DNA of 64,000 bases from Bordetella parapertussis (GTDB lineage Bacteria; Pseudomonadota; Gammaproteobacteria; Burkholderiales; Casimicrobiaceae), in assembly GCA_943331295.2 (NCBI GenBank), contig CALQLA020000004.1:62001-126000 (forward strand), read 5' to 3'. Under the pieces are notes generated by a model, which saw nothing but the letters and a program-made list of their open reading frames with translations, searched no databases and was not told the DNA's origin. Of the stretch, positions 1 through 64,000 are shown one piece after another. Made by a program: the position numbers and the translations under genes. Position 1 is the first letter of the stretch. Each line of letters opens with the position of its first letter.

Positions 1-1700
1 AGGCACATCGTGCACGCGTCCTTGTTCACCGCGATCGTGCCGAACGGCGCGCCCGCAGGCAGCGCGATCTCGCGCTGCGGGACCGGCGCATGAAGGGCCA
101 GGTGGTCCACCGCGAGCGCCGTCGTGGTCCGCTTGTCGGCGGTCCAGGCGAACGTGGCCGCCGTGCGCACGCCGAGCGCCACCGGCCACGACCACAGCTC
201 GCGCTCCAGCGACCCGATGTCGCCCGCATCGAGCACGCGGAAGTGCCGGCCCTGGTAGCCCAGCGCCTGCGCGATGGCGTCGGCGATGCCCATCTGCGCC
301 TCCAGCGCGTCGCGGTACTGCGGCGCCTCGTTGCCGGTCGCGAGCACCGCCACCTGCGAGGCGCCCAGCGCCAGCGCGGCCAGCCAGACGTCGAGGCCCA
401 GCGCGGCGACGTGGTGGACCTCGACCGGGATCATCCGCGCCGGCAGGCCCCGGCCCCGGCGCGCAAGGCGGGCGATCGCGTCGCGGCCTTCCTCGGCGTG
501 CACGACGAGGCAGGCGTCGCGCCCGCCCGCGCCGGCGTAGGTCGCGAGCAGCGTGCGGATGCGGGCGCCGTGCTGCGGCACCGTCGGGTACTGATAGCTC
601 ATCGCACCCGAGGGGCAGACCGTCGCGCAGGCGCCGCAGCCCATGCACAGGTGCGGCTCGACCTTGACATGGTCGCCGTCGGCGCTGATCGCCGCCGTCG
701 AGCAGACGTCGATGCACTGGCTGCAGCCGGTCTTCTGCGAGCGGCTGTGGGCGCAGATCGACGCCTTGTACGCGAAGTACTTCGGCTTCTCGAACTCGCC
801 GACCATCGCGACCATCTCGGCCGCCGCCTGCGCCTGCGCGACCGGATCGGCGCCCGGCGCGAGGTAGCCCTGCGGCGGCTGGTGCATGCGAAGCGCGGGC
901 TCGCGCTGCAGGTCGAGCACGAGGTCGAACGACTCGGTGCGCGCGACGGCCGCGGCGCCGCGGGCGAAGTCGATCGCGCCGACCGCACCGCACGCGGCCA
1001 CGCAGGCGCGATGCGACTTGCAGCGGTCGAGGTCCACCTGGTAGCTGCCGTCGATCGCGTCCTCCGGGCACGCCCGGATGCACGCGTTGCACCGCGTGCA
1101 CAGGTCGAGGTCGATCGCGTTCTCCTGCGCCCACTCGGCGGCGAACGCCCCCAGCCATCCGGCGAGCCGCGTGACGCGGCCGGAATGGACGGGGAATTCG
1201 CGCGTCGCCGGCAGCTCCATCCCGACGGTCCGGCCGGTCATCAGCACGGTGACCGAGCGTTGCGGCGCCAGCACGCCCGCCCAGTGCAACGCGGCGTCGC
1301 CGGGACCGACGATCAGCAGCTGCCCCTTCGATTCGTACGCGACGCGCGGGACAGGATCGGGCTCCGGCATCGCCGCCTGCGCCAGCAGCGCCGCGATCTT
1401 CGGCGTCGCGGCGCCGGCCTCGGCCGACCAGCCGCCGGCCTCGCGGATGTTGACGAAGCGGATCGACTGCGTCGTGCCGCCCTCCTCCGCCACGTCGCCG
1501 AACAGCTTCGCCTCCTGCGTGCAGGCGACGATCACGTCGCCGGCGGCGCCGTCGGCGAAGCGCCCCAACTCCTTCTGGCACAGCATCGTGTTCACGGGCA
1601 GCGGACCGGCGCGGCCGAGCGCGCGCGCGAGCGCGGCGCCGTCGAGCGGCATCGTGCCGTTGCACGAGCAGAGATGCAGTTTCTTGTCGGCAAGACTCAT
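1..1700 (-). CDS. 4Fe-4S binding protein (ferredoxin-type, multi-cluster), truncated by window edge
   Basis: Continuous minus-strand frame from ATG at 1700 (MSLADKKLHLCSCNGTMPLDG...) to the window edge. Cys motifs LCTRCNACIRACPED, TGCSQCIDVCS and LCMGCGACATVCPSG lie in one frame. Not in the ORF track because it has no stop inside the window. Confidence 0.88.
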   Translation of the reverse strand, partial: MSLADKKLHLCSCNGTMPLDGAALARALGRAGPLPVNTMLCQKELGRFADGAAGDVIVACTQEAKLFGDVAEEGGTTQSIRFVNIREAGGWSAEAGAATPKIAALLAQAAMPEPDPVPRVAYESKGQLLIVGPGDAALHWAGVLAPQRSVTVLMTGRTVGMELPATREFPVHSGRVTRLAGWLGAFAAEWAQENAIDLDLCTRCNACIRACPEDAIDGSYQVDLDRCKSHRACVAACGAVGAIDFARGAAAVARTESFDLVLDLQREPALRMHQPPQGYLAPGADPVAQAQAAAEMVAMVGEFEKPKYFAYKASICAHSRSQKTGCSQCIDVCSTAAISADGDHVKVEPHLCMGCGACATVCPSGAMSYQYPTVPQHGARIRTLLATYAGAGGRDACLVVHAEEGRDAIARLARRGRGLPARMIPVEVHHVAALGLDVWLAALALGASQVAVLATGNEAPQYRDALEAQMGIADAIAQALGYQGRHFRVLDAGDIGSLERELWSWPVALGVRTAATFAWTADKRTTTALAVDHLALHAPVPQREIALPAGAPFGTIAVNKDACTMC

Positions 1701-2278
1701 GGGCGGGAGGGCTCGATGGCGGCGACCGGCGGCGCATCCGCGCGGTCTTCGGTGGGTATGACCGCGGCGGGCGGCTCGCCCGTCGCGACGGCGGCGCACG
1801 GCAGGACGGCGGGTACGGGCATGCCCCGAAGTTCCATCTGCACCACCGGCGGAACAGCGAGCGACTCGGCGCCGGATGCCGTGTCGGATGCAACCTCGGA
1901 CGCGACGTTCGACGCGGCATCGGGCGCTTCGCCGGCGGCCTCGGGCACGTTGAAGCGCGGATCGGCGAAGAGCTTCTTCAGCACCTGCCGCTGCAGCGCC
2001 TTGTCGACCTTGGGCTGCATGAAGGCGGCGAAATCGGAGTCGAACCCGAGCGACTCGACCGGCGGCAGCGCCGCGGCGGGCGGTGCGGGGGACGATGGCG
2101 CCGCGGCAGCGGCTGCCACCGCCGGCGTCGAGGCGACCGCACCCGTCATTGCGGGTCCCGGCGGCACGGCAACCGGCGCGGCAGCCGCCGGAGGCGCCGC
2201 ACGCGCCGCCTCGAGCTTGCGCTGTGACCAGCGCCGCAGCGAGAACCCGCCGCCGCTGGTGTCGTCGTTGCCGGTCAT
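1697..2278 (-). CDS. DUF3306 family protein (formate dehydrogenase-associated)
   Basis: MTGNDDTSGGGFSLRRWSQRKLEAAR... with the FSLRRWSxRK start typical of DUF3306; overlaps the ferredoxin start (ATGA). Confidence 0.75.
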   Translation of the reverse strand: MTGNDDTSGGGFSLRRWSQRKLEAARAAPPAAAAPVAVPPGPAMTGAVASTPAVAAAAAAPSSPAPPAAALPPVESLGFDSDFAAFMQPKVDKALQRQVLKKLFADPRFNVPEAAGEAPDAASNVASEVASDTASGAESLAVPPVVQMELRGMPVPAVLPCAAVATGEPPAAVIPTEDRADAPPVAAIEPSRP

Positions 2279-2298
2279 CGCTGCGTCGCGCTCCGCGT

Positions 2299-2340
2299 CG
2301 TCGTCCGCATCTTCGTCCGCATCTTCGTCCGCATTTTCGT
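2299..2340. repeat. 12-bp tandem repeat (unit cttcgtccgcat, about 3 copies, last one imperfect)
   Basis: cgtcgtccgcat cttcgtccgcat cttcgtccgcat tttcgt read directly, between the DUF3305 and DUF3306 genes. Confidence 0.85.
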
Positions 2341-2342
2341 GC

Positions 2343-2691
2343 TCAGGCGGGGCCGCGCCCGCCCCGGTTCTTCCGGTCCGGGAACGGATCGTTGCGGCGC
2401 ATCTTGCCGCGGACCTCGGGCTTGCAGTTCGCGGCGACGAAGGCTCCATCCAGTCGCGCAGTTCCCGCGGCAACGGCAGCAGGTCGACCTGCTCGCCGCC
2501 ATCCAGCATCCGCGCCGCCTCGTTGTAGCTCAGCGTGACGACCACCGGGAACACGGCGGGCTCCGTGTCGGCCTCGGCGCGGCGTCGGGTTGGATCGCGA
2601 CGGGCTCCCAGCGCGCGCTGGCCCAGCGATTGGCGAGCGGCGTGCGCTGGAAGACGACAGCCAGGGCAAACCGCAACGGTGGCGTGGACAT
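2343..2691 (-). pseudogene. DUF3305 family protein, two apparent 1-nt frameshifts
   Basis: The N-terminus MSTPPLRFALAVVFQRTPLANRWASARWEPVAIQPDA, the middle AEADTEPAVFPVVVTLSYNEAARMLDGGEQVDLLPLPRELRDWM and the C-terminus AFVAANCKPEVRGKMRRNDPFPDRKNRGGRGPA* lie in three different frames. Confidence 0.75.
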
Positions 2692-2784
2692 ATCCGGTCC
2701 GATTCGGCGCGAAAGAACGACCCGCGCGAAAGGCGCCCGATCATACACTGGCCCTTGCCCACTCTGCTAACATAGCCGTCCAGC

Positions 2785-2846
2785 TGCCTGTTCCAGGCAT
2801 TGCCTCCCCGGCAACCGGTTGGATCACCGAACCCGAATCCGGTTGC
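2785..2846 (+). promoter_or_regulatory. tandem hairpins in the moaA 5' leader
   Basis: TGCCTG-ttc-CAGGCA (2785-2799) and GCAACCGG-N20-CCGGTTGC (2811-2846), just upstream of the moaA ATG at 2866. Confidence 0.4.
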
Positions 2847-2865
2847 GCCACGAACCGTCCTGCGC

Positions 2866-3963
2866 ATGGCCGTCACCATCCCCGTCGTCGACATCCGCAG
2901 CGCCGCCCGGCAGGACGCCGTGCTGCGCGACGCCGCACGCGCGCCGCGCGTGCCGGGCGTCGCCGTGACGGACACCCGCGGCCGGCGCCTCGCCGACCTG
3001 CGGATTTCCGTCACCGACCGCTGCAATTTCCGTTGCGTGTACTGCATGCCGAAGACCGTGTTCGGCCGCGACTACGCATTCCTGCCGCACGACGAGCTGC
3101 TGTCGTTCGAGGAGATCGCGCGCGTCGCCCGCGTGTTCGCCGCCGAGGGCGTGACGAAGATCCGGTTGACCGGCGGCGAGCCGCTGCTGCGCCGGAACAT
3201 CGAGCGGCTCATCGAGATGCTCGCGCCGATCCCCGGCATCGATCTCACGCTGACAACGAATGGCGCGCTGCTCGCGCGCAAGGCGGCCAGCCTCGCCGCC
3301 GCGGGCCTGAAGCGCGTCACGGTCAGCCTCGACTCGCTCGACGACGCGACGTTCCGGGCGATGAACGACGTCGACTTCCCGGTCGCGCGCGTGCTCGAAG
3401 GCATCGACGCCGCGGCGGCCGCGGGCCTCGTCCCGGTCAAGGTCAACATGGTGGTGAAGCGCGGCACCAACGACGCGAGCGTGGTGCCGATGGCCCGCCA
3501 CTTCAAGGGCAGCGGCCACATCCTGCGCTTCATCGAGTTCATGGACGTCGGCGCCACCAATGGCTGGCGGATGGACGACGTCGTGCCGGCCGCCGAGATC
3601 GTCGCGATGATCGGCGCCGAAATGCCGCTCGAGAGCATCGACCCCAACTACACCGGCGAGGTCGCGGAACGCTGGCGCTACCGTGACGGCGGCGGCGAGA
3701 TCGGCGTGATCGCCTCGGTCACGCAGGCGTTCTGCCGGGACTGCACGCGCGCCCGGCTTTCCACCGACGGCAAGCTCTACACCTGCCTGTTCGCGGGCTC
3801 CGGCTTCGACCTCCGGGCGCTGCTGCGCGGCGGCGCCGCGGACGAGCAGCTCGCCGACGCGATCGCGGCGGTGTGGCGGCAGCGCACCGACCGCTATTCG
3901 GAGACCCGCACCGCCAACACGGTGCGGGACCCGAAGGTCGAGATGAGCTACATCGGCGGCTGA
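2866..3963 (+). CDS. moaA: GTP 3',8-cyclase MoaA
   Basis: Radical SAM motif [11 protein letters not shown]-terminal [21 protein letters not shown], full-length ORF. Confidence 0.95.
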
Positions 3964-3990
3964 ACGCGCGCCCCTGCCCTCCTGCCGCCC

Positions 3991-4842
3991 GTGAACGCAC
4001 CCGACCTCGCTTACCGCCCGCTGCTCACCGACGCCGCGCGTCCGTCGACGTTCTCGGTCCGCGCGATCGACGAGACCGGCGCGACGCGCGACACGCCGGT
4101 GGCCGGCGAGCATCCGCTGACGCTCTACGTCGACAAGCAGGAAGTGCTGACGCTGATGACGCTGGGCGGCGCGCCCGAGGCGCTGGCGCTGGGCTACCTG
4201 CGCAACCAGCGGCTGATCGAGCGGATCGAGGACATCGTCTCGGTGCAGGTCGACTGGGATGTCAACGCGGTCGTGGTCACGACGAAGGGCGGCCTCGCCA
4301 ACCTCGAGGCAAAGACCGCGAAGCGCACGCGCACCACCGGCTGCGGCCAGGGCACGATGTTCGGCGACCTGATGGACGACATCGACCGCGTGCGACTGCC
4401 CGCCGGCGCGACGCTCGCGCAAACCACGCTGTATGCGCTGCTCGACCGCGTCCGGCTGCACGAGACGATCTACAAGCAGGCGGGCGCCGTGCACGGTTGC
4501 GCGCTGGCCACCAACGATCCCGCAGATCCGGCCGGTGCGTCCGAGATCCTCATGTTCGTCGAGGACGTGGGCCGCCACAACGCGGTCGATGCGATCGCCG
4601 GCCGGATGTGGCTCGACCGCATCGACGGCGCGGACAAGATCTTCTACACCACCGGCCGGCTGACCTCCGAGATGGTGATCAAGGCGGCGCAGATGGGCAT
4701 CCCGTTCCTCGTCTCGCGCTCGGGCCTCACGCAGATGGGCTACGAGATCGCAGAGAAGGTCGGCATCACGATGATCGGCCGCGCGACGAACAAGCACTTC
4801 CTGCTGTTCACCGGCGCCGAACGCTTTCGTGCCGGAAGCTGA
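3991..4842 (+). CDS. fdhD: formate dehydrogenase accessory sulfurtransferase FdhD
   Basis: TGCGQGTMFGD, VEDVGRHNAVDAIAG and TGRLTSEMVIKAAQMGIPFLVSRS motifs; GTG start. Confidence 0.93.
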   Translation: MNAPDLAYRPLLTDAARPSTFSVRAIDETGATRDTPVAGEHPLTLYVDKQEVLTLMTLGGAPEALALGYLRNQRLIERIEDIVSVQVDWDVNAVVVTTKGGLANLEAKTAKRTRTTGCGQGTMFGDLMDDIDRVRLPAGATLAQTTLYALLDRVRLHETIYKQAGAVHGCALATNDPADPAGASEILMFVEDVGRHNAVDAIAGRMWLDRIDGADKIFYTTGRLTSEMVIKAAQMGIPFLVSRSGLTQMGYEIAEKVGITMIGRATNKHFLLFTGAERFRAGS

Positions 4843-5458
4843 ACCCACCGCGGGCGTCGCTTCCCCGCGCGACCGCGTCACCGGCATCGTGCTCGCCGGC
4901 GGGCAGGGCCGGCGGATGGGAGGCGTCGACAAGGGCCTGGTGCTGCTCGACGGCAAGCCGATGGTCGCGCACGTGCTGGCGCGACTGGCGCCGCAGGTCG
5001 CCGACGTGCTCGTCAACGCGAACCAGAACGGCGATCGCTACGCGGCGTTCGGGTACCCGGTGGTGCCCGACGCGGTCGGCGGGTTCGCGGGCCCGCTCGC
5101 CGGGCTGCACGCCGGGCTCGCCCGCGCGACCCGCGAATTCGCGGTCACGGTCCCCTGCGACTCGCCGTTCCTGCCGGCCGACCTCGTCGCGCGGCTCTTC
5201 GCCGCGTTCGCGACGCCGGCGGTGCAGCTCGCCGTCGCCCGCACCTTCGACCAGCCGCACCCGGTGTTCTGCCTCGTGCGCCGTGCGGTGCTGCCGCACC
5301 TCGCCGCCTTCCTCGCCGGCGGCGGCCGCAAGATCGACGCCTGGTATGCGACGCTCGGCGTGGTCGAGGTCGCGTTCGACGACGAGGCCGACGCGTTCCG
5401 CAACATCAACACCGCGGCCGAGCTGACCGAGGCGGGCCGCCCTGCCGGGCCGGCGTAG
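4829..5458 (+). CDS. mobA: molybdenum cofactor guanylyltransferase MobA
   Basis: GIVLAGGQGRRMGGVDKGL and PCDSPFLPADL; overlaps the fdhD end; GTG start. Confidence 0.92.
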   Translation: MPEAEPTAGVASPRDRVTGIVLAGGQGRRMGGVDKGLVLLDGKPMVAHVLARLAPQVADVLVNANQNGDRYAAFGYPVVPDAVGGFAGPLAGLHAGLARATREFAVTVPCDSPFLPADLVARLFAAFATPAVQLAVARTFDQPHPVFCLVRRAVLPHLAAFLAGGGRKIDAWYATLGVVEVAFDDEADAFRNINTAAELTEAGRPAGPA

Positions 5459-5461
5459 GCC

Positions 5462-6517
5462 GTGATGCGGCTGTCCGAACTCGCGCAGGGCCGCGACAAC
5501 AACTTCCAGCTGATCCGGTTCCTGGCGGCCACCGCGGTCATCCTGTTCCACTGCTACGCGCTGACCAACCGCTGGACCGACGAGCCGCTGTGGCGACTGG
5601 CCCCGGAATTGAACCTGGGCGCGCTCGGCGTCCAGTGCTTCTTCGTCGTCAGCGGCTTCCTCGTCACGCGCAGCTGGCTCGATCGCCGCCGCCTCGTGCA
5701 GTTCGTCGCGGCGCGGGCGTTGCGCATCTACCCGGCGCTCGCCTGCGCCACCGCGGTGTCGATCGCGCTGGCGGCATGGTCGAGCACCATGCCCCTGCCC
5801 GCCTTCCTCGCCGATCCGGCCACGGCGGACTACGCGTGGCGCACCGCGCTCGGCTGGACGTTCCGCGACCGGCTGCCCGGCGCCTTCGCGACCAATCCGT
5901 TTCCGCACGGCGTCAATGGCTCGCTGTGGACGCTGCCGATCGAACTGCGTCTCTACGTCGTCATCGCGCTGGCCGGCACGATCGGCCTCGTCGGCCGGCG
6001 CTGCCTGTGGCTCGCGGCGCTGCTGGCGGCAGGCGCGCTGTTCTTCGCCCGCCCGGACCTGCTGCCGCTCGAGCCCAACGACGGCGTGACCCGCAATCTC
6101 GTGCTGCTCTTCATGCTGGGCTCGGTCGCGTGCGCCTGGCGCGCGTCGCTGCCGGTGTCGCTGGCGGGCCTTGGCGTCGCGCTGGCGCTGGTCGTCGCCA
6201 ACCCGTTCGCGCTGGGCCGCGGCGCGCTGTTCCCGTGGCTCCTCGCCTACGCGGTGCTGGTCGTGGCCTACCACCCGCGGCTCACGTGGCGCGCGTTCAA
6301 CCGCGTCGGCGACTACTCGTACGGGCTCTACATCTATGCGTTCCCGCTCCAGCAGACGCTCGTCGCCCGCCTCCCCGGCCTCGAGCCGCTCGCGCTGTTC
6401 GCGTGGTCGCTGCCGCTGACGCTGGCGCTGTCGGTGGCGTCGTGGCACCTGCTCGAACAACCCGCGCTGGGACTAAAATCCCGCTTCCACGGCAAACCAA
6501 CGGCGAAACCCGAATGA
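5462..6517 (+). CDS. acyltransferase-3 family membrane protein
   Basis: FQLIRFLAATAVILFHCYAL, FFVVSGFLVTRSW, multiple TM segments. Confidence 0.85.
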   Translation: MMRLSELAQGRDNNFQLIRFLAATAVILFHCYALTNRWTDEPLWRLAPELNLGALGVQCFFVVSGFLVTRSWLDRRRLVQFVAARALRIYPALACATAVSIALAAWSSTMPLPAFLADPATADYAWRTALGWTFRDRLPGAFATNPFPHGVNGSLWTLPIELRLYVVIALAGTIGLVGRRCLWLAALLAAGALFFARPDLLPLEPNDGVTRNLVLLFMLGSVACAWRASLPVSLAGLGVALALVVANPFALGRGALFPWLLAYAVLVVAYHPRLTWRAFNRVGDYSYGLYIYAFPLQQTLVARLPGLEPLALFAWSLPLTLALSVASWHLLEQPALGLKSRFHGKPTAKPE

Positions 6518-7791
6518 CCCAACCCAAGACACTGCGCGAACTCTCCTGCGCCGACGACTACGATCCCAACTCGATGCCGGTCGCGACGGCGCGCACGCTG
6601 ATCCGGACGTTCCTCGCGCCGGTCACCGCGACCGAGCGTGTGCACATCCGGCAGGCGCTCTCCCGCGTGCTCGCCGCCGACGTCGTGTCGCCGATTGCGG
6701 TGCCCGGCCACGACAACTCGGCGATGGACGGCTACGCGGTGCGCTTCGCCGACCTAGCGACGGACGGGGCAACGACGCTGAAGCGGGTGGGCGAAGCCTT
6801 CGCGGGCAAGCCGTCCGGCGCGCGCATCGGCGCCGGCGAATGCGTGCGCATCTTCACCGGCGGCGTGATGCCGGAGGGCGCCGACAGCGTCGTGATGCAG
6901 GAGCGCGCGCGCGAGGATGCCGCCGGCGTCCACATCGACGCCGGCGCGCTCGGCCGTGCCGGCCAGAACCGCCGCTTCGCCGGCGAGGACCTGAAGGCGG
7001 GCGAAGTCGTGTTCCGCGCGGGCCAGCTCGTGCGGCCGGCCGAACTCGGCATGATGGCGTCGATCGGCATCGGCGAAGTGAGCGTCTACCGCCGCTTGCG
7101 CGTGGCGTTCTTCTCCACCGGCGACGAGCTGAAGTCCATCGGCACGCCGCTTTCCGCCGGCGACGTCTACGACAGCAACCGCTACACGCTGCACGGCATG
7201 CTCACCCGGCTCAACTGCGACCTGATCGACATGGGCGTCGTGCCGGACATCCCCGAAGCGCTCGAAGCGGCGTTCCGCAGCGCGGCGGAAGCCGCCGACG
7301 TGGTGATCACCTCCGGTGGCGTCTCGGTCGGCGAAGCAGACTTCGTGAAGACGCTGCTCGACAAGCTGGGCGAGGTGCTGTTCTGGAAGATCGCGATGAA
7401 ACCCGGCCGGCCGCTCGCGTACGGCAAGATCGGCGCCGCGCATTTCTTCGGGCTGCCCGGCAACCCGGTGTCGGTGATGGTGACGTTCTACCAGTTCGTC
7501 CGCGACGCGCTGCTCGTGCTGCAGGGCCAGCGCGACGTGGCGCCGTTGCCGACGTTCAAGGTGCCGCTCGCGGCACCGATCCGCAAGGCCCCGGGCCGCA
7601 CCGAGTTCCAGCGCGCGATCCTCGCCGCGGACGACCACGGCGGCTGGACCGTGCGCACCACCGGCGACCAGGGCTCCGGCATCCTGTCGTCGATGTCGCG
7701 CGCCAACTGCTTCATCGTGCTGCCGTCGGAGACCGGCAACTGCGCGGTCGGCGAGATGGTCGACGTGCAACTGCTCGAAGGACTGGTTTGA
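6514..7791 (+). CDS. moeA: molybdopterin molybdenumtransferase MoeA
   Basis: PGHDNSAMDGYAVR, TSGGVSVGEADFVK, GLPGNPVSVMVTF; ATGA overlap with the preceding stop. Confidence 0.92.
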   Translation: MTQPKTLRELSCADDYDPNSMPVATARTLIRTFLAPVTATERVHIRQALSRVLAADVVSPIAVPGHDNSAMDGYAVRFADLATDGATTLKRVGEAFAGKPSGARIGAGECVRIFTGGVMPEGADSVVMQERAREDAAGVHIDAGALGRAGQNRRFAGEDLKAGEVVFRAGQLVRPAELGMMASIGIGEVSVYRRLRVAFFSTGDELKSIGTPLSAGDVYDSNRYTLHGMLTRLNCDLIDMGVVPDIPEALEAAFRSAAEAADVVITSGGVSVGEADFVKTLLDKLGEVLFWKIAMKPGRPLAYGKIGAAHFFGLPGNPVSVMVTFYQFVRDALLVLQGQRDVAPLPTFKVPLAAPIRKAPGRTEFQRAILAADDHGGWTVRTTGDQGSGILSSMSRANCFIVLPSETGNCAVGEMVDVQLLEGLV

Positions 7792-9176
7792 CCGGACCGC
7801 CCACCGCCGGCGCGACCGCTGCGCCCACGCCGCCGACGCGCGGCGAGGCCTTCCGCTACTGGCTGCGCCTCGGCTGCATCAGCTTCGGCGGACCGGCGGG
7901 CCAGATCGCGATCATGCATCGCGACCTGGTCGACGACAAGCGCTGGATTTCCGAGCGCCGTTTCCTGCATGCGCTCAACTACTGCATGGTGCTGCCCGGC
8001 CCCGAAGCGCAGCAGCTCGCCACCTACATTGGCTGGCTGATGCACCGTACCTGGGGCGGCGTGATCGCCGGCGCGCTGTTCGTATTGCCGTCGCTGGTGC
8101 TGCTGGTCGCGCTGTCGTGGATCTACATGGCCTGGGGCAACGTGCCGGCGATCGCCGGGATCCTGTACGGGATCAAGCCCGCGGTCGTCGCCATCGTGCT
8201 GCACGCCGCCTGGCGGATCGGCTCGCGGGCATTGAAGCACCCGGTGCTGTGGGCGATGGCGGCGCTGGCGTTCGTCGCCATCTTCACGTTCGACGTGCCG
8301 TTTCCCGCAATCGTGCTGGCGGCCGGACTGGTCGGCGCGATCGGCGGCCGCGTCGCGCCGCGCGCCTTCGCGACCGGCGGGCACAAGTCGGCCACGGACG
8401 GCGCGCATGCGCCGGCGGTGATCGACGACGACACGCCGACGCCGGCGCACGCGCGCTTCCGCTGGCGCAACCTCGCGCTGGTCGTCGGGGTCTCGGTCGC
8501 GCTGTGGCTGTTCGTGCTGGCGCTGCTGGTGGCGAGCTTCGGGCCCGGCGCGACGCTGCCGCGGATGGGATGGTTCTTCACCAAGGCAGCGCTGCTGACG
8601 TTCGGCGGCGCGTACGCCGTGCTGCCCTACGTCTACCAGGGCGCGGTCGAGGCCTACCAGTGGCTGACGCCGGCGCAGATGATCGACGGCCTCGCGCTCG
8701 GCGAGACCACGCCTGGCCCCCTGATCATGGTGGTGGCCTTCGTCGGGTTCGTCGGCGGCTGGACGCGGCAGGTCTTCGGCCCGGAGTCGCTGGCGGCGGC
8801 CGGCGCGGTCGCGGCAACCGTCGTCACGTTCTTCACGTTCCTGCCGAGCTTCATGTTCATCCTGGCCGGCGGGCCGCTGGTGGAATCGACGCACGGCAGG
8901 CTCGGCTTCACGGCGCCGCTGACGGGCATCACGGCGGCGGTGGTGGGCGTGATCGTCAACCTCGCGGCATTCTTCGCGTGGCACGTGTTCTGGCCCAGGG
9001 GATGGACGAGCGGTTTGACGGGCGGTGCGGGTGCCTTCGCCGGCGGCGTCGACCTGGCGGCGCTCGCGCTCGCCGCCGTCGCCGCGTTCGTGCTGTTCCG
9101 CGGCAAAGCGGGCGTGATCCCGGTGATCCTGGCATGCGGCGCGGCGGGACTCGCCGTGCGGCTCGGCGCGGGCTGA
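7788..9176 (+). CDS. chrA: chromate transporter ChrA (two-domain)
   Basis: FRYWLRLGCISFGGPAGQIAIMH and a second-half repeat FFTKAALLTFGGAYAVLPYV...TPGPLIMV; probable TTG start overlapping the moeA stop. Confidence 0.85.
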   Translation: MTGPPTAGATAAPTPPTRGEAFRYWLRLGCISFGGPAGQIAIMHRDLVDDKRWISERRFLHALNYCMVLPGPEAQQLATYIGWLMHRTWGGVIAGALFVLPSLVLLVALSWIYMAWGNVPAIAGILYGIKPAVVAIVLHAAWRIGSRALKHPVLWAMAALAFVAIFTFDVPFPAIVLAAGLVGAIGGRVAPRAFATGGHKSATDGAHAPAVIDDDTPTPAHARFRWRNLALVVGVSVALWLFVLALLVASFGPGATLPRMGWFFTKAALLTFGGAYAVLPYVYQGAVEAYQWLTPAQMIDGLALGETTPGPLIMVVAFVGFVGGWTRQVFGPESLAAAGAVAATVVTFFTFLPSFMFILAGGPLVESTHGRLGFTAPLTGITAAVVGVIVNLAAFFAWHVFWPRGWTSGLTGGAGAFAGGVDLAALALAAVAAFVLFRGKAGVIPVILACGAAGLAVRLGAG

Positions 9177-9244
9177 GACCAGGCCGCCGGCGCCCCGTCC
9201 GACAGGCGAACGACGGGGCACCGGCGGACTGACGCAGCGGGCCG

Positions 9245-9580
9245 TCAGGCCTTCTTCGACAGGCAGGACTTCATGTAGGTCTTGCGCTCGGCGCCCTTCT
9301 TGCCCGTCGCCTGCTTGTTGCAGTCGCGCATCTTCTGCTGCTGCGAAACCGGTTGCTGCGATGCGGATTGCGGCGACAGCGCCGCCGTCTTCTGCGGCGC
9401 GACCGCGGCCTTGTCCGGCGCGGTGCCCTTTTGCGCCGGCGGCGTGGCGGGCACGACCTTGGCGGGCGGCAGGGCGGCCGGCGAAGCGGCAGCCGCCGGC
9501 GTGGCAACGACGGGGTCGGCCGCCTGCGCGGCAAACGTGGTGAACAGCGCGGCGAGGGCGAGGGTGGAAAGCTTATGCAT
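9245..9580 (-). CDS. PsiF-repeat family periplasmic protein
   Basis: Signal peptide MHKLSTLALAALFTTFAAQAA, Ala/Pro linker and C-terminal MRDCNKQATGKKGAERKTYMKSCLSKKA. Confidence 0.75.
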   Translation of the reverse strand: MHKLSTLALAALFTTFAAQAADPVVATPAAAASPAALPPAKVVPATPPAQKGTAPDKAAVAPQKTAALSPQSASQQPVSQQQKMRDCNKQATGKKGAERKTYMKSCLSKKA

Positions 9581-9734
9581 GGCAGTCTCCTTGCGAGTGT
9601 CCAACGGTTGAAGTGGTGTGTGGCCGCGACCCGAAGGCCGTCGACCACACCGCCAACAACGCGGGCAGCAGCGCGCGTGCCGTCAGCCGAACGGCCGTCG
9701 GCCGATTGGCCAGGCCTGCGTGCCGCGCGCCAGC

Positions 9735-9978
9735 GGGGGAGGCGCGCGACAGCGCGCTTCGGGGGCCCTGCCGCGCCCGCCGGGCCGCCCCAAGGGCGCG
9801 GCTTGCCCCCTCGGGGGGAGGCGCGCGACAGCGCGCTTCGGGGGGCCTCAACCGCCCCCTCGGGGGGAGGCGCGCGACAGCGCGCTTCGGGGGCCCTGCC
9901 GCGCCCGCCGGGCCGCCCCAAGGGCGCGGCTTGCCCCCTCGGGGGGAGGCGCGCGACAGCGCGCTTCGGGGGCCCCTA
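9735..9978. repeat. cluster of four palindromic GGGGGAGGCGCGCGACAGCGCGCTTCGGGGG elements (family 1); a segment of about 110 bp is directly duplicated with 128-bp offset
   Basis: Cores near 9735-9767, 9813-9846, 9862-9895, 9941-9975; 9735-9844 is repeated at 9863-9972. Confidence 0.9.
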
Positions 9979-10875
9979 TCTACCGCGAGTCGGCCGCGAT
10001 CCGGTGACGAACCGCCCACGGCGAATGCGCTCGAACTCGGCGATCACCTGCGCACCGAGCAGCAGCACCATCGCCGCGATCTCGAGCGAGAGCAGCACGA
10101 CGATCGCCGTCGTCAGCGAACCGTAGACCAGCTTCACCTGCGACAGCGTCGAGAAGTACCAGACGAGCGTGTGGCGGGTGATCTCCCACAGCACCGTCGC
10201 GGTGACGCCGCCGATCAGCGCGGTCCGCAGCGACAGCCGGCCCACCGGCATCACGAGGTAGATCGACGTCAGCACGAGGACCTCGCCGCCGACACCGAGC
10301 AGGTAGAGAAGCAGGCCGGACACCCCGGACAGCGACCAGGTCCGGCCCAGCACGTCGATGCTTTCAGCGCCGATCGCCTGCAGCGCGCCGGCGACGATCG
10401 TGACCAGAAGCAGCCCGATGCCGAGCACCATGATGTAGCAGTACGGGATCAGCGCGGAGATGAGGTAGTGCCGCCGGCGGATCGCGACGCGGTGGTGGAA
10501 GATCACCGACATCGCGTTCTCCAGCACCGTGAACGCGAGCGAGCTAAAGAAGACCAGCGTCACCATCAGCACGGGCCCGACGACCTTGCGGTGCGCGAGA
10601 AACGACGACACCTCGTCCATCACCGCCCGCGACTGCCCCGGCAGCACCATCTCGAGGTAGCGGCCGAGCGTCGTCATCAGCTGGGCCTCGTCGATGACGT
10701 GCGACAGCGCGATCAGCAGCAGGATGAGGAGCGGCAGGATGGACAGCAGCGTGTAGTACGCGACGCCGCCCGCGAGCAGCACGCCCTGGTTGCCGCGAAA
10801 ACCGGCGAACACGCGCCCGGCGAACGCGGCGAGGTGCCGGATCACCCTCTCCGGCCGTCCCTGGAAGATGCCCAT
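9976..10875 (-). CDS. YihY family inner membrane protein
   Basis: LLAGGVAYYTLLSILPLLILLLIALSH, several TM helices, YGSLTTAIVVLLSLEIAAMVLLLGAQVIAEFER. Confidence 0.87.
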   Translation of the reverse strand: MGIFQGRPERVIRHLAAFAGRVFAGFRGNQGVLLAGGVAYYTLLSILPLLILLLIALSHVIDEAQLMTTLGRYLEMVLPGQSRAVMDEVSSFLAHRKVVGPVLMVTLVFFSSLAFTVLENAMSVIFHHRVAIRRRHYLISALIPYCYIMVLGIGLLLVTIVAGALQAIGAESIDVLGRTWSLSGVSGLLLYLLGVGGEVLVLTSIYLVMPVGRLSLRTALIGGVTATVLWEITRHTLVWYFSTLSQVKLVYGSLTTAIVVLLSLEIAAMVLLLGAQVIAEFERIRRGRFVTGSRPTRGR

Positions 10876-10903
10876 CGCCGCCGCGCCGCCGGGGTCGCGG
10901 GCG

Positions 10904-13117
10904 CTATCGCCGCGACGCCGACAGCACGCCGGGGACGTCCCGCACGAGGGCCAGCGCGCGGGACAGCTGGTCGAGGCTCCTCACCTCTAGCGTGAAGGCC
11001 ATCCGCACGTCCATGTTGCGGGTGAGCGTCTTCGCCGCGGTGACGTTGATCCGCTCGCGGGACAGCACCTCGGTGACGTCGCGCAGCAGGCCCTGGCGGT
11101 CCATCGCCTCGAGCGTCACGTCGACCGGGAACACCTCCTCGCTCGGCGCGCCCCAGTCGGCGGCGATCAGCCGCTCCGGCTCGCGCGCGCGCATCCGCCC
11201 GATGCTGGCGCAGCGCTGGCGGTGGATCGACACGCCGCGCCCGCGGGTGACGAAGCCGACGATCGGGTCGGGCGGCGCCGGCTTGCAGCAGCGCGCCAGC
11301 GCCGTCATCAGGTGGTCGACGCCGACGACGAGGATGCCGCCGCCGCCGGCGGACGACTTGCTCTGGCGCGCGATCACCTCGGGCTCGGCGCTCGCCTCGT
11401 GGGCCGCTGCCGGCTGCAGCACGGCCTTGATCGCCGCCTGGATCTGCCGCAGGTTGGTCTCGTCGCGCGCCACGGCCGCATAGAAATCCTCGGCCTTGTC
11501 GAAGCCGGCCTTGGCGGCGACCGAGTCGAGGTTGACCGCGGTCGCGCCGGCGCGCTGCAGCTCGCGCTCCACGGTCGCGCGCCCGCCGGCGATCGTCTCC
11601 TCGTGCTGCTGCGCCTTGAACCACTGGCGGACCTTGGTCCGCGCGCGATTGCTCTCGACGTACCCCAGCTCGTGGTTCAGCCAGTCCCGCGACGGGCCGC
11701 CCTGCTTCGCCGTGATGATCTCGACCCGCTGGCCGTTCTTCAGCGCATGGTTGAGCGGCACCAGCGCGCCGTCGACGCGCGCGCCGCGGCAGCGGTGCCC
11801 GAGGTTGGTGTGCAACGCGTACGCGAAGTCGACCGGCGTCGATCCGCGCGGCAGGTCGATCACCTTGCCTTGCGGCGTCAGCACGTAGATCGTCTCGGTG
11901 AACAGCGCGCTCTTGAACGCGGTCAGCCACTCGGTGGCGTCGGCGACGGCGTCCTTCCAGTCGAGCACCTGCCGCAGCCACGCGATGCGGTCCTCGAACT
12001 GCGGGTCGCGCCGGATGCCCTTGTGCGAGCCTTCCTTGTACCGCCAGTGCGCGGCGACGCCGTACTCCGAGTGCTGGTGCATCTCGAACGTGCGGATCTG
12101 CACCTCGAGCGGCTTGCCCTCGGGCCCGATCACCGCGGTGTGCAGCGAGCGGTAGTTGTTGGCCTTCGGCTTCGCGATGTAGTCGTCGAACTCCCCCGGC
12201 AGCGGCGTCCACAGGTGATGGACGATGCCGAGCGCGGTATAGGTGTCCTTAACGTCGTCGACGAGGATCCGGACGGCGCGGATGTCGTAGAGGCCCTCGA
12301 TGCCCGACTGCTTGCGGCGCATCTTGTTCCAGATGCTGTAGATATGCTTCGGCCGGCCGCTGACGTCGCAGCGGATGCCGGCCGACTTCAGTTCGCGCCG
12401 CAGCGTGGCGACGACGTCCTCGATGTAGCGCTGCCGGTCGAGCCGGCGCTCGTCGAGGAGCCGGGCGATCGCCTTGTACTGCTCGGGCTCGAGCGCACGC
12501 AGCGACAGGTCCTCCAGTTCCCACTTCAGCTGCCAGATTCCGAGCCGGTTGGCGAGCGGCGCGAAGAGGTCGAGCACTTCGCGCGCCGCGGCCCGGCGCG
12601 CCGCCTCGTCGGCGGACATCAGGTAGCGCAGCGCCTGCGTGCGCTCGGCGAGCTTGATCAGGACGACGCGGATGTCCTCGACCATCGCGAGCAGCATCTT
12701 GCGCAGCCGCTCGGACTGCGCCGCGCGCTCCTCCGGATTGCCGGTGTCGGGCGCCAGCCGGATCTCGTCCATCCGCGCCACGCCGGCGACCAGCGCGGCG
12801 ACGTCGGCGCCGAAGCGCGCGCCGATGTCGTCGGCATCGAAGGCGTGCGCGGCCGGCAGCCCGATCAGCAGCGCGGCTCGCACCGTCGCGGCGTCGAACT
12901 TAAGCCCCGCGAGGATCGTGGCGGTGCCGAGCGCGCGGTCCAACAGCGGCTCGCCGTCGCGGGCGAGCGAATCGCCGCAGTGCGCGCGCGCGTGGGCCGC
13001 AGCGGCCTCGAATGCGGCGAGGTCGTCGTCGGGATAAGTTCCGCGGAGCCCGTCGAGCCAGGCCGCGACGGCCTGCGGTCCGCTCGTTCCGGGTGCCGCG
13101 TGGAGCACCGCAACCAT
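10904..13117 (-). CDS. relA: (p)ppGpp synthetase RelA (degenerate HD, ExDD-type synthetase)
   Basis: GRPKHIYSIWNKM, GEFDDYIAKPKANNYRSLHTAV, TGS and ACT regions; the HD motif is absent from the N-terminal domain. Confidence 0.9.
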   Translation of the reverse strand: MVAVLHAAPGTSGPQAVAAWLDGLRGTYPDDDLAAFEAAAAHARAHCGDSLARDGEPLLDRALGTATILAGLKFDAATVRAALLIGLPAAHAFDADDIGARFGADVAALVAGVARMDEIRLAPDTGNPEERAAQSERLRKMLLAMVEDIRVVLIKLAERTQALRYLMSADEAARRAAAREVLDLFAPLANRLGIWQLKWELEDLSLRALEPEQYKAIARLLDERRLDRQRYIEDVVATLRRELKSAGIRCDVSGRPKHIYSIWNKMRRKQSGIEGLYDIRAVRILVDDVKDTYTALGIVHHLWTPLPGEFDDYIAKPKANNYRSLHTAVIGPEGKPLEVQIRTFEMHQHSEYGVAAHWRYKEGSHKGIRRDPQFEDRIAWLRQVLDWKDAVADATEWLTAFKSALFTETIYVLTPQGKVIDLPRGSTPVDFAYALHTNLGHRCRGARVDGALVPLNHALKNGQRVEIITAKQGGPSRDWLNHELGYVESNRARTKVRQWFKAQQHEETIAGGRATVERELQRAGATAVNLDSVAAKAGFDKAEDFYAAVARDETNLRQIQAAIKAVLQPAAAHEASAEPEVIARQSKSSAGGGGILVVGVDHLMTALARCCKPAPPDPIVGFVTRGRGVSIHRQRCASIGRMRAREPERLIAADWGAPSEEVFPVDVTLEAMDRQGLLRDVTEVLSRERINVTAAKTLTRNMDVRMAFTLEVRSLDQLSRALALVRDVPGVLSASRR

Positions 13118-13198
13118 GCCCGCATTATACGGCGCGGGCCGGTTGAACCCGGTGCCGGTGCCAGCCCGTCCGATGGATGCACCGAATGCCGCGACCGC

Positions 13199-13289
13199 GT
13201 AGCCCGGCGTTGAGCGCAAGCGAAACCCGGGGCAATCGTGCCCCTGGCCGCGCCCACCCGGGTTTCGCTTGCGCTCAACGCCGGGCTAC
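13199..13289. repeat. intergenic inverted repeat (family 2), perfect 33-bp arms
   Basis: GTAGCCCGGCGTTGAGCGCAAGCGAAACCCGGG ... exact reverse complement at 13257-13289. Confidence 0.95.
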
Positions 13290-13310
13290 GACATGTGTGC
13301 GGTTGCCGCG

Positions 13311-14672
13311 CTACAGGCGGGCGCGGGCGGACCTTTCGATGGTGGCGGCGAGCGCCGTGGCCTGCGCATCGGCGACCCTGGCGTCGTGCGCCTCGACCAT
13401 CACGCGGAGCACGGGCTCGGTGCCGGAGGATCGCAGCAGCACCCGGCCGGTATTGCCGAGCGCCGCGATGCTGGCGGCCTCGGCCGCCCGCAGGACGGCG
13501 TCCTGCTTCCAGTCGTAGCCCCGCGGCACCTTGACGCTGATGAGGCGCTGCGGGCACAGCGGCACCGCGCGCGTGGCGTCGGCCAGCGTGGTCCGCTGCT
13601 CGACCAGCGCGCGCAGCACGGCGAGCGCGGCGATGATCGCGTCGCCGGTCGTGTGCTTGTCGAGGCAGAGCAGGTGCCCGGAGTTCTCGCCACCCAGTTG
13701 CCAGCCCATCTCCTTCATCTTCGCCAGCACATAGCGATCGCCGACGGCGGCGCGCTCGAAGGGGATGCCGTCGCGGGCGAGCGCCTGCTCGAGCCCGAGG
13801 TTGCTCATCAGCGTGCCGACGACGCCGCCGGCCAGCACGCCGCGGCGACGGTAGTCCTGTGCGATCACGTACAGCAGCTGGTCGCCGTCGTAGATGTCGC
13901 CGGCCCGGTCCACCATCACCAGGCGGTCGCCGTCACCGTCGAGCGCGACGCCGAGGTGCGCGCCGTGCTCGAGGACCGCGCGCTTCAGCGCCTCCGGATG
14001 CGTGGCGCCGAACCCCGCATTGATGTTGATCCCGTCCGGCTCGTTGCCGACCGGGATGACCTCGGCCCCCAGCTCGTGGAAGACCGGCGGCGCAACGTGA
14101 TAGCCGGCGCCGTGGGCGCAATCGACGACGATGCGCCAGCCCTTGAGGTCGAGCTCGGACGGGAACGTGCCCTTGCAGAATTCGATGTAGCGGCCGGGCG
14201 CGTCGGATACGCGGCGAGCCTTGCCGAGGTCGGCCGACGACGCGCACGACAGCGGCGCCTCCATGCCGGCCTCGATCGCCAGCTCGACGGTGTCCGGGAG
14301 CTTGGTTCCCGAGCCGGAGAAGAACTTGATGCCGTTGTCGTCGAACGGGTTATGCGACGCGCTGATCACGATGCCCGCGGAGAGCCGCAGCGCGCGCGTG
14401 AGATAGGCGACCGCGGGAGTCGGCAGGGGCCCCGTGAGGTAGACGTCGACACCGGCGGCCGACAGGCCCGCCTCCAGGGCGGCCTCCAGCATGTAGCCCG
14501 AGAGGCGGGTGTCCTTGCCGATCAGCACCGCCGGGCGCCCCCCGGCGCTCACCGTGTCGGCTGCCAGCACGCGACCCGCGGCCCAGCCCAGCTTCAACAC
14601 CCATTCGGGCGTGATCGGCAGCTCGCCCACCCTGCCGCGAACGCCGTCGGTACCAAAGTATCGTCTCGTCAT
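13311..14672 (-). CDS. glmM: phosphoglucosamine mutase
   Basis: [50 protein letters not shown]. Confidence 0.95.
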
Positions 14673-14675
14673 CGC

Positions 14676-15527
14676 CTATCCCGTCATGCCGTCCGCCGCA
14701 TGCGCGGCGTCGACGGCGCCCCACACCTTCAATGCGTCGACGGTCTCGCGCACGTCGTGCACGCGCACCAGCGCCGCACCGCGCGCCACGGACGCCAGCG
14801 CCGCCGCGAGGCTGCCCGCCAGCCGCTCGCCGGGATCGCGTCCGGTGAGCCTGCCGAGCGACGACTTGCGCGACAGTCCGCACAGCACCGGGTAGCCCAG
14901 GGCGACGAGCTCGGGCAGCGCCCGCAACAACTGAAGATTATGCGCCAGCGTCTTGCCGAACCCAAAGCCGGGGTCGAGCGCGATGCGCGATCGATCGATT
15001 CCCGCCGCGACGCAGGCATCCGCTCGGGCGCGCAGGAACGCGCGGACCTCGGCGACCACGTCGGCGTAGACGGGCTCGGCCTGCATCGTGCGCGGCTCGC
15101 CGCGCATGTGCATCAGGCAGACGCCGGCGTCGCCGGCGGCAACCGCCTCCAAGGCGCCCGGCAGCGCGAGGGCACAGACGTCGTTGATCATCGCGGCGCC
15201 CGCGGCGACGGCCGCGCGCATCACCGCGGGCTTGCGCGTGTCGACGGAGATGGCGAGGCCCTCGCCGGCGAGGATCTCGACCAGCGGTATCACGCGCGCG
15301 AGTTCGTCGCGATCGGACACGGGTTCGGCGCCCGGACGGGTGGATTCGCCGCCGATGTCGACGAGGTCGGCGCCGTCGGCCGCCATCCGGCGCGCGTGGT
15401 CCTGCGCCCGCGCCGGATCGAAGAACGCGCCGCCGTCGGAGAACGAGTCGGGCGTCACGTTGAGGATGCCCATTACGAGCGGACGCGACAGGTCGAAGCG
15501 GAACCGGCCGCAGTGGAGTGTCGGCAA
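14676..15527 (-). CDS. folP: dihydropteroate synthase
   Basis: MGILNVTPDSFSDGG, DIGGESTRPGAEPV, LDPGFGFGKT. Start uncertain (TTG at 15527 proposed). Confidence 0.92.
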   Translation of the reverse strand: MPTLHCGRFRFDLSRPLVMGILNVTPDSFSDGGAFFDPARAQDHARRMAADGADLVDIGGESTRPGAEPVSDRDELARVIPLVEILAGEGLAISVDTRKPAVMRAAVAAGAAMINDVCALALPGALEAVAAGDAGVCLMHMRGEPRTMQAEPVYADVVAEVRAFLRARADACVAAGIDRSRIALDPGFGFGKTLAHNLQLLRALPELVALGYPVLCGLSRKSSLGRLTGRDPGERLAGSLAAALASVARGAALVRVHDVRETVDALKVWGAVDAAHAADGMTG

Positions 15528-15557
15528 TGATCCGGCGGTACCCGGAACGTCGTACCC

Positions 15558-15663
15558 GTAGCCCGGGTTGAGCGACGGCGAAACCCGGGGGGATCGAGAC
15601 ACAGGCAACCTGGGGCCGGCGGGGCCGCCCACCCGGGTTTCGCGTTCGCTCAACCCGGGCTAC
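15558..15663. repeat. intergenic inverted repeat (family 2)
   Basis: GTAGCCCGGGTTGAGCGACGGCGAAACCCGGG / CCCGGGTTTCGCGTTCGCTCAACCCGGGCTAC, near-perfect 32-bp arms. Confidence 0.93.
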
Positions 15664-15676
15664 GCCCCAAGCCCTT

Positions 15677-17581
15677 TCAGGCCGGGTGGATGGACGGTGC
15701 GGCGTCCGGCGGCGGCGTGGCTCCGGGCGTCGACGAGCCGGCCGACGACTGGGTCGGCTTCGGCGGCCGCGGCGGCTTGCCGGACATGATGTCGTCGATC
15801 TGGTCGGCGTCGATCGTCTCGAGGTCGAGCAGCGCCTGCGCCATGGCCTCGACCTTGCCGCGGTTGTCCTCGATCAGCTTGCGCGCGACCGAGTACTGCG
15901 TGTCGATGATCTTGCGAATCTCGTTGTCGACCTTGCGCATCGTGTCTTCGGACATGTTGACGGTGCGCGTGATCGACCGGCCGAGGAACACCTCGCCCTC
16001 GTTCTCGCCGTAGACCATCGGGCCCAGCACGTCGGACATGCCGTAGCGCGTGACCATCGCCCGCGCCATGTCGGTGGCGCGCTCGAAGTCGTTCGAGGCG
16101 CCGGTGGTCATCTGGTTCATGAAGATCTCTTCGGCGATGCGGCCGCCGAACAGCACCGCGATCACGTTGAGCATGTGCGCGCGGTCCATGCTGTAGCGGT
16201 CCGCAACCGGCAGCTGCATCGTGACGCCCAGCGCCCGGCCGCGCGGGATGATCGTGACCTTGTGCACCGGGTCGGTCTTGGGCAAGAGGCGCGCGACGAT
16301 CGCGTGGCCGGACTCGTGGAACGCAGTGTTCTTGCGCTCCTCCTCGGGCATCACGATCGAGCGCCGCTCGGCGCCCATGATGATCTTGTCCTTCGCCATC
16401 TCGAAATCTTCCATGTCGACGAGGCGCTTGTTGCGGCGCGCCGCGAACAGCGCGGCCTCGTTGACGAGGTTGGCGAGGTCGGCGCCCGAGAAGCCTGGCG
16501 TGCCGCGCGCGATGACCTCGGCCTTGACGTCGCCGGCCATCGGCACCTTGCGCATGTGGACGAGCAGGATCTGCTCGCGGCCGCGGATGTCGGGCAGGGG
16601 CACCACGACCTGCCGGTCGAAGCGGCCCGGGCGCATCAGCGCGGGGTCGAGCACGTCCGGGCGGTTGGTCGCGGCGATGATGATCACGCCGGCATTGCCC
16701 TCGAAGCCGTCCATCTCGACCAGCAGCTGGTTCAGCGTCTGCTCGCGCTCGTCGTTGCCGCCGCCCAGCCCCGCGCCGCGCTGGCGGCCCACGGCGTCGA
16801 TTTCGTCGATGAACACGATGCACGGCGCGCTCTTCTTCGCCTGCTCGAACATGTCGCGCACGCGGGCCGCACCGACGCCGACGAACATCTCGACGAAGTC
16901 GGAGCCGGAGATCGAGAAGAACGGAACCTTCGCCTCGCCGGCGATCGCCTTGGCGAGGAGAGTCTTGCCGGTGCCCGGCGAACCGACCATCAGCACGCCG
17001 CGCGGAATGCGCCCGCCCAGCTTCTGGAACTTGGAGGGGTCGCGGAGGAACTCGACCAGTTCGCTCACTTCCTCCTTGGCCTCGTCGCAGCCGGCGACGT
17101 CGGCGAAGGTGATCGTGTTGTTGGCCTCGTCCAGCATCTTGGCCTTGCTCTTGCCGAAGCTGAACGCGCCGCCGCGGCCGCCGCCCTGCATCTGCCGCAT
17201 GAAGAAGATCCACACGCCGATCAGGAGCAGCATCGGGAACCACGAGATGAACACCTGCGCGAGGAACGACTGCTCCTCGTCGGGCTTGGCCTCGACCTTG
17301 ACGCCGTACTTGACGAGGTCGCCGACCATCCAGATGTCGCCGGGGCTGTACGTGACGAAGCGCTTCTTGTCCGTGGAGGTCCACTTGATCGAGCGCCCCT
17401 CGACCGACGCCGATTCGACGCGGCCGGTCTTGGCCTGTTCCATGAACTCGGAATAGGGGATCGTGTCCTTCGAGGTCTGCCGCGAGTCGAACTGCTTGAC
17501 CACGGTCAACACGACCAGCCCGATCACGAGCCAGATGCCAACATTCTTGAGCAGGTTGTTCAAAGTCGCTCCTGACGGCAA
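15677..17581 (-). CDS. ftsH: ATP-dependent zinc metalloprotease FtsH
   Basis: Walker [22 protein letters not shown] region, [13 protein letters not shown] zinc motif. Start uncertain. Confidence 0.95.
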
Positions 17582-17749
17582 AAGCAGCGGGCTGCCGTTT
17601 GACCCGTTGATGCGGGAAGCTCCGCCTCCGCCGCCCCCGCGTGTCGCGAGGCGCTCCAGAGAGACAAAGACCCAACTTTACATTGTAGACCCTTGGCAAC
17701 CGGTCAACCAGTCGCCATTTCAAGAACCGTCGCCGTCCGGCGACAGGCA

Positions 17750-18433
17750 TCAGTCGTCGGCCGGCCAATCTCCATCTTCCGCCGTTCCGGCCGCCGCCGC
17801 CTTCATCCGCTTGGCCACCAGGTAGACCTCCCGGCTGCGGTCGCGGGAGGCCTTCGGCTTCCGGACGTAGACCTTCTCGAATCCCTGCTCCAGCGACCGC
17901 TGGAATTCGGCGAAACCGCCGCCCTGGAAGGCTTTGACGACCAGATCGCCGCCGGGTTGCAGCCACGACCGGGAAAATTCGTACGCCAGGTCGCCCAGAT
18001 GCACCGACCGCGCCTGGTCGGCCGATTCCACACCCGACAGATTGGGGGCGAGGTCCGAAACCACAAGGTCGACCTTGGCGCCTTCGAGCGCGGCCTCGAC
18101 TGCGGCGAGCCCCTCCGGCTCGCGGAAATCCCCCTGGATGAACGTCACGCCGCGGACGGGGTCCATCGGGAGCAGGTCGATGGCGACGACCCGGGCCGCG
18201 GGCCCCAGTCGCTCGCGCAGCACCTGCGTCCAGCTCCCGGGCGCCGAGCCCAGGTCCACGACGCGCATCCCGGGGCGGAAGAGGCGGTCCTTCTCGGCCA
18301 GCTCCAGCAGCTTGAAGGCGGCGCGCGACCGGTAGCCCAGGCGGGTTGCCTCCTTCACGTAGTGGTCGTTGACGTGCTCCTGGACCCACGCCTTGACGAA
18401 TTTGTGCTTCTTGGTTGCTTTTGGCCCGGCCAT
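17750..18433 (-). CDS. rlmE: 23S rRNA (uridine-2'-O-)methyltransferase RlmE/FtsJ
   Basis: [47 protein letters not shown]. Confidence 0.92.
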
Positions 18434-18556
18434 GGTCGTTTCGCTGCGCTGTTTCCGGTGCCGCGACGGGCCCCCTGGGCACCCGACCGGCGAATTTTGG
18501 TGTGGAATGGGGCGCCCGGACCGCCGGCATGCCCCGCCCCACGGTACCATACGCGG

Positions 18557-19402
18557 ATGAAAAGCCTGATACCTGCCGAACGGCGCGAACTGCGCGCCAA
18601 GGCGCACCACCTCAATCCGGTCGTGACGATCGGCCAGCACGGACTGACGCCGGCGGTGCTGCACGAGATCGACGTTGCCCTGAAGGCGCACGAACTCATC
18701 AAGATCCGCGTGTTCGGCGACGAGCGCGAAGCGCGCGCGACGCTGCTGCAGCAGATCTGCGAGCAGATGGACGCGGTGCCGGTCCAGCATCTCGGCAAGA
18801 TCCTGACCGTGTGGCGGCCCGCGCCGGCGCCCGAAAAGGTCGAGCGCGCGCCGCGTGCGGCGCGCACGCCCAGGAGCCGCCCCGCCGAGAAACCGGCGGG
18901 CGCCTCGCCGTCGCCGGCACGCCGGCGCGCGAACGGCCAGAAAGCCAAGCCGGAGCGCAAGCGCGCGCCCGCGAGCGCCAAAGGGCCGTTCGAGCCGGGC
19001 AAGCGGGTCTTGCGCGGCAGCGCCTTCGGCGACAGCGAGCGGCCGCCGCGCGCGGCCCCGGCCGGCAGCGCCAAGCGGCCACCCCGGTCCGACCGCGGCA
19101 CGCCGGATGACCGGCCGCCGCGCACCGGCGCGGCGGGGGCTGGCAGCCGGCCGCCGCGGCAGGATCGCGGCAAGGCCGACGACCGGGCACCGCGTGCCGG
19201 CGGCTTCGGCGCCGCCAAGCGGCCGCCGCGCGCCGGGTCGGCCGCGGCGCCGGACGCAAGGCCGGATGCCAGGCGCCGGGGTCCGAATGCGCGCACTGCC
19301 GCGCCCGCCGCCGGCACGAACCGGCGCCGGACGCGCGACGCGGCGCCGGACGCGGGTGGCGATGCCACGCCGGCAGTGCGCCGCCGCCGCCGGACGTCTT
19401 AG
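18557..19402 (+). CDS. yhbY: YhbY-type CRM RNA-binding protein with long basic C-terminal tail
   Basis: [45 protein letters not shown]...; then about 180 aa rich in Arg/Pro/Ala. Confidence 0.87.
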
Positions 19403-19472
19403 CGCAACAGGGGGTCTGCCGGCCGCGATCAGCGGGCGGCGGAGAGCGCGGAGGGGCGTGGCCTGCCCGTCG

Positions 19473-19949
19473 TCACTCGTAGCGGACGGCGAGGATCTCG
19501 TACTCGCGCGCGCCGCCGGGCGCGCGCACCTCGGCGATGTCGCCTTCGCTCTTGCCGATCAGCGCGCGCGCGACCGGCGAGCTGATCGACACCTTGCCGT
19601 GCTTCAGGTCGGCTTCGTCCTCGCCGACGATCTGGTAGGTGACCTTGTCGCCGCGCCCGGTGTCGCAGATGTCGACGATCGCGCCGAAGACCACGCGCCC
19701 GTCGGCGTCGAGCGCCGCCGGGTCGATGACCTGCGCATTGGCGAGCTTGCTCTCGACCTCGGCGATGCGGCCCTCGATGAAGCCCTGGCGTTCCTTCGCC
19801 GCATCGTAGTCGGCGTTCTCGGACAGGTCGCCATGCGAGCGCGCCTCGGCGATCGCGCGGATCACGTCCGGGCGCTCGACCGTCTTCAGGCGGTGCAGCT
19901 CGGCCTTGAGGCGCTGCGCGCCGTTGACCGTCATCGGTACTTTGCTCAT
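19473..19949 (-). CDS. greA: transcription elongation factor GreA
   Basis: [48 protein letters not shown]. Confidence 0.95.
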
Positions 19950-20046
19950 CGTTTCGCGGGGCCTGGTTGATCGATGCTGCGATCGTGGGGGAGAAGGACG
20001 CGGGGGTGGACCGGCAGACCGGCCGCGCCGCCCGCGCAGGCACAGC

Positions 20047-23253
<3,207 letters not shown>

Positions 23254-23258
23254 GGCGG

Positions 23259-24446
<1,188 letters not shown>

Positions 24447-24547
24447 CGGGTTGGGTTTGCGGCACGGCACGGCGCGGCCGCGCCGCGGCAACTTCGCATT
24501 CGGATCGAGCAACCGGACCACGCGTGCGCCAGGTCCGGACGTGCGAA

Positions 24548-24626
24548 GCGGGAACGTTCGCGCGAAGTCGCGACTGTTCCCGCCTTGTCGCCCCCGATTA
24601 TACCGGAGAGGGACCGGCCCCTTCAA
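24548..24626 (-). promoter_or_regulatory. carAB promoter plus structured leader
   Basis: On the minus strand: TTGAAG-N18-TATAAT (24626..24597), then GCGGGAAC...GTTCCCGC 8-bp arms (24583..24548) enclosing two 10-bp palindromes. Confidence 0.5.
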
Positions 24627-24653
24627 CCAACGCCCGCCGTGCCGGAGCGCGCC

Positions 24654-24732
24654 CGCGCCCGCCCGGCCGCCCGAAGGGCGCGGGCCCGCCCCCTTGGGGG
24701 GAGGCGCGCGCAGCGCGCTTCGGGGGCCCCTA
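24654..24732. repeat. family 1 palindromic element at the 3' end of the SDR gene
   Basis: CGCGCCC-N15-GGGCGCG then CCCCCTTGGGGGG then GAGGCGCGCGCAGCGCGCTTCGGGGGCCCCTA. Confidence 0.85.
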
Positions 24733-25503
24733 ATACGCGACGCTGAACCCCCCGTCGACGAACAGCACATGGCCGTTGACGTAGCTCGCGGCGTCGGACG
24801 CGAGGAACACGGCGGCGCCGGCGATCTCCGCGGTATCGCCCCAGCGCCCGGCCGGCGTCCGCCGCCGGACCCAGGCGTCGAACTCGGCGTCGGCCGTCAG
24901 CGCGGCGTTCATCGGCGTGGCGAAGAACCCCGGCGCGATGCCGTTCACCGCGATGCCGAACGGGGCCAGTTCGACCGCCAGCGCGCGGGTCAGCATCTGG
25001 ATGCCGCCCTTGCTGACGGCGTAGGGAACGATGTTCGGCCGCCCGATTTCGCTTGCCAGCGAGCAGATGTTGATGATCTTGCCGCGGCGGCGCGCCTTCA
25101 TTGCCGGGATCGCTGCGCGCGCGACGTGGAAGGGTCCGTCGAGGTTGATCGCGAGCAGCGCCCGCCACTGCTCGTCCGTGAACGCATCGAGCGGCTGGCG
25201 GCGGTTGACGCCCGCGTTGTTGACGACGATGTCGAGCGCGCCATGGGCGGCCTGGATCGCGTCGACGCCGGCCGTGGTGGCACCTGGGTCGCCGACGTCG
25301 AAGGCCGCGACGTGCACCTCGGCGCCCTCTTCGCGCAGCGCCGTGGCCGCGGCGGCGAGGCGCTCGGCATTGCGGCCGTTGAGCACGATCCGGGCGCCGG
25401 CGCGCGCGAGACCCTGCGCCATCGCGAAACCGAGGCCGACGCTCGACCCGGTGACGAGGGCAAGGCGGCCGGAGAGATCGAAGGGGTTGGCGGGCGTCGT
25501 CAC
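24730..25503 (-). CDS. SDR family oxidoreductase (gluconate 5-dehydrogenase-like)
   Basis: [45 protein letters not shown]. Confidence 0.87.
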
Positions 25504-25570
25504 TCTGGGTCACCTCCGCGTTGCGCGCTGCGTCGTTCTCCGCCGGGACCGGGGCGGCCCGGAAGGCCCG

Positions 25571-26386
25571 TCAGCGCAGCCCGAGGACGTCCTGCATGTC
25601 GAACAGCCCGGGCTGCCCGCCCGCGCGCCGCGCGGCGACAAAGCCCGCGGCGCGCAGGGCGCCGGCCGCGAAGTTCTGCCGCGACGTGGCCTTGTGCGAA
25701 AGCTCGACCCGCTCGCCGGCGCCGGCGAAAATCACCGTGTGCTCGCCCACGACGTCGCCGCCGCGCAGCGTCGCGAAGCCGATCGTGCCGGGCTTCCGCT
25801 CGCCGGTGACGCCTTCGCGGGCGTACACGGCGCTGTCGGCAAGCGAGACGCCGGCACCCCGCGCCGCGGCCTCGCCTAAGCCCAGCGCGGTGCCGGACGG
25901 GGCGTCGACCTTGTGCTTGTGGTGCATTTCGACGATCTCGATGTCGAAGCCGGGGCCGAGCCCGCGGGCGGCGCTTTCGACCAGCTTCGCCAGCACCACC
26001 ACGCCCACGCTCATGTTGGGCGCGAACACGACGGGCACGGACCGCGCGAACGCGGCCAGCTGCGCCCTGTCGTCCGGCGACAGGCCGGTGGTGCCGACCA
26101 CCGCGGCCGTGCCGTGGCGGGCGCAGGCCGCAAGATGGGCCAGCGTGCCCTGGGGCCGGGTGAAGTCGATCAGCACGTCGGCGGCGGCAACGGCGGCGTC
26201 GATGTCGCAGCCTACGATCACCCCGGTGGCGCATCCGAACCGCTCGCCGGCGTCGCGTCCGATGCCGGCCGCGCCCGGCACATCCAGTGCCGCGGCCAGC
26301 GCGAAGCCGGGCGTGGCCAGCGTGGCTTCGATCAGCGCCTGACCCATGCGACCGCCGGCGCCGGCAATGGCGATGCTAGCGGCCAT
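25571..26386 (-). CDS. dapB: 4-hydroxy-tetrahydrodipicolinate reductase
   Basis: IAIAGAGGRMGQALIEA, VGTTGLSPDD, EMHHKHKVDAPSGTAL. Confidence 0.95.
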   Translation of the reverse strand: MAASIAIAGAGGRMGQALIEATLATPGFALAAALDVPGAAGIGRDAGERFGCATGVIVGCDIDAAVAAADVLIDFTRPQGTLAHLAACARHGTAAVVGTTGLSPDDRAQLAAFARSVPVVFAPNMSVGVVVLAKLVESAARGLGPGFDIEIVEMHHKHKVDAPSGTALGLGEAAARGAGVSLADSAVYAREGVTGERKPGTIGFATLRGGDVVGEHTVIFAGAGERVELSHKATSRQNFAAGALRAAGFVAARRAGGQPGLFDMQDVLGLR

Positions 26387-26901
26387 CAATTGCGGAAGAT
26401 GTCGAGGAACCAGCCCAGGAAGCCCTTGTCGCTGTACGAAGGGTCCGGCGGCAGCGCCTTGCTCGCCGCGATCTTGTTCAGGGCCACCACCGACTGCGGC
26501 ATCTCGTCGCCCTCCCAGCGGGCGAGCTTGCCTTCGACGAAATAGACCGAGAAGTTGCGGTGCTCCTGCAGCCGCCCCTGGCGGGTGAACATGTAGACGT
26601 AGTCCCAGCGTTCGGGCCGGAACGGCGTCGTCATCAGCGGGGTGCCGAGGATCTGGCGCACCTGCTGCGGGGTCTGCCCCGCCTTCAGGCGGTCGACCTG
26701 GTCCTGGGCGAGGAAGTTGCCCTGGTTGATGTCGAGCCTGTAGACGCCGAAGTGGTCCATCACCGGCATGTATGTGCCCAGCACCGAGCAGCCGGCCAGC
26801 AGCGCACCGGCCAGCGCGAGGACCCCGGCCCGGACCGCGGCGCGAACCACAGGGGCGAAACGGCCTGCCCGGAGGCGACTGTGCATACGAATCGGGTCCA
26901 C
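26386..26901 (-). CDS. bamE: outer membrane assembly lipoprotein BamE
   Basis: Lipobox LLAGCS; DINQGNFLAQDQVDRLKAGQTPQQVRQILGTPLM. ATG at 26886 also possible. Confidence 0.9.
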   Translation of the reverse strand: MDPIRMHSRLRAGRFAPVVRAAVRAGVLALAGALLAGCSVLGTYMPVMDHFGVYRLDINQGNFLAQDQVDRLKAGQTPQQVRQILGTPLMTTPFRPERWDYVYMFTRQGRLQEHRNFSVYFVEGKLARWEGDEMPQSVVALNKIAASKALPPDPSYSDKGFLGWFLDIFRN

Positions 26902-26926
26902 GAATCTTTGAAAGCGGGGATGGGGA

Positions 26927-26939
26927 GGTTATTATAACC
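26927..26939. promoter_or_regulatory. palindromic -10 region shared by divergent bamE and fur
   Basis: GGTTAT-T-ATAACC perfect palindrome; reads TATAAT toward bamE and TATTAT toward fur, with TTGAAA 16 bp upstream of TATTAT. Confidence 0.45.
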
Positions 26940-26994
26940 GTGCCGCGGCAACCGTCGCGCGGCACCTTCCACCCAGCCCGCGCGAGTGCCAACG

Positions 26995-27444
26995 ATGAAC
27001 CAGCCGCATGACCTCAAGAACGCCGGGCTCAAGGCCACCGTGCCCCGGCGCAAGATCATCCAGCTGTTCGAGACCTCCAAGGTGCGGCACTTGACTGCCG
27101 AGGACGTCTACCGGCAGTTGCTCGCCGAGGACCTCGACATCGGCCTCGCCACCGTCTACCGCGTGCTGACGCAGTTCGAGCAGGCGGGCCTCCTGGTCCG
27201 CCACCATTTCGAATCGGGCAAGGCGGTGTTCGAACTCAACGAAGGGTCGCACCACGACCACCTCGTGTGCATCCAATGCGGGCGCGTCGAGGAATTCTAC
27301 GACTCCGAGATCGAGAAGCGGCAGTCCAGGATCGCGCGCGACCGCGGCTTCGTGATCACCGAGCACGCGCTCTACCTCTACGCCGAGTGCGTGAAGCCGA
27401 GTTGCCCGCATCGCAGCCTCGGGACCGAGGCCGGCAGCGACTAG
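26995..27444 (+). CDS. fur: ferric uptake regulator Fur
   Basis: [58 protein letters not shown]. Confidence 0.95.
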
Positions 27445-27449
27445 CACCG

Positions 27450-28997
27450 TCATTGCCCGCCGGCGCCGTCCGTGCGGTTGAAGTCGGCGAGGCGGAATCC
27501 CAGCAGCCACAGCGCGCCGAGATACGCGATGCCGCCCGCGGCGATCACCGCGGCAAGACGCCCGGCTTTCGCCCACAGCCCGCCTTCCAGCCAGAACGGC
27601 GCGGGACCGGCAGCCGGCACCAGCACGAGCGCCAGCACGAACAGCGCCACGACGAGCTTAGACAGGAACATGAGCCACCCCGGAGCCGGCGTGTAGATGC
27701 CGCGCTTCCGGAGGAACCAGAACAGCAGCGCGGCATTGAGGCAGGCGCCGATGGACGTCGACAGCGTCAGCCCGGCGTGCCCCAGCGGCACCATCAGCAG
27801 CAGCGCGAAGCACTGCGCGACCAGCACGGTGACGAACGCGATCTTCACCGGCGTCTTCAGGATCTGGCGGGCATAGAACCCGGGCGCCAGGATCTTGACC
27901 AGGATGAGGCCCAGCAGGCCGACGCTGTAGCCCAGCAGGGCGGCGCGCGTCTGCACCACGTCGTTGACGGTGAAGCGGCCGTACTGGTAGAGCGTGGAGA
28001 CGAGCGGCAGCGCGAGGATCCACAGGGCGACCGCCGCGGGCAGCGCGAGCATGAAGGCGAGCCGCAGGCCCCAGTCGAGCAGCGACGAGTAGTCCTCCGG
28101 CCTGGCATCGGCGTGGTGCTTCGCGAGCGTCGGCAGCAGCACGGTGCCGAGCGCGACGCCGAGCAGCGCGCTCGGGAACTCCATCAGGCGGTCCGCGTAG
28201 GTAATCCACGAGATGCGGCCGTCGCCCAGCGACGCCGCCAGCTGGGTGTTGATCAGCGCGGAAATCTGCGCGGCCGACACGCCGATGACGGCCGGCCCCA
28301 TCGCGACCAGCACCCGTCGCACGCCCGGGTCGCGCCAGTCGAAGCGAGGCCGCGGCAGCATCCCGATCGACATCAGCGGCCGGATCTGCAGCGCCAGCTG
28401 GGCGATGCCGCCGATGAACACGCCCCAAGCCAGCGCCTTGATCGGCGGATTGAAATAGGGCGCGAGGAACAGCGCGCTGCCGATGATCGAGAGGTTGAGC
28501 AGCACCGGCGTGACCGCGGGGATCGCGAACAGCCGGTAGACGTTGAGGATTCCGCCGGCGAGCGACACCAGCGACACGAACAGGATGTACGGGAAGACGA
28601 CCCGGATCAGCTCGGCGGTCAGCTCGACCTTGCCCGGCGTGTTCTTGAAGCCGTCCGCGAGCGCGTAGACGAGCCACGGCGCGGCGAGCACCCCGGCGAT
28701 CGTCAGCACGAGCAGCACCAGCGCCAGCAGCGTGCCGACCCGGCCGACCAGCGCCTGGGTCTCGGCCTCGCCGCGCTGCCGGCGGTACTCGGCGAAGATG
28801 GGCACGAAGGCCTGCGCGAACGCGCCCTCGGCGAACAGCCGGCGCAGGATGTTGGGCAGGCGGAATGCCGCCTCGAAGGCATCCATCTGCAGCCCGGCGC
28901 CGAAGGCGGTGGCCTTGAGGCTCTCGCGGGCAAGCCCGGTGATCCGCGACAGCAGGGTCATCCCGCTGACGGTGGACAGCGACTTGAGGAGGCTCAT
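27450..28997 (-). CDS. murJ: lipid II flippase MurJ
   Basis: [66 protein letters not shown]. Confidence 0.94.
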
Positions 28998-29066
28998 TCT
29001 CGGGCGGGGGAACCGGGGACGGGGCGCAGAACGCAGGGGAGGAAAGCGGATTTCCCCGAGCCGGTC

Positions 29067-29095
29067 TTGCCCGGGCGGCGAAAAACGGCTATTAT
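29067..29095 (+). promoter_or_regulatory. rpsT sigma70-type promoter
   Basis: TTGCCC-N17-TATTAT upstream of rpsT. Confidence 0.5.
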
Positions 29096-29147
29096 GCGCG
29101 GTCTTTCTCGGCTACTCCAGAACCAGAACCCCCAAGGATTTCGATTC

Positions 29148-29411
29148 ATGGCTAACAGTGCCCAAGCCCGCAAGCGTGCCCGCCAGGCGGAAGAAACCCG
29201 CCAGCACAATGCGAGCCTCAAGTCGACGTTGCGTACCGCGGTCAAGAAGGTGAAGAAGGCGATCGCCAGCGGCGACAAGGCTGCCGCAACCGCCCAGTTC
29301 ATCGCCTCGCAGGCGGTGATCGATCGCATCGCGGACAAGAAGATCGTCCACAAGAACACGGCGTCGCGGACCAAGTCGCGGCTCGTCAGCGCGATCAAGG
29401 CGCTCGCCTAG
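29148..29411 (+). CDS. rpsT: 30S ribosomal protein S20
   Basis: [39 protein letters not shown]. Confidence 0.97.
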
Positions 29412-29496
29412 GTTCCTCCGCGCGGCGGGTAGCAGGCGCCGGCAGTACCGCAGGGAAGCAGGCAGCAGGAAAAGCAGCAGGCAGGAAAACGGCAAG

Positions 29497-29525
29497 GGGC
29501 GCCCGACCGGCGCCCTTTCGTTTTG
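29497..29525 (+). terminator. rho-independent terminator after rpsT
   Basis: GGGCGCC-CGACC-GGCGCCC followed by TTTCGTTTT. Confidence 0.75.
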
Positions 29526-29651
29526 CCCCGGCGGCCCGGCTTCGCGCCACGGGCACGCCCCCGGAAGCGCAGGCCCGGCGTGCTAGTATTTCCCTTTGCA
29601 TGAGGCAGTCGGCGCGCCGGTTAAGAGCCGCCGCCCGCGCGAAAGACCCCC

Positions 29652-30590
29652 ATGGCACCCAAGCACTTCCTGCAGTTCAAGGATTTCAGCCGCGACGACT
29701 TCGACTACCTGTTCGCGCGCACGCGCTGGATCAAGGAGCGCTTCAAGCGCTACGAGATCTACCAGCCGCTGCGCGACCGGACGCTGGCGATGGTGTTCGA
29801 GAAGGCGTCGACGCGCACCCGCGTGTCGTTCGAGGCCGGGATGAACCAGCTGGGCGGGATCGCGATCAACCTGAACCGCGGCGACACGCAACTCTCCCGC
29901 GGCGAACCGATCGAGGACGTCGCGCGGGTGATCTCGCGGATGGTCGACGTCGTGATGATCCGCACGTTCGAGCAGCAGATCATCGAGCGCTTTGCCGCGC
30001 ATTCGCGCGTGCCCGTGATCAACGGGCTCACCAACGAATACCATCCCTGCCAGATCCTGGCCGACATCTACACCTACATCGAGCATCGCGGCTCGATCGA
30101 GGGCAAGACCGTCGCGTGGATCGGCGACTCGAACAACGTCTGCAACACCTGGCTGCAGGCCGCGGTCGTGTTCGGCTTCAACGTCCACGTATCGACGCCG
30201 CCGGGCTACGAGGTCGAAACCGAGCGCGCCGGCATCGACAACGCCAGCAACTGCGACGACGACAGCAACTTCGAGTCGTTCGCGGATCCGATGGATGCGT
30301 GCCGCGGCGCCGACCTCGTCACCACCGACGTCTGGACCAGCATGGGCTTCGAGGCCGAGAACGAGGAACGCCGGCGCGACTTCGCGAACTGGATGGTCGA
30401 CGCGAAGATGATGGCGCAGGCGAAGCCCGACGCGCTGTTCATGCACTGCCTCCCCGTGCACCGCGGCGAGGAAGTGGCCGCCGACGTCATCGACGGCCCG
30501 CAGAGCGTCGTCTGGGACGAGGCCGAGAACCGCCTGCACGCGCAGAAGGCCCTGCTCGAATACGTCGTCTGCGGCCGGGTCGACCCGTAA
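29652..30590 (+). CDS. argF: ornithine carbamoyltransferase
   Basis: EKASTRTRVSFEAGMNQLGG, MHCLPVHRGEEV. Confidence 0.95.
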   Translation: MAPKHFLQFKDFSRDDFDYLFARTRWIKERFKRYEIYQPLRDRTLAMVFEKASTRTRVSFEAGMNQLGGIAINLNRGDTQLSRGEPIEDVARVISRMVDVVMIRTFEQQIIERFAAHSRVPVINGLTNEYHPCQILADIYTYIEHRGSIEGKTVAWIGDSNNVCNTWLQAAVVFGFNVHVSTPPGYEVETERAGIDNASNCDDDSNFESFADPMDACRGADLVTTDVWTSMGFEAENEERRRDFANWMVDAKMMAQAKPDALFMHCLPVHRGEEVAADVIDGPQSVVWDEAENRLHAQKALLEYVVCGRVDP

Positions 30591-30636
30591 TGCCCGCGGC
30601 CGCCGGCGTCGCCGCCACCCGTTGAGGAGAATGACA

Positions 30637-31599
30637 ATGAACCGTCGCAACGCACTGGCGCTGATCGCGCTTGCCGCCCTGCCGCTCGCCGCCGCGGGCG
30701 AGACGTGGCCCGACCGTCCGATCAAGTTCATCATGACCGCCCCGGCCGGCAGCTCGATCGACACGATCGGCCGCACGATCGCCGAGAAGCTCTCGCCCCG
30801 GCTCGGCCAGCCCGTCGTCGTCGAGAACAAGCCCGCCGCCGGCGGCACGGTGGCGCTCGCGGAGACGGCGAAGGCCGCGCCGGACGGCTACACGATGGTG
30901 CTGGGCTATCCCGGCCCCGTCGCCTTCGCGCCGCTGCTGCAGAAGCTGCCCTACGACGTGCAGAAGGACCTGATCCCGCTGATCATCACGACCAACCAGC
31001 CGAGCGTGCTGGTCGTCAACGCCACGCTGCCGGTGAAGACCTTGGCCGAGCTTATCGCCTACGCCAAGACCAACCCGGGCAAGCTCAACTATGCGTCGGT
31101 CGGCAACGGCAGCTCGTCGCACCTGACGATGGAGCTCCTCAAGATGATGGCCGGCTTCGACGCGGTCCACGTGCCGTTCAACGGCTCGCCGCCGGCCGTC
31201 ACGTCGACGATCCAGAACGAGACCCAGATGCTGTTCGCCGTGATGGCGCCGCTGCAGGCCCAGATCCAGGCCGGCAAGCTGCGCCCGATCGCGGTGACGA
31301 CCGCGAAGCGCTTCCCGCTGCTGCCCGACATCCCCGCGATCGCGGAATCGGGCTTCCCCGGCTTTGAAGCGCAGGCATGGAACGGCATCCTGCTGCCGGC
31401 CGGCACCCCGAAGGCGATCGTCACGCGCCTCAATGCCGAGATCGATGCGATCCTCAAGCTGCCCGACGTCGTGCAGAAGATGCAGGCGCAGGGCTTTGCC
31501 CTGGTCGGCGGCTCGCCCGAGGATTTCGCGCTGCTGATCAGGACCGAGACCGACCGCTGGGCGCCGGTGATCAGGAAGGTCGGCCTCAAGATCGACTGA
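30637..31599 (+). CDS. Bug/TctC-type tripartite tricarboxylate transporter substrate-binding protein
   Basis: WPDRPIKFIMTAPAGSSIDTIGRTIAEKLSPRLGQPVVVENKPAAGGTVA. ATG at 30631 also possible. Confidence 0.9.
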   Translation: MNRRNALALIALAALPLAAAGETWPDRPIKFIMTAPAGSSIDTIGRTIAEKLSPRLGQPVVVENKPAAGGTVALAETAKAAPDGYTMVLGYPGPVAFAPLLQKLPYDVQKDLIPLIITTNQPSVLVVNATLPVKTLAELIAYAKTNPGKLNYASVGNGSSSHLTMELLKMMAGFDAVHVPFNGSPPAVTSTIQNETQMLFAVMAPLQAQIQAGKLRPIAVTTAKRFPLLPDIPAIAESGFPGFEAQAWNGILLPAGTPKAIVTRLNAEIDAILKLPDVVQKMQAQGFALVGGSPEDFALLIRTETDRWAPVIRKVGLKID

Positions 31600-31686
31600 C
31601 GCCTCCGCGGCGGACCGCGCGGGGGCGATGCCCCTGCTGCGGAACTCCGCGCGCGGCCGCGCCGCCGTCCGGGCCGCCGGCGCGCC

Positions 31687-33069
<1,383 letters not shown>

Positions 33070-33210
33070 CTAGCCGACTCGCCGCGCCGCGCCCGGGCCC
33101 GGCGCTCGCGCGCCGCAGCGAGGATGCGCGCAATGCCGGGTTGTCGCTGCCATGGCGATCGTGCTAGCTTGTGCATCCCCCGCCATCGCGATCCTCGATC
33201 CCAGACCCTC

Positions 33211-33696
33211 ATGCCCTCGTTCGACATCGTTTCCGAAGTGAACCAGGTCGAAGTGCGCAATGCCGTCGACCAGACCAACAAGGAGGTCTCCACGCGCTTC
33301 GACTTCAAGGGCTCCGACGCCCGCGTCGAGCACGCCGAGACCGCGCTGACGCTCTTCGCCGACGACGAGTTCAAGCTGTCGCAGGTGACGGACATCCTGA
33401 CGGGCAAGCTCACCAAGCGCGGCGTCGACGTGCGCGCGCTGAAGCACGGCGACGTGCAGAAGGTCAGCGGCAACAAGGTGAAGCAGGTGATCACCGTCCG
33501 CGTCGGCATCGAGCAGGAACTGTCCAAGCAGATCGTCAAGACGATCAAGGACAGCAAGATGAAGGTGCAGGCGAGCATCCAGGGCGACGCCGTGCGCGTC
33601 TCCGGCGCCAAGCGCGACCTGCTGCAGGACGCGATCGCGCTGGTGCGGAAGTCGGTGACCGACTTCCCGGTCCAGTTCAACAACTTCCGCGACTGA
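33211..33696 (+). CDS. YajQ family nucleotide-binding protein
   Basis: [37 protein letters not shown]. Confidence 0.93.
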
Positions 33697-33740
33697 GCGC
33701 CGCGGCGAGCCGCGCGGACCCAGGACGCGGGTCCCGCCGG

Positions 33741-34325
33741 CTAGCGGAGGTCGGCGACCAGCGCTCCCCGCGTCGCCCCGTCGACGGCCGGGATCGCCAC
33801 CGCGTACGCCGGATGGTCGATGCCCATGCCCAGCGCTGCGCCCGCCTTCAGCGCGGCGATCGCCGCGGGCGGCAGCTCGAAGCGCAGGAAGTGCACGGCC
33901 GACGTCTTCTCGTCGTTCTCGCGCGGCAGGTCCTCGTCGGCGTGCGCGTACGCCTTCCCGAAGCCGGCGGCCTGCACGTAGACCTTCGCCTCGACCCCCT
34001 TCAGCCGCGACAGCGCAGCCTTGCGCTCGGCCGGGTCCTCGTACTCGATCAGCATCGTCGCCTTGAAGTTCGTGCCGTCCGGGATCAGCGGATTGTAGGC
34101 GGCGAGCTCGTCCTCGATGCCCGCCTCCTCGAACGTCTTCTCGATCCGCAGCATCTCCTGCACCTGGTAGCGGATGGTCAGCTCGTCCTCGAACAGCAGC
34201 GTCACGTGCTCGCCAAGGTGCACGGTGCGTGACTTCTTGTGCGACAGGGCCTGCGCGCGGAACTCCTTGCGCGCCTTCGAGTAGGCCTCCAGCGTGAGCA
34301 GCGACTCGCGGGCGATATGCGGCAT
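33741..34325 (-). CDS. DUF3501 family protein
   Basis: [79 protein letters not shown]. Confidence 0.8.
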
Positions 34326-34377
34326 GGCGGTTGTCCTGGGGATCAGTGTGTCAAGGCAAAGGATGTCTGGCGGCGGC

Positions 34378-35715
34378 TCACAGCCCATAGGCCATGCGCA
34401 CGAGCGTCAGCGGATGCTGCTTCTGCGCATGGTGCGACGCGCCCGATTCGTCGATGCCCTGCAGGATGCGCCGGCCCGCGATCGGGCAGTCGGAGCTGAT
34501 GAAGTCAGGCTCGCCTTCCGCCATCTGCCGGAACACCGGCTTGCCGATCTTCATCGACTGCGCGTAGAACTCCTTCTTCACGCCCCAGGTGCCGTCGTGC
34601 CCGGCGCAGCGCTCGACCGTGTGCACCTCGGTGCCGGGCACCCACTCGAGCACCTCGCGGGTCTTCTGGCCGGTATTCTGCACGCGCGAGTGACAGGGGA
34701 TGTGGTAGCTGATCTTCCCGAGCGGCCGCTGGAAGTCCTTCTTCAGCAGGCCGTCGCGGTCACGCAGGACGAGATATTCGAACGGGTCGAACATCGCGTC
34801 GGCGACGGCCTTCACGTCGGCGTCGTCGGGAAACAGCAGCGGCAGCTCCTGCTTGAACATCAGCGTGCAGGACGGCACCGACGTCAGGATCGCGTAGCCT
34901 TCGCGCGCCAGCGCCGCGAGCGGGGGGATGTTCGCATTCTTCAGCTTCTCGACGGTCTCGAGGTCGCCCAGCTCGAGCTTCGGCATCCCGCAGCAGGCTT
35001 CCTTCTCGACCAGCCGGTACGCGATCTCGTTGTGCGCCAGGATCTTGACGAGGTCGTGCCCGATCGAGGGTTCGTTGTAGTTGACGTAGCACGTCGCGAA
35101 GATCGCGACCTTGCCGGGCGTGCGCTCGCCGTCCCGCACCGGCCAGGCGATCGAGCGGCCCGCGGTCTCGCGGAAGTGGGCGCTGTCGTACGGCGGCAGC
35201 GCGGCCTCGGCGGCAACGCCCAGCACCGCCTGCAGCGCCTTGCGCGCGGACGGCATCCGGCTGGCCTTGTTGACCGCGTGCACCACCACCGGGATCGACG
35301 CCAGCTTGCCGAGGCGGTCGGTCGAGGTCAGCATCCGGTCGCGGAAACTCGTCTCGCCCTTGCGGAACTTCACCGCCTTGGCGCGCAGCATCAGGTGCGG
35401 GAAATCCAGGTTCCACGGATGCGGCGGCACGTACGGGCATTTCGTCATGTAGCAGACGTCGCACAGGTAGCACTGGTCGACGACCTTCCAGTAGTCGGCC
35501 TTGGCGACCCCGTCCACTTCCATCGTCTTGCTCTCGTCGACCAGGTCGAACAGCGTGGGGAACGCCGTGCACAGGCTGACGCAGCGCCGGCAGCCGTGGC
35601 AGATGTCGAAGACGCGCTCCATCTCCTTGAACAACGGCTCCTCGGCGTGGAACTCCGGGTTGCGCCAGTCGATCGGATGGCGCGTCGGTGCCTGCAGGTT
35701 GCCTTCGTGGTTCAT
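34378..35715 (-). CDS. (Fe-S)-binding protein, heterodisulfide-reductase D / GlpC-like
   Basis: [11 protein letters not shown] and [13 protein letters not shown] clusters, plus CCG-type Cys in [19 protein letters not shown]. Confidence 0.85.
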
Positions 35716-35909
35716 CGTCGTGTCGGGTCGGAGTCTCGGGGGGAAAGCCGGGCGCGCCGTTGCTTGCATCCGCGGGCATCGCCGGGCCCGGGGCCGGCAT
35801 CGCCGCGGCCCGCCTGTCCTGCGCTCGCGTCGCCGCGGTCGCGGGCCAGGCGGGATGCGCGACGCGCGCTGCCGGGGTGGCGGCGTGCGTCGCACCCATG
35901 CGCAGGACG

Positions 35910-36332
<423 letters not shown>

Positions 36333-36465
36333 GTGGTTCTCCTCGGGTTGTAAGGATTGCTCTCCTCCGCGTCCGCCCGGGCGGGCGGAGACGGAAATTC
36401 GACCGGCGACGCGCACTGCCATGCCGCCGTCACCCCAAGTCTGCGCGCCCTGCGTCGCATACGTC

Positions 36466-36505
36466 CAATTGATTGTTCAAATTCGTGCGATAGATTGCGT
36501 CAATG
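36466..36505. promoter_or_regulatory. AT-richer island upstream of rubrerythrin (candidate promoter/LysR-type operator)
   Basis: CAATTGATTGTTCAAATTCGTGCGATAGATTGCGTCAATG; bounded by CAAT...ATTG. Confidence 0.25.
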
Positions 36506-36584
36506 GAACACCCGTGCGCGCCCGTTCGCCCCGAGGCTGCGCCGTGCCCCTCGTTGCGTAGCGACGAGCCGGGAGCGGCAGCCC

Positions 36585-36982
36585 CTAACGCGTCCAGCCG
36601 TGCACGACGACGACGATCACCGTGCCCCATAGCGTCAGCAGCACGCTGTTGATCGCGTAGGGGATCGCATAGCCCAGCACGAACACGTTGTTGCCGCCGC
36701 GTCCTTCAGCGCGTTCCGCGCCGGCGTGGCGGTCTGCGCGCCGGCGAGCCCGCCCAGCAGTATCGCGACCGGCATCTTCAGCACGCGGGAGCCGAACCAG
36801 AAGCCGACGAGTTGCGGCGCCAGCGTCACCACGGCGCCGGCCGCGGCGATCGTCCCGAAGACGACCGCGACGAAGATCGACAGCTCGGGGTGGGCCTCGA
36901 ACAGCCTGATGATCGCGGTCACGGCAACGTTCCTGGCGAGGCGAGCGTGGCCGCGAGCGTACGGCACGCCTGCCGGCCGCAC
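36585..36982 (-). pseudogene. 3' remnant of AspT/YidE-family transporter with internal frameshift
   Basis: HPELSIFVAVVFGTIAAAGAVVTLAPQLVGFWFGSRVLKMPVAILLGGLAGAQTATPARNALKDAA continues in another frame as GGNNVFVLGYAIPYAINSVLLTLWGTVIVVVVHGWTR*; no upstream N-terminal part. Confidence 0.7.
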
Positions 36983-37072
36983 GGCGCGGTTCCGGAACCG
37001 GTGTTCCGTTGCCGCGCCGGCGGTACGTGCCGCCGGGATGTCAGGGGCCGCCGCGGGCCGCGGCGCCGGGGC

Positions 37073-38932
<1,860 letters not shown>

Positions 38933-38997
38933 GAGGGGGGACGGCGCGGGGAGCGCGGGTCGGCCTGCGAATCGAAAATTGCTGCTCATAGAACGGG

Positions 38998-39027
38998 ACT
39001 ATAACCGCAAGTCGTTCCCATTCGCAA
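38998..39027 (-). promoter_or_regulatory. candidate leuA promoter
   Basis: On the minus strand TTGCGA-N18-TATAGT, about 8 nt upstream of the leader peptide ATG. Confidence 0.45.
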
Positions 39028-39952
39028 GCGGTTTTGCGCCGGCGGCGAGGTAGGCGAGCCGCTTCGCCTCGCGCCGCCCGCGGGCGACGCTGTCGAGGGT
39101 CAGCCCCGACGCCAGCGACAGCGCCGCGAGCAGCATGAGGCCGGTCGCGAGCACTGCGGTGGGCAGCCGGGGCACGAGGCCCGTCTGCATGAAGTCGACG
39201 ATGACCTCGGTGCCCAGCAACAGCCCCGCAATCGCCAGTACGCCGGCGATGATCCCGAAGAACGGCAGCGGCCGCACGTCGCGGAACAGCGTAACCACCG
39301 TGCCCAGGATGCGCAGTCCGTCGCGCCACTTGTTGAGCTTGCTGGCCGAGCCTTCGGGACGCGACCGGTAGCGCATCACGAGTTCCGCGGTCGGGACGCG
39401 CAGCTCGAGCGAATGGACCGTCAGCTCGGTCTCGATCTCGAAGCCCTGCGCGGCCAGCGGGAACGACTTGACGAACCGGCGCGATAACGCCCGGTAGCCC
39501 GAGAACATGTCGGTCGGCTGGCTGCCGAAGACGACCCCCAGCAGCCAGTTGAACATCCGGTTGCCGAAGCGATGTCCCACCCGGTAGGCGGCCGCCTCGC
39601 CTTCGTCGTCGCGGACGGCGGTCACCATGTCGAGGTCGTTGTCGACCAGCGCGGCCACCAGCTCGGGCGCCCGGCCCGCGTCGTAGGTGGCGTCGCCGTC
39701 GACCATGATGTAGATGTCGGCGTCGATCTCGGCGAACATCCGGCGCACGACGCCGCCCTTGCCGGGGTGTCCCTCGCGGCGGACGGTCGCGCCGGCCGCG
39801 CGGGCGATGTCGGCGGTGCCGTCGGTCGACGCGTTGTCGTAGACGTAGACAGCGCAGCCGGGCAGCGACGCGCGGAAGCCCGTCACGACCTGCTCCACAG
39901 CCGCCGCTTCATTGCGGCAGGGCACCAGGATGGCGATGCGTGGCTGATTCAT
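38999..39952 (-). CDS. glycosyltransferase family 2 (DPM-type) with C-terminal TM segments
   Basis: RIAILVPCRNEAAAVEQVV, DNASTDGTADIA, MVDGDATYDAG; C-terminal hydrophobic helices. Confidence 0.88.
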   Translation of the reverse strand: MNQPRIAILVPCRNEAAAVEQVVTGFRASLPGCAVYVYDNASTDGTADIARAAGATVRREGHPGKGGVVRRMFAEIDADIYIMVDGDATYDAGRAPELVAALVDNDLDMVTAVRDDEGEAAAYRVGHRFGNRMFNWLLGVVFGSQPTDMFSGYRALSRRFVKSFPLAAQGFEIETELTVHSLELRVPTAELVMRYRSRPEGSASKLNKWRDGLRILGTVVTLFRDVRPLPFFGIIAGVLAIAGLLLGTEVIVDFMQTGLVPRLPTAVLATGLMLLAALSLASGLTLDSVARGRREAKRLAYLAAGAKPLANGNDLRL

Positions 39953-39984
39953 GGCACGGGAGGCGCCGCCGGCAGGCGGCAACG

Positions 39985-40752
39985 TCATTTGGCGGGGTCG
40001 GCGGGAGGGCGGCGGCGGAGCGCCAACCACGCGGCGCCGGCGTAGCCGGACAGCCCGTAGACGACGAACCCGCAGAACAACACGGTCGCCGGCTGGTAGG
40101 AAAGCAGCGCGAAGGACATCACGATGAGGAAGACCGCGAGGAACGGCACGCTCTTCCTCAGGTTGATCGTCTTGAAACTGTAGTAGCGGACGTTGCTGAC
40201 CATCGTCAGGCCGGCGAACAGCGTGACCGAGAACGCCCACCAGCGCACCGTCGCCGGGTCCAGCGCGTAGTCGTCGACGATCCAGACAAACCCCGCGACC
40301 AGGGCCGCCGCGGCCGGGCTGGGGAGGCCGGTGAACCAGTGCTTGTCCGCGACGTCCAGCATCGTGTTGAAGCGCGCGAGCCGCAGTGCCGCGCCGGCGC
40401 AGTAGACGAACGCCGCGATCCAGCCCAGCTTGCCCATCCCGCGCAGGCTCCATTCGTAGATCACGAGCGCCGGGGCCGCGCCGAACGAGACCATGTCGGA
40501 CAGGCTGTCGTACTCGGCGCCGAACGCGCTCTGGGTCTTGGTCAGGCGGGCGACGCGGCCGTCGAGGCCGTCCAGCACCATCGCGACGAAGATCGCGACG
40601 GCCGCCTGGTCGAAGCGCTGGTTCATCGCCTGCACGATGGCGTAGAAGCCGCCGAACAGCGCCGCCGTCGTGAAGAGGTTGGGAAGAAGGTAGATGCCGC
40701 GGCGCCGGATGCGATTCTTCTGCAGTGCGCGGCGTGTATCGAAGTCGGCCAT
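39985..40752 (-). CDS. pssA: CDP-diacylglycerol-serine O-phosphatidyltransferase
   Basis: CDP-alcohol motif DGLDGRVARLTKTQSAFGAEYDSLSDMVSFG. Confidence 0.94.
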   Translation of the reverse strand: MADFDTRRALQKNRIRRRGIYLLPNLFTTAALFGGFYAIVQAMNQRFDQAAVAIFVAMVLDGLDGRVARLTKTQSAFGAEYDSLSDMVSFGAAPALVIYEWSLRGMGKLGWIAAFVYCAGAALRLARFNTMLDVADKHWFTGLPSPAAAALVAGFVWIVDDYALDPATVRWWAFSVTLFAGLTMVSNVRYYSFKTINLRKSVPFLAVFLIVMSFALLSYQPATVLFCGFVVYGLSGYAGAAWLALRRRPPADPAK

Positions 40753-40840
40753 GGCGGGGCAAGCCTAGCAGGTAGGGGCGCGAGTGACAACAACGCGCGC
40801 CGCGGCGGCGCGCGGAGGTGCGTCGTGGAGGCGGCGCACC

Positions 40841-41491
40841 CTAGGCCCGCGGGAGGCTGGCGAGGATGGTCTCGGTGGCGGCGACCTTGTCGCCGATCGC
40901 AACCTTTGGCACGGCCGACGGCGGCAGGTACACGTCGACGCGCGACCCGAAGCGGATGAAGCCGTAGCGCTGTCCGCGCGCCAGCACGTCGCCCGGCTTG
41001 ACGTAGCAGAGGATGCGGCGTGCGATGAGCCCGGCGATCTGCACGCAGGTGACGTCCTGCCCGCCGGCGGTGCGCAGGTGCAGCGCGTTGCGCTCGTTCT
41101 CGAGCGAGGCCTTGTCGAGCGCCGCGTTGAGGAAGCTTCCCGGGTGGTACCAGGCGGCGACGACGCTGCCGTCCACCGGGCTGCGGTTCGAGTGGACGTT
41201 GAACACGTTCATGAACACGCTGATCTTCAGGGCCGGGCGGTCGAGATAGGGATCGTGCCCCTGCTCGACCTTGACCACCTTGCCGTCCGCGGGCGACAGC
41301 ACGGCGTCCGGGTCGTCCGGCACGCGGCGCGCCGGATCGCGGAAGAACTGGACGATGAAGGCGACCGCCGCCCACGCGATGGCCGCGAGCGGCCAGGGAC
41401 CGGTGGCCGACAGCACGAGCGCGACGACGGCCGCGATGGCGAGGACCGGCCAGCCTTCGCGGGCGATGATGGGATGGGGATAGTTCGACAC
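40841..41491 (-). CDS. psd: phosphatidylserine decarboxylase (short proenzyme)
   Basis: [47 protein letters not shown]. Confidence 0.93.
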
Positions 41492-41566
41492 GGGCGCTTC
41501 TCGATGGGACGGAGTTCGATTCTACCTGCGGGAGCGTCGCGCGTCCCGGCGGGCCGGGTACGGTGC

Positions 41567-41878
41567 CTACTTCGCGGCGTCGTCGATCTTCTTCTCGACG
41601 TCCTGCGCCTGCTGGTGGACCACCGCCTCGAGCCCCTTGGCGCGCTCGAGCGCCGTGCGCGGCGGCAGCTCGGCGGCGGTGGCGGCGTCCGGGGCCGGGG
41701 ACGACCCCGGCGCCGCCGCTCCTGCGCGCTCGACCGCGTCGCCGCGGGGTGGCGCAGCATCGGTCCGGAACTGCTGCCGCAGGAGGGCGCCGACGACCAG
41801 CCCGACGATGAGCACCCCGAGCAGGAGGACGAGAACACCCCATCCTCCCTGCCGCATCGGTGCGCGCCGACGAGCCAT
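41567..41878 (-). CDS. hypothetical single-TM protein
   Basis: MARRRAPMRQGGWGVLVLLLGVLIVGLVVGALLRQQF...; small ORF within the psd-ilvC interval. Confidence 0.55.
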   Translation of the reverse strand: MARRRAPMRQGGWGVLVLLLGVLIVGLVVGALLRQQFRTDAAPPRGDAVERAGAAAPGSSPAPDAATAAELPPRTALERAKGLEAVVHQQAQDVEKKIDDAAK

Positions 41879-41931
41879 GCCGCCCTCCGCCACCGCCCGC
41901 CCGGTTTGCCCGCCGCGCCTTTCGGTGCCGG

Positions 41932-43516
<1,585 letters not shown>

Positions 43517-43524
43517 GGTTAGTT

Positions 43525-43571
43525 CCTCCCCCCCGAACGTGCTTCGCACGCTCCCCCCCGGGGGGGGCGAG
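43525..43571. repeat. divergent family 1 palindromic element between ilvB and ilvH
   Basis: CCTCCCCCCCGAA-CGTGC-TTC-GCACG-CTCCCCCCCGGGGGGGG: same CCCCCGAA/stem/CTCCCCCC layout as family 1. Confidence 0.65.
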
Positions 43572-43595
43572 CCACTTGGGACGGCCCGGCGCTGC

Positions 43596-45302
43596 TCATA
43601 GCTCCTCCGCCAGGATCATCTCGGTCAGGCCCTTGCCGCCGGGCACCATCGGGAACACGTTCTCCTTCTGGTCCGTGATGAAGTCCATGAACACGAGGCG
43701 CTCCTTCAGCTTGAAGGCCTCCTTCAGCGCGCCCTCGACGTCGCCGGGCTTCTCTATCTTCATGCCGACGTGGCCATAGGCCTCGGCGAGCTTCACGAAG
43801 TCCGGCAGCGCGTCCATGTACGACTCCGCATAGCGGTTGCCGTAGAAGAACTCCTGCCACTGCCGCACCATGCCCATGTAGCGGTTGTTGAGGTTCACGA
43901 TCTTGATCGGCAGGTGGTACTGCTTGCACGTCGACAGTTCCTGGATGCACATCTGGATCGACGCCTCGCCGGTCACGCACGCGACGGTCGCGCCCGGATT
44001 GACCATCTGCACGCCCATCGCCGCCGGCAGGCCGAAGCCCATCGTGCCGAGCCCGCCGGAGTTGATCCAGCGGCGGGGCTTGTCGAACTTGTAGTACTGC
44101 GCGGCCCACATCTGGTGCTGGCCCACGTCGGACGTGATGAACGCGTCGCCGCCGGTCAGCTCGTAGAGCTTCTCGATGACGGACTGCGGCTTGATCAGCG
44201 GGCTCTTGCGGTCGTAGCGCAGGCAGTCCGAGCGCTGCCATTCCTTGATCTCCGCCCACCACGCCTTCAGCGCCGCGGGATCGGGCCGCTGCGGGGACGA
44301 TTCGATCAGCTTCAGCATCTCGTCCAGCACGTCGGCGACATAGCCGACGATGGGCACGTCGACCTTCACGCGCTTCGAGATCGACGACGGGTCGATGTCG
44401 ATGTGGATGATCTTGCGGTCGCTGCGGTAGAAGTGCTCAGGGCTGCCGATCACGCGGTCGTCGAAGCGCGCGCCAATGGCGATCAGCACGTCGCAGTTCT
44501 GCATCGCCATGTTCGACTCGACGGTGCCGTGCATGCCGAGCATGCCGGTGAACTGCGGGTCGGTGCCCGGGAACGCGCCCAGCCCCATCAGCGTGTTGGT
44601 GCAGGGGAAGCCGAGCAGGCGCACAAGCCGGGTCAGCTGCGCCGACGCGTTGTTGAGGATCACCCCGCCGCCGGCGTAGACCATCGGCCGCTTGGCGTCG
44701 AGCAGCAGCTGGACGGCCTTCTTGATCTGGCCGGGGTGGCCTTTCGTCACCGGGTTGTACGAGCGCAGCGAAATCGTCTTCGGGTAGTTGAACTCGGTCG
44801 ACGCCTGCGTCACGTCCTTGGGAATGTCGACCAGCACCGGACCCGGGCGCCCGCTCGCCGCGAGGTAGAACGCCTTCTTGATCGTGACCGCGAGGTCCTT
44901 CACGTCCTTGACCAGGAAGTTGTGCTTGACGCAGGGCCGCGTGATGCCGACCGTGTCGCACTCCTGGAAGGCGTCCTGGCCGATCGCGTGCGTCGGCACC
45001 TGGCCGGTCAGCACGACCATCGGGATCGAGTCCATGTACGCGGTCGCGATGCCGGTCACCGCGTTGGTGACCCCCGGACCCGACGTGACGAGGCAGACGC
45101 CGGTCTTGTGGCTGGAGCGCGAGTAGCCGTCGGCCGCGTGGACCGCGCCCTGCTCGTGCCGGACCAGGACGTGCTTGACCTTCTCCTGCTTGAAGAATTC
45201 GTCGTAGATGTTCAGCACTGCGCCGCCCGGATAGCCGAAGACGTACTCGACGCCTTCCTCTCCCAGGCAGCGGATGACGATTTCTGCACCCGTGAGTTGC
45301 AT
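43596..45302 (-). CDS. ilvB: acetolactate synthase large subunit
   Basis: MQLTGAEIVIRCLGEEGVEYVFGYPGGAVLNIYDEFF, ThDP motif GEASIQMCIQELSTCKQYHLPIKIVNLNN. Confidence 0.96.
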   Translation of the reverse strand: MQLTGAEIVIRCLGEEGVEYVFGYPGGAVLNIYDEFFKQEKVKHVLVRHEQGAVHAADGYSRSSHKTGVCLVTSGPGVTNAVTGIATAYMDSIPMVVLTGQVPTHAIGQDAFQECDTVGITRPCVKHNFLVKDVKDLAVTIKKAFYLAASGRPGPVLVDIPKDVTQASTEFNYPKTISLRSYNPVTKGHPGQIKKAVQLLLDAKRPMVYAGGGVILNNASAQLTRLVRLLGFPCTNTLMGLGAFPGTDPQFTGMLGMHGTVESNMAMQNCDVLIAIGARFDDRVIGSPEHFYRSDRKIIHIDIDPSSISKRVKVDVPIVGYVADVLDEMLKLIESSPQRPDPAALKAWWAEIKEWQRSDCLRYDRKSPLIKPQSVIEKLYELTGGDAFITSDVGQHQMWAAQYYKFDKPRRWINSGGLGTMGFGLPAAMGVQMVNPGATVACVTGEASIQMCIQELSTCKQYHLPIKIVNLNNRYMGMVRQWQEFFYGNRYAESYMDALPDFVKLAEAYGHVGMKIEKPGDVEGALKEAFKLKERLVFMDFITDQKENVFPMVPGGKGLTEMILAEEL

Positions 45303-45562
45303 GGCAATGACCCTATGCTTGATGATGGTCCGCCGCAGCGCCGGATCGCGAAGCGATTCCGCGCGCGGAATTCTGCAAAACCTCGAGGCGCGCAGCGTGT
45401 TGGAGCGCGCCTGCCATGGCTTCGTTCGGGTAGAAAGCCGGGACCTTGTGTTCGACGACCGCACCCCGAGGGATTCTCCGGCGACGCTCGTGACGTCGGA
45501 GGAGGGGGCACAAACGGCCGTATTTTGCAGCACAGCATCGACCCACCCGGGCCGACCGTAGA

Positions 45563-45591
45563 ACGTTACCCGCACCGCAGGCACCGGTCAA
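45563..45591 (-). promoter_or_regulatory. candidate ilvBHC promoter with long (about 250 nt) leader
   Basis: On the minus strand TTGACC-N17-TAACGT. Confidence 0.5.
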
Positions 45592-45666
45592 GTGCGCTGC
45601 GCTGCACAATGGCGACTTCGGACGCTCGCCCTATAATGAGCCGCCTCCCCTCACCCGACCGCTATC

Positions 45667-46236
45667 CTGGCCACCTTTCAAGAAATATCGGCGTTTCTCG
45701 CGGAAGTCGAACGGCGCGCGTTCAAGCAGGCCATGTTCGCCGTTCGCGACGAGCACGCCGCGGTGGACGTCGTCCAGGACGCCATGCTGAAGCTGACCGA
45801 GAAGTACTCGGACAAGCCGGTCGGCGAGCTGCCGATGCTGTTCCAGCGGATCCTGCAGAACACGATCCACGACCACTTCCGGCGGCAGAAGGTCCGCTCG
45901 ACGTGGACCACGCTGCTCTCGGCACTCGGGCGGAGGGACGATCGCGACGACGATCTCGATCCGCTTGAAACTTTGGCGGCGAAGTCGGACTCGAACGCGA
46001 CAGTCGATCCGGCGCAGCAGTTCGAGCAGGGCCAGATGGTCGGCCTCATCGAGCAGGCACTGGCGCGATTGCCGCCGCGTCAACGGGAAGCCTTTCTGCT
46101 GCGTTACTGGGAAGAGTTCGACGTGGCGGAAGCTGCTGCGGCGATGGGATGTTCCGAGGGCAGCGTGAAAACGCACTGTTCGCGGGCGGTCCATGCGCTG
46201 GCCGAAATGCTCAAGGCCAAGGGTGTAACGCTATGA
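45667..46236 (+). CDS. RNA polymerase sigma factor (sigma70/ECF-like, betaproteobacterial type)
   Basis: ATFQEISAFLAEVERRAFKQAMFAVRDEHAAVDVVQDAMLKLTEKY...LPPRQREAFLLRYWEEFDVAEAAAAMGCSEGSVKTHCSRAV. First ATG in frame is 45733; homologous N-terminus implies a CTG start at 45667. TATAAT at 45632. Confidence 0.87.
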   Translation: MATFQEISAFLAEVERRAFKQAMFAVRDEHAAVDVVQDAMLKLTEKYSDKPVGELPMLFQRILQNTIHDHFRRQKVRSTWTTLLSALGRRDDRDDDLDPLETLAAKSDSNATVDPAQQFEQGQMVGLIEQALARLPPRQREAFLLRYWEEFDVAEAAAAMGCSEGSVKTHCSRAVHALAEMLKAKGVTL

Positions 46237-46637
46237 CCAGCGAAGACAAAGATTTCGCCAAAAAATTAACGACTTACCTTGACGACGGCACGGCCAAGCT
46301 GAAGGCCGGGACTGCGTACAGGCTGCAGCTCGCGCGTCAGGAAGCGCTTGCGCGGTTGGGCCAGCCCGAACGCGCGCCCGCGCTCCGCATGGCGCTGGCC
46401 GGCGCCGGTGGGGCAGCGCCTTCGACTCGCGGGCCGGCCCGGACCCGGAGCAACGTCTGGCTCTGGATCGGCATCCTGCTGATCGTGACCGGCGGCTTCG
46501 TCTACCAGCAGTGGCAGGCCTACCAGGTCCTGTCCGACATCCAGGAGACGGACGCCGCGATCCTGTCCTCGGAGCTGCCCATCGACGCATACCTGGACCG
46601 GGGATTCCAGAATTGGCTGAAGAGCTCCCCCGAGTAG
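46233..46637 (+). CDS. DUF3619 family protein
   Basis: MTSEDKDFAKKLTTYLDDGTAKLKAGTAYRLQLARQEAL; one TM; ILSSELPIDAYLDRGFQNWL. Confidence 0.8.
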   Translation: MTSEDKDFAKKLTTYLDDGTAKLKAGTAYRLQLARQEALARLGQPERAPALRMALAGAGGAAPSTRGPARTRSNVWLWIGILLIVTGGFVYQQWQAYQVLSDIQETDAAILSSELPIDAYLDRGFQNWLKSSPE

Positions 46638-47236
46638 CCCGGATCGTCCTCGCTGCCCTGATGCTCGCGGCGATGCTGGCCGGGAACGCCGGCGCGCAGC
46701 CGATCGGTGCGCGCGCACCGGCATGGAACGAGCTATCGGCCACCGAGCGCCAGATCCTCGCCCCGCTGGCGCCCGACTGGAACCAGCTCGACGCCCAGCG
46801 CCGCCTCAAGTGGCGGGGCGTCGCGCAGCGCTACCCCAAGATGGCGCCCGACGAGCAGCAGCGCGTCCAGCAGCAGATGAAGAGTTGGGCAGCGCTCACT
46901 CCGGACCAGCGCAACGCGGCGCGCGCGCAGTACAAGTCGCTGAAGAGCCTCCCCCCCGACAAGAAAGAGGAAGTACTGCAGAAGTGGGAGGAATACCAGA
47001 GCCTGCCACCGGAAACAAAGCGCGAACTGGCATCGAAGCCCGTGCCGCCCCCCGGCGCAGCACCGGCGGGCACGGCGACGCGCACGCGCGCGCCGTCGCC
47101 GCCACCGCCGGCGGCACCTTCCCCGGCCGCCGCGCCGCCGGCTGCCCCTCCGCCTTCGACGCTTCCGCCGCCGCCAGCCGCCGCCATGCCGGCCGGGCCG
47201 GCCCCGGCGCTGCCGGCAACACGACCGCCGCAGTGA
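46613..47236 (+). CDS. DUF3106 family protein
   Basis: Repeated LAPDWNQLDAQRRLKWRGVAQRYPKMAPDEQQRVQQQMKSWAALTPDQRNAARAQYKSLKSLPPDKKEEVLQKWEEYQSLPPE; Pro/Ala-rich tail; TTG start proposed. Confidence 0.8.
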   Translation: MAEELPRVARIVLAALMLAAMLAGNAGAQPIGARAPAWNELSATERQILAPLAPDWNQLDAQRRLKWRGVAQRYPKMAPDEQQRVQQQMKSWAALTPDQRNAARAQYKSLKSLPPDKKEEVLQKWEEYQSLPPETKRELASKPVPPPGAAPAGTATRTRAPSPPPPAAPSPAAAPPAAPPPSTLPPPPAAAMPAGPAPALPATRPPQ

Positions 47237-47243
47237 GGCGGCG

Positions 47244-47816
47244 GTGACCGTCGCCGCGCCGACGGCGACTTCGGCCGGACCACGGGCGTCGCTGCTGCGG
47301 CGCCTCGCCGCGCTGGCCTACGAGATGCTCCTCCTGGCCTCGATATTCCTCGTCGCCGGCTTCGCGCTCGCGCCGCTCGTGTCGACGGGTGCCGCCCCGG
47401 CCGGCGGCCGCATTCCCATCCTCGGCGCCCCGGAACGGACGTTGCTGTTCGCCGGCCTGTTCGGCGTGGGCGCCCTCTATTGCGGCTGGTCGTGGAGCGG
47501 CGGGCGGCGAACGCTGCCGATGAAGACCTGGCGGATGCACCTCACGCGGCGCGACGGCGGCAACCTCGACGGCCGGACGGCGCTGCTCCGGTATTTCGCC
47601 GTCTGGATCGGCCCGGCGCTGGCGCTCGCCGGCTACGTGGCGCTGCAGCACACCGGCGCCGCCCGCGCGGCGCTGCTGCTGCTCGGCGTCAACTACCTGT
47701 GGGCGGCCGTCAACCGCGACCGGCAGTTCCTGCACGACGCGCTGGCGGGAACCCGCCTGGTCGCCGATGCGCCGGCCGGAGCGGCCCGGAGCGACGCGCC
47801 GTGCGGCGACCGCTGA
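47244..47816 (+). CDS. RDD family membrane protein
   Basis: LLRRLAALAYEMLLLASIFLVAGFAL, RTLPMKTWRMHLTRRDG, DRQFLHDALAGTRLV; GTG start. Confidence 0.85.
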   Translation: MTVAAPTATSAGPRASLLRRLAALAYEMLLLASIFLVAGFALAPLVSTGAAPAGGRIPILGAPERTLLFAGLFGVGALYCGWSWSGGRRTLPMKTWRMHLTRRDGGNLDGRTALLRYFAVWIGPALALAGYVALQHTGAARAALLLLGVNYLWAAVNRDRQFLHDALAGTRLVADAPAGAARSDAPCGDR

Positions 47817-47835
47817 CGCAGCATCCGCCGCGCGA

Positions 47836-48738
47836 TCAACCCGCGACCGTGACCGCCGCGGGCTTCTCCGGCGGCCGCGCCAGCGCCACCCCGAACGCGA
47901 TCAGCGCCATGCCCGCGATCGCCAGCGCCTCGAGCGTTTCCCCGAACATCAGCCACGCGATCACCGCGGTCACCGGCGGCACGAGGTAGAACAGCCGGGC
48001 AACGTTCGCCGCCTCGCCGTGGCGCAGCAGCCAGTAGAGCACGCTGATGGCCGCGACGGAGAGAACGAGGACCGACCAGCCGAGCGCGAACACGAACTGC
48101 GGCGTCCAGCGCACCGGCGCGTGCTCGAACAGCAGCACGACGGGCAGGTAGATGAGTGCGCACGCCACGTACTGGACGACCGCGCCGCTGCGCAGGTCGG
48201 CGTGGGCGCAGAACCGCTTCTGGTAAAGCGTGCCGATGCTGATCCCGACGAGCGCCACGCCGACCTGCACCAGGCCGGCCAGGTTGCCATCGAAGCTCAT
48301 CTTGTGCCGCACGACCAGCCAGACGCCGACGAGCCCGAGCACGAGGCCCGCCCACTGCCGCGCGACGACCCGCTCGCCCAGCCAGCCGCGAGCGATGACC
48401 ACCGTCAGGATCGGCTGCAGCCCGACCAGCATCGCGGCCGTTCCGGCGGGCATGCCCCCGGAAAGCGCGACGAACACGCCACCCAGGTACAGCCCGTGCA
48501 CCAGCAGCGCGGCGACGGCGAGGTGCCCGACCTGCGCGCCCCGGGGCCACGGCGCGCGCATGACGAGCGCGACGCCGGCCATCAGCGTCGCCGCGAGCAC
48601 GAACCGGTAGAGCAGGAAGGAGAGCGGCGGCGCGTACGGAAGCCCGAACTTCGCCGCGATGAAGCCGGTGCTCCACAGCAGCACGAACAGCGCGGGAAAC
48701 GCGAGCCTGCGACGGGCGTGGGCGGTGTTCGGAGTCAG
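47836..48738 (-). CDS. EamA/DMT family transporter
   Basis: Two EamA repeats, ALFVLLWSTGFIAAKFGLPYAPPLSFLLYRF... No ATG/GTG/TTG close to the homologous N-terminus: CTG at 48738 proposed, GTG at 48684 is the shorter alternative. Confidence 0.85.
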   Translation of the reverse strand: MTPNTAHARRRLAFPALFVLLWSTGFIAAKFGLPYAPPLSFLLYRFVLAATLMAGVALVMRAPWPRGAQVGHLAVAALLVHGLYLGGVFVALSGGMPAGTAAMLVGLQPILTVVIARGWLGERVVARQWAGLVLGLVGVWLVVRHKMSFDGNLAGLVQVGVALVGISIGTLYQKRFCAHADLRSGAVVQYVACALIYLPVVLLFEHAPVRWTPQFVFALGWSVLVLSVAAISVLYWLLRHGEAANVARLFYLVPPVTAVIAWLMFGETLEALAIAGMALIAFGVALARPPEKPAAVTVAG

Positions 48739-48814
48739 GGCCGGCGTTCCGGTTCGGCGCGCAGCAGGCGCCTGCTCGCGGCGGACAGCCGCGGGCAGGG
48801 AGGTGGGTGCGCGA

Positions 48815-49357
48815 TCACTTCCCGGGGTTGGCGGCGCGATAGCGCTCGATGCTGTCCATGATTTCCTTCTTCGCCTCCTCGGCCCCCGTCCACGACGAGA
48901 TGCGCACCCACTTGCCGGGCTCGAGGTCCTTGTAGTGCTCGAAGAAGTGCGCGATCTGCTGCGTCGTGATCTCTGGCAGGTCGCGCGGCGACTGGATCGC
49001 GCGATAGAGGCCCGACAGCTTGTCCACCGGCACCGCGAGTATCTTCGCGTCGCCGCCCGCCTCGTCATCCATCTTCAGCATGCCGATCGGCCGGCAGCGG
49101 ACGACCACGCCGGTGATGAGGGGCACCGGCGACAGGACCAGCACGTCGGAGGGGTCGCCATCGTCGGACAGCGTGCCCGGGATGTAGCCGTAGTTGCACG
49201 GGTAGTGCATCGACGTCGCCATGAAGCGGTCAACGAACACTGCGCCCGTTTCCTTGTCGACTTCGTACTTGATGGCGTCGCCGTGCATCGGGATCTCGAT
49301 GATGACGTTGCAATCGTGGGGAACATCCTTGCCGGCAGGGACGCGATCGAGGTTCAT
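48815..49357 (-). CDS. ppa: inorganic pyrophosphatase
   Basis: [59 protein letters not shown]. Confidence 0.95.
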
Positions 49358-49422
49358 TGGATTCTGGGCACCATGACGGGAAGAGGGATTATAACGGTGC
49401 GTGGCATGCGCTGCCCGGGGCC

Positions 49423-49511
49423 GCAGCCCGGGTTGGGCGCGAGCGAAACCCGGGTGGACCGTGCCCGTTCGCAAATCACCGCGGGTTTCGCTGCCGCTCG
49501 ACCCGGGCTAC
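49423..49511. repeat. intergenic inverted repeat (family 2, diverged copy)
   Basis: GCAGCCCGGGTTGGGCGCGAGCGAAACCCGGG ... GCGGGTTTCGCTGCCGCTCGACCCGGGCTAC. Confidence 0.88.
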
Positions 49512-49543
49512 CCAGCGTGACGGGGGAGGCGCGGTGCGCATCC

Positions 49544-50611
49544 TCAGGCCTGGGAGAGATACGTCTCGCCGTAGCCGACGTAGGCCGCGCAGCCGCTGGC
49601 GAACATCTCGCGCTCGACCGGCCGCACGGCGCGGAACGCGCGCGCCGGCCGCCCGGCCCAGATCCAGCCCGCATCGACGACGGTGCCCGGCTCGACCAGC
49701 GACCGCGCGCCGATGCAGCCGCCGGGCAGGACGACGACGCCGTCGCCCACCTGGGCGCCCATGCCGACCAGGGCGTCGTCATGGATCGTCGCCGCGCCCA
49801 TCCGCACGTTGTGGCCGATGGTCACCCCGGCGCCCAGCACGAGCGGCCCGCGCGCCGCGTCCGTGACGAAGAGGCAGTTGTCCTGCACGTTCGTGCGCGG
49901 GCCGATGACGATGCGACCATCGCCCGCGATCACCGCGCACGCGAAATAGACGCCGGCGTCGTCGGCGATCTCGACGTCGCCGGCGACGAGCGCCGTCGGC
50001 GCGACGTAGGCCCGCGCGACACGCGGCATGACGCCGCCGATCGGATGCAGCCCGTGGTGCCCGCCGAGAGCGGCGGCATAGGACGCCATGTCGAGCGGCG
50101 GCAGGTCGGCGTCGAGGATCTCCGGCAGCGGCGCGCCGGCGCGGATCGACGCCGCCGCCGCGGCAAGCTCGTCCGCCTCGATCCGGCGCACGGCGACCGC
50201 AGGATTGCCGGCGTAGACGAAGCCGCCCGGCAGCTGCTTGAACGGCGCCACGAGGCTCCCGGCCGCAATGAGCGAACCGTCACCGACGCTCGCGCCGTCC
50301 ATCACGACGGCGTTGTCGCCGACGACGACACGGCTGCCCAGCGTGCAGGCATGGACCAGCGCGAAGCGGCCCACCGTCACGTCGTCGCCCATCGCGGCGC
50401 CGAGCCGGCGATCGGCGATGTGCACTGTCGCGCGCTCGGCGAAGAAGGCGTTGGCGCCGATGCGGATCCACTCGCCGTCGGCGCGGACCGTCGCGTAGCC
50501 GCGCAGCGTGAGCCCGGGTCCGGCGACGGTGCGGCCGACGATCGCCGCCATCGGGGCGCAGTCTACCGGCGCCGCGAGCACGGGCGTGAATTCGGCAAAG
50601 GGAAGCAGCAC
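49544..50611 (-). CDS. left-handed beta-helix hexapeptide-repeat protein (gamma-carbonic anhydrase-like), tandem two-domain
   Basis: Two hexapeptide blocks: IRIGANAFFAERATVHI..VTVGRFALVHACTLGSRVVVGDNAVV and YVAPTALVAGDVEIADDAGVYFACAVIAGDGRIVIGPRTNVQDNCLF..VTIGHNVRMGAATIHDDALVGMGAQV. Start uncertain. Confidence 0.8.
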   Translation of the reverse strand: MLLPFAEFTPVLAAPVDCAPMAAIVGRTVAGPGLTLRGYATVRADGEWIRIGANAFFAERATVHIADRRLGAAMGDDVTVGRFALVHACTLGSRVVVGDNAVVMDGASVGDGSLIAAGSLVAPFKQLPGGFVYAGNPAVAVRRIEADELAAAAASIRAGAPLPEILDADLPPLDMASYAAALGGHHGLHPIGGVMPRVARAYVAPTALVAGDVEIADDAGVYFACAVIAGDGRIVIGPRTNVQDNCLFVTDAARGPLVLGAGVTIGHNVRMGAATIHDDALVGMGAQVGDGVVVLPGGCIGARSLVEPGTVVDAGWIWAGRPARAFRAVRPVEREMFASGCAAYVGYGETYLSQA

Positions 50612-50765
50612 GGGGAATCGGCGGATGCGATGCGGGCCTCGATTATCGCACAGCGATGCGCGCGCCCCGCCAGCGGCGGGCACGGCCCGTTGCCGGCGCG
50701 GTATCATCGCCGTACAGCGCCGGCGGCGCATTCGCGCGCCCGCCTCCGAACCCGACCTCCCGCCG

Positions 50766-51431
50766 ATGGAATCCCTCCAACCCCAGCAGACCATGGTCGA
50801 GCAGGCCTACGGCGCGATCCTCGACGCCATCTGCGAAGGCCGGCTCGAGCCCGGCGAGCGGCTGACGCAGGAGGGCATCGCGCAGAAGCTGCAGGTGTCG
50901 CGACAGCCGGTCGGGCAGGCGCTCCTGCTGCTGAAGCAGCAGCGCTTCCTCGTCGAGGCCGGCCGGCGCGGCCTGATGGTCGCGCCGCTCGACCGCGAGT
51001 TCATGCGCTGGATCTACGAGCTGCGCCTCGGCATCGAGCCGCTCGCGGCCGGGCTCGCCGCGCGCAACGCCACGCCGGCGGACATCGAGCGCGGCACCGC
51101 TCTGGTGGCGACGGGCCAGCGCGCGGTCCGCGCCGGCTCGATCGGGGAGCTCATCGCCGCCGACATGGCGTTCCACATGTACCTCTACGAGATCTCGGGC
51201 AACGGCCTCTTCGTCGACACGATGCGCGAGCTCTGGAACCACCTGCGCCGAGCGATGCGCGAGGTGCTGCAACACCGCGAGTACCGGAAGACGATCTGGG
51301 TCGAGCATGAGCAGATCCTGCGCGCGATCGCCGGGCACGACGCGGACGGCGCCGCGGCGCTCGTCCGCGCGCACCTGTCGAACGCCGCGATCAACGTGCA
51401 GGTGCGTCTGCCGGTGCCCGCAACACCGTAG
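50766..51431 (+). CDS. GntR family transcriptional regulator (FCD subfamily)
   Basis: ILDAICEGRLEPGERLTQEGIAQKLQVSRQPVGQALLLLKQQRFLV; FCD C-terminal domain. Confidence 0.9.
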   Translation: MESLQPQQTMVEQAYGAILDAICEGRLEPGERLTQEGIAQKLQVSRQPVGQALLLLKQQRFLVEAGRRGLMVAPLDREFMRWIYELRLGIEPLAAGLAARNATPADIERGTALVATGQRAVRAGSIGELIAADMAFHMYLYEISGNGLFVDTMRELWNHLRRAMREVLQHREYRKTIWVEHEQILRAIAGHDADGAAALVRAHLSNAAINVQVRLPVPATP

Positions 51432-51534
51432 CCCGGGTTGAGCGAGAGCGAAACCCGGGTGGGCGTGGCAACAGCGACGTCCGCGCCCCGTTCGGCAACC
51501 ACCCGGGTTTCGCCTCGCGGCTCAACCCGGGCTA
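51428..51534. repeat. intergenic inverted repeat (family 2) containing both convergent stop codons
   Basis: GTAGCCCGGGTTGAGCGAGAGCGAAACCCGGG ... CCCGGGTTTCGCCTCGCGGCTCAACCCGGGCTAC; TAG at 51429-51431 (+) and 51534-51532 (-). Confidence 0.95.
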
Positions 51535-53247
51535 CGTCCCCTCGCGCCAGCGGCGCTCCGCGTCGTCCCACGCGGCGAGCGGCTGCAGGTCGGGCACCCA
51601 CGCGAGGCCGCTTTTCGCGTCGGACGACACCGCATCCGGCGTGACCACGACGTCGAGCAGCGCCGGTCGCGCGGCGAGCGCGCGATCGATCGCGGCCGGC
51701 AGGTCCTCGGCGCGCGTGACGCGCTCGGCGTGCATGCCGAAGGCCCGCGCCATCGCCGCGTGGTCGGCGAACTGCAGCCGCGTGCCGACCACCCTGCCGT
51801 GCGTTTCCCGCTGGTCGTGCACCTCGATCTGCCAGGCGCCGTTGTTCGCGACGACGATCAGCACCGGGGCGCGGTGGCGCACCGCCGTGTCGACCTCCAT
51901 CGCGTTGAAGCCGAACGCGCCGTCGCCGGTGGCCACCGCGACGACGCGGTCCGGGCACGCGAGGCTGGCCGCGATGCCGAACGGCGTGCCGACGCCGATG
52001 CAGCCCAGCGTGCCGGGATCGAGCCACGTCGTCGCGGACAGGCCCGCCCGCGCGAAGCTGAGGAAGTCGCCTCCGTCGGCAACCACGATGGCGTCCGCGG
52101 GCAGGCGGTCCTGCAGGCAGGCCAGCAGCCGGTTCGGATGGATGCGCCCCTCCCCGTCCGACGGCGCCGCGCGCATCGACGCGCGGAGCTTCTGCACGCG
52201 CGACTCGTGCGCCTCGCGCAGCCCGCGGGCCCAATCGCGATCGACCGCGGGAACGCGCTCGACCGCCGCGGCGATGATCGCCTCCAGCGCGGCGCCGCAG
52301 TCGGCCAGGATCTCGACGTCGCCGCGACGATTGTCGCGAAGCTCCCCCGGCGTGTCGGCGATCCGCACGAAGCGGGCGTCCCCGAACACCGCGGGCGACC
52401 CGTAGGCGAGCTGGAAATCGAGCCGGCGCCCGAGTGTCAGCACCAGGTCCGCCTGCTGCATCACGGCGCCGCGCATCGCCGCCACGACCGACGGATGGCT
52501 GTCGGGAACGAGGCCGCGGCTCTCGCCGGTGTCGAGGTAGGCCGCGCCCAGCCGGTCCAGCAGCCGGAGAAGCGCCGGGCCCGCGCCGCGCGCACCGCGG
52601 CCGCTGATCACGAGCGGCCGGCGCGCCGACCACAGGCATTCGACCGCCGCCGCCACGCGTGCCGCATCGGGCGGGGTCAGCTGCCGCGGCTTGGCGCGCA
52701 GGTGCTCGTCGCGCTGCAGCGCCGAGGGCACCCGGTCGCGCAGCGTGTCGGTCGGGAAGTCGAGGTAGGACGGCCCGGGCTCGCCGCCCTCGCCCAGCGC
52801 GCGGGCGACGGCCTCGTCGAGCTCGCGCAGCACCTGCGAGGCTTCGCGCACGGTGCGCGCATAGCGCGTGATCGGGCGCACGAGGTCGGTGTGCACGATG
52901 TCCTGCAGCGCGCCGCGGTTCTCCTGCTCCCGCGGCGGCACGCCCGAGAGCACCAGCACGGGTGCCCGCGCCACGTGCGCATTGGCGATGCCGGTCATCG
53001 CGTTGGTGACGCCGGGGCCGGCGGTGACCAGCGCGACGCCGATGCGGCCGGTCAGCTCGCCGTAGGCGTGCGCCATGTAGACGGCCGCGCGCTCGTCGCG
53101 CACGTCGACGATCGCGATGCCCTCCGCGTCGAGGCGCATCCAGACCGGCATGATGTGCCCGCCGCAGAGGCCGAACACGCGGTCGACGCCGCGCGCCTTC
53201 AGGAAGCGGGCGATGAGTCCCGCGGTCGAGTCGGCGGAGATCGTCAT
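51532..53247 (-). CDS. thiamine diphosphate-dependent enzyme, ILVBL/HACL2-like (candidate 2-hydroxyacyl-CoA lyase)
   Basis: RVFGLCGGHIMPVWMRLDAEGIAIVDVRDERAAVYMAHAYGELTGRIGVALVTAGPGVTNAMTGIANA...QENRGALQDI; ThDP motif GDGAFGFNAMEVDTAVRHRAPVLIVVANN. Confidence 0.75.
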   Translation of the reverse strand: MTISADSTAGLIARFLKARGVDRVFGLCGGHIMPVWMRLDAEGIAIVDVRDERAAVYMAHAYGELTGRIGVALVTAGPGVTNAMTGIANAHVARAPVLVLSGVPPREQENRGALQDIVHTDLVRPITRYARTVREASQVLRELDEAVARALGEGGEPGPSYLDFPTDTLRDRVPSALQRDEHLRAKPRQLTPPDAARVAAAVECLWSARRPLVISGRGARGAGPALLRLLDRLGAAYLDTGESRGLVPDSHPSVVAAMRGAVMQQADLVLTLGRRLDFQLAYGSPAVFGDARFVRIADTPGELRDNRRGDVEILADCGAALEAIIAAAVERVPAVDRDWARGLREAHESRVQKLRASMRAAPSDGEGRIHPNRLLACLQDRLPADAIVVADGGDFLSFARAGLSATTWLDPGTLGCIGVGTPFGIAASLACPDRVVAVATGDGAFGFNAMEVDTAVRHRAPVLIVVANNGAWQIEVHDQRETHGRVVGTRLQFADHAAMARAFGMHAERVTRAEDLPAAIDRALAARPALLDVVVTPDAVSSDAKSGLAWVPDLQPLAAWDDAERRWREGT

Positions 53248-53278
53248 CGCGGCGGGCTGGCGTCGGGATCGCGCTGCG

Positions 53279-54961
53279 TCAGAACACCGGCGTCTCGCGA
53301 TACGTGCCCCAGAGCTTCTTGAGGCGCTCGATGATGTCGCCGGTCGTGGCGCCCGCCGCCACCAGCTCGATGGTGATCGGCATGATGTTCTGCGTCTCGT
53401 CCTTCGCCACCTCGACCAGGCGGTCGAGCAGCGCCTCGAGCTTCGCGTTGTCGCGCTCGCGGCGCACGCGCTGCAGCCGGTCGATCTGGCGGGTGGCGGT
53501 CGTCGCGTCGTACGGATGCAGTTCGATGTCGAACTTCTCGTCCTTCTCGACGTAGCGGTTGACGCCGATCACCGGCTTCTCGCCGCTGGCCTTGCGCAGC
53601 GCGGTCTGGTAGGCGAAGTCGGCGATCCGGCGCTGGAACCAGCTCTCGGCAGTCATCTTGATGGTGCCCCCGCCCTTGTCGACCTCGTCGATGATCGCGA
53701 AGATCGCCCGCTCGTAGTCGGTGGTGAGGCTTTCCAGGAAATACGAGCCGCCCAGCGGGTCGACGACGTTGGCCACGCCGCTCTCGTCGGCGACGATCTG
53801 CTGCGTGCGCAGCGCGATCTTCATCGCCTCCTCGGTCGGGATCGCGAACGCCTCGTCCATGCCGTTGGTGTGCAGGCTCTGCGCGCCGCCCAGCACCGCC
53901 GCCAGCGCCTGCAGCCCCGTGCGCACGACGTTGATCTGGTACTGCGGCTTGGTGAGCGAGGCGGCGGCGGTCTGGCAGTGGAAGCGCAGCCGCATCGACT
54001 CCGGGTTCTTCGCGCCGAAGCGCTCCTTCATGATCTTGGCGTACACGCGGCGCACCGCGCGGAACTTCGCGATCTCCTCGAAGAAATCGGCCTGGCAGAC
54101 GAAGAAGAACGCGAGCCGAGGCGCGAACTCGTCGACGTGCATCCCGGTCTTGGTCACCTCCTCGACGTACGTGATCAGGTTGCACATCGTGAACGCCACC
54201 TCGTCCACCGGCGAGCTGCCCGCCTCCGAGATGTGGTAGCCCGAGATGTTGATCGGGTTGTAGCGCTTCATGTTGCGCGCGCAGTAGGTGATGCAGTCGC
54301 GGACGATCCGCACCGACGGCGCGATCGGGTAGATCCATTCCTTCTGCGACTGGTATTCCTTGAGGATGTCGGCCTGGATCGTGCCGGAGAGCCTGTTCAG
54401 GTCGTAGCCCTTCTTCTGCGCCAGCGCCACGTACATCGCGAGCAGGATCCACGCGCTCGGGTTGATCGTCATCGACACCGAGATCTTCTCGAGGTCGATG
54501 CCGTCGAACAGGTGCTCCATGTCGGCGAGCGTGTCGATCGCGACGCCCTCGCGGCCGACCTCGCCCTCGCTCATCGCGTGGTCGCTGTCGTAGCCCATCA
54601 GCGTGGGCATGTCGAAGTCGGTGGACAGGCCCGTCTGGCCCTGCGCGATCAGGTACTTGAACCGCTGGTTGGTGTCCTCGGCGGTGCCGAAGCCGGCGAT
54701 CTGCCGCATCGTCCACGTCCGGCCGCGGTACATCGTTGGGTAGGGCCCGCGCGTGAACGGGTACTGTCCCGGCAGGCCGATGTCCTCGATCGGCGTATCG
54801 GCCAGGTCGAGCGCGGTGTACGTGCGCTTGACCGGGAATCCGCCCAGCGTGGTGAACTCCGCCTGCCGCTCCGGCGCGCGCGCGACGAACTTCGCGACTT
54901 CGTCCTGCTCCCACGCCGCCACCTGCGCGGCCAGCTCGCGTTGCGTCTTCGGATCGATCAT
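53279..54961 (-). CDS. hcmA: B12-dependent acyl-CoA mutase large subunit, candidate 2-hydroxyisobutyryl-CoA mutase HcmA
   Basis: MCM-fold YPFTRGPYPTMYRGRTWTMRQIAGFGTAEDTNQRFKYLIAQGQTGLSTDFDMPTLMGYDSDHA; Ile and Asp 27 residues apart at the positions that distinguish HCM (Ile90/Asp117) from MCM (Tyr89). No B12 domain. Confidence 0.7.
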   Translation of the reverse strand: MIDPKTQRELAAQVAAWEQDEVAKFVARAPERQAEFTTLGGFPVKRTYTALDLADTPIEDIGLPGQYPFTRGPYPTMYRGRTWTMRQIAGFGTAEDTNQRFKYLIAQGQTGLSTDFDMPTLMGYDSDHAMSEGEVGREGVAIDTLADMEHLFDGIDLEKISVSMTINPSAWILLAMYVALAQKKGYDLNRLSGTIQADILKEYQSQKEWIYPIAPSVRIVRDCITYCARNMKRYNPINISGYHISEAGSSPVDEVAFTMCNLITYVEEVTKTGMHVDEFAPRLAFFFVCQADFFEEIAKFRAVRRVYAKIMKERFGAKNPESMRLRFHCQTAAASLTKPQYQINVVRTGLQALAAVLGGAQSLHTNGMDEAFAIPTEEAMKIALRTQQIVADESGVANVVDPLGGSYFLESLTTDYERAIFAIIDEVDKGGGTIKMTAESWFQRRIADFAYQTALRKASGEKPVIGVNRYVEKDEKFDIELHPYDATTATRQIDRLQRVRRERDNAKLEALLDRLVEVAKDETQNIMPITIELVAAGATTGDIIERLKKLWGTYRETPVF

Positions 54962-55947
54962 GACTCTCCTCCAAGATTGAGTTCGCGCAGGAGCTGTATG
55001 GCCGCGGTGTGCGGCGACAGCGTCCTCGCGTCGAGTTGTTCCAGCAGCGCCGACACCTTGCCGTTCCGGTGCCGCGCGAATTGGTCGCGCAGGATTTCCT
55101 CCCCCGCCTTGAACAGGCGCCGTTCCGCGATCAGCGCGCGGCGGGTGGCGATCTCGCCGCTCGCGGCGAGCGCCTCGCGGTGGCCGTCGATCGCGGCGAC
55201 GAGCTCGCCGATGCCCTCGCTCCGGGCCGAGCTGGTGGCGATCACGGGCGCGCGCCACGCCGGCGCCGATCCGAAGCCTTCCGCCCCCGGGCGCCCGAGC
55301 CCCATCGCCAGCATGTTCTTGAGGTCGGCGATGGTCCGGTTCGCATCGGCCCGGTCGCACTTGCTGACGACGTGGATGTCCGCGATCTCGAGGATGCCCG
55401 CCTTGATCGCCTGGATGTCGTCGCCCAGGCCCGGTGCCGACACGACGACCGTGGTGTGCGCCGCGCGGACGATGTCGACTTCGTCCTGCCCCACGCCCAC
55501 CGTCTCGATCATCACCACGTCGTAGCCCGCGGCGTCGAGCACGTCGACCACTTCCAGCGCGCCGCGCGCGAGGCCGCCCAGCGCGCCTCGCGTGGCCATG
55601 CTGCGCACGTAGACGCCGGGGTCGCCGCCGAGTTCGCCCATGCGGATGCGGTCGCCCAGGATCGCGCCGCCGGAGAACGGGCTCGACGGGTCGATCGCGA
55701 CGATGGCGACGCGCCGGCCGGTGCGCCGGATCGCCGCCGCGAGCAGCGCGACCAGCGTCGACTTGCCGCTGCCGGGGACGCCGGTGACGCCGACGACGTG
55801 CGCGCGCCCGGCGCGGCGGAAGATCTCGTCGAGCGCGGGCCGTGCCTCGGGCGTGCCGTTCTCGGCGCGCGTGGCGAGCCGCGCGACGGCGCGCACGTTG
55901 CCCGCGGTCACGCCGGCGACGAGGTCCCCCGACGGTACGTAGGCCAT
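54958..55947 (-). CDS. MeaB/ArgK-type G-protein chaperone of B12 mutase
   Basis: VVGVTGVPGSGKSTLVALL, VAIVAIDPSSPFSGGAILGDRIRM, ETVGVGQDEVDI. Confidence 0.92.
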   Translation of the reverse strand: MAYVPSGDLVAGVTAGNVRAVARLATRAENGTPEARPALDEIFRRAGRAHVVGVTGVPGSGKSTLVALLAAAIRRTGRRVAIVAIDPSSPFSGGAILGDRIRMGELGGDPGVYVRSMATRGALGGLARGALEVVDVLDAAGYDVVMIETVGVGQDEVDIVRAAHTTVVVSAPGLGDDIQAIKAGILEIADIHVVSKCDRADANRTIADLKNMLAMGLGRPGAEGFGSAPAWRAPVIATSSARSEGIGELVAAIDGHREALAASGEIATRRALIAERRLFKAGEEILRDQFARHRNGKVSALLEQLDARTLSPHTAAIQLLRELNLGGES

Positions 55948-57386
55948 CAGGCCGCGCCGCCGTCCGCGTCGAGGCGGCGGTTCATCTCGCGGAAGACCTC
56001 GCGGTCGTCGACCACGCGCTTGGCCTTGAAGTCGGTGCGCGGGAACGTGCCGGGCGCAACGACCTCGACCTTCGCCCGCAGCCCGAGCATCTTCTGCAGC
56101 GCCTTCGACGTGTCGTCGCGCAGCGCGCGCAGCGACGCGTCGCCGCCCGCCTGCACCGGCGCCGCGGCCTCGATGCGGACCAGGAGCTCGTCCATCGCGC
56201 CATCGCGCGAAATGACGATCCGGTGCTCGCCGCCGTAGCCTTCGAGCCTGTTCATCACGGCGTCGACTTCGCTCGGATAGACGTTCTCGCCGCGGATCGT
56301 GAACATGTCGTCGATGCGCCCGAACACGCCCTGCGGCAGCCGGGGATACGTGCGCCCGCAGGGATTGGGGCCGTTCTCCCACAGCGTCAGGTCGCCCGAC
56401 ATCAGCCGGATCATCGGCTGCGACGTGCGCTCGAGGTGCGTGTAGACGGGCGTCCCGCGCTGGCCGTAGGGCACGCGGTGGTAGGTCTGCGGATCGCAGA
56501 CCTCGGTGTAGATGATGTCCTGCCAGCAGAGCATGCCGTCGGTCTCGGCGGTGCCGGCGACGTTCATGAACGGCGTCATCTCGGCCATCGAGCCGCAGTC
56601 GATCACGCGGGCTCCGTACGCGGCGGCGATGCGATCGCGGACGCCGGGCACCGAGGCGCCGGGCTCGCCGGAGAAGAACATCGTCTTCAGGCCGAAGGCG
56701 CGCGGGTCGTAGCCTTCCGCGACGGCGACCTCGGCCAGGTGCAGCGCGAACGACGGCGTGCCGTAGAACGCGGTCGGCTTCATCGCGTCGAGCCACATCG
56801 CGGCGCGCGCCGTCATGCCCGGGGCGCCGGCGCCGAACGGGAAGGCCTTGGTGTGCAGCCGCTCGGCGCCGGACAGCGTGCCCCACGAGCCCATGTAGAG
56901 GCTGAAGATCGCCGCGATGAACACCGTGTCGCCGGGGCGTATGCCCATCCCCCACATGATCCGCGCATGCGCGTTGGCGATGGCGTCCCAGTCCGCGCGC
57001 CCGATGCCGAACGACGTCGGGCGGCCCGTCGTGCCCGACGTGCCGTGGATGTGGTGGATCTCGCTTTCCGGCACGCAGAGGTAGTCGCCGAACGGGGGCG
57101 TCCTCGCCTGCGCGTCGCGGAGGTCCTTCTTCGAGATCACCGGCACTCGCGCCTCGAAATCCTCGAGCGAGCGCAGCTGGTCGGGGTGGAAGCCCGCGTC
57201 CTCCCACTTGCGGCGGTAGAACGGCGCGTGCTCCCACGCGTGGCGGGTGACTTCCTTCAGGCGCTCGAGGATCGCGCGCTCGCGATCGGCGGCGGGCATC
57301 GTCTCGCGCTTGGGGAACCAGTAGCGCGAGCCCGCCGTCGGCAGGTAGGCGGCGTCGTAGCGCGGGGGAAAGGTCCAGGATTCCAT
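55947..57386 (-). CDS. PaaK-like AMP-forming acyl-CoA ligase, candidate 2-hydroxyisobutyrate-CoA ligase
   Basis: HHIHGTSGTTGRPTSFGI, GRIDDMFTIRGENVYPSEVDAVM; 479 aa; encoded inside the mutase operon. Confidence 0.75.
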   Translation of the reverse strand: MESWTFPPRYDAAYLPTAGSRYWFPKRETMPAADRERAILERLKEVTRHAWEHAPFYRRKWEDAGFHPDQLRSLEDFEARVPVISKKDLRDAQARTPPFGDYLCVPESEIHHIHGTSGTTGRPTSFGIGRADWDAIANAHARIMWGMGIRPGDTVFIAAIFSLYMGSWGTLSGAERLHTKAFPFGAGAPGMTARAAMWLDAMKPTAFYGTPSFALHLAEVAVAEGYDPRAFGLKTMFFSGEPGASVPGVRDRIAAAYGARVIDCGSMAEMTPFMNVAGTAETDGMLCWQDIIYTEVCDPQTYHRVPYGQRGTPVYTHLERTSQPMIRLMSGDLTLWENGPNPCGRTYPRLPQGVFGRIDDMFTIRGENVYPSEVDAVMNRLEGYGGEHRIVISRDGAMDELLVRIEAAAPVQAGGDASLRALRDDTSKALQKMLGLRAKVEVVAPGTFPRTDFKAKRVVDDREVFREMNRRLDADGGAA

Positions 57387-57407
57387 CGTGCTCTCCGGCG
57401 GGTGGGG

Positions 57408-57824
57408 TCAGCGCGGACCGCGCTCGGCGACGGCCCGGCGCACCATTGCGACGATGGCGTCCGGCGGCGTGTCCTGCAGCATGATCTCCTTCACGCCCAT
57501 CGCCTTCAGTTCGACGACGTCGGGGTCGGGGATCACGCCGCCGCCCACGACCAGGATGTCGGTGGCGTCGCGCTCCTTCAGGAGCCTCAGGATCTTCGGG
57601 AACACGGTCATGTGCGCGCCGGACAGGATGCTGATGCCGATGACGTCGACATCCTCCTGCACGGCAGCGTCGATCACCTCTTCGGGCGTGCGGTGGAGTC
57701 CGGTGTAGATGACGTCCATGCCGGCGTCGCGCAGCGTCCGGGCGACGATCTTCACCCCGCGGTCGTGGCCGTCGAGGCCGACCTTGGCGATGAGCACGCG
57801 AATGGGTGCTTCGGGGTTGTCCAC
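57408..57824 (-). CDS. hcmB: B12-binding small subunit of acyl-CoA mutase (HcmB-like)
   Basis: VLIAKVGLDGHDRGVKIVARTLRDAGMDVIYTGLH (DxHxxG), DVIGISILSGAHMTVFPKIL. Confidence 0.8.
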   Translation of the reverse strand: MDNPEAPIRVLIAKVGLDGHDRGVKIVARTLRDAGMDVIYTGLHRTPEEVIDAAVQEDVDVIGISILSGAHMTVFPKILRLLKERDATDILVVGGGVIPDPDVVELKAMGVKEIMLQDTPPDAIVAMVRRAVAERGPR

Positions 57825-57890
57825 GCTGTTCCTCCAGGGGCAAAGGGTGACGATCCGCGGGCGGATCCCGCGATGGCAGCTATTTTTTGA

Positions 57891-57928
57891 ATACGGTATA
57901 CAGTATGCGATAACAAAATCCGTGTCAA
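57891..57928 (-). promoter_or_regulatory. promoter of the mutase operon with overlapping GntR-type operator
   Basis: On the minus strand TTGACA (57928-57923)-N17-TACTGT (57905-57900); the -10 lies inside ATACTGTATACCGTAT, two overlapping ATACnGTAT palindromes. Confidence 0.6.
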
Positions 57929-58022
57929 CGGCCCCGAGGGGGCGACAAGCGATCGCGCGCCTGCCAGGCGCGATGCCGGATCGACCGGGCGCCGCCGTCC
58001 ACTGGCGGGCACGGCGCCGCCC

Positions 58023-59183
58023 TCAGTGCAGGCTGTCGGCCTCGCTGTCCGCCTTGAACAGCAGGACGAGGCCCGTCCCGGGATCGCGGTCGGCGTGGAC
58101 ACCGGAACGGACGCGAACGTCGGCGACGCGACATTCGCGCAGGAGGTCCGTCAGCATCGCGACGACGTCGGCGACGCGGTCCTGCAGGTAGAGCGGGCAG
58201 CGGAAGCCCTCGGCGTCGCGCGGCTCGAACGGCGACGACAGCGACAGCCGGATCTCCCCGCCGTGCGGCGCATCCGGCGTCCGGTGCGCGCTGATGACGG
58301 CCGTGGGCTCGCCGACGCTCGCGCGGAGCTTCCGCACGGCATTGCTGACGAAGACGTGAGCGCTGGCTTCGCGCTGCGCGAGGCGCCCGTGCAGCACGGC
58401 CGGCAACAGCCAGTCGGGTGCCCGCGGCATCGCGAGCACCGAAGCACCGTGCCGCGCGAGTTCCTGGCTCAGCATCCGGGTGAACGGCACGCCCCACTTG
58501 CCGACGGTGCGTCCGGCAAGGAGGTCGAGCCCGGGTCTGGCCAGCGCGGTGCCGACGAGAAAGCGCAGGCCGACGGTCTCGTGCCCCGCCGCGAGCGGCA
58601 TCGGCGCCGGCGCCAGCACGCGCGCGGGCATCGGCGCACTGGCGGAATCGGGCAGTCGCTGCCACGCCAGGATTTCGGGCAGGCGGCCGACGTCGATCGC
58701 GTCGGCGCCGACGAGCGCGTCGGCCAGGCCGAAGTTCTCGTTGCCCGCCAGCGCGCCGTGCTCGCGCAGCAGCGCGGCCAGCGCCTCCGGCGCGGCAAGG
58801 GTTCCGGCAAGCGGCCCCGCCGCGGCGCCGCCTTCGGCGCCGGCGACGATGACGATCGGGATCGCGAACGTCGTGATCGCGACTCCGGGCCCGGCGGCGA
58901 GCGACGCGTCCCGCCACGCGCGGTCGAGCGTCCGCCAGAGCTGGCGCGCGACCGCCACCGACGGCACACCCCGGAACACCGCCGCGAGGCCTGCGCCCTC
59001 GCCTTCGAGCCGCGCCGACAGCGCGGCGCCGAGGTCGCGGCCGAGAGCATCGGCCTGCACGCCCGTATGCGCGGCAAGGCTGCTCTCCGCGAGGCGATGG
59101 AGCGCGGCAATGTCCGCGGGAACGTCGCACGGCTCGGGAAACGTGCGCGGATCGGCGAGTGCGGCGGCGATGTCAGCGTTCAT
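58023..59183 (-). CDS. conserved hypothetical protein
   Basis: Long ORF MNADIAAALADPRTFPEPCDVPADIAAL..., 386 aa; no recognised motif. Confidence 0.6.
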   Translation of the reverse strand: MNADIAAALADPRTFPEPCDVPADIAALHRLAESSLAAHTGVQADALGRDLGAALSARLEGEGAGLAAVFRGVPSVAVARQLWRTLDRAWRDASLAAGPGVAITTFAIPIVIVAGAEGGAAAGPLAGTLAAPEALAALLREHGALAGNENFGLADALVGADAIDVGRLPEILAWQRLPDSASAPMPARVLAPAPMPLAAGHETVGLRFLVGTALARPGLDLLAGRTVGKWGVPFTRMLSQELARHGASVLAMPRAPDWLLPAVLHGRLAQREASAHVFVSNAVRKLRASVGEPTAVISAHRTPDAPHGGEIRLSLSSPFEPRDAEGFRCPLYLQDRVADVVAMLTDLLRECRVADVRVRSGVHADRDPGTGLVLLFKADSEADSLH

Positions 59184-59254
59184 CCGGTCGATTTTCGCAT
59201 GCGCGCGGGGGGACCGCCACGGGATGCGATAATCCGGCACGCGCGTGCCCGACC

Positions 59255-59296
59255 TTGCTTTGCGTCAATATCGCGCGCGATGACACCGACCATAAT
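59255..59296 (+). promoter_or_regulatory. uspA promoter with FNR/ANR-like site
   Basis: TTGCTttgcGTCAA (59255-59268) and -10 CATAAT (59291-59296). Confidence 0.45.
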
Positions 59297-59328
59297 TCAA
59301 ACAGCCCCAGCGTCGAAAGGAGTGCACC

Positions 59329-59772
59329 ATGTACAAGAATCTGCTTGTTGCCACCGATGGTTCCAAACTCTCCGGCAAGGCCGTGGTAACCGCAATAACG
59401 CTGGCCCAGGCACTCGGCGCCAAGGTCACGGCGTTCTACGCGGCGCCCGACTACCCGATGCCGGCGTACGCCGACGGTGTCGTCTATGAGCCCGTGTCGC
59501 GGAAGGAATACGCGAAGCTCGCCGCACAGGACTCGGAAAAGATCCTCGACGCAGTCGCCGCGAAGGCGGCCGAGGCCGGCATCGAGTGCAAGACGACGTT
59601 CTCGATCGCGGCAGCGCCGTGGGAAGCGATCCTCGACGCCGCGAAGAAGAACAAGTGCGACGCGATCGTCATGGCCTCGCACGGACGGCGCGGACTGTCC
59701 GCCGTGCTGCTCGGCAGCGAGACGCAGAAGGTGCTGACGCACACCAAGCTGCCGGTGATGGTCGTCCGCTGA
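59329..59772 (+). CDS. universal stress protein UspA family
   Basis: MYKNLLVATDGSKLSGKAVVTAITLA, DAIVMASHGRRGLSAVLLGSETQKVLTHTKLPVMVVR. Confidence 0.94.
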   Translation: MYKNLLVATDGSKLSGKAVVTAITLAQALGAKVTAFYAAPDYPMPAYADGVVYEPVSRKEYAKLAAQDSEKILDAVAAKAAEAGIECKTTFSIAAAPWEAILDAAKKNKCDAIVMASHGRRGLSAVLLGSETQKVLTHTKLPVMVVR

Positions 59773-59829
59773 TTACCCCAAGGGGCGACGGCGCGCGTCG
59801 GGTCCCGTCCGCGCCGCCTCCCCGTGCAA

Positions 59830-59855
59830 GGGCGCCTTCGCGGCGCCCTTTTTTT
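59830..59855 (+). terminator. rho-independent terminator after uspA
   Basis: GGGCGCC-TTCGC-GGCGCCC followed by TTTTTTT. Confidence 0.92.
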
Positions 59856-59995
59856 GTCGCCCGCGTCGCGACGGCGCCTCCCTTGCCCGTCCGCGCCCCC
59901 CGCGCTGCCGCGTGCACCGCCCCTTCCGCGGCGGAAAGCCCCTGCCTGTCGGCCGCTCGCGCTAAAATGATCGTTTTTCCAAGAAGAACAATGCC

Positions 59996-61729
59996 ATGCG
60001 CGTTTCCAGGTTCTACCTTTCGACGCTGAAGGAGGCGCCCGCCGAGGCGGACGTCGTCAGCCAGAAGCTCATGCTGCGGTCCGGGATGATCAGGAAGCTC
60101 GGCGCCGGCATCTACACGTGGATGCCGCTCGGACTCATCACGCTGCGCAAGGTGGAGGCGATCGTCCGCGAGGAAATGAATCGCGCCGGCGGGGTCGAGG
60201 TGATGATGCCGGCCGTGCAGCCGGCCGAGCTGTGGCAGGAAACCGGCCGCTGGGACCTGTTCGGCCCGCAGATGCTGAAGATCCGCGACCGCCACGACCG
60301 CGATTTCGCGTTCGGCCCGACGCACGAGGAAGTGATCACCGACATCGTGCGCAAGGAGGTCCGGAGCTACCGCCAGCTGCCGGTCAACTTCTACCAGATC
60401 CAGGTGAAGTTCCGCGACGAGATCCGCCCGCGCTTCGGCGTGATGCGCGCGCGCGAATTCATCATGAAGGACGCGTACTCGTTCGACGTCGACCCGGCGG
60501 CGATGCTGAAGAGCTACCAGGCGATGTACGCCGCCTACGAGCGGATCTTCTCGCGGCTGGGCCTCACGTTCCGCGCCGTCGCCGCCGACACCGGCGCGAT
60601 CGGCGGCAGCGCCTCGCACGAGTTCCAGGTGCTCGCGGATTCGGGCGAGGATGCGATCGCCTGGTGCCCGCAATCCCAGTACGCCGCCAACGTCGAGCTG
60701 GCCGAGGCGGTGGCGCCCCCCGGCCCCCGTCCGCTCCCGGCCGCGCCGATGGCGAAGGTCCCGACGCCCGGCATCGCCACCTGCGAGGGCGTCGCGGAAC
60801 TGCTGGGCCTCCCGCTGGAGCGCACGGTCAAGTGCATCATGCTGGCGGCGGACGACGGCGTCGCCGCGCCGCGCGTCCACATGCTGCTGCTGCGCGGCGA
60901 CCACACGCTGAACGAGATCAAGGTCAACAAGATTCCCGGGCTGGAGAAATTCCGGTGGGCGACCGAAGCCGAGATCGTCGCGGCGACCGGCGCGCCTCCG
61001 GGCTATCTCGGCCCGGTGGGGATCGCTGCGGACCTGCCGCTGATCGCCGACCGCTCGGTCGCCGTGATGGCCGATTTCGTCTGCGGCGCCAACGAGCGCG
61101 ATTTCCACCTCTCGGGCGTCAACTTCGGCCGCGACTGCCGCGTTCCCGACGGCATCTCCGACCTGCGCAACGTGGTCGCCGGCGACCCGTCGCCCGACGG
61201 CCGCGGCACACTGGAGATCCTGCGCGGCATCGAGGTCGGCCACGTTTTCGCCCTCGGCACCAAGTATTCGGAGGCGATGGGTGCAACCTATCTCGACGCC
61301 GACGGTCAATCCAGGCTGATCGAGATGGGCTGCTACGGCATCGGCGTCACGCGCGTCGTGGCGGCGGCGATCGAGCAGAACAACGACGCCAGGGGCATCA
61401 TCTGGCCGGCACCGATCGCACCGTTCGCGGTCGCGATCGCGCCGGTCGGGTACGACCGCAACGAGGCGGTGAAGGCGCTCGCCGACAGGCTGCACGACGA
61501 ACTGGAACGGGAGGGCATCGAGGTGCTGCTGGACGACCGCGGCGAGCGCCCCGGCGTGATGTTCGCCGACCTCGAGCTGATCGGGATCCCGCACCGGATC
61601 ACGATCGGCGACCGCGGCCTCAAGGAAGGCAACGTCGAGTACCAGGCGCGACGCGACGCGAAGGCGACCCCGGTCCCGGTCGCGGATATCGCCGCATTCA
61701 TTCGCGCGCAGGTGGCGGCGAAGGGCTGA
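59996..61729 (+). CDS. proS: prolyl-tRNA synthetase
   Basis: [60 protein letters not shown]. Confidence 0.96.
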
Positions 61730-61744
61730 TGGCACGCGGCGTGC

Positions 61745-62464
61745 ATGGATGACGGCGAGACGACGCTCCGGACAATGATGGCGATGACGACGGCAACGCA
61801 CCAGGCACTGCGCAGCATTGCGGGGACCGCGGCCGCGGCAGTGGCCGCGCTGCTCGTCGCCGTCGCGCCGCTGCCCGCGCGCGCCGGCGCGCAGGTCGAG
61901 GAACGGCTGGCGCCGTCGGTGGTCACGGTCATGTCGCGCGCGATTTCCGACCAGCCGGTGCCCGCGAACTACGGCGACAAGCCGGAGATCCGCGCCTGGC
62001 TCGACCAGATGTCGCCCCGGCTCGCATCACGGATGCCCGACGTGCGCTCGCGCGACGAGTTCCTGACCACGATGCACTACGAGGCGACGCGCGCCGGGCT
62101 CGACCCGCAGCTCGTGCTGGGCGTCATCCAGCACGAGAGCGCGTTCCGCAAGTACGCGATCTCGATCGCCGGCGCACGCGGCTTCATGCAGGTGATGCCG
62201 TTCTGGGCGAAGCTGATCGGGTCGACCGAGCACAACCTGTTCCACCTGCGCACCAACCTCCGCTACGGCTGCGTGATCCTGCGCCACTACCTAGACATCG
62301 AGAGCGGCGACGTCTACCGCGCGCTCGGCCGCTACAACGGCAGCCTCGGGCAGCCGGAGTACCCCAGCGCGGTGATGGCGGGGTGGAACCGGAACTGGGT
62401 GTATACGCCGGGATCGAGCGGCAGAAAGCTGGGCGCGATCGCGCCGCCGGCCATCGCGCGCTGA
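61745..62464 (+). CDS. lytic transglycosylase (SLT domain)
   Basis: [60 protein letters not shown]; signal/TM N-terminus. Confidence 0.9.
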
Positions 62465-62465
62465 C

Positions 62466-63422
62466 TTGAACGGCACGGCGGACCGTCCCCCGCGCCGCCG
62501 CGGCCGCTTCGCGCCGTCGCCCACCGGCGCACTGCATTTCGGCTCGCTGGTCGCAGCGCTCGCGAGCTGCTGCGACGCGCGCGTCGCCGGCGGCGAGTGG
62601 CTGGTCCGCATCGAGGACGTCGACACGCCGCGCACCCGCCCCGGCGCCGAGGCCGGCATCCTCGCCACGCTGGAGCGCTACGGCTTCGCGTGGGACGGCC
62701 CCGTGGCGCGGCAGAGCGAGCGCACCGCGCTCTACGCCGACGCGCTCGCGCGCCTCGTCGCGGCCGGCGACGCCTATCCCTGCGCCTGCACGCGCGGCGA
62801 ACTCCCGTCGGCGCCGCTCGTGGCCGGCGGCGAGCGGCGCTATCCGGGCACCTGCCGCGACGGCGTGCCGCCCGACCGCGCGCACCGCAGGCAGCGCGCA
62901 TGGCGGGTGCGCGTCGGGTCGGCGACGATCGCGTTCAACGATCGGCTTCAGGGCTGGCAGGCACAGGACCTCGGCCGCGACGCCGGCGACTTCGTCGTGC
63001 GGCGGACCGACGGGCTCTATGCGTACCAGCTTGCCGTCGTTGTCGACGACGCGCTGCAGGGCATCACCGACGTCGTGCGCGGCGCGGATCTCATCGCGTC
63101 GACGACGCGGCAGATCTTCCTGCAGCAGCGGCTCGGCTTCCCGACGCCGTCCTACCTGCACGTCCCGGTCGCTGTCGACGACAGCGGCCGCAAACTGTCG
63201 AAGTCGACTCGTGCGGCGACGCTGCCGCCGGAGCCGCTGCCCGCGCTGCTGGCGGCGTGGGGTTTCCTGGGCCAGGCCGCGCCGGCCGGCGCGGAAGCGC
63301 CCGGCACGGTGGACGAGTTCTGGCGCTTCGCGACGCGCCGCTGGGCGCCGGCGCGAATTCCACCGGTGCCTTCGCGCGCGTTCGCCGGCGGCGCCGGGTC
63401 GGCCGCGGCCGGGCCGGTATAA
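62466..63422 (+). CDS. gluQ: glutamyl-Q tRNA(Asp) synthetase
   Basis: [40 protein letters not shown], Cys-containing insert, [12 protein letters not shown] start. Confidence 0.92.
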
Positions 63423-63494
63423 TCGACTGTTATTCCGGCGAGCTCCCGGCGCGAGTCGCACCGCCCGCCGCCCGCACCGCATTCCAGGCCATCC

Positions 63495-64000
63495 ATGACT
63501 ACGCTCGTCGTCGTACGCAAGAACAATGAAATCGCCATCGCCGCAGACTCCCTGACCACCTTCGGCGACACGCGCCTGTCCGCCGAGTTCGACCGCACCT
63601 CCGACAAGATCGTCCGCTACCACGGCACCTACATCGGCCTGTGCGGCAGCGCCGCCCACCAGCTCGTCTTCGAGAGCCTGCTCGCCAAGCACCACGAACT
63701 CGACTTCTCGACGAAGGCCGGCATCTTCGAGACGTTCCGGATGCTGCATCCGATCCTCAAGGAGCAGCATTTCCTCAACCCGAAGGAGGAGGAGGACGAC
63801 CCGTACGAATCGACGCAGATCACCGCGCTGGTCGCCAACGAGCACGGCATCTTCGGGGTATATTCGATGCGCGAGGTGTTCGAGTACACGCGCTTCTGGG
63901 CGGTGGGCTCCGGCCGGGAGTTCGCGCTGGGCGCGATGCACGCGCAGTACGCCCGCGCGAAGTCGGCCGCCGTCGTGGCCACCACCGGCATCGAGGCCGG
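63495..64000 (+). CDS. Ntn-hydrolase, betaproteobacterial proteasome homologue (BPH-like), truncated by window edge
   Basis: MTTLVVVRKNNEIAIAADSLTTFGDTRLSAEFDRTSDKIVRYHGTYIGLCGSAAHQLVFESLLAKHHELDFSTKAGIFETFRMLHPILKEQHFLN...; N-terminal Thr after Met. The ORF is open to the window edge, so it is not in the track. Confidence 0.7.
   Translation, partial: MTTLVVVRKNNEIAIAADSLTTFGDTRLSAEFDRTSDKIVRYHGTYIGLCGSAAHQLVFESLLAKHHELDFSTKAGIFETFRMLHPILKEQHFLNPKEEEDDPYESTQITALVANEHGIFGVYSMREVFEYTRFWAVGSGREFALGAMHAQYARAKSAAVVATTGIEA

Follow-up and report, generated by a model that had tools for sequence, protein, structure and literature searches.

The 64,000-nucleotide stretch of DNA analysed here (the window) carries on its minus strand, at 51532..53247, a gene predicted to encode a ThDP-dependent 2-hydroxyacyl-CoA (2-hydroxyisobutyryl-CoA) lyase of the AcHACL type, standing at the end of an operon for 2-hydroxyisobutyryl-CoA mutase (HCM). 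We consider it probable that the mutase and the lyase are alternative exits from one intermediate. 2-Hydroxyisobutyrate (2-HIBA) is a branched acid that can arise, among other sources, from the fuel additive MTBE, and the mutase route has been published for Aquincola tertiaricarbonis. In the proposed scheme, 2-hydroxyisobutyrate-CoA ligase (HCL) would activate 2-HIBA to its CoA ester; the B12-dependent mutase would convert 2-hydroxyisobutyryl-CoA to 3-hydroxybutyryl-CoA with all carbon kept, and the lyase would cleave the same ester to acetone and formyl-CoA with no need for B12. The identity of the lyase, the genuine HCM operon and the conserved, recurrent pairing of the two make this putative second exit well supported as an encoded capacity. 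That both exits run in one cell, and for what reason, we only infer.

Family assignment of the lyase

The reading frame proposed in an earlier, sequence-only reading holds: it opens with ATG at 53247, closes with a stop codon ending at 51532, encodes 571 amino acids and contains the motifs that had been quoted from it. The plus-strand translation across this stretch is likewise open, the usual shadow frame of GC-rich DNA. The protein carries the Pfam domains TPP_enzyme_N/M/C of a three-domain ThDP enzyme (decarboxylase/ligase superfamily). In a comparison with all solved structures its top match was AcHACL (PDB 7pt1) with 635 bits; the HACS/oxalyl-CoA decarboxylase group came next at 246 bits, and typical acetolactate synthases scored 154-163 bits. 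The NCBIfam equivalog NF058623.1 scored 838.7 bits (cut-off 600), and the alignment with AcHACL gave 56% identity.

In AcHACL, E65 is the ThDP-activating glutamate and E493 the glutamate that protonates the C2alpha carbanion (PMC8760513, PMC13327070); the E493 position is occupied by Val or Ile in acetolactate synthases, glyoxylate carboligase and pyruvate oxidase (PMC13327070). Both glutamates are unchanged in the window protein (E52 and E475 in its own numbering), together with AcHACL positions T88, R107, L127, Q128, R230, E256, R288, D312, E316 and I492 (L127, Q128 and I492 being L114, Q115 and I474). Also kept are the residues that, according to the published work, occupy the ADP site of AcHACL, and the sole change among the 15 AcHACL positions inspected is that of the active-site Q41 to C28. 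The C-terminal lid (AcHACL residues 556-590) has its counterpart in SSDAKSGLAWVPDLQPLAAWDDAERRWR, which aligns to it. On the strength of the 7pt1 and NF058623 scores, the conserved catalytic residues and the lid, we filed the protein as an AcHACL-type lyase, which would act on short tertiary-branched substrates by the reaction that we infer from its characterised homologues.

The sequence-only reading had taken the protein for a HACL-like enzyme and not an acetolactate synthase. Its assignment to the 2-hydroxyacyl-CoA lyases stood, but the structure scores, NF058623 and the residue alignment replace the suggested affiliation with HACL2 (ILVBL) by one with the short-chain, lid-bearing AcHACL. 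Human HACL2, compared here by description only, has the ThDP lyase superfamily in common with the window protein, and its Glu-bearing helix is said to be conserved, but it is reported to act on long chains and to end in a short C-terminus without the lid (PMC8760513) that the window protein has.

It is highly improbable that the gene encodes an acetolactate synthase, or a 2-oxoacid decarboxylase/carboligase, unrelated to the mutase pathway. Such an enzyme would belong to the same ThDP superfamily, and comparable genes carry no annotation beyond 'thiamine pyrophosphate-binding protein'; however, every other listed NCBIfam model (ALS/OXC/POX) stayed far below its own cut-off, as seen for acetolactate synthase (TIGR00118, 243.8 versus 538), AlsS (TIGR02418, 200 versus 551) and oxalyl-CoA decarboxylase (TIGR03254, 243.9 versus 739.4). 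Identity is 27% to the window's own IlvB and 29% to the genome's own, separate Oxc, the catalytic Glu and the lid are AcHACL-like, and the operon context is conserved. With the profiles under their cut-offs and Glu at the E493 position, we rejected both an acetolactate synthase and an oxalyl-CoA decarboxylase identity. A true ilvB does lie elsewhere in the window, as had been stated, at 43596 to about 45300 (NF005409, 1061.9 bits, cut-off 1035).

The mutase operon

The lyase gene directly follows a genuine 2-hydroxyisobutyryl-CoA mutase operon on the same strand, in agreement with the initial proposal. The neighbouring hcmA (53279..54961, minus strand, ATG at 54961 after GGAGGAG), for the large mutase subunit, matches the A. 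tertiaricarbonis HCM structure (PDB 4r3u) with 1012 bits, against 453 bits or less for methylmalonyl-CoA mutases. In the alignment to 4R3U, the motifs RQIAGFG and STDFDMPT are identical, and Ile90 and Asp117, which we take to be the residues marking HCM, are retained. It is preceded, all on the minus strand, by a gene for a meaB/meaH-type G-protein chaperone of the mutase (54958..55947; TIGR00750, 329.6 bits, above cut-off), by hcl for the ligase (55947..57386; PDB 6hdw, 855 bits versus 236 or less for phenylacetate-CoA ligases (PaaK)) and by hcmB for the B12-binding small subunit, with a GTG start (57408..57824; TIGR00640, 150.5 bits, above cut-off). Overlaps of a few bases join hcl to meaB and meaB to hcmA, and a gap of 31 nt separates hcmA from the lyase gene, whose start has no obvious Shine-Dalgarno sequence. 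A terminator scan of the operon gave one terminator-like match, inside the hcmA coding sequence, with a total count near chance. Judged by strand and short gaps, the lyase gene is most likely the last gene of a predicted operon hcmB-hcl-meaB-hcmA-lyase.

Upstream of hcmB lies a 405-aa ORF (58026-59240, minus strand) with no Pfam or NCBIfam match; homologues at 44-54% occupy the equivalent position in related genomes (L020, L022, L100, L102).

A tandem gamma-carbonic-anhydrase-like hexapeptide protein is encoded at 49544..50605 (minus strand), with gntR standing between its gene and that of the lyase. It is a regular member of HCM operons, adjoining the lyase gene or hcmA in most of them (also in L018, L020, L022, L024, L112, L117 and L118), and the literature examined gave no role for it there. 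As the gene often follows that of the lyase, we considered a lyase-linked formyl-CoA hydrolase; the idea was dropped because the gene is also found in lyase-less HCM operons (Xanthobacter Py2, Agrobacterium, L105).

Regulator and flanking repeats

A GntR/FCD regulator (Pfam GntR and FCD) is encoded convergently with the lyase on the plus strand at 50769..51431; the listed ORF starts at 50508 and the conserved protein at about 50769. A homologue adjoins most HCM operons. The 16-nt palindrome ATACTGTATACCGTAT at 57891..57906, ~67 nt upstream of the hcmB start and downstream of a TTGACA box, is a putative GntR/FCD operator: the pattern ATWCNGTATACNGWAT matches the window only once, at this place, and gave 0 matches in 100 shuffles. 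Sites with a GTATAC core were present upstream of hcmB at 15 of 23 Burkholderiales HCM loci, some of them near-identical and not all independent; the core itself has a background frequency of 0.07 per kb. An operator shared with the lyase modules that have no mutase (described below) was rejected, the GTATAC palindrome not being found upstream of those modules.

The 3' ends of the lyase gene and gntR are separated by a long inverted repeat (51425..51536; -71.1 kcal/mol, z -6.0), which is probably a terminator common to both. An inverted repeat with arms CTCAACCCGGGCTACG is dispersed over three places in the window (15557-15664, 49422-49512 and, between the lyase gene and gntR, 51427-51536); the arms have 6 matches versus 0.02 expected, and the repeat resembles a REP/BIME element.

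Conservation of the lyase-mutase pairing

HcmA was found in 17 of the 64 genomes of the window's bacterial family. Among the 16 family HCM operons with an assessable contig, 15 have the lyase gene near hcmA, on the same strand and within about 3 kb; the operon of genome G809 is the one without it. Of 398 genomes sampled from the order, HcmA is encoded in 12, the lyase in 33 and both in 10, so that the lyase is present in 10 of 12 HCM genomes versus 33 of 398 overall (hypergeometric p about 2e-10, relatedness uncorrected). At the genus level it is found in six of eight HCM genera (p 2e-6, again uncorrected for relatedness). The proposed pairing is thus conserved in other genomes and withstands the survey.

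The coupling is not obligatory. In 7 of the 10 order genomes with both genes, the two occupy separate loci; some HCM operons, such as L105, no longer have the lyase gene, and an eroded remnant is seen (L146; G546, a further HCM genome with the remnant beside its operon). In the 399 genomes sampled from the phylum, the lyase was present in three and HcmA in six, and both only in the window's own genome. Further afield, haloarchaeal plasmids of Natrinema zhouii and Halomarina sp. carry the order lyase-ligase-mutase-B12 subunit-MeaB, and Xanthobacter Py2 and Agrobacterium deltaense have an HCM operon without the lyase.

Two further observations concern single lineages. Genome G031 has apparently two different lyases on two short contigs (L021, L103), which may reflect a real duplication or a mixed assembly. 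In a genus with small genomes (~1.9 Mb; L142, L148, L149), the HCM operon has no hcl, and the lyase sits elsewhere with a ligase of its own (in G649 on the same contig); having lost hcl, these operons must draw 2-hydroxyisobutyryl-CoA from another source.

Phylogeny of the lyase

In a maximum-likelihood tree of 52 proteins, with the bootstrap not settled and the outgroup distant, the window lyase clusters with other HCM-operon lyases, including that of Methylibium petroleiphilum PM1 (support 98/85). In three operons of the window's family the lyase comes from the part of the tree that holds AcHACL, and the haloarchaeal pair branches separately. Two distinct lyase lineages fill the operon slot within one family. 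At least 3-4 changes between the mutase-linked and the unlinked state are needed on the tree, and a single clade of bacterial HCM-linked lyases was rejected (AU p 7e-50, with the same unsettled bootstrap and distant outgroup). We read this as recurrent recruitment of the lyase into mutase operons, or its replacement in situ, which would argue for function.

The tree also bears on a possible passenger role, in which the lyase would be co-transcribed with the operon and yet be physiologically unimportant; we regard this as very unlikely. Its loss or erosion in the HCM operons L105 and L146 would fit a passenger, but two lyase lineages occupy the operons of one family, the pairing recurs in PM1 and in haloarchaea, and the active sites are intact in every aligned lyase copy.

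Lyase modules without the mutase

The closest relatives of the window lyase in the order (70-79%) are encoded in compact modules of a GntR regulator, a FadD-like acyl-CoA ligase and the lyase, with no HCM. Such modules are widespread in the order (L015, L073-L099, L113, L114), and transporters or a PQQ alcohol dehydrogenase are often encoded close by. They are similar to the ligase-lyase clusters published for actinobacteria, from which they differ in the ligase family. Because these close relatives sit with a different, FadD-like ligase, the lyase family is not tied to HCL.

These mutase-free relatives would speak for a division of substrates between the two enzymes, the mutase taking the C4 2-hydroxyisobutyryl-CoA and the lyase mainly another tertiary 2-hydroxyacyl-CoA that the one ligase also makes. 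The C5 ester 2-hydroxy-2-methylbutyryl-CoA is an example, and would yield butanone and formyl-CoA. In nature, such substrates would be supplied by the plant cyanogenic pair linamarin/lotaustralin. The kinetics of AcHACL lean the same way, with a kcat/KM of 17 for C5 and 11 for C4 per s per mM (PMC13327070). However, the ligase of the window operon is of the HCL type, and the size-limiting L127/I492 and the lid are as in AcHACL, which uses both substrates, and we hold such a split to be unlikely. Two exits from 2-hydroxyisobutyryl-CoA itself are the reading that we prefer.

Fate of the products and cofactor supply

If the lyase operates as a second exit, formyl-CoA and formate could in principle be consumed, since the genome encodes a formyl-CoA transferase (frc, 745 bits) and a formate dehydrogenase (FDH; alpha subunit, 766 bits), which form a cluster with Oxc on another contig. 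The sequence-only reading had pointed instead to formate dehydrogenase accessory genes within the window. These genes are real (MoaA, 2800-3963; FdhD, 3991-4842; MobA, 4829-5458), but they lie about 47 kb from the lyase gene, with no meaningful linkage to it, and with FDH itself found elsewhere beside oxc-frc we rejected them as part of the lyase system. Just left of the window (L026; G000 contig 4, 59145-60569), a further gene matches the FDH alpha model and contains one in-frame TAG; it is possibly a pseudogene or an assembly error, and an intact FDH is present on contig 6.

An acetone-degrading enzyme was not identified with the profiles for the acetone carboxylase gamma subunit (PF08882) and the binuclear monooxygenase (PF02332), a result that is uninformative because the controls were silent too. 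2-HIBA supports growth of Methylibium T29, whereas acetone does not (PMC4517660), and so the flux through the lyase may be minor, or acetone may be excreted.

We also considered, as a tentative and rather unlikely explanation, that the fork depends on cofactor supply: bacteria unable to make cobalamin would keep the B12-independent lyase, transcribed together with the mutase genes, as a bypass, and scarcity of B12 would direct flux to acetone and formyl-CoA. CobQ was present in none of the 27 HCM-bearing Burkholderiales genomes examined and in four of five lyase-less HCM genomes of other orders, a contrast that would fit such a bypass but is confounded by taxonomy, as three lyase-less HCM genomes of the order are also without CobQ. 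PM1 is reported to have a cobalamin-synthesis operon (PMC4517660).

Comparison with known systems

Among the closest known arrangements is the 2-HIBA cluster on plasmid RPME01 of M. petroleiphilum PM1 (MPE_RS22120-RS22170), which shares with the window gntR, hcmB-hcl-meaB-hcmA, the lyase and the gamma-carbonic anhydrase. Its order is gntR, then hcmB-hcl-meaB-hcmA-hyp-ATR-lyase-gammaCA-ATR-3-hydroxybutyryl-CoA dehydrogenase; it differs from the window in that hcmA and the lyase gene are separated by two others, one small and hypothetical and one for a cobalamin adenosyltransferase (ATR), and in the second ATR and the dehydrogenase that come after. The PM1 lyase (WP_011831867.1), about 65% to the window lyase, is annotated only as a thiamine pyrophosphate-binding protein. 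The HcmAB/HCL operon of A. tertiaricarbonis L108 (4R3U, 6HDW), compared by its published descriptions and the two structures, resembles that of the window in HcmA, HCL, the MeaB-type chaperone and the GntR regulator, and the lyase goes unmentioned in its accessible published descriptions.

AcHACL itself (Actinomycetospora chiangmaiensis DSM 45062, PDB 7PT1, WP_018331913.1) is, like the window lyase, encoded with an HCL gene, and the two proteins are alike in the catalytic Glu pair, Q128, L127/I492, the residues filling the ADP site and the C-terminal lid; the Actinomycetospora genome has no mutase (PMC7176365), whereas the window lyase ends a mutase operon. In Mycolicibacterium sp. ELW1, the gene for a ThDP lyase (D3H54_RS30180) shares ibc cluster 2 with those for a ligase, a mutase and a chaperone (PMC13188929); likened here by published description, the cluster differs in being a 37-kb, multi-operon, actinobacterial one.

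In the acetone pathway of Desulfococcus biacutus and Desulfosarcina cetonica, as in the window, a ThDP enzyme is found with a 2-hydroxyisobutyryl-CoA mutase; that pathway differs in its proposed synthesis direction, in having no HCL, in its RcmAB-like mutase and in a ThDP enzyme only 22% identical to AcHACL (PMC7176365, PMC7888143). By analogy, lyase and mutase could act in series, the lyase running in reverse to join acetone and formyl-CoA into 2-hydroxyisobutyryl-CoA, which the mutase would pass on as 3-hydroxybutyryl-CoA, so that acetone is assimilated. The reversibility of the AcHACL reaction (PMC8760513), the proposal of just such an enzyme pair for acetone in those two bacteria (PMC7888143) and the persistence of the lyase elsewhere in the genomes where the HCM operon has lost hcl (L142, L148, L149) are consistent with this direction. 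Nevertheless, the window operon keeps hcl, which acetone assimilation would not need, wild-type AcHACL has a high KM for carbonyl acceptors (37 mM for acetol; PMC13327070), and the Desulfococcus enzyme is distant from AcHACL; we judge the reverse direction quite unlikely, and retain parallel exits from the one CoA ester as the favoured reading.

Novelty and implications

The sequence-only reading had suggested a previously undescribed two-branch pathway, which is too strong. Work from 2020-2021 already covers the AcHACL enzyme, the reaction that it catalyses and the pairing of ligase with lyase (PMC7176365, PMC8760513), and a 2026 paper on ELW1 suggested the lyase near the mutase genes as a possible minor 2-HIBA route (PMC13188929). 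In the open-access literature (subscription papers being outside the search), we found no description of the compact HCM-lyase operon in Burkholderiales, of the PM1 lyase or of the recurrence of the pairing. What we describe is a new arrangement of known enzymes, and it is real and conserved.

M. petroleiphilum PM1 is a model MTBE degrader, and if both exits operate, the textbook mutase-only route for MTBE and 2-HIBA would be incomplete in this organism. Acetone and formate would then be expected as side products, controlled by the supply of B12. The short-chain lyases 70-81% identical to that of the window may also be useful leads for one-carbon carboligation and for a bio-based supply of 2-HIBA, a precursor of methyl methacrylate.
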